DNA of 64,000 bases from Mesodorylaimus sp. YZB2_4 (taxonomy: Eukaryota > Nematoda > Enoplea > Dorylaimida > Dorylaimidae), in assembly GCA_030248295.1 (NCBI GenBank), contig JASANH010000626.1:1364001-1428000 (forward strand), written 5' to 3'. This document shows, piece after piece, positions 1 to 64,000 of this stretch (positions are counted from its first letter, which is position 1; each line of letters begins with the position of its first letter). The translations under genes and the position numbers were made by a program. The notes beneath the pieces were generated by a model that saw nothing but the letters and a program-made list of their open reading frames with translations, searched no databases and was not told the DNA's origin.

Positions 1-2319
1 CTCTTCGATGAAGCACATAAATTCGTATTTTATGAACAAGAAAAACAGGTAACCGCTGGTCCTGACGTGTCCCAGATTTTGAGATATTGATCTACTGGTC
101 CCATGATTGCTCCTCACAACAGCTTGCATTAATCGGTAGTTCTAATCCTACTTGCCATAGTTGCCTTTCACTGCTGACCAGTCGACTCCCTATAGGCGCC
201 AGCTTTTTCCAGGATATACAGTACTGTATTTATGCCAGTTCTGCTGATCGTGAGTGTCAACCAAAATACTAGGGGTGCCTATGAATATTTGACGACACTG
301 TATTTCCTGATTGTCGTTTGTGATATACTGTAAGTGATTTGAATATCGCGCGCGCATGTTATACGCATCGATTCTCGTATGCTGTTTGAAAATGATTCAT
401 CCGCAGACTAGAGGAGGCATAGGAGCGGAGTGCAAGCAGACTGTTGAGTGTTTGCTGAGACTTTGAGGTAAACGGCCTGGTTTGCTCATTGTACTTCAAT
501 GTGCAGTCAGAATACCAATGCGCGTAAGATCGCTAACGCTACATCGTTCATACTGGGCCACACGTTTATCCAATCCACAGGGTTTCCAACACTCCAGCAA
601 CAACCAAGAAAAAGGTGGAAATCTAGTGTTTCTACATATGTACAAAGATTCCTGCATCGAGAATCACTTACTGACAGTGAATAGGTACCCCATTAGTGAA
701 GCCAGTGCTAAAAGATTCAGGGATGGAAGAGCCCCTAATATCCCAACGGCTGAACCTGTGGCGAGCCATTCACTTCCATCCACCAGTGGCCATTCCACCC
801 AGAAAATTCAACGGTCCCTCCTTGCCTATTAGGTCAGAAAATGCTGACGGAAATCCGACGACAAAGTGAGAATACCTAGTTTTTTCGTACAGAATATTTT
901 ACAAACAAAGTTTACCATCAAACAGGAAGAGTCACAAAGATGACTCATATTTCAGCGTCACAGCTAGAAAGGAAGCAAACGGTGCATTCTTCGTCCAATC
1001 CTGCTGATGATGATGACTAATAAACCTTTGAGAAGGAATGATAATGATTACCTTACCTACTTGTTATCATATTTTACATATAACAGTCTCACCGCTTGTG
1101 AAGCCTCCTTCTGGGAAGGTAAAACAGCATTGAGCGTAAGGACGTCTTGAGAAATTCAGAGACTTCTCTTCTCCAGTTCAGACCTTTCTGGTGCGGACCA
1201 GGAAGCAGTGTGCGGCGGTTTCGTTCATAAATCTGTCATCGTGTTTATTATTGTGAACATGCTGGTGACAAAGGGGGACTTTATCAGCCTGATGCATCTT
1301 ATAGTCTGGGATCACCACATCGCTGAGCTCCGGATTAAAAGCGGGGAATCCAAAAGCACAGGATGCACTTATGACGCACGGTGTAGGCCACTTTCTAATA
1401 TGTACTGTAGGTGCCCTAAGAGCGTCCGGCCGATAATGCGCAGACGATAGATTGTTCAAAGTTCGTGCGCTCGATGCAGAACTGCTACAATTTTTCGAGC
1501 GTACAACGCGATAAAGTAGACTGATGATCGACAGAACGCGATGGCAATGTCAGCCACGCTGATTCTGCTGAACATCTCCGTACCCTTGCATATGCACTAG
1601 TTATTGCTGCCAAGCTGAAACGAAGAGAAGCCGTCAAAAGTATAAAACTGGCACCAACATCAATTTAGACTCGATAAAGAGCAATTTTCATCAATTTAGC
1701 CATAGTTAATTCATTGTCATCAAAAGCTTTTCGGTTTAACACTCCCAAGACCAGATTTTTGAGGGTGAGCATAGCCCATACAGAACGAAGGCAAATGCCT
1801 GGATTTAGAGTCATTAGTTGGTTTGGATGAAGATGTACGGTACAATGCGGAGCGCAAGTGGTGAGTCGGGGGTACTGTGTTCACTAGGTGAGCTCCCATG
1901 AGATATTGTTTCGACTTTTTCAAACAAAGAACAAACGACAAGTTAGAAAATGACTTCATAAGCCCTGACAAAAGCATCCCGCTTACTTAGATACCGGGTT
2001 CATCCTCGTGTCGTCAGGTTGTATGACAGGGACTTGAGGGGATTGAGGGGAGGCACCGAGTACTTGAGATAGGAGATAAATTAGGACACAGTTTGTGAGG
2101 GCAGTAATTTCAGACTTCCCGCACGCAAGATTCACAATTTTATCGCGGGAAATACACGAAGATCTGTCCAAGGCGATAGTGTGAAGCACGATGCTGTAAA
2201 CTACTAGCGGTCCAGTCCCTATCACTCTTTGCCAGTGGCAGCCCAGTCGGTCGCGCGGTCGTCGAGACTATCATCATCATCGTTGGTTGTTGGTTGAAGT
2301 TGGCTACCTGACGGTCGAA
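1..2319. other. Intergenic stretch, no confident gene
   Basis: No open frame here has family resemblance or a consistent exon chain. The first 48 bases are open in frame 1 and end in CAG followed by GTAACC, so they could be the 3' end of an exon of a plus-strand gene lying to the left. Sixteen codons are too few to call it. Confidence 0.4.
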
Positions 2320-2532
2320 ATGGGTGGCGGTGCCGTGGTGGTCGCCGCTGTCGTCGTGTCTCCATTGATCTACCTCGGCGTGCACAAGTTCAGAGTGGAG
2401 AAGGGACAGCCGGGACTGCCAATGGCGCAAGAAATCTTGGAGAAGATCGACGCGGCGGCTGGTACTACATTGGCTCCGAGGGGCAGTGTTGGAGGCGGCA
2501 GCGGTGGCGGCGCTGATGCTCCCGCTCAATGA
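2320..2532 (+). CDS. Small single-pass membrane protein, family copy 1
   Basis: Encodes 70 residues in one exon. Start chosen at the ATG at 2320, where the three related copies in this window also start (MG-GG/AG). Residues 1-20 are a hydrophobic, Val/Ala-rich membrane segment. They are followed by a conserved core, YLGVHKFRVEKG then GLPMAQEILEKIDAAAGT, and a Gly/Ala/Pro-rich tail. The core is shared with copies at 33.7, 35.2 and 40.95 kb, which argues that it is a real protein under selection. I do not recognise the family. The topology suggests a tiny N-terminally anchored membrane protein with a soluble, probably helical, tail; function unknown. This is the most divergent plus-strand copy and has a longer glycine tail. 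An AATAAA at 2854 could serve as poly(A) signal. Confidence 0.8.
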   Translation: MGGGAVVVAAVVVSPLIYLGVHKFRVEKGQPGLPMAQEILEKIDAAAGTTLAPRGSVGGGSGGGADAPAQ

Positions 2533-3103
2533 ACGTCGAAACAGTCTCGATGGCAGCGAAGGAGGGAAACGATGTGATGAGATGATCTGATGATGTCGAG
2601 TGATCAGACTGCGTGCGTCCGCTGTGTTTTGAGACCGTGTTCGTGCCAGGTAATGGTAAAGTGCGCACGAGTTGTCTTCGTGAATGAGGGGACTGACCAT
2701 TGACGATCAGCACATCAGCGGGATCACCCCGACGTGTTAGTAAGCGCCCGGTTATCGAGCATCTAAGCGACGCATTATGGGAAATCAGAATAAGTCATAA
2801 TCACTGCGATCCCGAGACCATTAGCAAAGGAAACATACGATGAATATAACTCGAATAAAACTACCGTCTACTTAATAAAATACCGAGTATCCACTACAAC
2901 AAAGTCTACGTGCGGGTTTTCTTCCTCGCGCCGAGCTTTCTGTAATCAAAACCGAACTTTTCTGTGGATATCTCGGTCGAGATCTGACGCTGGATGCTCG
3001 TTTCACATCCTGAAAGGTGCACTCTAGCATAACCATTTCCATGCTTGCGGCTGAACGAGTTTGCCTTTTCTGGCATGCAATGGGGAGCTGACCTAAGCTT
3101 AGC

Positions 3104-4733
3104 TCACCTGCTAACTTGTGGCCCCATGTTTGCTAATAATGGTTCTTTCAAATGCATGTCACGATAGGCATTCCCATGGTCGTTGGCCATTCCCAATCCA
3201 TTGACGTCGAGCCACAACTGATTGACCACGTCATAAACGAATAATATATCGACCCGTGTTTGCAAATCTTTCAGAATAAAGTAGGCATCGGTCAGGAGAT
3301 GATTTCTCAAAAATTCTTGTACCGGAGTTTTAGTTTGCCCAGTATATGCTCGATTCACTTCGGCTTCGCCCGAGCGTTGATATCTGGACGATGCCTGGCT
3401 CAAGCATTTTTGTATGAACCACTTACGAGGCCACGGCAACACAATGAATAGGCTGCGGACGAATTCAATCCAAGCCACGGGGAGGATCAGAAGGAAGGCA
3501 AACCAAAGCACGATTGTAACCCGATCATAGACCACGCTCATTGGTAGATAACATTGGAAGGAATAGCGATGAACATTGCCGAGCTTTCTCGCCTAGAAAT
3601 GGTCCGAAAAATTGTGATTCGGAGACGACCTACACGATATTCTTATCAACCTTGCGTCACACAGCTTCCCATTTTCCTCTTGGGGAGAGAATCAAAGATA
3701 GCGGGAATGCCATAGTATATCCGGCTCGGGGTGAAGATATGTTTAGCCAGGAGTACTGTTTGGCCCTAACTTGATTCACCTGGATTATCTACACTTCGAA
3801 AGAAACCTGGACACAAAGCAGCAGGGCCCGTACCCGTTGCTAATGGCCTACTGAACTCTCACCTCAACGTCACACGTAAATGCCGATGGAAATAAACTTT
3901 TCGTGACAGCGTCTTCTTTTCCTTTCTCCTCCTGATTAAATAAACTGAGTTGTTTGAAACCATAATCGTATTTGGAATCCCCCAACTTCAGGAAATCCGA
4001 GAACTGATCAAAGGCGTTCTTGACCACAAGTGCATAGGATAGGTTGACCAGGATATACGTCACTGCCAATCGCCCAAAGGGTAAGTAGCGCTTAATGATA
4101 TTTATGATGCGAGTGACCTTGGCCAGACACCCAGTGTTTTCGGATTCATGTAGGCTATAGTTGGCATGAAACACGTTGGCCGTCGATCTCGCTACTGCTC
4201 GTCTGCTTGGCTCGTCCAAAGTATGGTAAGTAGCGGCTGTTTTTGTCAGATTATCCAAGTGCACATCTGCAATCTTGTTATGTCAATATGGATCAAAGAA
4301 ATGTGAAAAGCATACCCGAGGTTTGGGTTGAAAGTAGCCATATAACACGCGGAAGGCGTAGGAGCACACCATGCCATAGAAGGAGTAAGGGTAAGTAGGT
4401 TTCGTATCGGTGGTGACGTTGGGATCTGCCCTCCACACCTACACTGGTTTCGTAATACGTTGACACACGCTGACAATACATATCGGCGTACTAAAATCAA
4501 GACGAGCGTAAAAAATGTCGTCGACTGAAATGGATTGCACTCACTTTCTGCATCTCGATGGCCGTATTAGGAACCAAACAGAGGATTGGGCGCCAAAAGT
4601 ATTCAATAAGAGCTACCAATGCAGCCAGAAATAAAAATATATTGCTAAGCACTGTGCCAATATAAAAATCAGCTGGATCAGCAGATCGATATTTGCGAAG
4701 GTTGTGGAAAATCGACACGATAAAGTTGGCCAT
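3104..4733 (-). CDS. Innexin gap-junction channel subunit
   Basis: Four exons: 4733-4545, 4490-4316, 4266-3863 and 3592-3104. All junctions are GT-AG with matching phase and give 418 residues, normal for innexins. Innexins form gap junctions and hemichannels in invertebrates. Seen: a short N-terminus, TM1, then loop-1 cysteines in PILC and MYC. TM2 starts at YETYLPLLLLWHGVLLRLP, a weakened form of the family YYQWV-P signature. The intracellular loop ends in FPSAFTC; loop-2 cysteines are TC and QCYLPM, followed by TM4. The C-terminal region carries the usual FLRxxLLxDAYFILK-like block. The start at 4733 gives the typical 17 residues before the conserved Asp; another ATG frame extends 13 codons upstream. 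The third intron (about 270 nt) is much longer than the other two (about 50 nt). Confidence 0.88.
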
Positions 4734-7176
4734 TTTATTTTCTCTTCGACTCGTTTTGGGTATTTGCTGCAAAGAGGAGTAAAACTGGGAATAGTTTCGG
4801 TCGAAAGGATAGGGATGGTGACAAATATTCCAGCCCGCGAAATGTCATTTTTAAAGTGCCCTCACAAACTGGATGCGGCATGGTCAAACTAGTTTTTGGG
4901 ACAGAAAGTTCGCCCGTCCTCGCATACTTTTATTCAAAACAGCGGTGCCTGAAAATTCTTTAAAAACGTTCGTTCAGACCGTTTCATGACTTCTAAGTGA
5001 TTCAAGAAGTCAGAAAGTAGTAGCTTCTGGTGTCAAAAACCTACGTTGTGTCAGAACGGGCGGTGTTTGCTCATCAATGGCGGGCGTGTAGTAGAGACGT
5101 TTCCTGCCGGATCATAAGTCGTTCGGGTAGTTTACTCATGCAGAATAGTTGCATAGTCAACATTAATCCCAGTTGTCAAAGTAAGACCGCCTTTCCGAAA
5201 AAAGTACTAGTCTTGAAACACTGTGAGTCCCGTGACGAGCCCGATTCCCTTCTTGGGTGTGATGACTTTGCATAACATTTTATGAGTACAATCATATCTC
5301 CCGACAAGTGCTGACTGAGGAACATTATGCAACTGAGCAATCCCAGGACATCAGCGTTTAAACGTAACAATGCACTTTAACAGGTTTGGACCCAGCCGGA
5401 AAGAAGTTCAAACTAACAAGGGAACATCGCCAACCGTTAAGTGGAACTTGTAAGAGCTGAAATCCCGCTTTAAAATCAACAAATCCTCAATCCCAGCTTA
5501 TGACACATTTTCCCACTCAAACCTCAACGCAGATAACTAACCGAGCCCATCTCGCTCGTCTGCACTCAAGATGAGTAGAGCAAAGGCACGACTCAACCTT
5601 CTTTCAGCTCTCATCGAACTCCTTTTATTTCCGCTTCTTACTTTATATATTAGGCTCCTCTCGCACGGGCCATAAACAAAGGCGGGGAGGGATGAATCAA
5701 AGACAGCTGCTTTAGTTAGGCCCTTAAGAAGATGCCATCATCGATCTCTTTTCTACTCATTTCACTTTCCTTGACAAGCTGCCTGGTTACAGTATGACGT
5801 TGCAATGGAAAATATGCTTTTCGGCTTGACTTTTTTCCGTGCATTTGTCCTGCTGGTCGCTTTTTGCTGCTCCGTTTAGCAATACGCGGCAGCTCTTTCC
5901 CCAATCAGTTTGTCTCCCAGCTTCAATGGATTTGAAAGTGGAGCCTGTTGAGCAGCTGTTTCTCGCATCCAAAGATCCTGGCGGGATAGAATACTTCAGC
6001 CTGGTCGCAAAAAAGACGAATTTCCGTAATATTTTGAAACACAGATTTTGTTTATCTAACTCTGCTACGCAAACAGCGTACCAAGGACATGCTTAGAACA
6101 CCCCACTCCGGGGTAAGCTGGGCTGGGTAACGCTATGAGCTGTGTCGATTCAGATAAACATAGATAACAGAAGCCATTAAGCTAAGGGAAGCCATGTCCA
6201 ACTCCCCGCTTTACAAGTCCAATCTTTTGCAGGGAGTCCGACCTTGCCAAAAGAAGCCTGGCTAGGGAAACTTTTACCTCGTGTAGGAGAAGTTTTTTTA
6301 TAGATACAGCAGCATCCAAGCATCTCAGACTCTTTAGTGCTGGCTAGTTGCGTTTATTTCTGTCAGTTATGTTTCGACTGTCAGTTTTATGCGCACTTTC
6401 ACGTAAACTCTGATTTTACTGGAAACTTTCAATAGCAGAAAATTTTTCGGTGATCCAGACACCTCAACTGTATACTGCAGTTTTGGATTCAGATGGCTCT
6501 TTCTCATCCACCCGAATTGTAAGGCTCTCGCTCACAACAAGCTGCCACGAAAAGGAGTAGCGGCTCATTTTACTGCATCTTAGCTATCAAGACAGCGTTG
6601 ATGCCAAAGGGAAAACTTCGAATAGATAAGCAGGAAAATGGGAACCGTGTGAAACTAATGCTAATTATTCAAATTCTCATTATGGCGGTCAGAAAAAGGG
6701 CAAGGGATCAGACCATGCTATCAATCAAGACAGAGTAAGACCAAATATTCTAGTCACTCTGCAGGCATCTTCCATTTGTCACACCGCTACCAACGATGCA
6801 TTAGTCTTAATGACTGTTTTTAACCGACTTTCTGGAAGAACATATCCGTTTTGTACTTCGTTGCGGGAAGGATATCAGTGTGGCTGAAGGGTCTTGTATG
6901 ATACAAGGTGGAGAAGCGCTTGTTTTTGTCTAGCAGTTACCGCAAAGAGGCTTGTCGGCTCCAATTAAAATGACGCATTCGAAAATGACCCGCGAAGCAG
7001 AAAATCAGCAAGAATCTTGGCGCGCAACCTGTCCACATATCTTACAATTTGAATAGTGGACGTTTCTTTCTGGCTGGGATTTGAAAAATATCCCTTGTAA
7101 TTCGTCTTAGACTATGTATAACTATCATCTTTTTCAACCATGACTATTTTATCTTCTTTTCTTATACGTCAGGTAC
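4734..7176. other. Intergenic, nothing recognised
   Basis: About 2.4 kb between the innexin 5' end and the 3' end of the receptor gene. Only short open frames on both strands, without domain resemblance or coherent exon chains. No repeat copy recognised. Confidence 0.5.
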
Positions 7177-9258
7177 TCAACCGGAAATAGTTCCGTTCGA
7201 ATAAAATTGTATCGAGGTCGTGCTTTGAACTAGCAAGGTGAGGTACGTGATAATAAGAGAAGCAACCTGCAACAAAAAATTATTCAGTAAAAGTAACCCC
7301 CAACGTGGTAGACCGCATTTCGTCTGGGTCTGCATTATTGGAGGGGAAGGACCCATGATGCTCATGCACCGTTCCAAAGCAGCCAACCAAGTCCCCCCGA
7401 CATGGTACGCCTGAAACGTCACGCAGCTGAGGCTTCATGCAGAGGCTCGATGGCTAACTGGGTCCTTCACAAAACTTACAGTCAATGCTAACGATTTTGT
7501 GACCACGAAATAACCAGCTGCGCTCATTCCAACTTGGCACTCGGCTTGTCGCAGCAGCCACATGGCCAGATTAGAAGTCTGAAAAACAAGGGGTGGCAGA
7601 CTAATGGATCAATTCGTTATGCACTGCTTTCGTCCATCCTACAGTATGTCTCTTTTTAAATACACTTTTGGGCCGAAGCCTGTTTTGCCTATAGCCGGCC
7701 AGCAGTCAAACCTTGTAAGCAAGGCTGAGCGGGGACCCACAGCAGCGCCCCTCTGCGTGTCTCCCCTAGGAGCACCTCCACGCGAGGGCATCCTGGACTG
7801 GACACCGGCTTCCTCGGACGATGCGGGCGGGCTTCAAACCCTGAGGTGTTCGGCAGCTGAGGCTGTCTACTCGTTTGGCTTCCATCTCTCCACCGCAAGG
7901 CCAGCGAGGGTTTATGATTAGCAAGCCGATCTCCATCACCGGGGATAGAACCCGGGGAGAGTCCAGCCACTCGCTCCCAAGCAATATGGGGAGACGAATG
8001 CCGAACTGCTGCATCGCCGCGGCCGCCGTACAGTATGTCTCTGCGTTTGCCCCATAGGTGACACTACCTGCACATCTGACCAAATTGTGTTATCTTCGTC
8101 CTTCAAACCGATTGTAATGCGGACTACCTCGGCGGTACGAGCAGCCTAAAACATGCAGCTCAAAATAAAAATGAAGCGAAAAAAGAGGACATTTTACCTC
8201 CTCGTAAAGAGTAGCTGGGACAAAAGTTAAGCCAGACAACTGTAGAAAACACATTGCCAGTATAAAAGCCAAGAACCAGCAGCGAGCCGAGTCGAGGTTC
8301 CAGCACAGATTATAGAGGAGAAGAATGACAGTTGGAATATTGGCGGCGAACATGGCGAATATGTAAGTTCCAAAGACTTCATTGCTCTTTTGTAAAGCTT
8401 TCGACAAGAGAACGTGCGTTCTCAACAAACATAGTAGCTCTTCCCTGGTGACCACAGTGACCGATTGAATTTCGTTATTCAGGTACTTGAACTCAGAAAA
8501 CATGAACTTGCAACAAGTCGTAAAGACTGCATTGGCCATAAGCCAACACCCGCCACCATATGCCAGGCCTCAAATAGAATCTATTGTAATCCAAGAAACA
8601 CTTCCCCATCCACACAGCTCTAAGCTCTGGTCCTACTGCATACTATCCTCGCACACAATCCTTCCCCGCAAATCTGGAAGATCAGATAAGACTTACCAAA
8701 AATAAGAATATTCTGAAGTGCAGGATGTCCGATCGTCATGTTGGCTCGTTCTTCTTTCATTAAGACTATCCCAACCATTCCTACTGTGGCAGATAATATC
8801 ATGCAGGTGGATACGATGGCTAAACACACTTTATGCACGAAAAGACTAGCCTGGATCCCTCGCTCCTCGTTGGCCTTTCGTATCATTGTCATAATTCCCT
8901 TTATGCTCCCCGACGACATCCACTTCATTAGATGGAATGCGGCTACCAGCTGCTGAAACATCCAGGCCGATACCCCCAAAAGGTTGGAGCCCTTGGCCAA
9001 ATCTTGACGCAGGTAATAGTACGATCGTGCTACGATGACCAGGGAAACGAGAATCACCCTGATCAGCATGCACAGCACTACACGATGTAATAAACGGCAA
9101 CACCGAGTAGCTTGAAGACGACGAGGTAAATAAATACCCCACAGAAAAAGGAGTACTTTGAAAGGTCGTAGTAGATTGTTTGAGGGATATGAGTTAGGCT
9201 CCTCACGGTGCATGGTGGTAGATGACGTAGCTGCTTCAGGAATGGCCAAGTAGACCAC
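7177..9258 (-). CDS. Gustatory receptor-like 7TM protein
   Basis: Five exons: 9258-8697, 8568-8198, 8145-8068, 7578-7480 and 7266-7177. Phases agree at every junction and give up to 399 residues, typical for the insect-type chemoreceptor superfamily (7tm_7). These are inverted-topology ligand-gated channels of sensory cells. Seen: an N-terminal LLRPFKVLLFLWGIYLPR block like the conserved Gr start, seven hydrophobic segments, REELLCLLRTHVLLSKAL before a late TM, the final-loop GMSAAGYFVVTKSL, and the last-helix signature TYLTLLVQ, matching Gr TYhhhhhQF. The true start could be the internal ATG at 9213. Intron 3 (489 nt) contains a full tRNA-derived SINE in the same orientation. Family call is firm; ligand unknown. 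Confidence 0.8.
7640..8042 (-). mobile_element. tRNA-derived SINE, full copy with target duplication
   Basis: The element body is 7654-8028 on the minus strand, inside intron 3 of the gustatory receptor-like gene. It is bounded by a perfect 14-bp direct repeat, TACAGTATGTCTCT, at 7640-7653 and 8029-8042, as expected of a target-site duplication. Read on the minus strand it starts with the tRNA-like head (GCGGCCGCGG, an A-box-like GATGCAGCAGTTCGG and a B-box-like GGGTTCTATCCCCGG). It ends with GGCAAAACAGGCTTCGGCCC and an A-rich tail. Confidence 0.88.
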
Positions 9259-10259
9259 CAGACAAACACTTACCAGAGCGACAGTAGCTGCCTTTCAGCT
9301 GGCAGTTGCATAAAGAGAAGAAAGAAATAAAGTCTAATCTAATATGCAGATTCTTATTATGGGCTTACAGAAACATTCGAGGAAAAAGAGACCCGTGAGC
9401 AACACATACCCGCTCAATATATCTATTTCTGCATACCACTCCTTGTCTCGATGTAATTATCGTCATCGTGGTCACGTCGTGGTCTTATATCATGGCATCA
9501 ACCTTTCACACTGGACGCAGCCACTGTAGGGATGGTTTTGACATAGGATTTGACCGGATTAGATAGGAGAACCTTCGTGGTTTTTGGAAGGCCTTTTTAG
9601 TCTTCGCCAGCCAGCTTGACTCCTCTGCCCTGAGTGTCATGCTGTAAGGGGTGCAGTGTTTGAAGGTTTACCGCCCGCCTCCGCCCCATTCAGACTTATG
9701 TACAAGGCCTAGTGATCACAGCGATAAATTTACGTGAATAATAGTGTGCAGTGTTTGTGCGGTTATATGAATGACAACTACCACCTTTGTTACAATAGAT
9801 CTTCCGTACGGGTATAATGGGGGTCACACTCAAAACCGTGTCTCACTGTCTTCCAGTCGATCCTTCATTGACAGCTAATGCTGATCCAGTCGAAGGCACC
9901 TTTTTATCCGACAAGCATATCAACATCGCTCATTAAATTAACATCAACAGGCAATTCTAAAGACGAAGCCCGACTTGTCGACAAGGATGAGAAGACAATG
10001 ACCAGAATATGTTAGCATTGAGTTTATCAAACTCAAGGCAGACTTTTGAGGACGCGCAGGCCCTGCGGCAATCTCCTTGAATAAAGCTAAGGCTGATCAA
10101 AAGGCACCCCGATACGTACATAGCAAAAGGATCCCTAAAGTCGAAAATCAGTTGGATTATGAAAGAAAAACTAAACGAACTGAATTTTGTCAACCAAAGC
10201 GTCGTGTCACGTGTATCATCGCATATCCATGTCCATAACCTCATCGAGTGTCCTCGTGT
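9259..10259. other. Intergenic, nothing recognised
   Basis: About 1 kb separating the receptor gene's 5' end from the calponin-repeat gene's 3' end. The last 200-300 bases are probably the latter's 3' UTR. No repeat or coding pattern seen. Confidence 0.45.
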
Positions 10260-10754
10260 TCATTGCCAGCTGGCACCGCCTTCTGGTGGCAGCTCATCGT
10301 CGTATAATCTATGCAGATGTTTTCCGGTGACATCTCGTGGTGCACCAAATCCAGTCATTCCGCGTTGGGTGGCGAATTGGTTGGTGCCGTACTGCAATGG
10401 CACGACGGCCTCCGATGGTCGCGGGGCATCAGGCTCAGGTGGAATCTCGATGCCTCCGTAAACCGGAGTGGTCGTATTGCGTGGTGAGCCGAAGCCGGTC
10501 ATACCTCGTTGGCTGGCGAATTGGTTCGTCCCGCTTTGCAGTGGGATAATGGCGTCGGAGGCGCGTAATTGTTGGATGGTCCAACGTTTGGGGCCTGTGC
10601 GGGGTCGTGGTGGATTAACGGGCGGCGGGGCACCGGCCAATTTGAAACCAGTAAATTGTTGATGCGATGGATTTTGGTTATGCTGGCTCTGGTGCTGGAA
10701 TCCGCCCGACGATTGGGCCGGTGGGAAGTATCCTTTTTGGGCGTGAGAAACCAT
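10260..10754 (-). CDS. Calponin-repeat protein lacking a CH domain
   Basis: One exon, 164 residues. Start set at the ATG at 10754 (CCAACCATGG context); an in-frame TAA lies a few codons upstream, so the reading frame is complete. After a Gln/Pro/Gly-rich N-terminus (1-65) there are two calponin repeats, about residues 69-92 (IIPLQSGTNQFASQRGMTGF) and 117-141 (VVPLQYGTNQFATQRGMTGF), each ending in GxPR. Calponin repeats bind and stabilise F-actin. In calponin and transgelin they follow a calponin-homology domain, which is absent here and is not found upstream. The layout is closer to UNC-87-like proteins, which are built only of repeats. Probable role: actin bundle or muscle filament stabiliser. 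Third bases are GC-rich, as expected of an abundant protein. Confidence 0.82.
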   Translation of the reverse strand: MVSHAQKGYFPPAQSSGGFQHQSQHNQNPSHQQFTGFKLAGAPPPVNPPRPRTGPKRWTIQQLRASDAIIPLQSGTNQFASQRGMTGFGSPRNTTTPVYGGIEIPPEPDAPRPSEAVVPLQYGTNQFATQRGMTGFGAPRDVTGKHLHRLYDDELPPEGGASWQ

Positions 10755-12366
10755 GGTTGGAGAATCGATGATCACAACTTATTCGCTCGAAATACGAAGT
10801 CGTTGAGTCACAGGCCACAATTTTAAGGGGAAATGGGGAAAATGGAATCCACAACGTCTCGTTGGAAGAAAAACTTCTTGGTCGGCCCTGAAAGCGGCGT
10901 AGTTAAGTTTTATACCGAGCTTGAGTCAAAACAGGTTTTTGTGTAAATAGAATATTCTTGAAGAGATACGCCTTGTGAGTATGGCTGGAGAAAGAGGTTC
11001 GGTATCTCGCCCTACCCACCGGCTGCTTCCAAAATGTTGAGCCCTCGTCGACAGGATTCTCCCAAACGCCGCTTCTCTCTTTCGTCAGCCGGGCAAGAAG
11101 CGGAATTGTATTTTCAGTAATGGTTCGGGCCACTCGAGCTTATGTTTACGTATGATTCAAGAAGAAGAGCCCCGTGCAAAGTTAATAAGCTTAGCTAACG
11201 GATATTCCTCCCTCCTCTGCCTCAACCCGTTCTGCCTTCTGTGCACTAGCTCTGGCCATGGCTCGGCGTAAAACTCCCGCAGCGAACGAGGCCCGAAGAT
11301 TTTTCTTTGAAGAAATTGAAGCCGCCGAGACGGAACATACGCTCTCATCACTTTTCGACCCGTTTTTCGCTCTTTTGACGTAATTTAAGCGCAGCTGACC
11401 TATTTTCATTTATTGCTCTAACTTCCCAGCTTCAACGCGTGAGCAAATGAATCACTCTGCTAATAGACAATACAAGGGCCAGGCATTGGATTTAGATTTT
11501 TGAGTCAGCTTTGACGTCAAAGGAATCACAAATTAAAGCAAAAGTTTAGTTTTTGTTCCCATCTCTCCCACGCACAGGACGGAAGTGAAGCAATGACAAA
11601 GCAGGCATTTGCAGTCTATTGCCAGTGACTGGCTTACTGGCCTCTCTTGTCTTCTTCTAGACCCAATGTGTCAGCTGGCGGGCTTAACAGACTCTTTGAC
11701 TCGCAGTATGTGGAAACGACTTTTGGCCTTGCAACCGAAAGCGAAGCCATTACTGGGTGGACATTGTGGACTTGCTCCTAAGAGGCCAATATTGCCACGC
11801 TATAGTTGATAACCCGAGCCAACAAGCAAGATGCACATAACAGACTAGGCTGGCTAAGGCCGACCGGCATCCTTCATCGAGACAAACCGAAACTAGCAAA
11901 CCAATATCAGAACTATTAGTCAATGCCGTTACCCGTCCCCTCTTCGGACTATTCAGCAACCGAAAGCGCTCTAGGCTGAACACAGTCGTTAACGAGAAAT
12001 TTCAATCAATTCCCTTTCCGTTACTAATCATAGAACGAGTATTGGCGAGGGGACATTGATTGGGGTTTGTAGCTAGCCATACTCCATGTCGTAGCAAGCA
12101 GAGCCAGAAAATACCATTTCGGGCTGATATTTCGGTTTAGTGAGACTACTGGCCCGCAAATGGACGAGCAGAAAATTTATATCAAGCCAGAGCTGTTGAC
12201 TGGACTGAACCAACAAAATTAATGTCCCGGAAGAATGTGAGAAGACGGGCCAAAGGCTAGCTAGCCAATTCCTTCGCATAGCCTCCCAATTGAATGCGGG
12301 TTCCACGATTAGAGACTTTCAAAGCAGACGGTGGTTCAGCCGCGAGCGAGGTCAGGGAACCCGAAA
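10755..12366. other. Intergenic, nothing recognised
   Basis: About 1.6 kb between divergently transcribed genes (calponin-repeat minus, 7TM plus), so it should contain both promoters. Short open frames on the minus strand at 11.0-11.4 kb have no family resemblance. No repeat recognised. Confidence 0.45.
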
Positions 12367-15211
12367 ATGGAGGGGGCTGTGGTAGAAGACCCGCTACTAC
12401 AAAATCCTTGGTTTTGGATGGGAGAAACATTCCAAGCCATTTTGGCTGCATCAGCCACAGTTGCAAATTTTGCCGTATTATTGGAATTTAGTATATCGAA
12501 AGCAGTTTTGGCAATATTGCCCAGGGATATAAGGTATCTATATTGCAACAAGGCACTCTGCGCTTTGCTAATTAGTGTTAGCATTTTGGTCAAGTGTTTG
12601 CTGACATTTGCCCACGTGCCCACCGACCTCTTGTCCTACTACACCAAGACTGCCGGTGGTGGTCATCGCCGCGTCTACTATTTTGACGCGTGTCAGTACC
12701 AGGTCGGCCTGGCCTTGGCTGCCAGTGTATCCATGATCATGACCATAATGGGTACGTCCCTGCAAAGGCTGCTGGCTGCGTTCGCCGTCATTCCAACGAA
12801 GGGTGTGCAAACGGTGGCCAGGAAACAAAGACTGTCGGCCACATTATTCCTGGCTACAGTCTGGCTGATAGCCTTAGCACTTGCGTTGGGACTGACCCTG
12901 ATCATGCCACCACGCACCAGCTACTGGCACGAATGCAGCGCCGTCTACATCTTACCCAGGTCTGCCATCATCGCCGCAGTGGTCTTAGTGCCCATTGTGA
13001 CACTGATGAGCGTCCTCATGCAAGTAGCCGCCTGGCTTTCGACGAAGAAGGATGTCGATGACGAACATGCCAAAATCAAGTTGCATGACAAGACTTCGAC
13101 TGCGGTAAGTCGATGGGCTCGGCAGCCAATCAGAGAATGCATGAGCCCTATGATAATACGACGCATGCATGCTGTAGGCGATACTGGGGATTATGCTTCC
13201 ATGCTCCATGCCCGAGTGTGACAAAGGAAATCCAAGCGCTTCGCAAGAACCGCTTGCATAAGCTTGGCTCGGCCTGATTTTGACTACCGCAGGAAGGAAA
13301 AGACTGCACTCGAAGTTTCCAGTTTTATTTGCACTCAGCTACCGCAGTGAGAAAATTTTTGCAAGAAGACAGTCAAGAGCGTATTACCGAATCATTCGCA
13401 GCTTTGGGTTGTTGAGTTACTTTTCCTGCTTCGAGCTGCTCAGGACCGAGTCATTTTTAATATCCGCCAGCAGTAGATGATCAGAGCGCTCCTGATCGAC
13501 TAACCCCTTTTGACCGCATGTCGTATTGTACTAATCGTTGCAGTCGTTGCTGCTCGTCGAATTGCTCGAGTTTTTGCAGTTGATCGTGCCGACTTCGATG
13601 TGAGAAGGAGCGTTCGACGACATGGTCTGCATGCCGTCCGATTGACCTCTTTTTGTTCTCTGCTTTTGTTCTTTTTGCCTTGATTCTTCTCCAAAGTACG
13701 ATCCCTTTGGAGCGAGCACGCGAATCTTTGACAAGAAGGCAGTACTCGCACTCGCAGCAGGAAGAAGCACTCGTAGCAATGATCGTAGCAAGGCAAGGAT
13801 CAAGACGATCAAGGCGATCATTGGGTGCATCAAGGATAGGTTCCTCTTTCATGAATTGGTCGAACACGAACACCGACTGGCAGTGTTCCAACTTTTCGGG
13901 CTAGGTCGAAGTCGAGTCGGGTTGGATTGCGAGGCAGTTTCTCATTGCAGAGGTGTCATGGCCATCGCTTTCGAATTCCTTTCCACATTAAGCTGTCGAT
14001 TTTCAATTTTCGCTTTTCAATGGGTGTTTCAAGGGGTGTTTCTCGCTAACTTTGCACCGATCACTCGGCGTCATCGAGAAATACGCGGCAATGAAGTCTG
14101 CACGAGTTTCGACAACTCTTGAGTATCGGCACACCGAATTCAACATGCAGAAATCGCGAAAGATCGCTGGTACTGATCGATCGCTCGCTGGTCGCTTGCA
14201 GGAGGTGTTGCAGGTTTGAGTTGCTGAATTCAACACTCAGCTTGCAGTGCCTGTAAATGACTCCGATGTTCTTGGTGATTGTCTCGCGACGGCCCTATCA
14301 AAACCTGCTGTAGTTCTCGCTGTCAGGCTGACAATTAGTAATGGAGTCCGTATAACTTTTAGTTTGGTGGCCAACGTCAGCATGCTTGTCCTTTGATCGG
14401 TTACATAGCCTTTATAGCCTTACTTATTCTATTTATTTGACAGCGAATCGTTTCTGCGCTTTTTCTCAGCTAGTATGGTTGACTATGAAACGATATATAC
14501 ACTGAGAGCACTGCAAGAACTTGACCATAAGTTTGGGGCAGATTTACTGATCGTGCATGTACGACTGTACCTCTTGGTGTGCTGAAGCGGACCCTTACTT
14601 CTTGATTGTTGGTGCTGCACTTTCAGGTTCGTGACTCCAATGACAACGCCATCGAGAAGCATCGCAGCGTGTACACGGAAACAACGTTGACGGAAATGAA
14701 TCTGCCCAGTGTTCTTCTCTTCGCTGGATCGTGGTCGGTGATTACCCTGTTTCTGGCTTACGAACGTCTGATACCATCGTTCAATCCGGATAGCTATCTG
14801 TTCAACGTCTACGAGAAGACACCATATTACGACGATAATGGTGGCTTGTTCAACGACAAGGCCTCCCCGCCCGAAAACACATTTATCCTAACCCAATTTT
14901 TCATATACATACCCCTGCTGATTGAAACCACACTCGATCCGTTGTGCACGTACTGGAAACGGCCATCGCAATCGCACTACACCCTCTACTCGGCCTCGTT
15001 CATGTCCGATATTAGCAACAAGGACGGAGTCAAGGATAAACTACTCGAGAGGGCAAAACGGCTCGATACCGACGATGACGATAAGGAGAAGGAGAATACT
15101 TCCAAAGCCCTCGTCCTGACAGAAGAGGAAGAGAAGAACAGCGAATTACACACGGCACAAATCACCATCGATATCGACGATGACGAGGAAGTTTCGAAAG
15201 CGCATATTTAG
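12367..15211 (+). CDS. Orphan 7TM receptor, rhodopsin-like layout
   Basis: Two exons, 12367-13104 and 14627-15211, joined in phase 0 (GCG|GTAAGT ... TTTCAG|GTT), giving 440 residues. Five membrane segments lie in exon 1 and two in exon 2. TM3 begins with a Cys (DACQYQVGLALAAS) and ends TSLQRLLAAF where class A receptors have DRY. TM7 is FILTQFFIYIPLLIETTLDP, ending DPLCTYW in place of NPxxY. The cytoplasmic tail (about 85 residues) is very rich in Asp/Glu, Lys and Ser. The DRY and NPxxY positions are both altered, so coupling may be atypical. The start at 12367 is the first ATG of the open frame. The 1.5-kb intron is long for this window. Could belong to a lineage-specific receptor expansion; ligand unknown. 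Confidence 0.72.
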
Positions 15212-16411
15212 GTTTCGAGTGAAATTTACTTTTATTGCAAGCATCTTGTTCATAGAAGCTAGCGACTGCCTGCCTGTACAGTAGCTGATGCTTTTTAGAT
15301 CCGAATAGATCATACGGCCGCAATGTGCGTTGTTAGGAATCAGTTTTGGATATATTTGCCGTATTATTGAATCGAATAGTCAAATATTTTAAAGTATGCA
15401 AAGAGAAAGTCCGCGATGCAAGTCATTGAAGTACTGTACGCAGCGCAAGGTCTGCTTTGGACTGCAGTTAATGCCGTTCAGAGATTTTAAAAACCAAATA
15501 TGACAATAATAACCCCTGATTAATGGTAACCAACTCAAACAAGATCAGGGCCTTGGCCTTAGGGGTTGTGCTGCAACTGCAGAGACTTCTCTGGAGAAGC
15601 TCGTGCTGTACTAGTAGAGCCGGATAGTCTTGACGTGGTCTCGTTGACCAGAATGTGCTGTGTGCAAGTAAGGCGTTGGTGGAGGGAGACGTTGGCGAAG
15701 CTCATGGATAGAGCACTTTGTGACTATGACCTGTTTCTCTGGGGCGTGGTATATGTAGTATGCCATTTACTGTATGACTCGCAGTAGATTGAATCGCAGT
15801 AGCGCGGTCCTCTTCCCATTGCCTACAACTTTCGCAAGTTCGAATTGGACCTGAAGGGTTCCAGCTGTGGTTGCACAGTACGGTCAACCAGGCATAACGT
15901 GTATAGTAAGCACAGTTTATCGAAACTTGTGGCCCGAAGTGATTCGACGTGAATAAGTGTTAGTCATATGGCCACAAACTGTGCAGATAATCATAGTTAC
16001 TGCATAGCTTAACTAAAGAAGGCTTTATTCAGGCCTTAGCGGGTTATTCATGGGAAACTATGCCTTTGAGCGCCTGAAAATCCACCCGTGCTACACCACA
16101 AATGTGTGAGAGAAATTTCGTCGTTTGACTCCGCATATACCTGGTAAGCAACAAAAAATTGGCACCCCAAACCGACAATTTTGCATTCGGCCATCCAAAT
16201 AAGATGCATTGGTAGTTTTCGTTTGCTCATGCTGAAGCTGTTTCCCCGCCAAAAGTTTTCAAAATTGTCATAAGTGGTGACTACAATAAGCATTCTTGGC
16301 GCGCGCGCGCGTTTTCCGCTCGCGTAATTCTTTGTAGGCTTCTAACTATTCGGTTCGGTGCTGTTCGTCAAGTTGTACGAAATTTGTATCCAGATACAAT
16401 TATTGTAAATA
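15212..16411. other. Intergenic with a short alternating GC tract
   Basis: Contains the 3' UTR of the 7TM gene and about 1 kb of unassigned sequence. A 14-bp alternating CG run (16299-16312), about 100 bases before the next start codon, could adopt Z-DNA. No coding pattern. Confidence 0.5.
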
Positions 16412-17771
16412 ATGAATCACCAATCGAAGAAACGGAAATTAGGAATTTGGAATAAATCAAAAACTGAGCCAGCAAATACCCTTCGAGAGAATTTGTATTT
16501 GAACGAAAGCGATGAAATTATTGATCTTCCATCTTCCCGTATTTTGGAAATCCGAAAAATTAAATGCAGAATTTGTCAAAAAATGTTTTCGACCATGGTC
16601 GGGTGCGAAAAGCATCAGTGCACCGTGCAGCCTGCATTGAAATCGATTAAGAAACATGAAACGAAATCGGCTTTTTCGTCCGAAGCTAGAAACGACAAAA
16701 CATCGACGACTTCGGACGCAGAACCTAAAGAAAATGATTTCTTGGCCGGTAAGAGTATCATGTTTTTAAGCAATAATAGGCGATCCTTATCGTAAGGCAA
16801 CTTTCTTGACGACTTTTTAATAGTAAAATCCTTCAGACTTTTATTCAGACTTTGAAGTTTGAGAAACGCCAGCTTGAATTTTTATCATCATTTTAAAACA
16901 ATCGGGGTTACGATTTTAGCTTCAACAACGCGGGTCTGTATAGTTTTTTAGGGTTTTCATGTCTCCATACCTATACTATGTACGTATATCTAATCGCTAA
17001 CCGCGTGAGCCTTCGCAGAGTCTGATATCGGCCGACGTTGGTATAGTACAGGGGCTGACTGCGGCACTAGTAGGTACTTGTTGCATTAAAACATCCGAAC
17101 TTCTCAAATTATGAATGATAAGTACCAGATTAAAATAGAGTTGTCAGGTCCCAAAACTGTACACATTGCAATTCACTTACTGATCACCCAAAAGCCTACT
17201 AGAAGTCTGTGCTGAGGTATTGTGGTGGGTAACTATACGTAAAGTTCATTGTGCGGTGCTTACGGTACCGCTGACATTGTCATGAAAACACCCGACCGTT
17301 CGGGTGCAGAGTTGACCCTTGTCATCCGACTTATCTATTTCTCATAGTTCGTTTGGTCCTTATATACTGTTTCGTTTGTTTTAGATGTGAAGAGCGAAAA
17401 AATCGATGGCTTTTCAGAATCGATGCCGCGTATCGAGCTTGTTAGCGGCTTTCCTAACTCAGTTTGCACTGAAACACCGGCGACAAAGGAGAATAACGAG
17501 GAAACGCCACCCGCATATCAACAAGTTGTCATTGGTGGTCCTGAAGTCTCTACCGGTAAGTTATGAGGCATCCTTCCTTGTTTTTCCCCAGTTGCATCGG
17601 TTATTTCAAGTTGCAGATCCGTCTTTTCCCAATGGAACCATGTCGAATACTGTCGCGACTTATTATTTCGAGTTATTGCATTCAGAGTTGGAAAAATTGA
17701 AGCAAGAAATTCACGCATTACGAAGCATGCTGACTATTTTATCGATTCAAAACTCTGTGTCGCGTATTTAA
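16412..17771 (+). CDS. Protein with a single CCHC-type finger and C-terminal coiled coil
   Basis: Three exons, 16412-16748, 17385-17555 and 17617-17771, all joined in phase 1, giving 220 residues. The basic N-terminus (NHQSKKRKL) looks like a nuclear localisation signal. A zinc-binding candidate lies at residues 52-70: CRICQKMFSTMVGCEKHQC, with Cys52, Cys55, His68 and Cys70. The middle is acidic and Ser/Thr-rich. The last exon encodes YYFELLHSELEKLKQEIHAL, a short leucine heptad suited to dimerisation. Together these suggest a nuclear DNA- or RNA-binding protein, but the family is not recognised. An alternative acceptor at 17592 would give another C-terminus without the coiled coil. The exon chain is inferred from phases only. 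Confidence 0.6.
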
Positions 17772-18659
17772 AGCCATCGAAAGGAGATCCGCGTGAGTTT
17801 TATTTCTCATTTTTGTTCAAACTCAAGTGGAAAACAATGCTTTTCATTTTGTTTTAAATTTGACTTTGTTCGTTCATTTTGATTTTATTGATTTTGTTAT
17901 TGATTCAACATTCTGTTAATGCATTGAAGCCGGTTTTTCCTTTTTTGAATACCCCGGATCGAAGTCTTGTGTCGTTACTTCGCCCCTAAATAACAGGATG
18001 AGCCGAAGGGGGCACATTTCTCGAATTCCTGCATTCGAAAAGGCGGTTTAAGCTAAAGAAAACAGTACTTCAAACGTGCCAATACGCCCTTCTGCTTACT
18101 CCTCGTTTATGCAGCCCACTCGAAAAAAACGAGCAATACGTACGTCAGCGGAGCGGGGCAAGGGAAGAGGACGGGGTCCTCTTGTACGACACGTATGGTC
18201 GCACAGTAGTTTGACCTTGAAGCAAGGTGAGCGAGGAGGAGGCCAAAAATCGAAACTGTCCGTATTGGGGTCTGTAAGGGGACAATACTTTTCCTTGACT
18301 GTACTGGCAACGGATAGTTGAATAGAATACGTGAGCAGGGAATTGGCCGCGACTGGCCAAGGTAATCTTTTGCTCGCCTTGTACTCCATTCAATTCAGTG
18401 CACAGTCATTTTTCTTTCGACTCTACGATTTCGCGCTACCGCATCCACGATCCGAGTATAGAAACCATTGTGCGGCGAGACGGGGCGAGCGGGCTCGTTC
18501 TTCGTAGACGGTATCAAAAGTGGACAGTTTGGTTTTTCGTGACTGACGGATCAGTCTAGATTTGAGTATTTGCGACGATGAGGTTTTCAATTTCGTATTA
18601 CTAAAAGCGAGTACCTCATTCGAATTTTACCTTTTCCAGAAATACCGTTTCTAAGGACT
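17772..18659. other. Intergenic or 5' leader, nothing recognised
   Basis: T-rich sequence after the finger gene, then a stretch leading to TTTTCCAG at about 18640, a possible splice acceptor 20 bases before the next start codon. This suggests that the next gene has a non-coding first exon in this interval. Confidence 0.4.
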
Positions 18660-19394
18660 ATGTCGACAACGAGATTCAAACCCGTGGACAGAATTGCAGT
18701 TTTGAATGGTAAAGCCTTAGTTGGCCATGGCTCCCCCATTTCTTGCGCTTCTTGTTCCTGTTGCGTCGATGACTTCTCGAACGACGACTCTAGCAGCCTC
18801 GGTTACGGCAGTGGTCATTCGTGCACTTACAGCCACACGATCGAAGCTCAGATCGATGAACTGTATCGAAATTCCATTTCTCTCACTCCCACGACGACTC
18901 GACGAAGCGATGAGATGCAAGCTGAATTCTACGATTTGGATAGCATCGATAATTTCAGCCTGGCTTCTTACGACTGTTACGAGGACAATGCCGAAGCCAA
19001 GTTGGCTGGCAGACTAAGATCATTTACATTTTCCGAGGGGGACGCACCCATTCAGGACTTACCAGATTTTGATCTCGTCGAACCCAGCGAGCTTTTACGA
19101 CGGGCATTTCCGGCTAAAATGCAAATTTCCCATCCAGTATCCCCAATTTGCGTGCAGAGTCGTCCGCCTGTCCCAGAAGCTAGCTCATCCAAGATACCAC
19201 CGCCATTGCGCAGCATCCCCGAGGAGCACATTTACGAGGAAGTCCATTACGATTCGACCTACCTGAATTTGGAAGGGCTCAAACCACCGCCATTGCCTAA
19301 AAGGACCTATCGGCAGCCTGTGATTCTCAAAAAGAGGGCTTTGCCTGTTGCTCGAAAAGTCAACTGTCAGGAAATCAGGAAAATGAAGTGCTGA
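18660..19394 (+). CDS. Predicted cytoplasmic scaffold with SH2/SH3-ligand motifs
   Basis: One open frame of 244 residues from an ATG 20 bases after a likely 3' splice site. No signal peptide or membrane segment. Low-complexity and Ser-rich throughout, with a Cys cluster (CASCSCC, 29-35). The C-terminal quarter concentrates signalling motifs: IYEEV (Tyr192, Src-type SH2 ligand), YLNL (Tyr201, YxN form preferred by Grb2-type SH2) and KPPPLPKR (208-215, class II PxxPxR SH3 ligand), followed by a basic tail. This is the motif grammar of a disordered adaptor phosphorylated by tyrosine kinases. I recognise no family; the role is inferred from the motifs only. The frame is long and unbroken, which supports coding. 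Confidence 0.62.
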   Translation: MSTTRFKPVDRIAVLNGKALVGHGSPISCASCSCCVDDFSNDDSSSLGYGSGHSCTYSHTIEAQIDELYRNSISLTPTTTRRSDEMQAEFYDLDSIDNFSLASYDCYEDNAEAKLAGRLRSFTFSEGDAPIQDLPDFDLVEPSELLRRAFPAKMQISHPVSPICVQSRPPVPEASSSKIPPPLRSIPEEHIYEEVHYDSTYLNLEGLKPPPLPKRTYRQPVILKKRALPVARKVNCQEIRKMKC

Positions 19395-22300
19395 TAATTT
19401 GTAGCATGCTTTACTGTGTCGTCCACTTTGCCACTTTCCATATTTCCCCCACTCGGTGCCAGGTGCGTGTTTGTGGACTTCTGACTTGTCACACGCTTTG
19501 TTCCATTCTTCTCTTGCGTGCCTGCACTGATTCATAATCTAGTTGCCAGTGTGTCTTACTTTCAATGGCCTTATACTAATTGTGTACGTACTAGTATAAT
19601 TCGAAGTGAAATACAGTATATGGCATGACCCTTTTTACAAACTTGAAGAATAGTTGTGAGTATGGTGGCCAAGAATAGCACTGGAGGCATAATAGGGGGC
19701 ACATGTATGAGAGGTGACGTGGGTCGGAGTGTACTGTAATTCAAGTAGTGCCTGCACAGACATGTACCTATGTATGTAGCTGGTAGTGGAACTAGGTTGA
19801 CAGTGATAAATCTCTTGGATTGAAAGAAATCGATTTTCCTATCACAAAATCACCACTGTATTTCATGGTTTTCCACCCAACCAAAGGCTGGGCTCGAAGT
19901 CATCAATCAACTTACACATTCCAGATAGCACAGGTATCAAAAAAGATCTCTATGGCCAATCGAAATGGTATGCATCTTCATGATCACAAGGTCAAGAAAC
20001 AAAAGACATCATTTAGGGATGATCATTAAATCATCGTTATCAAGTGGCCAAATGACTCGAAGAAAACGTGAACTAGGCCAACCAATTACACTTGTAACAT
20101 AATTGAACAAAAACAATTTTCTGGGCCTACGCGCGTAATCGTTCCATATTTTGCTTGTATTCACTCATGCGCATGTCCATTGGGGAATGTGTGGCCGTGC
20201 TCACTCACCTCCTCTCGCATTAGGGCGGCCTTTTTGGACAAGGGCGAAAGGGAACTGCTCGAACCAGTGACTAATGTACACGGCCACGAAGAAGAAAAGA
20301 TGGCACTTGCGCTTGCTTATCGCATCTTCGGCCAGTTCCAGTGTCGACGACTGCCTTTACTGATCGACCATTACGATAAACGGCTACGGTGCAAACTATG
20401 GAAACACCGCACCGCCTCGTGGGAAATGATCTTATCTGCGTCAGGACAGTCGTTTACAAATACAAGAATTAGGTCTCGTAGTGCGCATAAGGCCAGGGTG
20501 CAGACGCGTATAATGTGATGGGCAGTAAGTTGTATCAACACTGCAAGCGTGGTTGACTCGATGTAATGGCCTCCTCGAGGATCAACTACCTGGGTCACAT
20601 CGGGGTGAGGCATAGATCATATCAAACTGAAATAATAGAAAGTTGGAAAATGGGCGTGCAGGCACTCCAGAAAGTGTGCTTGATTTATCTTACGATTAGA
20701 TTGGCATATTCAGATAGATGACAGCAGGTGCGGCCTGTAAGGGACGATCACAAGCATTGAATAATGTAAAATGCCCTGGTGCATGCACAGTATTTGCTTG
20801 TGCGATGAGTATGAGTCAGACCGGTCGTAATGCAGGTATTGTTATCAAAGTCAAATGACTGATCGCAAGTCGTGATATAGCGAAAAAAGCATTTGGAGAC
20901 ATGCGCGCAGACACTCATGTCCTGCAAGTATGATAAGGCCCTTCGGTTTGGCTGGCCAAAGTGTTTTCCCTCATCCCTGTGTCTCAAGCAATACCTTTTG
21001 AAAAACGATACAAGCTAGAGTACCCCTGTCAAATATTTTTGCAAAATTAGCGAGAATCACAGCTTCTTCGCCAAAAAGTCAACTTTACATATATGGTGGG
21101 AAAATTCGCATGAATTTTCTTGGCTTTTGTGTACACCTCTATTGCATATAGCATAAATTTTGTCAGTGACCGTTTACTCTTGGCGGCCTTTACCGTCCTT
21201 ATAAAGCGGTAAGCAGCTGATCATGGGGTATAGGGCTCATGCAGGTTTTCCTTAGTCTTTCTGCAGAGGTTGTATCCGTACCACTGAAAACGGATATCTC
21301 TACCCCATTCCGCAGGCCTCGCGGAAAATAGAATAGCCTGTCATTATGAAGAGGCCTACCAGACCCCATGGCGGGCCTGTCTTTATCACTTGGTATGCCT
21401 TGCCTCCTTTGCATGGTCCGGGCGTAGCACTGAAACACTGTGATGTTTGGTCTTCTGAAACTATCGAAAAAGCATTTCAGTGTTCTTTGATGACTAAAAA
21501 TCAGAATCTGCAATAATTGCTTGCCTATTCTTCAGTGAACAAAGACTAATCCAATCGTGGGTGCACCAGCCGTGCTTTCATAAAGGACAACATGCTAAGG
21601 AGTCTTGCCATGGAAAATACTATTTTTTTACTTTTCACCCATCCTGGTCGTTCCAGGGGAGGGTCGACTTTCGGCTCTTTTCCCGCGGGCTAGTAGGCTT
21701 GTTAGTTGACTTTATATCGCCATCGACTGGGGTCAATCTGGGATACATGCCGGGCAAGGGCGCATGTTAGTCGCTACTCCGCGATGTCGGCGGTTACCCA
21801 ATGGGGTAACTATCCAGCCCGTGGTCTGTGAGGGACCCGGATTCGAAAGCTTCCCGGCCCATAAGGGCTCCTCGTTAATCGACCCTGCAGCTGTAATGGG
21901 TGAGTCACCCACTGGGAAATGTGATTTGGACTTTTTGGTAGGATCAAACTCTATTGAATAAATCCCACCAGCGCATATTCCTTCGATTCTCATGCACTGT
22001 AGTTTTTATGAGGGTGCTAGTTGGCCTTGTTTGCCATTAGAATACTGCCGAGAAAGGGCGACGCGTTGGTGTTGAAATGACATTAGGCGATGCATTATAA
22101 CCTCAATCGAGAACATTCCCGTTTTCGCGAATCTAATCGTAAGAGGTTCCATTTTACCAAAGGTACAATTTCCCATTATATTTTACTTCCCGTTTTTCCA
22201 GTTCCATCAGAAGGAAGGGCGTGCAGTTATACTCGGATGAACAGGCTGCTATGTTTGCTTACATCTTGATGTCCCACCATTTTAACTTTGCTTACATTGA

Positions 22301-25071
22301 TACCATGACATGTGAACGGTATATACAGCATTTGTACCCATGCACACAATGTCTGGGTTTATTTGCCTCGTAGGCAACGAGATGTCTTCTCAGCCGCCCG
22401 CGTAAGGCATAAATCTGAGGTGCTTCTTCTGTAGAATTCCTTCTAGTCAACTCTGGGTCAATGGGTGAAGGGGTTACGGACGAGGGCTGCCACTGCACCT
22501 GTCTTTTTTCCCCAAACAACACACATCCACCAAATTAAACCAAAACAGAAAAGTCTTTTGGTCATTCTATCGTCTCTCAACCAAAGAATTAGGTTTCCTT
22601 TCTTTTTTACACCACTTTCCAAAACCAGTCCCAATTCCAAAAAGCGACAAAAATTTTGTTCTTTCTACACATGTTTTGAAAATATTTCTTCAAGAAGACA
22701 GTTCTTGGGCCGCAAAATTGATTGTGGCCGAATTAGTCCACATCGCATTGCCTTGTAGAGTACAGGCATTCCCATACTTCTGACAAAAATTCGAACAAGC
22801 GGAGAAAACCACCGAATAGACTTTTCAGTATTCTTTGCTGACTGAAGATCAAAAGCTGAAAGAATTTCTTGCCTATTCAATATGCTTAGGTGAATCCACT
22901 CTCTTTTGACATTTCATGTTTCTAACACTCCTCGCCTTACTCTTTGGACTGGAATAGTCGTAGCCAGTCCACTCTTCATACCTCCATGCATTGTTGGTTA
23001 TAGCACCTTTATTGTGTCCATTTTTGGTTAAAAGTAGCACAAATGCGCACATCGATGGTCGTTAGCATATGGCAAACTCGCCGTTTTGGACTGCGAGTAC
23101 AGCCCATTGGCGGATCGTTTCGCATGAGTGAATTCGTTTAGTAGTCGAGTGTTTAGTGCCTTGCTATTTTAACACATTACTAGTTGTAGTCGTAAGCAGT
23201 ATTACGTGACTCTGATCACTTTGGCCAGCCAGTTCTATGCGAAAATGCGACAGGTGTTGATTTTTTGCGCAACATATAATGTGCGGGTGTAACTTTTTTC
23301 AAATGTACCTCGACAAACGAAAGTGCAAAAATCGTCAATGGGCTGCGCACTCCTGCGCACGAGGGTCTACACCAGGGACACTCGAGAAGTCGTCGACGTT
23401 TCACGAACTTCGCCCTCCCTCTTCTTGCTCCCAGTGTTTGGAAGATGCTCTCACTTTCACACATTTCGAGTGGCTCCCACTGATCACGTCTAACAGTTTC
23501 GATTAGGCCCATTCACTGGTGCTTAGCTACACGAAGTTCATAGGCACGAATCAAACGTCTTTTCAAGCTTACAAACAAGGCGGCCAGTTTTTCGGATACC
23601 TTTTATCGAAACTGTGTCCACTCAGCAATCTAGTTACAGGACCGAGTCTCATTCTGGTCCACCATAAGGGCCGACGACAGCTGCTTGTGACAGGTATTGT
23701 ACGGTCATCATGTTAGACACGTAGAAAACATGGAGCGGGTGTCTAGAGAAGGATGTTGTTTATTCTAAGGCATGCGCGTTCTTTGGATTTCAATTGAATC
23801 GTTACACCGAGAATAATAAATTTATATTTGCCTACATTCCTTGCACTGACAGCTCCGTCTCGGAAAATTATATTTATGCAGTACATTGACCATTTTCGCC
23901 CATCAACGATTTACACGCTCGTATTCTAAACTCGGCCATTGCCAGAACAAGAAGAACTCATTGAGTGGTGATTGTTGGATTGGGAGTACTTTCATACGTT
24001 TGGTAAGTTGTGACTGTTTTCACGTGGATGTTTTGCTGGAAAGCAAATACTGTACGTGGACAATGGGCGTAGGAGAATAGTTCGAGCGGAGATGACTCTT
24101 TATGGCAGTCTCCTCTCCAGTTTGCACAGGAAGACGTTAAGGACGTCCTCAAAGCGGAGCACTAAAGAAGATACCTCGTAGGATAGGGCGTACATTGAGG
24201 CCAGTCGACTGGTTGCAAGGTCGATGGGGGATCGAACTAATACCAACTGTTTCCTCCTTTTCGTCCGCTCGCCTTCTTACAAGTATTTAGTAAGGCCAGT
24301 CGGGATGACGAAGGTGTGTTGTGTACAGAAGTTGGGGGGGGGGGCTTCTACTGGAAGTAGGTACTGATTGCCATTTCGAAGCCAGGTCGCGTGTCCAACT
24401 TTCATGCAATTCGTGATCGTTCTGAGCTTTATGGCCTTCCTATTGTGAATTTTTGAGAAACTGGCCAAAATGCCAAACGCATGCCATAGGAGTGACTGGT
24501 TGAAAAAGTTTTCTTCTTTGTTCCTCTTCTGTCCGCCTCATGCCGATATTGTAGGACAGTGTTGTTTGGGCCGGACATAACGCGTGAATAGGAATGTGAA
24601 AAAGAAAAACGTTGAGCATTCCGAAACGAAAATTGCGAAGAGGCGTTTCGTGTCGACCAAGGATCGCTACGGTCGGAGTGGCTCGATAGGGTTCCTCGAT
24701 CGCCTTCGCTGTCGGTTGTGCTCGACGAAGGAGGTTGCGTTGAAAAGTGCACTCTTGTACCATGGCCATTTTACCTGACAGCTTTTCGCTGTTTTATTTA
24801 GGAAGGTGTCTGGAAAAACGAATTCGCATTGCCGTGCCGAGGACTTGACTCGGGAGACGGGTGGTAATACTGTACTATGAGTCGGTCGGGCCTGTGTGAC
24901 ACCCTGTCCTGTATTCGTAAGCTTACGTCATCACTGCTTTGATTGTGTTTGCACCTTTTTGTGCCAAAAGACCGTCGAGCGCAGCATTGCTTTGGACAAT
25001 CGACAGTTGTCCAGCGGAAATACAAAAGAAGACGTGTCATGCTTTTCAGGCACCTTTTTTGTGCGTTGATT
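19395..25071. other. 5.7-kb gene-poor interval
   Basis: No coherent gene seen. It includes a possible tRNA-like segment near 21760-21870 (with GGATTCGAAAGC, resembling a B box) that may be the head of a separate repeat. A weakly similar pair of segments lies at about 21425-21530 and 22790-22890. There is an 11-base G run at 24334-24344. Exons of the following RhoGAP gene could start within the last 500 bases (an open frame at about 24.58-24.78 kb is basic and Ser-rich), but I could not join them. Confidence 0.45.
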
Positions 25072-27386
25072 ATGAGACCGCACTCGTCGTCAGCAGGGAG
25101 GATCTATTCGAGTAAATCGACTGGTGATCTGAGGCAATCACAATCGATCAACAGCGCACTCAGTTCGATCCCGACCATTCGCTCACGTGGGATCATCAGA
25201 GTCAAAGCATCCCCAAATGATGCCCATGTGAGTGATCATAAAAACAGGAGCAAGGAAGAGCAAGTGAAGGACGACGACGATGCGGACTCAGCCATATCCG
25301 TGGAAACGGGTGACGACGGCTTACCACCTCCGTCACTGGCTAATCTGGCCATCTCCCATTCCAAACCGCCGCTCTCCATTAGGCGGAACGGACAGGATGG
25401 CGAAAAACTGGCGCCAAAGCCATTTGTGAAAGAGGACGAGGACCAATTCCAACGCCGATTCTATCAACGTCGACCAGTGCCTACCAAACGCATTGGCAAT
25501 ACATCGTCAGTTGGATCGGCCGCGGCCAAAGCCAAATCGGCCATGGCTACGCGCTCACAGAATGGAGACACTAAACATCAGTTGACTGCGTCCAGCGGTG
25601 CCTCCTCGTTGCCCGCGTGGAAATTACGTAAAGCTATGAAATCATTCAAAATGTCTCGATTAGGTGGCACTGGCAATGCTGATACCGATTTTGGTGCCCC
25701 GCACATCCAAGTAAGTTTTATTGATACAGTATCCTGCTTTGAAAAATGACCTACGGGTATACCGAATCGCGGTCGTAATACCTCGCAATTTCGGCATTTC
25801 TCGACCTCGCCTGAAGCAACTCTGTGTTTTGCTCTTTTTCAGTACTTTCTGGCCAGCCTATGCGACCACCCGGTCTCGTCGACCTTGGAAACAGAAACGA
25901 ACATTGCCTCAGTGGACGGAACAAATAAAGATCTCTTGGAGGCACGCGACAAGAGTTCAATGCCGATGGGACTCAGGGCTCGTTGTCCACTCGTGACCGA
26001 AGTACGAAAACTCGTTTCTAAGTTACGATCTTCGCAACCGGTAAACGCGCAAGGATTTCAATTGAGCGTGGCGGTCACTGTGCTCAAGGTGAGTCAGCCA
26101 AGGATAAATGGCTAAGAAGTGTAACCGGTTTGGCACCCGTCCTGTCTTATTTTATTCCAAACAAAAAATAGGGGGCGTGGGGTTTCGAATAATCTATAGT
26201 CGCATGTTAGTCCTTCATGGTCTATTTCGTGACATTGACGAGAAAATGATTATTTTTCTTGAAGGACTCAAAGGAAAAATAACACTTTTTTTCTAAACTG
26301 TTTCGCCCCTTTTCCATTGGCGAATAGGCAAGATTTATGAACACGGTGTATCCATGATGACTATCGACTCGCCAATTATATCCCAACCTAGACCCCCTTT
26401 TGATCATTCCCGTATACGATCCGTATTTTCCCTTTTTAGGAATTTCTCAGCGGGATTCCTGGGGGCGTGTTCGGCGAGTTGACTGAAGAGTTTTATCAAA
26501 TTTCATTGGAATCCAGCCTGGGATTGACCATTATGTATTTGCACAGGTGAGACTGAACCACAGGGGGCTGAACATTCAGTGCATAAATCAGTCCAGTCAA
26601 TGCCATCAATTGTTGGATTCATTCTATGATTGTGAGGCTTACGATGGCTTCAGCGATTGCTGATTCAATGCAAGTGGGTCATTCGGGAAATGTGGCTATA
26701 CCCTGACAATACGCGCAGCATAGCCTGCAGCGAACGATGCAGTACTGGGACCCCTTTGAACCAGGCCAGGCCTGCTGGCTGCTTCTCATTGGTAGACCCA
26801 CTTGTTTTCCAGCATTCTTCACGAGATGCCATACGTCGTCCAGCAGTTCACTTATTTGCTATGCAAAGCTCTGCGCAACCTGATCCGCTTGACTGGCGGG
26901 AGCTCACTGAAGAATTACACCGATCTGCTCATGCACTTCACGCCAGTCCTTTTCTCGTCATCAGTCGGTGACATTGACAAGTTCCTTCGTGCAGCGCGTC
27001 TGCTCCTTGTCATGGTCGATGATTGCGAACGGGTCTTCCTGCCACTGCCTTGGTTGGATGCAAATGGAAACTGGTGCTGGCACAATGGAGATTTTGAGGA
27101 TGAGACATTTTTCAGACGTGAGATATCTTTACTTAATCATATGAATCTGTTACATGGCCTCGTTTTAGAGATATTCAATAGCCTCCAAAATCTGGAGGCG
27201 CGATTGGCTACTGACGATTCCGGCGTTGAATCTGAGCCAGAAGAGCCAGCATCAGTTCCGATTGTGGAAAGTTCACTGAGCCGTCGGTCCATGTCCACTT
27301 GTTCACTGGTCGATTTCTATCAAGTCGTCTATGTCGACGATGCTGCCGATGACTCCTCTTCCGTTGATCATGCCACATATCGATGA
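25072..27386 (+). CDS. RhoGAP-domain protein, ARHGAP20/TAGAP-like
   Basis: Four exons seen: 25072-25710, 25843-26088, 26440-26546 and 26813-27386; phases 0, 0 and 2 all agree, giving 521 residues. RhoGAPs switch off Rho-family GTPases by supplying an arginine finger. Seen: a disordered Ser/Arg-rich N-terminus (about 200 residues), then FGAPHIQYFLASLCDHP aligning with the domain start. The probable arginine finger is MGLRARCP, followed by EVRKLVSKL, then LSVAVTVLKEFLSGIPGGVFG, which closely follows the ARHGAP20/TAGAP pattern (VLKDFLRNIPGSI). Exon 4 carries LPYVVQ-like and NYTDLLMHFTPVLF helices. An insertion of about 25 residues precedes the finger. The C-terminus is acidic and Ser-rich. The start is uncertain: an ATG 33 bases upstream and further 5' exons are possible. 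Confidence 0.78.
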
Positions 27387-28229
27387 AGGCCCTCCGTAGT
27401 GCCACAGCCTGTGTTATTCGATGGTGCCTTGTACAGTATACGCCTGTAGCTTAGTGCCTATACAGTGCTTATGAATATGTCATACGCGTATCCCTACATG
27501 ACTTGACTTGTCTTCAAGTCCAATGTGCTTTTAGCTCTTACGGAATTTTGTACATGTCATGGTACACAGTAACTGAGTCTAAAAATAGCATTGGGTGGCC
27601 GCGAGGGTTTCGGGTTCAGGGTCAACATGACCGCATGTACTCACGTTTGTTGCGTCACAAGTTTGCTCTCATCGTCAGACCGACACTTAGAAATCCCTTG
27701 CTCACATTTCTTTAGCTTGTATATTCGTTCTTTCGCACGAGGTCTCGAGAGTGTCCTTGTTTGAGCAACTTGAGCTTACATCAGGGGCAATAATCGAAAA
27801 CACTATAGCCAATCGCGTGGGCCCTCCATCCTTCATGTATCCATGGTGACGGAGGTAGGACGGAATGGACGCACTCGGCTTTCGGGCTCAATACAAGCAA
27901 TGACATTCTTTTACCCTCTCGTGCATGGCGCCGCCGCACACCTTTATGTGTGGCTTACTTCGATAGAACTTGGCCGAGAGTCTATTGAAGACGGGCCTTA
28001 TGCAGTCGTAACTATTCGCGCTTATTAAAAGAGGGATCATTGGAAAAAGTGTGCGCTATTTGCCTGCAGAAGGGCCCTAAGAACACTTCGGGATAGCTGT
28101 GTCCTGTTCGAAGAGTAATCGTTTGACGTGCTAATTCTAACAGTTCGACGGACTCGCAACAGCCATCGATCTTGCCTATATATATTATTTTACACTTTAT
28201 TGGTTTGGCTTCTCTCGAGTAGACAAGGC
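27387..28229. other. Intergenic, nothing recognised
   Basis: About 840 bases between the RhoGAP stop and the ARMC2 start; it must hold the first gene's 3' UTR and the second's promoter. No repeat or coding pattern. Confidence 0.45.
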
Positions 28230-31200
28230 ATGGAATCGACCAGCGACCAAGATATTAGTTTCATTTACGACAGGAGTCGTCGTCTTAGAACGAGTGCTGA
28301 AATAGTCAAAGAAGCCCGAATGTCCGTCTCATTGACAAGTGATAAAGGAGGGGCAAAAATGGTGACAGTCACGAGACGACCCGAAACACCGGCCTATTCA
28401 AATGCGAGATGGGCTAAGCGATATGCTTCCATGAAGCTATTACCCATGGTATCCGAGATGGGACCCTTGACTAGTCGAAGGTAAGCATACAATCGATCGA
28501 TCGATCGATCGATCATATTTATGGTCATGTGGTCATTGTGTAAGGATGATTTGTTTTAAATTTAGCACAGCCTCGATCCAAAGCGAGCTAGAATCAAGTT
28601 GGAGTAAATTGGACCCCCTGCCGGAGGTATCCGTTTTGGACGCTAACCTTTGCCATTGTCTAGCTTATAAATCGAAGCATTTGATTTCAGAGGTCGCAAT
28701 CGGTCTGCGACAATGTGGAGAAGCGGAGTAAATCCAGCAGACTACTCGCGAGGCGACGAAGACCCCTCTCCATGGTTTCAACAAATGTCAAATGCGACGA
28801 GGCCTTTCACAACCTGAGACACAATATCGGTATGAAAGCCTATTTTAAAAAACTAAAGGACTGGGCTTTGATTTGCTTATTCTTTTTTAGAATCCCGCAA
28901 GATGGCACCAGAAATGCCAGACTTATCCGAACTCGGACGCAATGGTACGAGATTCGGCATGTCGAGTAGCCTGCCGTCTTTGCCAATTAGTACAAGGACT
29001 CTAGAGCGTGGCTACGACAGTCGATTGTCCAGTGCTAGTATCGATGGTAAGATGATAGGGTACCGTGAGGAGACTTGGGCCTGCTTGAGGTGAGGCTTGG
29101 AAGCAATTACAGTCACAAGTTTTGATTCTCACTTGCCGACGGAGTTGTCTTCTCTATATTTGCAATAGAGAGCCTATTTCCGAGAAATCCGTGTTAGGGT
29201 AGTTTAATATTTCACATTGATCTCAGGAGGAGTTGTATTACTCTGGTCCCTGTGAAGGTATGCCAGTGCCCAGCTCAACCCAAAAAGCTCAGCGTAGTCG
29301 GTATTTATCAAGCATAAGTAGGCAGGAACTGAAATACTCGTCCTATGTTCATGTTAAATGACAGCATCCACGTTCGGACACTAGAGGGGTTATTTTAGAG
29401 GTTTATTATTTCAAAGGGGTCTCGAGGGGGGCATAATTTGAAAGCAGCTGATTTCCGCTGTAATTCACACAGTGGTGCCTAAAACATTGAAAATGGACAG
29501 AAAGAACTTCATTAAAGATCTAAATTTGGGCGACATTTATGATTCTCATTAGAGGCTCATTGTCAGTGATAATCACTAATGCATTGCGCCCCGTATATAT
29601 TATTTGTGATGTAGTGATGTCCATTTTCAGAAGGGGCATCGGTCACTACTGATGACGAACGCAGCACAATATCCATCAGCCCACGTATCAACGCCAGCGT
29701 ACAGATCCATTTGAAACAGCTCCACTCATATTGCCTGAACAGCAATCAACACGGTAAGTCACACCTACGCAATCACCATGGGTTGCATACTTTTGGATTG
29801 GATTTAGAGGAGGAACTGGACGCGTGGATGGAAAGTTTTAATGTGTGTCTATCGAATGGGAAGCTGTTCACGAAACGAGGACAAACAAGGACATTGATCT
29901 TACAAAGCTTATTTCTTGTTTTGGACGAAACCAAACCCAAAGTGACGATTCGAGTCTTGGCAATCATCTTAGCGGTTAGTACTTTGATATTAATTAGCCG
30001 ATAAGCTATGACAAATTGCTAGTGGGAGAATGAACATAGGAGATAGATAAAATGCTGATCTTATTGAAGCCATGCAGCAGTTTAGACAGCAATGAAACAT
30101 CTGGAGGCTAAGACCGACTCACTGAACAAAATTCTACACTGACTAATCGTAGGAATCTAACTGTAACTGCACTCATGCAAGATAGCTTTCTTTATCTGGC
30201 TTTTATGCTTTTAGATGAATGTTTCTGGCCACAATTTGGCAAAAGTCTGCAAAGCCGTATATTCTCTAAGCGGGCACGCGGAGAATCATTTGTGCTTCAA
30301 CCATGACACGTTTCTGCGTAAGTTGTCACTCCATATGCAAATTCTCCTCTCCTTCGAACTGACCTTTCATTTAGAGCGATTCGTGGCCACTATGAAACGC
30401 CTGACTCTGAGTGATTGCACCTCCATGTTTTACCTTGTGTGTAGTCTCGACATTCTTGTCACCAACGACAAGATAAGGCGTCGATTAGTCGAACTATCCA
30501 TCTTCGAATCGATCTCGAATGTCATGAATTTGCTGATTGCTAGGCAGGACCTCGAAGTATGGTTGTCATCTGTGTCATCTTCCTGCGCGTGATGTGACGT
30601 GATGTGCGTGGCATTCAGGTGCAAGCGCATCAAATCCCAACATCAGCGATTCTCACACCGACGCTCTCCTCCATCCGAACACTACTCGATGCCGGCAGGA
30701 CAGCAAAGCAAGCTTTACTCGGTCAAGACCTTTTGCAGAGAATGGTATACGTGATGAACGTGCTGGACGAGGAAAGCGAGCTAGTGCTTTATGGAATGCG
30801 GACACTGAGGTAAGGAAGTAGCGCAGAGTCAATAAGAACGTGATGATGGGCGTGGGGCCAGGCTGAGGGATGTGGCGAGGTTGAATGGAGGCGAGACCAG
30901 AGCAGCACTGAATTGTCATGGCGGGACAGTTTCATGGACCGAAACTAGAATGTATCCTCCAGAGTCAATCCCCTCAATCCCAGCCTCACCACTGTCACTT
31001 TTCTCGCAGTAAGTTAAGCCTAAGCGAAGACTATTGCGAGCAACTTGTCAACTTGGAGCCAGATTTCTTCATCTGCTCATCGACATGGCTTCGTCTCTAT
31101 TTTAAACATCAGGTAACCTTTTCTGTGCTTATCACTGCTGGGATTTCGCACATGTCTTCTTCGCACAGGATATCATTGTTCGTCTATTATTTATATTGGG

Positions 31201-33256
31201 CAACCTGCTGAGCGTTATCGAACGTGCCCAATGGCAACTGTTCCAATCGCCGGGCATCCTGACGTCATTTCAAACAATATTCGAATATTTCCTTGATTTG
31301 CTGCGTGTCGCGCTTGAAAAGAAAGTTTGCGTGCTCAGTTCACCGACTGAAGGCAGTGTCAGCATGTCGGAACCCAGTGAAGAAGATTGTTCGGCTCGAA
31401 CTGAAGAGGTGGAAGATGTCTTGGTGAAAGTAAGTCATCCGTGCTTTATCTTGGTGTGCTATATTGTTCTTTTCCCACAAACAGCTTTACAGTACTGTAT
31501 CATACTACTGTACGTGGGCAGCAATTAACCAAAGTACCTTAAATACTCAAATAATATCCCAGGAAAATTGTTTCAAGCGGGTTGGAAATTGAAATTTTAT
31601 TTCAAATTTCTTGCATCGAAGTTCTACTAAGGAAATGGCGATTTTCTCTGAATTGTTGCGGACACTCTTACAGCGCGACACTCTTACTCAACTAGCATAG
31701 TTTCATGCATTCTTGTCATTTGAAACATCATGGCAGGATGCCCATGGGGGGGGGTGAGGGTCACCATTCATACCGTATTGGCTCAGGGCATAGGCGTTCC
31801 ATACTACCCCGACGAAACTCTTGAGGGATAACGTTAAGTGAGTTATTAGCTAAATGAGTCCTTGGAAGGAAACTGCTCGAGGAGAAAACTAAATGAGTAC
31901 GCCGCCTGGTACGATGGTATGCTGCCGTCTTGGCTCCGTTGGCCAACCTGGGCGCGCACAAGTACAAGGTCGAGCAGGGACAAGAGGGCTTGCCTTCCAT
32001 CGTACCCAGGCGGTGCTGATTGCCCCAACCATACCTTGCTTGACACCGAACGCTGGGTTATAATTTACAGTAATACAGATTGGTACTTTTAGCTAGCCCG
32101 CGTGGTAGCTAACTTATCAGTACATCCCGGCATTGGTTCGATATTGTGCCAGAATGAGCAACTCCTTGGTCACTTGTGCACGGTGCTTGGTAAGATGGCT
32201 TTGTACCTCGTGTCAGGCAATGAGCACAATGTTTTTTTCAGAGTTGGCTGTGGAACACGGCGAAGCGGTTTCGGACGAGCTGACGATCAATGCCTTGGTG
32301 GCCTTGCACAATCTTTCATACTACTCCACGGACGAGGGTATAAATGCGCACATTCGGGATAGACTTGGCGACGGTACGCAATTCTGTATTGTGTTTGTTA
32401 GACCCTGCAAATCAATTTTTAGTTTCAGCTGTCTTCGCCATCATTTCTTCAAGCTCTAAAATGCACTCAGTGTCAGAAGCATGTTCCCTACTGGCAAATC
32501 TAACACGAGACACCGAGTTCTCGGAATGGATGATTCAAAAAGCAAGTATGCACTTTCAACTATGTTTTGATTATTTCTTCGAAAATTCATTCATCTTGTA
32601 GAACATAAGCACTTGATTTCATTCTTGGCTGTTGGCTCAAACATGCAGCTGACTAGGTCCGCAGCTGGTACGCTGATCAATCTAACCAGGTGCACTCAAT
32701 ATAAAGAAATATTGTTGGATAGTGACCTGCTGAACAAGTATGAACAAGCTTCCAGCGCATCTATCGATACGCTGCAGCTATTTTTTTATATCAGAACCTT
32801 TGAATTGCTAAAAGGATCAGTTTCTAATTACAACTGGTATTTGGCCGCACTGGCCACTCAGATCATTTGCAATTTGGTTCGAGAATCGGCGGACGATCGC
32901 CTAAATGGCAATCATGCCCTAAGACTCATCGATCGCACGCTGCTTCGTGATGTTGCCGATTTTCTGATCGAGCATACTGGTAGGAAGTAGGTGCGTCATG
33001 CGCAGTGTGATATGCAGAGGTCTTTCTAGATGACTCGACCATAATCAGTTCGAACGAGCTGAGGGACAACGAGTTGGTATCTCAACTACGTCATATATGG
33101 GAATACGAATTCTGCACTGCTTCGACTGAACTTTTGGAAACTTTGGATTCGGCGGTAGGCCAGAGATTACGTCCAGGTCAATCACTGCTTAGAACGTTTT
33201 TCATTGTAGCTTTCGTAAAAGCGATCCCAATTTCCTGCAGTGGTGCTACCTTTTAG
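28230..33256 (+). CDS. ARMC2: Armadillo repeat-containing protein 2
   Basis: Sixteen exons: 28230-28480, 28566-28626, 28691-28829, 28891-29046, 29631-29753, 29808-29974, 30215-30317, 30375-30556, 30619-30809, 31010-31112, 31169-31429, 32093-32189, 32242-32373, 32429-32545, 32602-32979 and 33030-33256. All phases agree; the product is 895 residues, close to the roughly 870 of vertebrate ARMC2. ARMC2 is needed for assembly of the sperm-flagellum axoneme. Diagnostic blocks: RTSAEIVKEARMSV near the N-terminus, MNVSGHNLAKVCKAVYSLS, DIIVRLLFILGNLLS, EDVLVKLARVVANLSVHPGI, LTINALVALHNLSYYS and TRSAAGTLINLTRCTQYKE. Together they form an alpha-helical armadillo array after a disordered Ser-rich region. 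The final exon retains LRHIWEYEF, matching the vertebrate end. Intron 1 contains a CGAT microsatellite; intron 11 contains a gene fragment (see separate entry). Confidence 0.9.
28492..28514. repeat. CGAT microsatellite in ARMC2 intron 1
   Basis: Uninterrupted tetranucleotide run of five to six ATCG/GATC units starting 11 bases after the exon-1 donor site. Self-complementary, so it could fold near the splice site. Confidence 0.85.
31901..32013 (+). pseudogene. Fragment of the small membrane protein gene between inverted repeats
   Basis: Inside ARMC2 intron 11. Bases 31920-31994 match the middle of the gene at 40950-41147 (from CTGCCGTCTTGGCTCCG to GAGGGCTTGCC) with about two substitutions, so the copy is recent or conserved. 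It carries neither the start codon nor the 3' half and cannot encode the protein. The fragment is bracketed by a 16-17 base inverted repeat: GCCGCCTGGTACGATGG at 31901-31917 and the reverse complement of CCATCGTACCCAGGCGG at 31997-32013, differing by one inserted G. The match to the coding strand and the flanking palindrome suggest capture by a foldback-type insertion or a repair event. Confidence 0.8.
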
Positions 33257-33707
33257 GTACACCTTACGGAAGCGAGGCGCCAGTGCTTTGTTTGTGGGGA
33301 TGCTCAAGTCTGGTGACAGTTAATGCTAAACAGTTAATGATAAAATCATTGATCGAAGGCTTGTTTTTGAGTCACAACTGACTGTAAATCTGTTTTCATC
33401 GCGCTGCTGGGAGCCCATGATCAAATATGGACGGGCTAGACATTGTACGTAACTTCTCTCGTGTTCTAGCAAAGACTCTATGAACCTACAGGCACTACTC
33501 CATATTCGCAACATTTCCTTATTTTACCCACTTCAAAGCCAAACAAAGTGCAAAAATTTATCCGATTACATCAACTATTCATCCTGAAACAGCCTAGCTA
33601 TCATGACACAATGCGAAACCTATGCGTGCAGAAACTAGATACCTGAGATTATATAACCGTTTTAATCACGCATTGTCCTCATTTTGTTCTTCTTTCATGG
33701 GATCCCA
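33257..33707. other. Short intergenic, nothing recognised
   Basis: 450 bases between the convergent 3' ends of ARMC2 and the small membrane protein copy 2, so both 3' UTRs should lie here. No structure seen. Confidence 0.45.
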
Positions 33708-33917
33708 TCACCCCGCAGCTGCAGGAGCACCACTAGACCCACCAACGTTTTTACGGATCGGAGCGAAATTTGTACCAGCGGAAGCATCAATTTTCTCAAA
33801 CAGCCGCTGAGCAAACGGTAGACCGGGGTGGCCGTTTTCTACTTGATGCTTGTGCACACCAAGATAGATCAACGGAATCAAGATGAAGACAGTGAACAAT
33901 GCGAAACCAGCGCCCAT
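33708..33917 (-). CDS. Small single-pass membrane protein, family copy 2
   Basis: One exon, 69 residues, starting at the ATG at 33917, the position homologous to the other copies (MGAG). The N-terminal membrane segment has more bulky residues (FALFTVFILIPLIYLG) than the Val/Ala-rich segments of the other copies. The conserved core is present: YLGVHKHQVENG, GLPFAQRLFEKIDASAGT, then FAP and a Gly/Ala/Pro tail. It differs from copies 3 and 4 at many positions and its bases are less GC-rich, so it is an older paralogue. It lies 1.3 kb from copy 3, on the same strand. Function unknown. Confidence 0.8.
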   Translation of the reverse strand: MGAGFALFTVFILIPLIYLGVHKHQVENGHPGLPFAQRLFEKIDASAGTNFAPIRKNVGGSSGAPAAAG

Positions 33918-34737
33918 TATTGGCCGTATGTACATACAGTATGTCCAAAATTCAATGCAAGCAGGGAACAACAGGACGTCGGACAAATCCACGCTGGAGA
34001 CAAGTAGGCACGAAAAACAGCGGAGAAGGAAGAATTCAAGCTCTTTACGCTGCCAAATAACGAGGGGTACTGATTCAAGCCTGGCTGCAGCAGATACTGC
34101 TGTCCGTGCAATTCATTTCAGTATGCCAGCACGTCTTGAGAAAAGTGTAATGGCACAACAAGTAGTTACAGCAAGCAAAGGTTCTGTCGGGCCCTAAGCA
34201 TTCGCCGAAAAGAGGGGAAAAGAAATCAGTAAAACACAGCAATAATGATCTAAGAAACGATGTTAGGCACCAGAACTTCCGAACGTGCATGGCGGTTTGG
34301 AAAAGTTTTTTCAGGGTCGATACACTTCATATATGTGAGCCCTCATTGAAAGTTTTTCGAAACAGATATTGCAGTTGCTTTTTTTCTCCAGGTTTCCACA
34401 AGCAAACAATAGTGATACAGCTTTTGGACACATTGTTGTCTAAAAAGCGTCGATGCTGCTTTGCCCTCAACTTGGCAAAGGTGGTTCCGCAAGGGAACTT
34501 TCATGCAAAAGACCACCCCACTACTTCAGAGCACCACAGCAGGTCCAGCGGCCTTGAATTTGCAGTACATCGGCGTTCGATACCCGTATTGCAAGGTAGC
34601 TAGCGGCCGCGCTCATCCCGAGTTATTCTCAGCGAGGAGGTCCTAACGGCCCAGCGCGCAAGGCCCCACGGTACCTGGTCACTACTGATTCAAGCCGTCT
34701 GGAACCGTCTGGTAACGCCGTCTGGTCTGGTACAGAC
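33918..34737. other. Intergenic with a short CGTCTGG repeat
   Basis: No gene seen. At about 34695-34735 the motif CCGTCTGG recurs several times, directly before a SINE fragment. Confidence 0.45.
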
Positions 34738-34905
34738 GAGGTGCTCCGAGCGGAGAGACGGAAGCCAAACGAGCACTGTCGAACACAGCTCAACTGCTGA
34801 GCCGTCGAACCCGGCAGGTCGATATTCGAACACCGGCAGGTTTTACAGCCCATCGTCCGAGGAAGCCGATGCACGGCCCAGCCCAGGATGCCCTCGTGAG
34901 ACGCA
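34738..34905 (+). mobile_element. SINE fragment (central part)
   Basis: Begins GAGGTGCTCCGAGCGGAGAG and matches the middle of the full SINE copies (GACGGAAGCCAAACGAG, CATCGTCCGAGGAAGCCGATG, CAGGATGCCCTCG). The tRNA-like head and the 3' tail are missing. It stops within about 10 bases of the outer end of the left inverted-duplication arm, so it may mark that breakpoint. Confidence 0.78.
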
Positions 34906-34911
34906 CGTTGA

Positions 34912-35940
34912 AGGTCTGTTGAACTAATATGAGTTTCTGCCGCAGAGCGAGACGATGTATTATCCATTGTGCGATATGCGAATTCCCTTTCTGTTGTGTT
35001 TTGTTTTCCTCACCTATATTCTATCATGCCAACGCAAGCCAAGCTTTACCAAATGGTCACGCACGATCACGAACACGATCATCACGCATACAACCCACGC
35101 ACACGGAAAAGAAGATCACAAGAGATCACGAGATCATCGCATCACTTCGATTCCTTCTGCCTTCATCGATCGACCGATTCGACTTGCTTGCATGTTCATT
35201 GGGCGGCGGGGACGGCAGCGGGAGCGCCGGCCTTCGGAGCCAACGATGTGCCGGCGGTGGCGTCGATCTTTTCGAAGATTTCTTGCGCCATCGGCAAGCC
35301 CTCTTGTCCGTGCTCGACCTTGTACTTGTGCGCGCCCAGGTAGGCCAACGGAGCCAAGACGGCAGCGGCGACCACGACGACACCAGCGCCCATTTCGACG
35401 ACGACGGACTGGCTTCAACGAAAGACGACGAGGTGACGGGACGTCCGACGAGGTGCACTCGACCGCACAGCTCACTGCCGCAGAGACAAATGGGGAGTCG
35501 GAGCACCTTGTTAAACGTCTCCGACTTTGCATCTACCCTTTACAATCTGCATCTACTTTACTCTGCACAGTAAGCTACCCTTATTGCTGCTGGTGCGCAG
35601 ATGCGCAGAAAATGTTTTGCACAGGTCCATGGATTCAAATTAGTAGGTATTGATTCTCGCTCCTGCAGAAGGTTTGGGCCAGGTCAGAGTGAAGTTTAGT
35701 GTGTATGCCTCAACTTTGCGGCCCAAATCAACTTGACACTTGAAGGGATTGACGACAGCTCTGAAGTAAGACTCCAATTTTCTTTTCAATGCATTCTGAC
35801 TCTGGGTTCCTACAGAACAGATTTTCAAGTGATAGAGACCAAACGCACCTTTCCTTATTGCGTACGCATTTTTTGGGGTCAACTAGCGATCTTATTGCGA
35901 TCGACTTGTGTAAGAAGTGATGACGCAAAAACTATGGTAC
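34912..35940 (-). repeat. Left arm of a large inverted duplication
   Basis: About 1.03 kb that matches 40390-41433 in inverted orientation, with a 4.45-kb spacer. The match covers the small membrane protein gene, both UTRs and several hundred bases beyond on each side. Near the gene it is almost identical; toward the inner end (for example GGCCAACTAGCGATC against GGTCAACTAGCGATC) it falls to roughly 75-80% by eye with indels. The spacer contains the whole P4HA gene. Confidence 0.88.
35196..35393 (-). CDS. Small single-pass membrane protein, family copy 3
   Basis: One exon, 65 residues. It differs from copy 4 (40950-41147) at two bases, one synonymous and one giving Val5 instead of Ile5. N-terminal membrane segment about residues 4-20 (Val/Ala-rich), core YLGAHKYKVEHG and GLPMAQEIFEKIDATAGT, and an Ala/Pro tail. 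Nearly all third positions are G or C, in contrast to the AT-rich surroundings, suggesting strong expression or gene conversion. It sits in the left arm of the inverted duplication, transcribed away from the P4HA gene in the spacer. The family is not recognised; a small bitopic membrane protein is the safest description. Confidence 0.85.
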   Translation of the reverse strand: MGAGVVVVAAAVLAPLAYLGAHKYKVEHGQEGLPMAQEIFEKIDATAGTSLAPKAGAPAAVPAAQ

Positions 35941-37123
35941 TCTTATGTAGTCATCCACTCACTGAACCATGATGTGAAAATCGCATTTTGCTGACCGTGG
36001 AGCTGATGATAAGCTGTAGCATTAAGCTTGTGTCTATATAAGCATGTAAGCATGCTCTAGCAATGTATACTCGTTGCGCAATAGCGCTCACGCTCATGCT
36101 CACGTTTTACCACATCGCCGAACTCACTCGAGGGTCAAGGGACTCTCGACCACCATAAAACCATCGCGCGCCTTGCGCCCCAGGCCATGCGTGACTAGTA
36201 CTGTTGCAATAGGCATGGACTAGTCTCTCCGGTCTATCAGTGCACTGGTTCAAGGAGCCGCCCTGCACGAGACTGGCGATGAGAGCGAGATCGAGGTCGA
36301 GTGTCCGGTTTGGTTTGCAGGCATCGGTAGAAGACTGATCTTTAGTTCTTGGTCTGAACTGCTCTGTGATCCCTTCGGGTTCAGGTCCGTTGATGTCTGA
36401 AGGGTTTTGAGATCATCCGCTCCCCGCGGTATCTTGTCCAAAGTATAACCTGTTTTCTTTGAGAATGTACACGCCCTCCACGTTCCTGCATAGGCCGCGT
36501 GTACATTCCCAAAGAAAACAGATAGTAGGGGTATTCAACCCTATTACTCTCAAGGCATTCGGAGTGGAGGCTGATTCTAAACGGTCCCTTACATCCAGAA
36601 AGCTACCGTGTGGCTTTGTTTGCAAGGTAAACAGGCTCTGCTCAAGTGGTTTAAGTAAAAAGGCAAAAGATGCGATGAAAAATGAGCAGATAAATCTGCT
36701 TTTAGTGAACCTGTCCAGTCGCCGACCACTGCGAAAGATCTGCTACTTTGCCTAATAGTATTATGACTAACTTTACTCCATGTACAGTTAGCTCAGTATG
36801 CACTGTATGCACACCAACCAACAAGTCACCTCCCTGTCCTAGGGAGAGTTTTTAGAAGCATAGAAGAGAGAAAGTTTATTAAGCAAATGGAACACTGTCA
36901 CAAGATTTCTGCACCAGTTACACCCTTTACATGGCATATACTCTAACAGCTGCTGTTATCGCCAACTCCATTAAAACATTTTTCGAAATTCCAACTAGAA
37001 TATATTTGGTGAATACTAACGTTGAAGTTCGAAATACATTTAAAAAAGTCCCTGACAGCATTTTTCCATTTGTCTTAAAGTGGGTCAGAACAACACCGTG
37101 GCGTAGGAAGACCCGGGCGCAGG
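35941..37123. other. Inner spacer upstream of P4HA
   Basis: Non-coding by inspection apart from one 72-bp hairpin element at 36450-36521. Must contain the P4HA promoter. No other structure seen. Confidence 0.45.
36450..36521. mobile_element. 72-bp perfect-hairpin element, copy 1
   Basis: Starts CTGTTTTCTTTGAGAATGTA and ends with its inverted complement: 24 of 25 arm positions pair, around a 22-base loop. A second copy of the same length lies at 61854-61925 with about four substitutions. Both copies are preceded by ATAAC and followed by ATAGTA. Compact size, terminal inverted repeats and dispersal suggest a miniature foldback element. Confidence 0.82.
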
Positions 37124-39626
37124 ATGCCGACCGTATGGTTACTTTCTTCTCTCTTTGGGCTTGTTAGTTCACTTTTCTCTACTGATCCCAAATATGCTGC
37201 CGAAATGGAAGCATCTATGGCTATGATTGTAAAAGAGTATGTTCAGCGCGAAACGAGAAAGCTGGAACTTCTAAGCAGGTATATCCTAGTACATGCTTTT
37301 CATGAGAGTCTAATATTCTGTCGTGACCAAGGAAAAGAGATTTAGGCATGCTAAAGCATTGGAACAGAGGTCGAAATCACACGATGCCTCCGAAGCCAAT
37401 CCTTTAGCGATGTATTTGGCGGTGGAGAGTTTGATCAGCGAGTGGGGAAGCCTGTGTGAGAAAATGAATTCTACAGCTTTATCCAGTGAGGCCTCGCAAA
37501 CCTGAGGAACTTACCTTTGTATTTTAAACCTTGATTTGTTAGCCTTGAACCACACCGTTCCGAAGGTAGATGATCTGTCTGATGTGGCCAATGCCATCTT
37601 CCGCGTACAAGACGTGTACCTGCTGCGCTCGACTGATATCGCATCTGGCTCGGTACCTGGTCTAGCCATATCTGGAAGTCTAAGCGGTAGGTTTAATCCA
37701 GTAGTGAAATCCATTTGTGGAAGACACGAGTGAACTTTCAGCCAAAACTTGCTTCGATATTGGTCGGATAGCTTTTGACAGCGACGATCATTTCCATGCA
37801 ATAAAATGGTTTCAAGCGGCCCTTTCGCGCTCCGCTGAAGAAATTCCTCCCAGTGTAGAGGAGTATGAAATTTACCCTTTCTTGGCCTCATCATTGAATC
37901 AAGCTAGCGCAGCTAACAGACAATGGGCGGGGCGAATTGCCAGACAATTCGAAGAAATAGCGGATAAAGAGAAGGTTGAGAAATTTATCAAGAAGTATCC
38001 TGATTTTGAAACCATTCTGGATGGGGTAGCGAATGAGGCAATGATTGAATTCGAGGAGCTACCACCGATTACGAATGATCGCTTGGACGAGCATCAGACT
38101 TTGGAGCAACCAAATTACGAATTCCTGTGCAGACAAGGATATCGAAATGAGGTACCTACACAAAGGTGTACTTGTGACCCTCGTGCCTGGTAGGCGAGAG
38201 TAATCGATCTCCCCTGGCTGGGAAACGTCAACTTCTCGAGTTGATGTTTCAGCCGCAGGTGTAGTCGCAAGACTTGCCTTGCTTCAGTCGGGGTTTTTGT
38301 CCCGTCGACTTCGGTAAACCTCCCTCCCCCCACTCCCTCCTACGCCTGCCAGGCTTGGTTAAATATTGCACTATCTCATCAGCAGATCAGAAAGTTTTCT
38401 AGATTCCACGTTCCAATTCGTCCTACACATGTTATTACGATCGCACGTCTCCTTATCTTCGACTGGCTCCTGCAAAAGTTGAGATTTTGCATCACAAGCC
38501 CCAACTACTCAAGTTTCACCAGATTATTAGCGATTCGGAAATAGAAGTCTTGCGGCAATTCATAGGCGATCAGAAGAAAGTAAGGCTATACCCTTGCCTT
38601 ATCTTTCCGGTATAACCCTCTTTGTAAAACAGGTGCTCAGAGCTGGTATAAGCCGTGTAAATGGCACTCCGACGCTGAACACAACTGTTAGAGATAGTTT
38701 CGTGTAAGTTCTGAGCATGTTTCTGATTTGGCTGATATGTCCTTTCGCTTATTATCAGCCTTGGACACCTCAATTTCTGACAGGAAGGAGACAAGCGATG
38801 TCAACGGCGAGCATTGTGTACATATATCGTTGTCAGACTGTAGACAACGACAACGAACTATACATGGCTTTTTGGCCACGCTAGTAATAAACACTGTAAT
38901 GTTGTAGGGTATGGGCACGCGAGAGGGACCATCCAGTCGTGGCTAACTTACAAAAACGTGTTGCCGATGTGACGAAACTTAATCTCAAATATTCTGAAGC
39001 TCTGCAAGTATGTGACATGTTATCGCCATGAAATACACCTACCAATCACGTGCTTACATTCAGCTCAGTATGTACGGCGTAGGTGGTCATTACAGACCTC
39101 ACTACGATTTCAGTCCGGTAAGTAAGCCTCATACTGACAGATACACTAAGCAGATCACAATATCTTATAATCTTTCAGAAATTCAGCAGCACGGATGCCC
39201 CTGACTTCCCGAACTGGCGTATAGCGACATTCATGTTCTATGTGCGTCTCATTTTCCATATTCCCCTCATACCATTGCTAGATATGGTTTCTCGCAGCTA
39301 CTGGAACCTACAGTCGGTGGTGGAACTGCTTTCCCGTTCGCCGATTTGCTAGTGAAGCCGACCAAAGTATGCGCCGCACAAGGTCATACAGTACTGCAGT
39401 CATGAGAAACCATTTTCAGAACGATGCTTTATTTTGGTATAATCTAAGACCACGTGGCGATGGTGATCACTACGCGCTACACGCCGGGTGCCCTGTCATA
39501 AGCGGTACGAAATTAGTTGCTAATCAGTGGGTCACGAACAAGGGCCAGGAGTTCTTAAAGAAGTGTGAACTGAACGAGCACTACGTGACTCCTTGGGAAG
39601 CGGAAGAAATGGTCACTGATACGTGA
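37124..39626 (+). CDS. Prolyl 4-hydroxylase subunit alpha
   Basis: Eleven exons: 37124-37278, 37346-37485, 37543-37686, 37742-38151, 38403-38579, 38633-38703, 38908-39007, 39064-39117, 39179-39241, 39298-39366 and 39420-39626. All phases agree; 529 residues, normal for the family. The enzyme hydroxylates proline in procollagen in the ER using Fe(II), 2-oxoglutarate, O2 and ascorbate. Seen: signal peptide (MPTVWLLSSLFGLVSSLFS), N-terminal dimerisation region, TPR-like peptide-binding domain (SAKTCFDIGRIAFDSDDHFH), and the catalytic double-stranded beta-helix. Iron ligands are in GGHYRPHYDF (His, Asp) and the His of YALHAGCPV; the 2-oxoglutarate Lys is in SGTKLVANQW. No canonical KDEL-type ending: the C-terminus is MVTDT. 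The gene is intact and lies in the spacer of the inverted duplication. Intron 4 carries a MITE. Confidence 0.93.
38175..38358 (+). mobile_element. TIR MITE, copy 1, in P4HA intron 4
   Basis: Left end GTGCCTGGTAGGCG and right end CGCCTGCCAGGC form terminal inverted repeats. Internal landmarks CTGGCTGGGAAACGTCAAC, GTTGATGTTTCAGCC, CAAGACTTGCC and TTCAGTCGGGGTTTTTGTCCC recur in the copies at 56565-56756 and 60417-60604. About 185 bp and non-coding. It makes up most of this 251-nt intron. Confidence 0.8.
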
Positions 39627-40949
39627 AAGAATGTGAGTAATTCATTTTTAGCGAATCGTTAAAAAGAAAAGTTGAATGTGGAGAATGTCTTTGTTCGGGT
39701 TATCTTTTCCAGTGTGACAGTAAGGATTCGATAAATGAATACTTTGCAAACATATTCGGCGGAATATCGACATCATCAACACGGCAAGGGTTGCGGCCGC
39801 GGTGGTGCAGCGGTTCAGCATTTGTCCCTCCGAGTTGCTTGGAAGCGAGTGTCTGACTCGTCCCGGGTTCAATATCTGGTGACGGAGGTCTGTTTGCGAA
39901 CCATAAACCCTCGCTGGCTTTGCACGCCAGGTCGTGGGTGACTCATTTGGCTTTCCCGAGGTATTCTGCGTGGAGAGACGGACGCCACACGAATAGACAG
40001 TGTCGACTGTCGAGCACCGACAGGGTTGAAAGCCCTCGGTTTGAGGTGCTCCTAGTGGAGATATACTAACGATCAGAGGAATGCTGCTGTGTGTGCTGGT
40101 CCTCGCAGAGACTTGCTTAGAAGGTCTGGCTGCTGGTCGGCTATTCGTAGGCAAAACAGGGCTTCAGCCCTCAAAAATTGCAGAGGTCCCAACAGAGCGA
40201 ACTGACTGTGGGACAATATCAGAACTAGGTACATACAACTGCACGCGTCAGTGGAGACTTTCCTGTCTTTTCTCGCGTCAGTGGATACCTGTCTTTTCGA
40301 AAACAGGCCACCAAGAGTGCTGTCAATCAGCAGCGATGTGAGATGGTTACAGAAGTGGCTATTTGATCTTTGCAGTTCAACAGAGAGTGTAGAACTGTAC
40401 ATAATTTTTTCGTCATCATTTCTTAGACAAGTCGATCGGACTAGGATCGCTAGTTGGCCAAATAAAGGTATAAGGCATGAATGAAGGCGCACTTGGCCTT
40501 TATCAGTCGAAAATCTGCTCGATACGAGCCCATAGTCGGATTGCATTGAAAAGAAAATTGACGTTTTACTGCAGAGCTCTCGCTAATCCCCGCCAGAACC
40601 CTCGATTTGAAGCCAACAGCAATTTTGGCTGCAGCAAGTTGTGGCATACACACTTAAAACTTCACTGTGACCTGGCCAAAGCCTTCTGCAGGAGCGAGAA
40701 TTAGTACCTACCGATTTGAATCCATGGACCTGTGCTAAACATTTTTTTCGTATCTGCGCACCAGCAACAATCTTACTTAGCTTACTGTGCAGAGTAAAGT
40801 AGATGCAGATTGTAAAGGGTAGATGCAAAGTCGGAGACGTTTAACAAGGTGCTCCGACTCCCCATTTGTCTCTGCGGCAGTGAGCTGTGCGGTCGAGTGC
40901 ACCCCGTCACGTCGTCGTCTTTCGTTGAAGCCACTCCGTCGTCGTCGGA
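39627..40949. other. Inner spacer downstream of P4HA
   Basis: Holds the P4HA 3' UTR, a SINE (39793-40176) and, from about 40390, the inner part of the right inverted arm. Between about 40215 and 40320 a unit of roughly 30 bases (GCGTCAGTGGA ... CTGTCTTTT) is repeated twice. Confidence 0.5.
39793..40176 (+). mobile_element. tRNA-derived SINE, full copy
   Basis: Starts GCGGCCGCGGTGGTGCAGCG (A-box-like) with a B-box-like GGGTTCAATATCTGG about 75 bases further on, a spacing suited to a tRNA with a long variable arm. The body matches the copies at 7654-8028 and 47977-48379 and ends GGCAAAACAGGGCTTCAGCCC. Lies about 170 bases after the P4HA stop codon. Confidence 0.85.
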
Positions 40950-41433
40950 ATGGGCGCTGGTATCGTCGTGGTCGCCGCTGCCGTCTTGGCTCCGTTGGCC
41001 TACCTGGGCGCGCACAAGTACAAGGTCGAGCACGGACAAGAGGGCTTGCCGATGGCCCAAGAAATCTTCGAAAAGATCGACGCCACCGCCGGCACATCGT
41101 TGGCTCCGAAGGCCGGCGCTCCCGCTGCCGTCCCCGCCGCCCAATGAACATGCAAGCAAGCAGAATCGGTCGATCGATGAAGGCAGAAGGAATCGAAGTG
41201 ATGCGATGATCTCGTGATCTCTTGTGATCTTCTTTTCCCTGTGTGTTGGTTGTGAATGCGGTGACGATCGTGTTCGTGATCGTGCGTGACCACTTGGTAA
41301 AGCTTGGCTTGCGTGGGCATGATTGAATATAGGTGAGGGAAACAGCACATCAGAAAGAGACAATTAACGAACAATGAACAATGAGTGACACCGTCTCGCT
41401 TTGTGGCAGAAACTCATCTCAGTTTAACAGACT
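40390..41433 (+). repeat. Right arm of the inverted duplication
   Basis: Inverted partner of 34912-35940. The outer boundary falls where both arms read ...AACTCATNTNAGTT(C/T)AACAGAC and then diverge. Carries the small membrane protein copy 4 with its UTRs. The arms together with the 4.45-kb spacer make a palindrome of about 6.5 kb. Confidence 0.88.
40950..41147 (+). CDS. Small single-pass membrane protein, family copy 4
   Basis: One exon, 65 residues; the same product as copy 3 except Ile5. Starts at the ATG in GTCGGAATGGG, just after a GTC-rich leader also present in the left arm. Membrane segment about residues 4-20, then GAHKYKVEHGQEGLPMAQEI and EKIDATAGT, ending in an Ala/Pro tail (AAVPAAQ). 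Third positions are almost entirely G/C. The 3' UTR (tandem GATCTCGTGATCTCTTGTGATC-like stretches) is shared with copy 3, and loosely with copy 1. Transcribed away from P4HA, mirror-image to copy 3. This copy is also the closest source of the fragment at 31.9 kb. Confidence 0.85.
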   Translation: MGAGIVVVAAAVLAPLAYLGAHKYKVEHGQEGLPMAQEIFEKIDATAGTSLAPKAGAPAAVPAAQ

Positions 41434-42369
41434 TATGGCAAGATCAATCTATCTACGCATTGACTATTCCATGACAGCGGTTGGAATTGTGAGCAGTGAG
41501 GTAGCCTGGCGGTTTGGGCGTCTGCCTGTCGCTGTCGCGTCGGAACTAGCCAGCAGTCCTGCCACCTCATGCATAGTTTTTTTCCATCCACACGCAAGAC
41601 CGCATACCAAATCAGCCTCATCCTTGAGTGAGCTCTCACGATCAGCCTGTCCCTGACACAGTAGAGGTAGACCATTTCTCTGAAACAATGAGTTGGTACA
41701 AAATAACGCTAAGAATACCGACGGAGGTCATAAGATTGAGCAGAGACAGTGAAACAGATAAGATATCCACGCCTTTTACTCACGCCGTGGGCTTTTTCGT
41801 GCGTGCATACATGGTTTGAACATGCTTACATTGAATATACTATAACCACGGGTGCATAATAAGACGAACGAATCTAATGCGAAAGCTCATCGTCAGCTCC
41901 ACGGTCATGAGAGACAGTGGAGAGTGACAGATTATGGCAATGTGTTTCCTTTTGTGTGCTTTTGTTCGTCTTTTCGTAATTGAAATAAAAAGCCTGGAAA
42001 AGTGACCAGCACACATCATAACTTCCGAGTATACAAAACGCTGCACCATCGTGATTATCGTTAGCTTTTTTACCTGTGCTATCGAATAGAGTAAGCCAAA
42101 ATGCAGTATGAGTCCCGGATAGTGAGCTTATTGGAAAGGAGATACGTTGCCGACTCCTACGCATTAGGTGGGTGAAATGAAAGCAACAGAAACTAGTTGC
42201 GTTATTTTGTACCAACTTCACGGGTGGATGCTCGTGACTGTTCAATGTATCGCCCACTCTAAAACAAGAAATCATGGAATGTGCACAGACAAGTCTACTT
42301 AGGCAGCTGATCCGCCGAGAAAGGAGGTGTGTGTTTCTGACGTGAGCTTATTTTATTGCAAGACCAATA
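41434..42369. other. Intergenic, nothing recognised
   Basis: About 940 bases from the outer edge of the right arm to the PAN gene start. No repeat or coding pattern; the promoter of the PAN/TSP1 gene should lie at its right end. Confidence 0.45.
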
Positions 42370-44418
42370 ATGGCAACTATTCAAGTTCAGTTTATTTTGG
42401 GACTTGGTCTGTTGGCGAGTGTATTTGGTAATTGCCAGTTTGGTAAATATAAAATTTGATACGTATCATTTGAAGCAGCAGAATATCTGACCTCACTTTT
42501 AGACCCCAAATGTTTTCGATACAGTGTTGGATGCACTTTGATGAATGCATTTCCGTATGATCGCAAGACACCCATGTCCTGTACGGAGTGCTTGAACAGG
42601 TGCTTAGAACAACAGAATGGACCCACCCAGTATTGCTGTCGGGCGGCGGTGTACGACTATCGTTATCAATCATGCGACCTGTTTGCAGTAAATGCTATGT
42701 CCAAACCTTATCGACTGACCAAGATGTATGGGAGATGCTACTTTCAGTAAGTCAATTCGATTATCTTCAAATTTATGAGATGGGTGGGCTTCTTAAAAAA
42801 GCACAACAAATGATTTTGTTTCCCCTTGGTGTGGCCAGCAGTAGATAAGATTTGCAAATATACGCGCCCTCCATTATCGCCAAAACAAAGTTCCAACTTT
42901 ACCCACGCACAAACACAGAACTGTTACACGTTTTCTAGGCCAACCGGATACTGCAGTGCGAGTACGCCCGCACCTCCCCCAACACAAGGACCGAGAGGTA
43001 TCAACGCTAATTAGAGTCTCCTAATAACATGGAACAAGGTACATTTTAAGAGAGTTGTCCAAGCGGGCAAACAGCAAAAATGGTCGCTATAAGGGACTAT
43101 CAATATCCAGGATTAGCAGGGACGACAGTGTCTGATACTACACCGGAGTCCTGTGCACAAGTGTGCTTGAAGAACCAGGTGAGGAAGGTCTGAAGTAGTA
43201 AGTCGCAATCGAGTCTGGAAGAGAGAAAAGCTAGAAAAATGCGGTATGAGCTAGGCATCTGCACATTGCACAGTGTGGTGCCCTTCAACCCTATGATGAA
43301 GCTATCTTGAGATAGAACTTGACCATCTCTTTAAGCTGCCAGGTGGGACGACAATCGATTGCAAATCCGCCCAGTTTGGACCCGGAAATCAGTGTGTTGT
43401 GTCAACCAGTCCTGGAGCTAACGTGGAAGGCACTATCCAGCCCGCCCCAGGTGCAACCTACTATCAAAAATTGTGCTTTCCTAGTACGTTTTTGCTAGTC
43501 GTTTCTTGATGACCTCGATCCGAAGCTTGGACATTTAGCTTCCTCCGTTATCAACTGCCCCGACATTTTCGAAGAAGACCCACAAAAAATCTTGGTCGGC
43601 CAGAATAGGCAGACGGTCAGCTCAAGCTCTTTGCAAGACTGCATGCAAAAATGCTTCGATTCTCAAAAGGAGTACGGGTTTGTGTGCAAGTCTGGAATGT
43701 ACTTCTATCAGGTATCGATATCAGCCTTTCCGCATCTTCTGGAGACAGTATGCATGTGGCTAACTTTTAGGAAACAGAACTCAGCTGCATCTTGAACATA
43801 GAATCAAAGTCAACAAAACCGGATTTATTTACGGATGCTGCTGCCAGTGATAAAGTCACTTATTTTGAACCTGGTTGCAATGGAGGGCAGAAATGTAAGC
43901 ACAATTGCGGGGATATAGTTATCAGTAGCTGGTCATCGAAATTGACTAATAGACCGCCAATACATAGTCTGAACCCTGACAGCGAGAACCCCACTGGAGT
44001 AGCTATCGATTTGATTCCATTTTTAGTGGATATCACTCAAAAATTAATGAAAGACGCGGACGTCGTCAGAGACCTGCCCATTGCTGGCGAATGGACTCTG
44101 TGGTCACAATGCACCGCATCTGGTAAACAATATCGGTTCTTGCCATGCTCAGAGCTCGATCCGAGAAAATGCGATAAAGAGGAACGACCATGCTCTGACT
44201 CGAATCCAATCCCCACCGAAGACGAGGCTTGGTTCAAAGAAATGTCACACAGCAGTAAAGGAATGATGGCAGACGGCAATGCAACAAGTAGCTTCACGCC
44301 GTGTAAAGCAACATTTCGCATGGGAATAAAAAACTGCACGTTCGGAATGCAAACTGTGGATGGCAAAGTGGTCTATTGCTACGAACCTGTGGATTTCGAG
44401 TGCATGGGCCACCCCTAA
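42370..44418 (+). CDS. Secreted PAN/apple protein with a TSP1 module
   Basis: Eight exons: 42370-42442, 42503-42746, 42939-42997, 43051-43178, 43336-43483, 43539-43711, 43771-43894 and 44027-44418; all phases agree, 446 residues. Signal peptide about residues 1-20 (ILGLGLLASVFG). Three cysteine-rich PAN/apple-like units follow: around CTECLNRCLEQQNGPTQYCC, around ESCAQVCLKNQ and IDCKSAQFGPGNQC, and around LQDCMQKCFDSQ. PAN domains bind proteins or carbohydrates outside the cell. A thrombospondin type 1-like module follows, GEWTLWSQCTASGKQYRFLPC ending RPC, then a Cys-bearing tail. Exon boundaries and phases match the paralogue at 47303-50128, which lacks the TSP1 module. The last intron (43895-44026) is 132 nt and open in frame, so it could also be retained. 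Confidence 0.8.
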
Positions 44419-46194
44419 TGTGATAGATGGCTTTGTAGTAAAGTTTTGCTAGTGGAGTGTTTTATGATTACCAAGCAGCGTGGAGGTACAGAGATTGCAA
44501 GAAGGGATAGGAAACCCGTCAGAAGCCTGTTAACGCTTACCAGCCACAAGGCTGTAAGTACAGCTTGACATCAAGTAAGGATGCAATGGCACTCTCTCTA
44601 AGGACTCTGTTTTACATGCAATGTCCAGCAGAGTCGCCCCACCAAACATGATGTACTTTTTCATGCTCCTTAAGTGTCTGCTGTACATATATGGGACATT
44701 TATAAGGGATAGGGTCACCTGGAGTTCATTCTAAACGCTCAAAAGTACTGTTGTCTGGCAGAAACGTCTCAATTTTTATGCCTTTATCCATACACAGTAC
44801 AATGCACAACGGTAAGGAGATCAGATAAGAATGCCCAGAATATGCATGCAGTGCAAGTAGTTTGGCTCAAATCGCAATAGTTACTACAATCAAAGGCAGT
44901 AAAACAAGCCAGTGATATTTTACGATTCAAATCTCTTAATTAGAGAAGTTCCCAGTTCCTCTGTTATTAAACACCAGGGCCGCAGCCTCGCTCGAAATTC
45001 CCAATAGCACAAATAATCTCGTGGTCTGGAGTAAGTTGGTGTGACTCCATAACCATCCCTGATGGGCTGAGTGATCTTGAGTTGAGTACCAAGCCTTGAT
45101 CGATCAATTGCCGCTGGGCTCCTGGTGGCCGTGGCAAAGGTTGCTTCCACTCTTTCTCGCTTGTCCAGTTGATCATTTTCGTCAAATTATTCTTCCCTTA
45201 AATCTTTAAAGAGCAGATCGTGACAGTCAGCTGAACTCTGTTCGGTTTGTGATAATCGGGCTGCCAGACGTTGCTTTTATGCCAACACCAGCTTGCTTGA
45301 TGACGCATTCTCCGCAGTCGCCAAAAATGCTGACGTAGGTGAAGAAACGATGCTGTAGGCCCAATAGTAAGAACGAGCCGACCCGCATTTTCTTATCTTT
45401 ATTACCCGGCTTACAAGCATGATTGACCTTCACCCAGACATCCATCTTCGGAGCCGAAAGCTGTGATAGGAATCGTGTGAGCGAGGAATCCCGCAGGTTT
45501 TTATCAGCGGCTTGAGCAGAGTGGGAGGTGGAATGTGAAGATCGCGAGTAGGCTGGCGGTTTGTAATGCAACCGCTTAAGAATGCTTAAAAGTTTTGTCA
45601 GAGAAGCTGATAAAAGAAACAGCTAGGCATTTTTCACGAGGAAAAGGATCTTTGCTGGCAGTCTACACACAGAGGTGACGCATTTACAGGCGCAGGCGTC
45701 ACAGCTTTGTGGTTTCTCCCCACATTTCAGTTACTTGCTGGATATCGAAACAGGCCTTTAACCAGGCTTACATTGCGTCTACGGTACTTAGTCTCATTGT
45801 TGTTCCTCTAGCCCTGCTGACTTACTACCCTGCGGTAGTCTTCCAAGTGCAGGTTTTATAACTTTGACAGTATTATGAAATGGCAGAATTCACACCATGC
45901 TTTTGCTGCAACAGGATCCATGAGCATAAGCTGCATAATATAGTCACTTGGACGCTATAGAAGAGGACCGATCTATCGTACGAGTACGACAAGGTCGTTC
46001 CTGAATTACGCAAAGGCAACAACAGTTAGTGACAATTAGAAACCTACTAGCAAGCTGCCACAGAATAACCAGCCCACGTTTCAGATGTTGGAAACAATAA
46101 TTTTCGGATCCAGAAATGAGCGTACGACTGAAAAGCGCTATAAGCATGGTTCCCTTTTTCGAAAACCATTCGTTTTCGAAGATACCAAGGAACT
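44419..46194. other. Intergenic; doubtful minus-strand frames
   Basis: Two minus-strand open frames (45571-45227 and 45185-44967) look somewhat protein-like, the first with KVNHACKPGNKDKKMRVGSF then LLLG. I could not join them with good splice sites or assign a family, so no gene is called. No repeat seen. Confidence 0.35.
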
Positions 46195-46711
46195 ATGGTT
46201 TTCAAACCGATTACTGTTGCTCTTTTTCTGTTCTCTGTCCTCTTGTTGGTGATAAGTGTTCAAGGGCAATACACCTCGCCAAATCCACCCAACGCAACCT
46301 ACTCCGTTCAAAGTAAGCCGTAGAAATGGACCGTTGGAATCTGCATTCAGGTAACAATCATTTTCAGACATGTCTTGCACCCAGGTCAGTCAGAATTGCA
46401 CAATTTGGTTCTACGAAACGGATGATTATGCATGGGTTGGTTGCGTCTTAAATAAAATCAACCCAAACGACATCAATCCTAAAAATGCCACCACTCCTGA
46501 TCCATACAAGGAGTGTGCAACACAATGCGCCCAGAAAAGCAATGGACGCACGCCATGTGTCGCCTTCGACTTATTTTGTACGAGACGAGAGCATTGCCAA
46601 TGCGCCCTGAGAACGTGCAAAAGTGATCCGAAAGATTTGGTCAGACCTGCTGCTTCATCAACCCAATGCTATCATTATGAATGCATCAAGGCGGCCACAT
46701 TCAGAAAGTAA
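46195..46711 (+). CDS. Small secreted cysteine-rich protein, PAN-like
   Basis: Two exons, 46195-46312 and 46368-46711, joined in phase 1, giving 153 residues. The N-terminus is a strong signal peptide (FKPITVALFLFSVLLLVISV) followed by GQYTSPNPP. The mature part has about 13 cysteines, with YKECATQCAQKSNGRTPCVA and FCTRREHCQCALRTC resembling the core of one PAN/apple unit (C-x3-C spacing, then a Cys pair). N-glycosylation sequons are present (NATY, NCT, NATT). It sits between two larger PAN genes on the same strand and shares their phase-1 junction after the signal-peptide exon, suggesting a common origin. The domain call is weaker than for its neighbours. Confidence 0.7.
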
Positions 46712-47302
46712 TGCACGGCTGACGATGGGTGATACCTGAATTCGATGAGCCATACAAGTAGATTGATGTCACCTCTGTTCTGAAAAGCATATTCAATAGA
46801 ACATGACTCAGTTGAACTTTTTTTTGTGAAAGGCCAGCGGAGCCTGATTTTACACAAATGCAACGCTCCTATCCATAAACGTAAATGCATGTAACGCACC
46901 CTAACTCAACTGTCGTTAACACTTTTCACTTCCAAAGAACACCAAGGTCCCAAATAGCAACTGGTTTCACACATCCTGCGAAAAGACGCTGCCGTCAAGG
47001 CCATGTCACAATAGAATTTAGAGCAGGAATTGCGGCGTGTGTCTTCCATTTAGGGAATGCCCATTTAACGAACAGACTGGGTGCGCCTCTGCTCGCTTTC
47101 GCAATTGGACCATGCAGCATGAAACAAAGTCTAGTTTGAGGAAAGCACACGCCTTGTTTACTGGTCCTGTTGGCATTGGCAAACCACATTGTCTTATTGT
47201 TAGATTCGAATAAGAGCCTACAAGTCCCGCCCAACTATATAGTTAGTTCGTCAGCGCTCAAAACAAGGGCATACTCGTATCAATCGGCTGCCTGATTTCA
47301 CA
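46712..47302. other. Intergenic, nothing recognised
   Basis: 590 bases between two secreted-protein genes on the same strand. No repeat or coding pattern seen. Confidence 0.45.
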
Positions 47303-50128
47303 ATGACGCTGCCCTTCTTCGTATTTCTGTCCTTTTTACTTCAAGCTATGTTTTTGCAAAGGGCACTCTCCCAATACATGGGAGACATGATGGGTGGTCA
47401 GTATGGAGGAGCTTCACCCGCCCTCTATGCATTATCAGCGGGTAATGGCGCTCACCAAGGGCCTGTTTCCATTGGGCACCCAATGGCGCCATTGGATGCC
47501 AACCACGTTCCACCTGGGTATTTCGTCCCCTTGAAACACGACTACAATGCCCCTGTAGTCACTGGTTTCAACAATACAGCGATGTGCAATTTCGGTAAGG
47601 GTTTGATGAAGTTACGAGGCGACCTGAGTATGTGAGATCTCTGCCGTATGTCTCAAGCCCTAGGCAAAGTGAGCACCTCAGGTTGTGCGCCGCGGTATGC
47701 GTACCCACGGTGGAATGCTAAGTCTATGGGGATCTTATCCCGTATTATATATGGCATTTAGTAACCAGACAGGCATGATACCGTCTGATAGGCGTCTAAT
47801 CTGATCTATCGGGTGTGCCATAGAGAATGGTCCTCGAATGTTTTGTCTTATCCCTTTTATGCAAGTTATCGCGGTAAATCTTATACCATTGCGTTCAGCA
47901 TCCAATTCTGAGTCAGCTTGACCTGTTCTACTTGTTTCGCTTTTCATTTCTTCATATAAGCTACTGTACAACAACAGCGGCCGCGATGGTGCAGGCGCGG
48001 TTCGGCATTTGTCCATCCGTGTTGCTTGGGAGCTAGTGGCTGGACTCGTGTTGGGTTCAATCCCCGGTGACGGGGGTCGGTTCGCGAACCATAAATGCTC
48101 GCTAACCTTGCACGCCAGGCCCACCCGATACCCTTGAGGTGCTCCGAGTGGAGAGACGGAAGCCAAACGAGGAGACAGTCTCGACTGTGGAACGCCGACA
48201 CGGTTCAAAGCCCCACGCCATCGTCTGAGGGAGTCGATGTCCAGTCCAGGATGCCATCGCGTGGAGGTGGTCCTAGGGGAGACACGTAGAGGGACGCTGC
48301 TGTGTGCTGGTCCCCGCACAGCCTTGCTTATAAGGATAGGCAAAACGGACTTCGGCCCAAAAAAATTTAAAAAAAAAACTGCACAGTGTGATAGACACAT
48401 AAATAGGACTGTTTGACACAAAATTGAATGCTCTGTCTGCGTGTGTTAGGGTCAAGCTCGCGACGCGATGGCCTCAGAAGAAAGCGAGCCTTCTCTGAGA
48501 GGGTCACTCTTTTTTGGCACACCCGATAGTCTTATGATCGTTTTGTGAGAGGTGCTGTGTTGGAAATTGCCCAGGTGCTTTTACTTTTTGATTCTTGTTA
48601 CGTCTCTCTAGATCTTCTTGTTTTCAATTCTACAAATAAAATATAATCAAAGTTAATCACTTTTAGATCCAAAATGCTTTGAATACAGTGAAGGCTGCAC
48701 ATTCGTCAACTGCCGGCCCTTCAACCGCAGTTCGCCAGTTACGTGCGAAGAGTGCTTGAATCTTTGTCTGAGCAAGCAGACTACAGCTGGCCCCTACTGC
48801 TGCAAGTCTGTCGTCTACGATGTTCAATACCGAATTTGTGACTTATTCTCTCAGGACATTGGTGGTAATATGGCAAACCTGGCCAAAAGACCAGGACATA
48901 TCTACTTTCAGTGAGCTTATAGAATTTTATTACCGAGCTTGTTAACAAAATGGGATTTTTAGACCAACTGGAGTGTGCCAAGCTATTACGCCCGCCCCAT
49001 CTGCAGGTAGGTTTTGAACTGTTCGCACGCGAAAGTCAAACTAACCTGATGTTCTTGGTGCTTTGTTAACATACGATCTCATATGCTGAAATATGAAACT
49101 CTACCTTAAGCAATCTGTCCCAGCGGTCAAAGCGAGAAGATGGTCGCTGTCAGAGATTACCGCTTGACTGGATTCACTGGTCAGTCAGTACCCAACATTG
49201 CTGACGGAAATGCGTGCGCTCGTTCGTGTCTCGACAACAAACTGTCTGACGGGTCGGCGTTCAGTTGCAAATCTGCCCAGTTTGCCAATGGCCAATGCAC
49301 CATATCAAGTACTCAGGCGAGGGCCGAAGGGAACCTTAAAAAGGAGCCTGGTTCGGCTTACTTCCAGAAACTTTGCTTTCCGAGTGAGTCCTTCCTTGAG
49401 TCTTGATTTGGGATAGCAGTCTGACGACTGGGGGTTTTTAGCGGCATCTGTGGCTGGTTGCAGCGACATTTTCGAAGAAGCTCCCCAACATATCTTGGTT
49501 GGTCAGAACAGACAAGCCGCTGATGCAACTTCGGTGACGGACTGTATTCAATCATGTTTAGATGCTCAGGCTAAATATGGATTTGCTTGTGCATCAGCGA
49601 TCTATTTTGTTAATGTAAATATTGCAACTCTCATCATGCCAATTGTATAATGACGCAATTTTTAGGCTTCATCACAAAACTGCATTTTAAATAGCGAATC
49701 GAAATTCACTAAACCAGATGTATACACTGCAGTGGAAGATGACAAGGTGTTCTACTTGGAAACCGGATGTGGCGGTGGGGCAGCTGCTGGTGGCATTCTG
49801 CGATGTAAGGAGTTGGGTTATGTTCTATCCAACATTATCGTGCCTGCAAAAAGATATTTTAGTCAGGGATCAGTCGCTTCAATCAAAAAATGGACCTGCC
49901 AAAAGTTCTGAGCCATCACTCTGGTCACGGACTGCTGGAAGCTCTGTAGCAAATCCCGTTGCTCTCGCTCCCGCAACATCAGGAAGCACGTTGTGGGGAA
50001 GAATAAACGGTAAGGAAAGAGCACAATGGCGCGACAACGCTATAAAATTTTTCTTTCCAGGTTCTGGAAAGAAATCAGGCAACGACAATGGTATGGCTCA
50101 AAGAAATATTCCGCTAGCGTGGAACTAA
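47303..50128 (+). CDS. Secreted PAN/apple protein, paralogue without TSP1
   Basis: Eight exons: 47303-47594, 48667-48910, 48963-49006, 49111-49383, 49442-49614, 49666-49804, 49863-50009 and 50061-50128; all phases agree, 459 residues. Signal peptide about 1-23 (LPFFVFLSFLLQAMF), then a Gly/Met/Pro-rich stretch of about 75 residues not found in the paralogue at 42.4 kb. The PAN/apple part aligns throughout with that paralogue: PKCFEYSEGC, CEECLNLCLSKQ, SGQSEKMVAVRDYRL, FSCKSAQFANGQC and CSDIFEEAPQHILVGQNRQ. Exons 2 and 5 match the lengths of paralogue exons 2 and 6 exactly (244 and 173 nt). The 3' end has no TSP1 module but a Ser/Ala/Pro-rich tail. The long first intron (1072 nt) contains a SINE. 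The join from exon 1 to exon 2 rests on phase and the signal peptide only. Confidence 0.76.
47977..48379 (+). mobile_element. tRNA-derived SINE, full copy, in intron 1
   Basis: Starts GCGGCCGCGATGGTGCAGGC, has a B-box GGGTTCAATCCCCGG, and ends GGCAAAACGGACTTCGGCCC followed by an A-rich tail of about 20 bases. The tail is the best preserved of the copies, so this is probably the youngest insertion. Same orientation as the host gene. Confidence 0.86.
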
Positions 50129-51027
50129 GCGGAACGTAAATCGCCTTCTGAGAACATATGACCTTGTATTTCGGTCACAATGCTGCCTGTAGAAAGTTTC
50201 GTGTCCAAGTTTGCAAATGTCAAGTTGACATGGGCTACTTATAACTGCTGTATGCACTTTGAGGAGCGCGGAATTATCTGCGGATATCTGCTAGGTTGCT
50301 GCGATGCATTTTGCAGTACTTTTTGAAAGAACTCTGATCGTGAGTGAGAAATGAAATTGTCGTGCACAGGTCGAACTTCCGACTCTCAAGATGTATTGGC
50401 ATGCTTATTCCAATGGGTGCGGCCGCGGTAGTGCACTGTTTAAGCGTATTTACAATCGAAACCTAAAGATTCTAAAGTTTAAGCCTAAAGAAGCTAGCAA
50501 GCGGCTGGACTCGTCCCGGGTTCAACCCCGGTGCCGGAGCTCGGTTTGCGAACAGTGAACCCCTTCGCTGGCCTGTCACGCCAAGCCGTGGACGACTCAC
50601 CCGGTACCGCCGAGGTGCTCCGAGTGCAGAGACGGAAGCCAAACGAGGCAGAACGGGTCGGAAGTCCAGTGGGGTAACTGGGGCGGCGCGGACCTCAACC
50701 CTTGAACCTTTAAAAAAACTTGGTGCTGGGCGCACTTGTTTTCTCTCAATCTTTCATTATGGTAAGACGTGGACGGTGGATTTATTCCTGCCCCTCTTCT
50801 ATGCCATACATGCGTAAGATATACAAGTACGTATCATCTACAAGGTAGTGTACACTAGTCTTCGCATCGGCATGGCAGGTAGGTATGTAAAAAGTGTACA
50901 GAAGCAGCGGACAGTGATACACTCACAGCAGCAGCCGAGTCCATTCTGCGCTCCGTCTCGCGGTTGCTGTCGCTCAGTGAAAATCGCTGCGTCGTTTTTG
51001 AATCTTTGCATCATCGGTTCGAGCGAA
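50129..51027. other. Intergenic with a truncated SINE
   Basis: Apart from the SINE remnant (50419-50668) nothing is recognised. The interval should contain the promoter and 5' UTR of the VWA gene; the frame is open upstream of its start. Confidence 0.45.
50419..50668 (+). mobile_element. SINE remnant, rearranged
   Basis: Head GCGGCCGCGGTAGTGCA, then about 55 unrelated AT-rich bases in place of the region between the A and B boxes. After that the SINE resumes (GGCTGGACTCGTCCCGGGTT, CGAGGTGCTCCGAGTGCAGA, GACGGAAGCCAAACGAG). The 3' half is missing. Confidence 0.75.
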
Positions 51028-52563
51028 ATGAAACGGCTCAGTGTCAAGCCAGCGTTGCTTCATTTAATCATCTCGGCGATGACGTTCGCATTGATTTCGA
51101 TCGGAAACGCTCAGGAAATCGATGGAAAAATCGATATGGCCATTATCGTTCTGAAGCATGCAACCGACGTGTCCCAGACTCAATTGTTCCAACGGTCTTT
51201 TGTCGGGTTCCCTAATAATGTCAAAATAGAAAAACAAAAAGTTCAAGTGGCCCTGGTCGACGTCGATCACCAGACTCAGGGAACTGAAGGCGACGTGCAA
51301 GTCTTCTTTAATATCTCAGGCTCCAAGTCTAAGTTCGACAATTTTGTCAAACAGTGGACTGCCTCTCCGTATGCTGGTCAATCGAGCCCCGCCCACGGCA
51401 GTGCTTTTCGAGTAATTCGAGAGAAAATATTCGATTTCGAGGAAACGGGACGAGCGAAAATCGTAATCATTTTTATCAATGCCCGTCCAACTGATCAACA
51501 AGAACTGAAACTGGCTGTGACGGAGGCGGGAATCCTTCGTGAACAGGGCGGTTTCATTTATGCTGTTCACAAGTCTGGTGCCCCCGAGTTGAGAAAGTAT
51601 GCCGTGCATCTAACAAACAGCACCGATCGTGCAATCCCCACGACTGATGCTGCACTGTACACAGAAGGCGCCAAAAAAGTGACTTCGCTGAAAGATGTTA
51701 TCATTCGCGACCTCTGCAATTATTGCCGCTTCCAGAAACAGGATCAACAATCGTGCGCGGCTGAACTTCGTCAACAGCCTCACTACTTTGATGGCAACAA
51801 CGCCAAATGCATGTCGAACAACTTGCAACTGACCTGTTCGACTCCGGACTGCGAGCACGAATGCGACCGTCAGTGGCCGTGGGATGGAACGCCAAACTGC
51901 ACGACGATCCAATGCGGTGTGATCGAAAGGGAACCAGTAAGCCCGCCGCCAGGAATGGAAAACTGCAAAAGCGAGTTGAAATGCGCCGAGTGCACGAGCA
52001 AAACTCAGTCATCGACAAAATCGATTCCGACGACGACCACGATCAAGCACACCACGACAACGACAAGCACTCCTACTCCGACGGCAGCTGCCACCACGAC
52101 GACCACGACGACCACCACTCCCTCAAAGGCGACCACAACGCGTTCTGAACCTTCATCCCATTCGACCACCAAAAAGCCAACGGGCAGCGTCAGCGGTGGC
52201 GGAACAGCTGCCCTAGCCACAAGTCAGAGCGGCGTCAAGACGACTAAATCGTGGCTCGAAGAAAACATGACGCTAGTGATCGGGGCATCCGCGGGTGGCG
52301 CCTTCGTTCTGATCATCGTCATCGTCATAATCGTCGTCGCCACAGTCTACTCAGTGAAGCAAAAACGAGCCTCTCGGGCTGCGGCCAGGGCCATGGAGGA
52401 AAGGCTGAGGAGGAAAATGGCTATGAATGCCCTCAAAAAGCCATCGCCGACTGGTGGTCCACGAGACGCGGGAAGGCACCACATGAATAAGCCATCGCGA
52501 AGCCTGGCGACCAGCGTGACTCCCAAAGGACAGTTCAGTCACGTGCAACGAACCAGGAAATGA
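51028..52563 (+). CDS. VWA-domain, mucin-like type I membrane protein
   Basis: One exon, 511 residues, starting at the ATG at 51028, which begins a signal peptide (about 1-28, cleaved near GNAQ). A von Willebrand factor A fold covers about 35-200: IDMAIIVLKHATDV (strand 1), KVQVALVDVD, AKIVIIFINARPTDQQELKL and GGFIYAVHKSG. The MIDAS motif DxSxS is not conserved (LKHATDV), so metal-dependent ligand binding is doubtful. Then a cysteine-rich segment (230-322, about 16 Cys), a Thr-rich mucin-like stalk (330-385), a single membrane helix (415-442) and a basic cytoplasmic tail of about 65 residues. Likely a cell-surface adhesion or matrix receptor. An AATAAA at 52634 gives a short 3' UTR. The lack of introns is notable next to its intron-rich neighbours. 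Confidence 0.82.
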   Translation: MKRLSVKPALLHLIISAMTFALISIGNAQEIDGKIDMAIIVLKHATDVSQTQLFQRSFVGFPNNVKIEKQKVQVALVDVDHQTQGTEGDVQVFFNISGSKSKFDNFVKQWTASPYAGQSSPAHGSAFRVIREKIFDFEETGRAKIVIIFINARPTDQQELKLAVTEAGILREQGGFIYAVHKSGAPELRKYAVHLTNSTDRAIPTTDAALYTEGAKKVTSLKDVIIRDLCNYCRFQKQDQQSCAAELRQQPHYFDGNNAKCMSNNLQLTCSTPDCEHECDRQWPWDGTPNCTTIQCGVIEREPVSPPPGMENCKSELKCAECTSKTQSSTKSIPTTTTIKHTTTTTSTPTPTAAATTTTTTTTTPSKATTTRSEPSSHSTTKKPTGSVSGGGTAALATSQSGVKTTKSWLEENMTLVIGASAGGAFVLIIVIVIIVVATVYSVKQKRASRAAARAMEERLRRKMAMNALKKPSPTGGPRDAGRHHMNKPSRSLATSVTPKGQFSHVQRTRK

Positions 52564-54008
52564 GAAGAATGGACGGAATGGGCGAATGATCTGTGCTCTC
52601 GGTGATGCGGTATTGAGTTTTTATGCGCTCGTCAATAAAATGAGGAATGGCTATCATAACTTGTGAGAAAACGATGGCCACTGGTGTTTTTAGGGCACGA
52701 TAAAGTTTTTACTGTGATATCATCAAAATGATATTTATAGTCTATTTCTCGAGTCAAACAAATTTTCCAGTGTTCGTCACCCAAAATTTTACTGACCGGC
52801 AGTATATATAATTTAGCACCATCGCACTACTCGAGCATGGCATTTATGAAGTATTATAATTTGCATGTTTTCGTTTATCTTCTGAAGCATGTACTGTAAA
52901 TTGCTAAAAACAATGGCTGCACGATTCGCTTCGGAAGCTCAACCATTTGCCTACTTGATCCACATCGAAAAGACCAGTTGTAAATTTGATCAAATCACAA
53001 ATGAATTTTCCTGACTAATTTCCGACTCGTACCTGCCCATTGTCGCGCCAAAAGGCATGAGTAATCTAATTTTCAAAAGAAAAATTACAACCAAGAAAAA
53101 TTGGGGCACTACGCATGAAACTATGTGAACCATTGAAACGTATAGCGCTGACCATTTAGAGATTTCAAAGTCATGTTTTAAATTTTTTCGTTTTTTTTTT
53201 GTCTTAAAATAAAGGTTAAAAAAGTTGCGACATCAATTTTTGCCAACCGTATAATCACCTGGATAGAAATACATCTAGCGATCAATCGGAACGATAGCTA
53301 CGCCTCTTTTCAAAAACACAATTGTGCTGGAAATAAAATTATATGGGCTGGAGACTCGCAAAACTGGTTTCCACTTTCTTGTTATCTGGGTTCCTATTCT
53401 TAAGTGACCTTTTCCTATTGAAATGCCAAAAAGGGCAGCGACGGCCGTACGTGGTACTGAACCTGAGCAAATCCCTCGATAGATGTAAAGAAAAATCAAG
53501 TGTATATCAACAGTCAATAAGGCTATAGGAGTCATTTTAATGGTAGCAAAGACTAAATTCTGTACAACTGTAAATTGCTACAATTAAAGACCTAGGAATA
53601 CTGGAATCTGTAGTTCACGCGCTGTCCATATTTGTGCCTGTTCCTCAACCAAAAAACGGGATTCGATTCGAATGAACGAGCCAAAAGCGAGTGCCCGCCT
53701 CGACCAACCTGGCTTCTATTCTCGCCCTCCCTCCTCGTCAATGGAGTAGGTGGACGAGGAGGACGCGGCAAGGCTGTATTTTCCTCCTCAGTGGCTAACA
53801 TTTTGATGAATGGCAGAAAAGAGGTGAAGCCAGTTGATGAATTCAATTAAAGAATACTTTATTCGACGAAACCAAAACCGGATATTGGATTTGAGGACGG
53901 ATCGGTAGCTCGTTAATTCTCTGCCACCCGCTTTTGAGACCTGCCCTCTTCTCGTCAAACGACGCTTGCCTTTTCGGAGCGAGTGGTGGCTGGTGACTGT
54001 AAGGTATC
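52564..54008. other. Intergenic; poly(A) signal near left end
   Basis: AATAAA at 52634, 70 bases after the VWA stop. The rest is AT-rich, with a poly(T) run near 53190 and no coding pattern. Minus-strand open frames at 53.6-54.05 kb overlap the next gene's first exon and are not called. Confidence 0.45.
52634..52639 (+). terminator. Poly(A) signal of the VWA gene
   Basis: AATAAA 70 bases after the stop codon. Confidence 0.55.
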
Positions 54009-56119
54009 ATGAAGTCGACCATGTGCTCTTCATTTATTGCCATTGTGCCTGCCATGCTTTTATCGTTGCTGGCTATTCAAGGAACAAAAGGTGAGAATTG
54101 CTGTAGAAATTTAATATTACTGGTACCGGCTAAGAAATTTGATGAAGAATCGGCCAAGGCATTGGTGTTCTGGGCTGTCTGCTGATCTGGGGGGACTTGT
54201 AGAATCAAGCCTCTTTTTCCTGCCCGTTTAGCACATGCAGTATGATTTCGTACCGTCTCTCTGTGCTCTTTTGGACTGCGTTGTCGGAATAACTTTTTTC
54301 ATGGATTGCTTTCTAGGAGCAGCTGTGCAGTCCGACCTAGCGATCCAGCAGTCGCGACCTGACTTGGACAATGGACCTATTTCGAGTAATGATTCCTTGG
54401 AATCGCTCGCTTTCAATATTACCGAAATTCAATCACGAAAAATCAATCATTTTGAGGGCCGTAGCATGCTGGTCGATGACTCTGAAAGCGCCGACGGTGT
54501 CCCCAGTGTGCGCGTACCTTCTGTACTCGGTTTTGCAATTTGCAATCCATCTCAAGAGGGCGTATGTCGGGATGACTTGCTGGAGGTGTGTCGGCAAGTC
54601 AATGGAATCCATAGATGTCTTTGTCCAGAAAATATTTCTAGGACATCGAAGGGAAAGTGCACTGGTGAGTCGGCCCGATAATCTTTTGTATTTTAGAATT
54701 GCTCTTTTCTTGCCGTCAAGAACGCACCAGCGGGCAGTAAAAGAACAGATTGCTAGAACACTGCTTTTCTGAGAAACAGTTCGAGTCTCATCTTTAGTGT
54801 CCCCTTTAATGCGCATCAGCGCATGTTTTATACGAACTCATTCTGCTGCAATAATATCTGGTGTTGCATTTTGCCAGGGGCACTTATCTAAACGTGGCGG
54901 ATGGATGTATAGTCTAGATTGTCCATCAGGTACCACTCTAGGGCCTATTTTTATTAGCCCTTTCTGCAAAGGTCTTATGTCGGATCACAAATAGTCTTAT
55001 GCAGCAGAAATAGGCCATAAAATGCGTTATTTTGTCCAATTGGACCATGTGCCTCGACAAATGACTTCATCCAAAAACGACTCTATATTTTCAACACTTC
55101 TTTCATAGGGGGTCAAAAGTGTTATTTTTGGGCTCGAGGTTCTTGGTCAATAAAAACTGGTTGGAGAAATTTCATGGCGTTACACTTGAAAATGTCACAT
55201 AGACCACCTATCTTTAGGACTTTAGTCCAAAACTAAAAATGTTTCCATTTCAGTTTTCAATGAATGTTTCGAAAAATTAGCCAACAATTGCTCCTTGGAT
55301 GCCGACTGTGTAGATTTGGAAGAAGGTTATACCTGCCGCTGTAAAGACGGTTTTATTGACCAGTCCCCAAATGCAGCAACCCTGCCTGGTCGAATGTGCG
55401 TTGCTGGCAATGGTCCTGACCCAACGGCCACTGTATCATCGGAGCTGGTCAAGTTGGCCGCTTCCGCGAGAAGCGGGGAATCCACGCTGTCTGAGGAGAA
55501 AAGCGATGGCGAAGTGACCTCGAGCTCGGACACCCGGAGACAGTCTGAAAGTTCAGAAAGAAGTGCCAGTGGAATTCAAGAAGCGGAAACAACTTTTCCG
55601 AGTCAAGACAACGGGCGTCAGAGTTCAGCTACCCCTTCGACCGAAAGCAACCGAGATCAAGAGGCGGAGACACCGAGTCCACCAATCGTGGATGAAAATC
55701 GAGACCCTTCTTCTAGCCAAGAAGACGAAAAGCATCTGAGTCATACGCAATCTCCATCGCTGGCCGCTAGTTTGATGGCTTTCAAATCGCAGTCAAAGCC
55801 CGAAGAAGAGCATGGTTCAAGGGTATCCCTTGCGACAGGGGGCCCGGATGGAAAAGTTGACGCTAAACTGAGCTCCCAGTTAATTGACACGCAAGCACCA
55901 CACCCAGGACTGACTGACGACTCCCTGAGGGAAGTATTCAGGTCGTTGGACTTGGATCGCAACAAATTGGTTGCATTCTGGGAACTGAAATCGGCCGTGA
56001 ATTTGTACCAGTTGGGCATCGATGATAAGGATATTAGAAAAATGATAAAGCTTGCTGACATTAGCGGCGAAGGACTCGTGGACTATGATGAATTCAGCGC
56101 GATTATGACCACGCGTTAA
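54009..56119 (+). CDS. Secreted EGF-like and EF-hand protein
   Basis: Three exons, 54009-54090, 54317-54664 and 55254-56119, joined in phase 1, giving 431 residues. Signal peptide about 1-26 (AIVPAMLLSLLAIQG). A divergent Cys-rich unit follows (ICNPSQEGVCRDD to CLCPENIS). Exon 3 opens with a good calcium-binding EGF pattern: NECFEKLANNCSLDADC, GYTCRCKDGFIDQSPN and PGRMC. About 180 Ser/Glu-rich disordered residues come next, then an EF-hand pair at the C-terminus with loops DLDRNKLVAFWE and DISGEGLVDYDE. The EF-hands on a secreted protein suggest a calcium-dependent matrix role, as in SPARC or calumenin-type proteins, but the architecture is not one I can name. Confidence 0.8.
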
Positions 56120-57121
56120 AAAATGGTCGATGTGGTTTATGTGCTCAAATGTAGGTGCACGCATAGACCTTGTAGACTAACAATATCGGGTGTTAAATGT
56201 ATATCGTAGTGCATAATATCGAATCGAGCGAGACGATTACGAATCTGTATCTCCTAGTGCATAACCCAGATTATATGTACATGAGCAAGTAAGTGCAAAG
56301 TAAAGAGGCTATCAGCGGTCGAAATTTTGTTTACATGCTTCATTATCCCATATCCATCATAAGTTTCTACTTCTCAAATATAGAGACAACAACCAATGTT
56401 CAAATTACCGTTTGATAAGTTGATTGATTGCAATTTTCTGAGAGCGGAAAGCAGGTTGATGCGTGTGATTCTTGCTGATCGTCACTGATCAGGCATCACC
56501 TGCATTGTTTTGGATAATAGCATGGACCACCCTGCAGTCTACTGGGCGATCTGAATCCCTTCTTTGCGAGTTGTGGCGGGTGGGAGAGGATTATTGATCT
56601 CATCCGGCTGGGACACGTCGGCCATCGGATCGATGCTTCAGCCGAAGGTACTGTCACAGGACTTTCTTTGCTCCAGTCGGAGTTTTTGTACCACCGACTT
56701 TCGTCAGACGCATAACTACTCTCCCCGTCCCACCGAGCCAGGTTGCATCAGGAACCTCGCAAGCAGATCCCATGGTGTGGTTACGTAAAAACTGGCAACA
56801 TCGACCTGGCAAACTGCGCTCACGTCTTCTCACCTTTGAGCCATACCCTAAGCTAAAGTGCTTGCAAATAAAAGAAGAAAACTAGTTGAATCTAGGTGAT
56901 CTTTTCGACTTTCCGACTTTGAGACTCAGAATATGATCTAGTCTAAGCTGCAGTAGGAAAGCAACTGACCAGCATAGCTTCAGGCAACCTAGCAAAAACA
57001 TGGGAGCTGTTTTACAGGCTTTTGGCTGATGTCTCGATGTTTATTAAATTACCACAGACCAGTCAACCTGTTCGTTTATTGTCGCCTAATCATAAACTTG
57101 ATCCTGCCGAGCATCCATTCT
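56120..57121. other. Intergenic between convergent genes, with a MITE
   Basis: Contains the MITE copy at 56565-56756. The remainder should be the 3' UTRs of the EGF/EF-hand gene and of the minus-strand DUF5648 gene. Confidence 0.5.
56565..56756 (+). mobile_element. TIR MITE, copy 2 (divergent)
   Basis: Same order of landmarks as at 38175-38358: CGGCTGGGACACGTCGGCC, GATGCTTCAGCCGAAGGT, CAGTCGGAGTTTTTGTACC and a right end with GAGCCAGGTTG. Overall similarity is lower and the terminal repeats have decayed. Confidence 0.68.
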
Positions 57122-58036
57122 CTACGCACGCCAGAGATATCCCTCGATGCCTTCATACTTGCCTCCACTGTTCACCAATTTGTCGCCTTCACTCTTGTCA
57201 AGGGTGTAAAAATGGTGCTCATTCAAAACATATCTGCAAGTGGGAGTCCGATGAGTAATATTCTTTGGCGGACCGCTAATCACCGGGCATCCTTCTACAG
57301 GCTTACCTGTAAAGGGGTGTCGTTCCAGGACACTGATTTTCTTCCAGCGCAATAAATCCTGCGGGTAGTTCATAGGTGTATCCATTGTGCTTGACAGCAG
57401 TCTCTAAGTGCGCTTCGTCGGTGGTGTAGAAATGGTCTTTCGTCTGGTAGTTGAATGTGCGATGTACTGGGGCCAATGGAGCATTGCAACTACTCATATT
57501 CCTGTGCAGACCCACACGACCAAGCACGCCTTTGTAAGTGTACCCGAGCCACTCCTTGATGAATTCGACTTCAGCTTGGTGAGTCGTCAAGAAGGCATCC
57601 CCATTCTCGTTTTCAACAGAATGGAGTGGGTATGGTTCTGAAAAACACTGGCCGCGCGATACTGTAGTTATCGATCGCTGATGGATACAATCATTGCTTA
57701 GTATTCATGCACTTTGAGATCCAGAATCATTTCAAGAGGGTCATACGCTGGGCACCTGCAGTATACAATACAAAAGACCACTACGGATGGACAATGGAAG
57801 TAGGACGGGAGATTCCAAATGGCCGTGCCTGACCCTAGCCTTATACAGTATGTAGCTAAGGCCTCAGCTATAAGCCAGGGTCAGGCACCGTATTTATGGC
57901 ACCCTCGAGTGGTCACCAAGTGCATAATAGGTGCTGATTGATTACTCTTACCATCGCAGATATACGACAGGTCCACACCCCAACTGGCTGAAGCGGCCGT
58001 AACCATGGCCAATACACAAGCTACCACCAGGGGCAT
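57122..58036 (-). CDS. Small secreted DUF5648-repeat protein
   Basis: Three exons, 58036-57952, 57637-57307 and 57233-57122; phases 1 and 2 agree, giving 175 residues. Signal peptide about 1-17 (MPLVVACVLAMVTAASA) and then SWGVDLSYICDG. The mature protein is three repeats of the DUF5648 pattern, P-x-H/Y-R ... DHFYTTD-E ... GYxYEGIxGxV. Unit 1 is degenerate (GDAFLTTHQAEVEFIKEWLG), unit 2 good (TKDHFYTTDEAHLETAV), unit 3 good (NEHHFYTLDKSEGDKL, ending KYEGIEGYLW). The repeat occurs in secreted bacterial and animal proteins and its biochemical role is not established. The acceptor at 57233 was chosen because it restores PLYRYVLNEHHFYT. Intron 1 holds a strong hairpin (57823-57890). Confidence 0.8.
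57823..57890. repeat. Long hairpin inside the DUF5648 gene intron
   Basis: Arms CCGTGCCTGACCCTAGCCTT (57823 onward) and the complement of AAGCCAGGGTCAGGCACCG (to 57890), 22-23 bases with two or three mismatches. A near-palindrome TAGCTAAGGCCTCAGCTA lies between them. About 68 bases in all. Could be a single-copy foldback element or a structured intronic RNA. Confidence 0.72.
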
Positions 58037-58655
58037 TATCGTTTGTTCCTTGCAAACGGTAGGATAGTTTCTTCGCTGGTTTAAATTCTGCATTAGTTAG
58101 ACGAATCTCAGAGCTATGTACAGTTTATATCATCGAACCGTTCAAGGTTGAGTTGACTTTCGAAGCACCTGATCGCTGACTGCGTAAAAGGCTTCTATAC
58201 AGGGAAGCTATTCGACTGAGGCTTAGACTGGGGCTCATTGTTCTACAGCCTTCGTCAGCAACAAAGAGCCCAGAAACTGGTATAAGCGTAAATAGAATGA
58301 TACCAGGAGCTTAGTAAGATGTTGATTTAAGGCAATTTGCGGAGGACTCTATGTCCCAGCCCCTTCAAATAGTATAGAACAATGATGCCAAGATAATAGT
58401 TGCTCTACGTGACTAAAGGTCCGGGCAGAAGCTAAGAATAATTTATTGAGGGCAGTATCTTTATTAGGTAAGATACCTACCAGGGTAAGCTTCCCAGAGC
58501 GTTATAATCATAGGGGTGTGAACTCTCATGTAGCAGGGACCATGTTTTCTCGAAAGTCTTCTTGGGGATCTTCAGTAGGTACTTTACTTTATCAGCTTGT
58601 AAAGTAAATTTCTAAAAAAATCTGTTATCAGACAACAAAAAGGTTAGCCCAGCCA
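58037..58655. other. Intergenic, nothing recognised
   Basis: Promoter side of the DUF5648 gene, then AT-rich sequence up to the TIR element. No structure seen. Confidence 0.4.
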
Positions 58656-59310
58656 CCCTACTATAACCAAATGCGAGGCAAACGAGGTTGGCTGGGCTCC
58701 CTCGGCGGCACATGCTTGAGTGGGTTATACTTATGTGGACGTGATACATCTTTTATGTTGCCTTCAGGGCGAGGCTCACAATCGTTTTCCCACACTCACC
58801 CACAACGTATGTCTCTGTGGTGTACTTGGTACCTCGTGGAGTCGTGGGGTTGACTCCCTGCGGGATTTTATTCTGTTTTTCACAAAAGGCTAGTACCCAC
58901 ATCACACTTATTCGTATTTTGCAGTAAGTACAGAAGTTTGGAGTTTTAAAATACGATCCCCTTCTGTTACCTCGAACTCACTTGGGGAACAGTGAGGACT
59001 TGCTGAGGGTGCATCTGCCGTGACAGCACGAGGACTGCATGTGTAGCACCTACTTAGTGACACTAGAACAGGAAATTCAGCTTCTGTGGAGCCAGCATGC
59101 TAATAGCTTTGGGCGTACAACCTTCAGCACTAGAGCGACCATCGGGCCTTGTGTTTCCATCTCTCTATTCCCTGAATGAAGTGGATGAGGTAGGGGACGC
59201 CCTGTTGCACTTGTTTAGTGACAGTAGCAATTGTGTTTGATCACAATTTTTCTACAGACGCCGCCGGAGCCCAGCCAACCTCGTTTGCCTCGCATTTGGT
59301 TATAGTAGGG
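58656..59310. mobile_element. 655-bp element with 45-bp terminal inverted repeats
   Basis: Left end CCCTACTATAACCAAATGCG (58656-58700). The right end is its exact inverted complement (59266-59310), which reads GGAGCCCAGCC ... TATAGTAGGG. Partial pairing continues inward (CGGCGGCA against GCCGCC). The interior has no transposase-like frame, so this is a non-autonomous DNA transposon. No clear target duplication: the right end abuts a GPCR gene fragment. Confidence 0.83.
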
Positions 59311-59367
59311 TCAAAGTCGTCCGTTCCGTTATTCTCACTAGGCACAGAGCTATTATTCATGATGACC
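59310..59367 (-). pseudogene. Fragment of a GPCR first exon
   Basis: Matches 63519-63576, the start of the intact GPCR gene, at all but two of about 58 positions, including the ATG and the next 16 or so codons. The match ends exactly at the inner border of the TIR element on one side and fades upstream of the ATG on the other. It cannot encode a receptor. Confidence 0.82.
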
Positions 59368-60416
59368 GACGCTTCTAAACTAGTCCACTGATAGAGTGAG
59401 CTTGGAACATCGAGAAGGGCTATTAAATAGAACTATCGATAGGCACGCGATTTTAAAAGCATTCAAAGCCCGTGAAAACAGTGTAGCAAGCCTAAAAATA
59501 TTTGTGACAAAGCTTGATCAAATCTTTGTTTTGAGTGAAGCCACGGGTCATGAAATGCTCTTCATTAAAAACATAATAAAACTGTACTCGACATCGCCAT
59601 TATACAAAATCACGATCCACTTACCGGCACATAGTGACTATCGAAAAGAACTCACCTGCCGCTTGCACTTACGTGGGCGTTCTTCATGTGCTCCTGAGCC
59701 TATTCGGCATTTTTGAAGCCGGCACGTTTGGAAAGCCGCAAAGAAACTTTTGCTTTTGAGACACCGAGTAAGAGTAGTGCCTACAGGAAGTACTCCGAGC
59801 CGAACACGCCCATCGTAAGGACTCGATATTTTTTATATCTGAGTAGATCATCAAAATCAATCACAATCAATATAGAAATGTTCGTAAAATGAACTTATAA
59901 ACTCGTAAAATGGCTCTGGAAGCAAAGCCAGGATGCCTTGATATACGTACGAGTACGCACTGTATATACCTACTGTATGTCGTTGGGGGTCGTCTTGATA
60001 AAATCTTTGGGCTCCTTGATAAAGAAGCGAAATGTCGGAAATATTATTCAGACGACTCGCAATGAATGAATACGAAATTAATCCATTTCCCCTAATCCTC
60101 AAAGACTCTGATCGTGGAAATTACTCAATACTATTATTTGTAATCGTTCTAAGAAATCAAACAGAATCTTTTTAATAGAAGTTTTCCACCACGCAGATGC
60201 TTCAAGCATTACCGGTACTTCCCTTCAGACATTTATTGAGCGTGACTTGACTACATACTGAGAAGGGCTGATGAAGCTTGAAGCTCAAGCAATTTAAGCT
60301 GATGATTGAAGATGATGAAGCATTGAGGAGGTAGGGGAAATTTATATTTGCTTCCATGTGCGTACAAAACGATGGGGACTCCTCTCTTCCATCAAGGACC
60401 CGCTGGGCCGATGTAA

Positions 60417-60604
60417 CCCTCGTGCCTGGTAGGCCATAGCGAGCGGGAGACAGTAATCGATACTCTTCCCTGGCTGGGAGAAGTCAACCTCTCGGGTTGA
60501 TGTTTCAGCCGTAGGTATAGACGCAAGACTTGCCTACTTCAATCGGAGTTTTAGTCCCGCTGACTTAGGCCTGGCAAGCCCCTCCTACGCCTGCCAGGCT
60601 TGCT
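60417..60604 (+). mobile_element. TIR MITE, copy 3
   Basis: Closest to copy 1: ACCCTCGTGCCTGGTAGGC at the left, then TAATCGATACTCTTCCCTGG, CTCGGGTTGATGTTTCAGCC, AAGACTTGCC, and the right end CCTCCTACGCCTGCCAGGCTT. The left end carries about 15 extra bases relative to copy 1. The terminal repeats are the clearest evidence. Confidence 0.8.
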
Positions 60605-61096
60605 TACACCCCCTCTCGCCCGGCGATACGGTCTCCTCACGATCAGCTTACCCTGGCCCTGCCATATCCAGTGTTGCTGGTGGGTTCTAGGAAAGGCCAG
60701 CCGCACTGGTAGAGGGCATGTCAGGATTCGAGGAGTGCAATGTCCTCTTCGTCGATCCCGCTTAGGGGAGGATGCGGGATCTCGTACAACCGAGAGGACA
60801 ATTGTCGGCGATTAGCGTCGGGGAAGTGTTTCGGGTAGCTTCAGTCCACTGTGCACAGAGGTCACTGCAAGTAAGAGCATCGCGGTTGCGCCGTCAGGAA
60901 CCCGTCTTACCGAGACTTGTGCATTCAGGAACATTCCACCACCTCCAAATCCAGGTTTCAACTTCAGTATTTATTCGCAATGTTTTTTATCATAAAGACT
61001 CAGGGCCACAAGGATTCGAACCAGGGGCATTCAGTATGCAGATCGAAAATAATTACACTTCGACCACAAGCGTCATACAATTACTGTAGTTACCAC

Positions 61097-61114
61097 GGGG
61101 GGGGGGGGGGGGGG
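61097..61114 (+). repeat. 18-base poly(G) run
   Basis: Uninterrupted guanines, able to form a G-quadruplex and prone to length error in sequencing. Confidence 0.85.
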
Positions 61115-61853
61115 TCAGTTCGGGGCGCGGAAATAATGAATGCCACTGGCTAAACTGACGATGAGTCCATCTGAATATCGGGTGCATAAAATTTTAAACT
61201 GAATAAAGAACCTTCCTTCCTCGTACAGTACTGTTTGCTATATATCTGTATGTACAATATGTGCGTGTATTGTTTACATTTCGGTGAAACAAATCGAAAC
61301 TACTACTTTGCACGAAGCTAATACAAAGCACATGCGCATGAGCATGGGCTAACTGCGAGTAAGCATGGCTGCTGGGCTGAAATACGTTATAACCCTGACA
61401 GATATGCTCCTACCTTCATCTTCCTGCGGAGGGTATCGCAAGGCCAGCCTGCACGCAAGCTCTACCAGCAAATGCACGGATAGCTTTCTAGGTAGCATCC
61501 ACGTAAGTGAGCAGTTTTCATGTTTTGAGTTAGATCGCAATCTGCAGACGGTTATGTACGACATGTTTGCGTGGAGTCCGTTCATACACTCTGAATACCA
61601 AGGTCCCTGTCTAATGACAAGTTTTGTGCAGTTACGCATATCATATGTAACATGCCAATTTTCTTTGCCTTTTTCCGGAATGAGGTCGCCATGTTTAATT
61701 TAGTAACGGAGCCGTCGATCTTAATGCATATTTGCAGTAGAGCCAAGAAAATTTTGCAGATGCAAAGTAAACTACGATGACCTAAATAAGCTGTTAGTCG
61801 TGCTGACGATGAGTCGTCGTGTCTATGTGACAAGCGGAAGAAGTACGCATAAC

Positions 61854-61925
61854 CTGTTTTCTTTGAGAATATACACGCCTTCCACGTTACCGCATAGGCC
61901 GCGTGTACATTCCCAAAGAAAACAG
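61854..61925. mobile_element. 72-bp perfect-hairpin element, copy 2
   Basis: Same length as 36450-36521 and about four differences from it. One arm base (AATATAC for AATGTAC) breaks a stem pair. Flanked by ATAAC and ATAGTA as in copy 1. Confidence 0.82.
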
Positions 61926-62485
61926 ATAGTACTAGGTGAATCGACACACTCGCGGATATGGGAACACACCAAGAGGATATGATGATCAAATAGGCTGCAA
62001 GAACCCAGTAGGAAGGCAGAAACCTTAGCTCCACAGAACATGAATTGATCAGACCGATGAATCATAAGGCCAGCTAATCCATCAAGGATTAATGGCTATA
62101 CTCGTGGGTACAGCAATATAGTACGTCTCGTTGTCGGTCAGACAATCGCAACGAGAACTGACTGAAGAGATGCGTGGTACGAACCGAACTAGAGCCTCGT
62201 TCAGTTGAGCAGGAAACGTATACCAGTACAGTTTCTAGGAGTGCAAAAAAGACAATGTACGTGAAAAGAGGCGAAATATGGGTATATACTGCACTTACAA
62301 CCTAGCACAACTTTGCTAAGATTTCTGACAAAACATTACGCATGTATGCATGTCTGAAGCATTATCAATCTACTGATCTTTTCCAACAAAGCTCACAGCG
62401 TTAGACAACGGTCTGTTCACAGCCCCGCTTATCGTTAGATATTGCCTCTCATTTATGCCGCCTCGCGTATTCGCTTTCCTCACAG

Positions 62486-63569
62486 TCAGTGCTGACCATT
62501 GGATATATTAGCCCCTGATCTAGGTTTCGTATCTCCATTTGTGCTGCTTGTCCCATTGGTCACCGAGCCCACCTTATTCGCGTTTCGACGTAACACGTGG
62601 CGGATGAACGCGTTTCGATAAGGACGCAGCAGAAGGATGACCATGGAACCACGAATTCCAGCTGTAGATAAGAACAGAACCGTAAAAACTTGACGGGTAG
62701 CCAATGGGCGACGACTAGGCAATGCAAATTTGACCACGTTATAGAGGCTGTGGGTGCAGATGGGCAGGAGCATATCGATGATCATCAGGTAGAGGATTTC
62801 ACGATTCTCGCTCACCACGCTCTTCTTGAGGACAGCGTCGCGGTTGCTCATATGCGCGCTCAACTTCTTGTAGATCTTCCAGTTGCAGAAGACCATGGTC
62901 GTATCGAAGATGAAGATAAGGGGGCAGATGATGGTCGCCCAGTACACGATGGTCCACGTGGTGTTGCCCTCAGCGATCAGGCAGCAGTGCTCGTTCAATC
63001 GGTCGAACCCTGAACAAGAAATCAGTCATACTTGCTCACAGACACGCAGGAACTACCTGCTTACCTGCGTGACCAGTCAGAGTGAACACGGACACTATGA
63101 TCGTCGAGTAGCCCCAAGCACTGGCGGCCATCAACGCCATGTTTCTTCCCGTGTAAACTTGATCGTAGAGATGGGAATGATAGAGGCTGATGTATCGATT
63201 GATGGCCAGAAATGGCGGGAATACGAATTCTTGCATGGCCGCGATGACATTGATGAAAGCCAGCCAGGTGCACCCCGATTGGGGCATGGTCTCCCGATAG
63301 AGAATGTAGAAATTCTGGCCCGACACGAACACTGCCGTGCACAGAAAATCACTGACCGACAGGTTGGCGATGAACAGATTCACAATCTTGTGCCGCAAGT
63401 CTGTCAGCAGTGTCAGCGAAATCACTGCACCGTTTGTCATCACCCCATAGATGCAAATGGTGCTGAAGAGGACAGCGCACGATACTCTTTGATTCCATGG
63501 GGTCACAAAATGCTCAAAGTCAAAGTCGTCCGTTCCGTTATCCTCACTAGGCACAGAGCTATTATTCAT
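62486..63569 (-). CDS. Rhodopsin-like orphan GPCR
   Basis: Two exons, 63569-63065 and 63009-62486, joined in phase 1, giving 342 residues. N-terminal sequon NNSS and acidic stretch, then seven helices. TM1 has TNGAV, TM2 NLFIANLSVSDFL (class A LAxxD), TM3 begins at a Cys (SGCTWLAF) and ends AINRYISLY, an NRY form of DRY. The second loop has CC pairing for the TM3 disulphide. TM6 is LYLMIIDMLLPICTH and TM7 FLSTAGIRGSMVILLLRPYR, without NPxxY. This pattern (class A core, missing NPxxY) is common in divergent invertebrate peptide-receptor-like expansions. The 5' end of this gene is duplicated as a fragment at 59.3 kb. Ligand unknown. Confidence 0.82.
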
Positions 63570-64000
63570 GATGACTGATTTCTCAACTCATCCACTTCGG
63601 GTGGCTGTGCTTGGCCTCTAGCAAGGGATGATACTATCAGAAAATCATGAGCTCTCATTTATGAATCAGCGCAAAAAGAAGGCTTAAAAGATTAGCGACA
63701 AAAATGTGCAAGATGCAGAGTTACGTAGATCTTAAATGAAAGCGTGGGAGCAATTTGCCATGAAGCTATATCCATGAAAAACCTTAAAATGACTGCACTC
63801 GTCATCGCCACTGCGAAAACAGGATTTATGAACAGAATATCCGTCAAAGTTCATAAAGAAACCTTTGGCCCGACTTAATTTTAAATATAAAATGAATTTG
63901 TTAAAATCGTTCCAAGTTTGCAATTGCGGAGCAAAGTGCACTTGAGCCCCAGACAGGATGTACTCGCAGAGTATTTATAGTATCACGGGGCGGCACTCCT
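63570..64000. other. Window end, upstream of the GPCR
   Basis: Putative promoter region of the minus-strand GPCR. No gene or repeat recognised. Confidence 0.4.

Follow-up and report, generated by a model that had tools for sequence, protein, structure and literature searches.

Inverted copies of an orphan microprotein gene on either side of a prolyl 4-hydroxylase gene in a nematode: probable duplication followed by gene conversion

How does a gene for a collagen prolyl 4-hydroxylase alpha subunit (P4HA) come to lie between two inverted copies of one small membrane protein gene, and what keeps these copies alike? The question is raised by a 64-kb stretch of a nematode genome (C1:1364001-1428000, hereafter the window), which was analysed together with the complete assembly of 145 Mb in 1067 contigs. 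Self-BLAST of the window aligns arm A (34914-35940) in inverted orientation with arm B (41432-40397, that is 40397-41432, also seen in a further self-comparison) at 86.4% (86.35%) identity over 1055 columns, neither arm being assigned a strand. The score of this match is 1107 bits versus 41.7 bits for the top inverted match among 100 two-base-block shuffles of 33501-43000. No longer self-match is listed in the window at E up to 1e-5, the runner-up measuring 247 bp, and seven of the eight ungapped inverted pieces listed are parts of the match between the arms. With each gap counted as one event, 134 of 1021 columns are different between arm A and arm B. The inverted arms of about 1 kb that had been proposed in a sequence-only reading of the locus are hence present, but the "6.5-kb palindrome" of that reading is a generous word, since a spacer of 4.46 kb (35941-40396) separates the arms.

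Each arm contains an open frame of 65 codons plus stop, located on the reverse strand in arm A (35196-35393) and on the forward strand in arm B (40950-41147). Both genes point outward and their proteins share 64 of 65 residues, which bears out the earlier description of a near-identical, outward-transcribed pair. The arm A protein features a single hydrophobic stretch close to its N-terminus, and an AlphaFold2 model based on four window sequences predicts helices at residues 3-27 and 35-47 with a mean pLDDT of 59.

The spacer harbors a P4HA-type gene of 11 exons on the forward strand (37124-39626) that is open from start to stop. Among 112 splice combinations that passed our landmark filter, the four best-scoring ones encode 525-537 aa. 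The 535-aa model comprises the domains P4Ha_N (PF08336, 53.2 bits, cut-off 25.3), TPR_P4H (PF23558, 43.9 bits, cut-off 27) and 2OG-FeII_Oxy_3 (PF13640, 48.9 bits, cut-off 27). The 2OG-Fe(II) core is characterized by an HxD motif, a distal His and a Lys, a pattern that is matched by HYDFSP and HAGCPVISGTK in the model. Furthermore, the last exons match PDB chain 7zsc_A, a P4H alpha-2, and pieces of the protein match P4H alpha-1 and alpha-2 chains in the PDB, with engineered TPR proteins ranking higher in one search. The gene thus looks complete, as had been assumed from its sequence. Comparison with its closest paralogue on contig C18 gives dN 0.19 and dS 0.72 over 525 codons, a rough estimate because the aligned pieces cross introns. 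When set against the collagen prolyl 4-hydroxylase alpha subunit, the encoded protein is an ordinary member with all three domains, one of 29 P4H-type loci in this genome (our count from 30 rows obtained with the last P4HA exons as query).

The arms are alike overall but not evenly along their length, as core and flanks differ sharply. The best segment, a core at 35105-35576 of arm A (without strand), spans the gene, its presumed UTRs, whose limits were inferred from the alignment of the copies, and about 80 bp more upstream. It displays 8 differences in 461 columns, whereas the flanks outside the core carry 118 in 539. Complementarity reaches 97% in an ungapped core piece of 351 bp and 99% in a second one of 131 bp, and likeness per 50 columns amounts to 0.94-1.00 in the core compared with 0.52-0.94 in the remainder of the arms. 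Expressed as differences per 50-column block, the outer end shows 11, 24, 3 and 9, the nine core blocks 0-3 each and the seven full inner blocks 4-17. A segment as good as the core was reached by 0 of 10000 shuffles; the test was our own rather than the GENECONV program, and it presumes an equal rate along the arm, which has to be counted against conversion. After removal of the coding part, 6 differences in 263 columns remain, again equalled by 0 of 10000 shuffles. The tract is therefore more alike than its flanks beyond chance with or without the coding sequence, a point in favor of conversion. Likewise, the noncoding part of 35086-35577 differs at 14 of 284 columns as opposed to the 118 of 539 in the flanks (Fisher p 1.6e-11).

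Judged by within-genome patterns alone, the locus probably goes back to an old inverted duplication around an existing P4HA gene, with later re-homogenization of the core by ectopic conversion and P4HA as a passenger. In the first step, a segment of 1 kb or more with one family member would have been duplicated and inverted, leaving one copy on either side of P4HA. The two copies would then have diverged by approximately 20%, before ectopic gene conversion re-homogenized about 0.5 kb including the upstream part, the UTRs and the coding sequence. Purifying selection would in addition maintain the encoded protein, a putative single-pass membrane microprotein. We infer conversion as the cause of the identical core, as well as a duplication around P4HA instead of a later arrival of this gene.

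This two-stage origin, which the sequence-only reading had put forward in general terms, gains support from further copies of the small gene. The arm A protein is identical in all 65 residues to those encoded at C1:1492133 and C1:1594778, 93 and 196 kb from the window pair, and arm B is one residue off. Over the first 54 codons, dS among these four close copies is 0.026-0.052 (rounded, 0.03-0.05, to be seen against the diverged flanks), while it reaches 0.50-0.55 to a copy on contig C45, which speaks for conversion. Among the 36 pairs formed by nine copies, dN is lower than dS in 35, and both are 0 in the remaining one (2048k/2061k, see below). Within the unit at 35092-35480, 25 gap-free columns are variable, 41 gap columns being left out of this count. 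As many as 21 of them are private to one copy, which also favors conversion; two are mixed, and two, both downstream of the stop codon, unite arm A and arm B against the others. A gap column upstream of the start codon (35423) likewise unites A with B. Further upstream, likeness is mainly found within the window pair and within the pair 1492k/1594k, save for short common motifs. This pattern would fit a homogenized 5' part and coding sequence in all four copies, plus arm-to-arm conversion that included the upstream stretch.

The alternative that survives best, even if it appears unlikely, is a single inverted duplication without any conversion, in which the core stayed alike through selection on coding, UTR and promoter sequence. 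Constraint on the promoter and UTRs of this region could alone be enough to make the core slower than the flanks, and indeed the core roughly coincides with the unit common to the close copies, the protein is strongly conserved and short upstream motifs recur. Synonymous sites were nevertheless free to diverge between older family members, with dS of about 0.5 to 2.0. In addition, the upstream stretch 35494-35577 shows 1 difference in 85 columns between the arms and is mostly unlike in other family copies, apart from the recurring short motifs; BLAST matches from arm A to other copies stop at 35492-35496. Since this stretch is largely unlike elsewhere, family-wide constraint does not easily explain its preservation in both arms. 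A motif containing GTAAAG at 35534-35548, upstream of the start codon, occupies the same column range in seven of nine aligned copies and is a possible candidate for a promoter element.

Two other pairs from the same contig bear on this choice in different ways. An inverted pair at C1:2048426-2048987 and 2061505-2062052, the genes of which face each other, shows 93% identity over 562 bp. There are 29 differences in 552 columns, only 3 of them in the best 325 columns (reached by 11 of 5000 shuffles). All 29 lie in the 342 columns outside the coding part, the 210 coding columns being identical, and once the latter are taken out, no segment stands out any longer (the best one is reached by 1233 of 5000 shuffles). 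As the signal vanishes in this way, the pair provides no independent sign of conversion; its likeness may reflect coding constraint, which counts against conversion and agrees with the selection-only account. The pair 1492k/1594k has 12 differences in 395 columns and a best segment of 5 in 362 (1 of 5000 shuffles). Here, a more alike segment persists without the coding part (3 differences in 169 columns, 17 of 5000 shuffles), which counts for conversion. In a further piece of 103 columns next to this alignment, 16 differences occur without structure (2502 of 5000 shuffles).

A functional unit that retains P4HA next to both small genes, for instance to allow their co-expression in cuticle formation, is very improbable. 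Adjacency is what suggests it, along with the setting in a nematode genome with 133 Col_cuticle_N matches. A search of this genome for the SL1 spliced leader gave no match, a result that does not speak against its presence. Nonetheless, just one of the 29 P4H-type loci, the P4HA gene of the window, lies near any of 39 loci of the small gene family, at 1.7 kb from a member. Another five lie on the same contig as a family locus at distances of 375 kb to 1.24 Mb, so that nowhere else are the two found close together on one contig, though the remaining 23 reside on contigs without a detected family locus and hence offer no distance to read. No family member accompanies the C18 paralogue in the surrounding 10 kb, where two matches with E of about 0.25 are at chance level. 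The link between the small genes and P4HA that had been considered for this locus is thus not supported, and because only this one P4H-type locus adjoins a family locus, P4HA looks like a bystander.

An assembly artefact, in which a haplotype or a chimeric read would have been inserted in reverse, had been named as a reason to abandon the arms. It is suggested by the fragmentation into 1067 contigs but is likewise highly improbable given the 134 differences in 1021 columns between the arms, seemingly too many for a repeated haplotype.

Inverted pairs with comparable features are known from the hsp70 and amylase genes of Drosophila. In nematodes, Zhao et al. 2007 (PMC1803023) describe, in the parts considered here, inverted C. 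elegans paralogue pairs with arms kept alike within species, namely F44E5.4/F44E5.5 and the hsp-16 locus. Common to these pairs and the present locus are oppositely oriented nematode paralogues on one chromosome with similar arms. However, the spacers of the two C. elegans cases measure 126 and 414 bp, while the one found here is 4.46 kb long and harbors P4HA. Unlike in the C. elegans pairs, the arms of the window pair have also decayed towards both their outer and their inner ends. A short gene-free spacer characterizes those C. elegans cases but is not a property of gene conversion itself. The relevant sections of a review (PMC3966223) list hsp16, hsp70 and col-12/col-13 as cases of conversion in Caenorhabditis, in direct or inverted orientation, which share near-identical open reading frames and diverged flanks with the arms; the present case concerns another gene family and four similar copies up to 196 kb apart. 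The same sections caution that high identity of a reading frame next to diverged flanks can stem from recent partial duplication, which could mimic the pattern and is to be counted against conversion. The locus extends the list of nematode inverted paralogues with maintained likeness, this time with a large gene-bearing spacer, and its decayed arm ends allow the homogenized tract to be located.

More unusual than the repeat or P4HA, and a better target for follow-up, is the orphan microprotein family itself, some members of which encode identical proteins at distances of up to 196 kb. When the genome was searched at the protein level with a threshold of E 10, at least 33 places emerged (weakest E 0.06). 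With a distant member as query, at least 38 rows were obtained at E up to 0.01, of which 31 were already known and 7 (6 loci) were new. By our count, the union of both searches amounts to at least 39 loci, a lower bound that includes some fragments or copies with a stop. The genes lack introns as read from their open frames alone. Searches of Pfam, NCBIfam and PDB with the small protein returned chance-level hits only, namely Whi5 at E 0.33 and YccF, which 3 of 20 members hit with E 0.077 at best. In an alignment of 20 of the 39 loci, picked by hand, residues L19, H22, K23, G29, G32, L33, D44 and P53 (arm A numbering) are invariant, within a family motif around YL..HK..VE.GQ.GLP..Q..F..ID. In contrast to these positions, the C-terminal tails are variable, being Ala/Pro, Gly, Pro-rich or Lys-rich. 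Tentatively, and with considerable doubt, one may conceive of a putatively nematode-restricted membrane microprotein family of at least 39 loci outside these databases that would spread as single-gene cassettes and evolve concertedly over about 200 kb through ectopic conversion, with inverted pairs as putative favored sites.

The window itself holds five family loci, four open frames and one fragment, where two genes had been noted before. In addition to the genes of the arms, the protein search located an open frame at 2320-2532 on the forward strand and a diverged member at 33708-33917 on the reverse strand (54% over 67 aligned residues). The fragment, detected by self-BLAST, covers 74 bp at 31921-31994 (forward strand, 97% alike). 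Except for a few bases, it is directly flanked by the short, near-perfect inverted repeats GCCTGGTACGATGG and CCATCGTACCCAGGC, and it resembles a gene piece that might have been caught in a small transposon. Just outside the window, a truncated family copy at C1:1362599-1363701 is interrupted by an insert of 919 bp that includes a poly-A run. Near both ends of this insert, the same 22-base sequence recurs, CGG occurs on both sides, and the 5' break of the copy lies at most 2 bp from the end point of the fragment.

A transposon that carries the arms was also considered and rejected. With 34912-35912, from the arm A side only, as query and very common words skipped, matches beyond the two arms were confined to the gene unit (query 172-585). 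Among dispersed repeats, the spacer contains two short ones at 36444-36528, which is partly self-complementary, and 36205-36390 (query 36100-37123, 40 of 1460 first-look candidates scored). A further dispersed repeat of about 350 bp occurs at 7670-8029, 39793-40170, 47977-48335 and 50496-50652, as well as at 2043-2070 kb of C1; the copy at 39793-40170 approaches the inner boundary of arm B to within some 0.2 kb.
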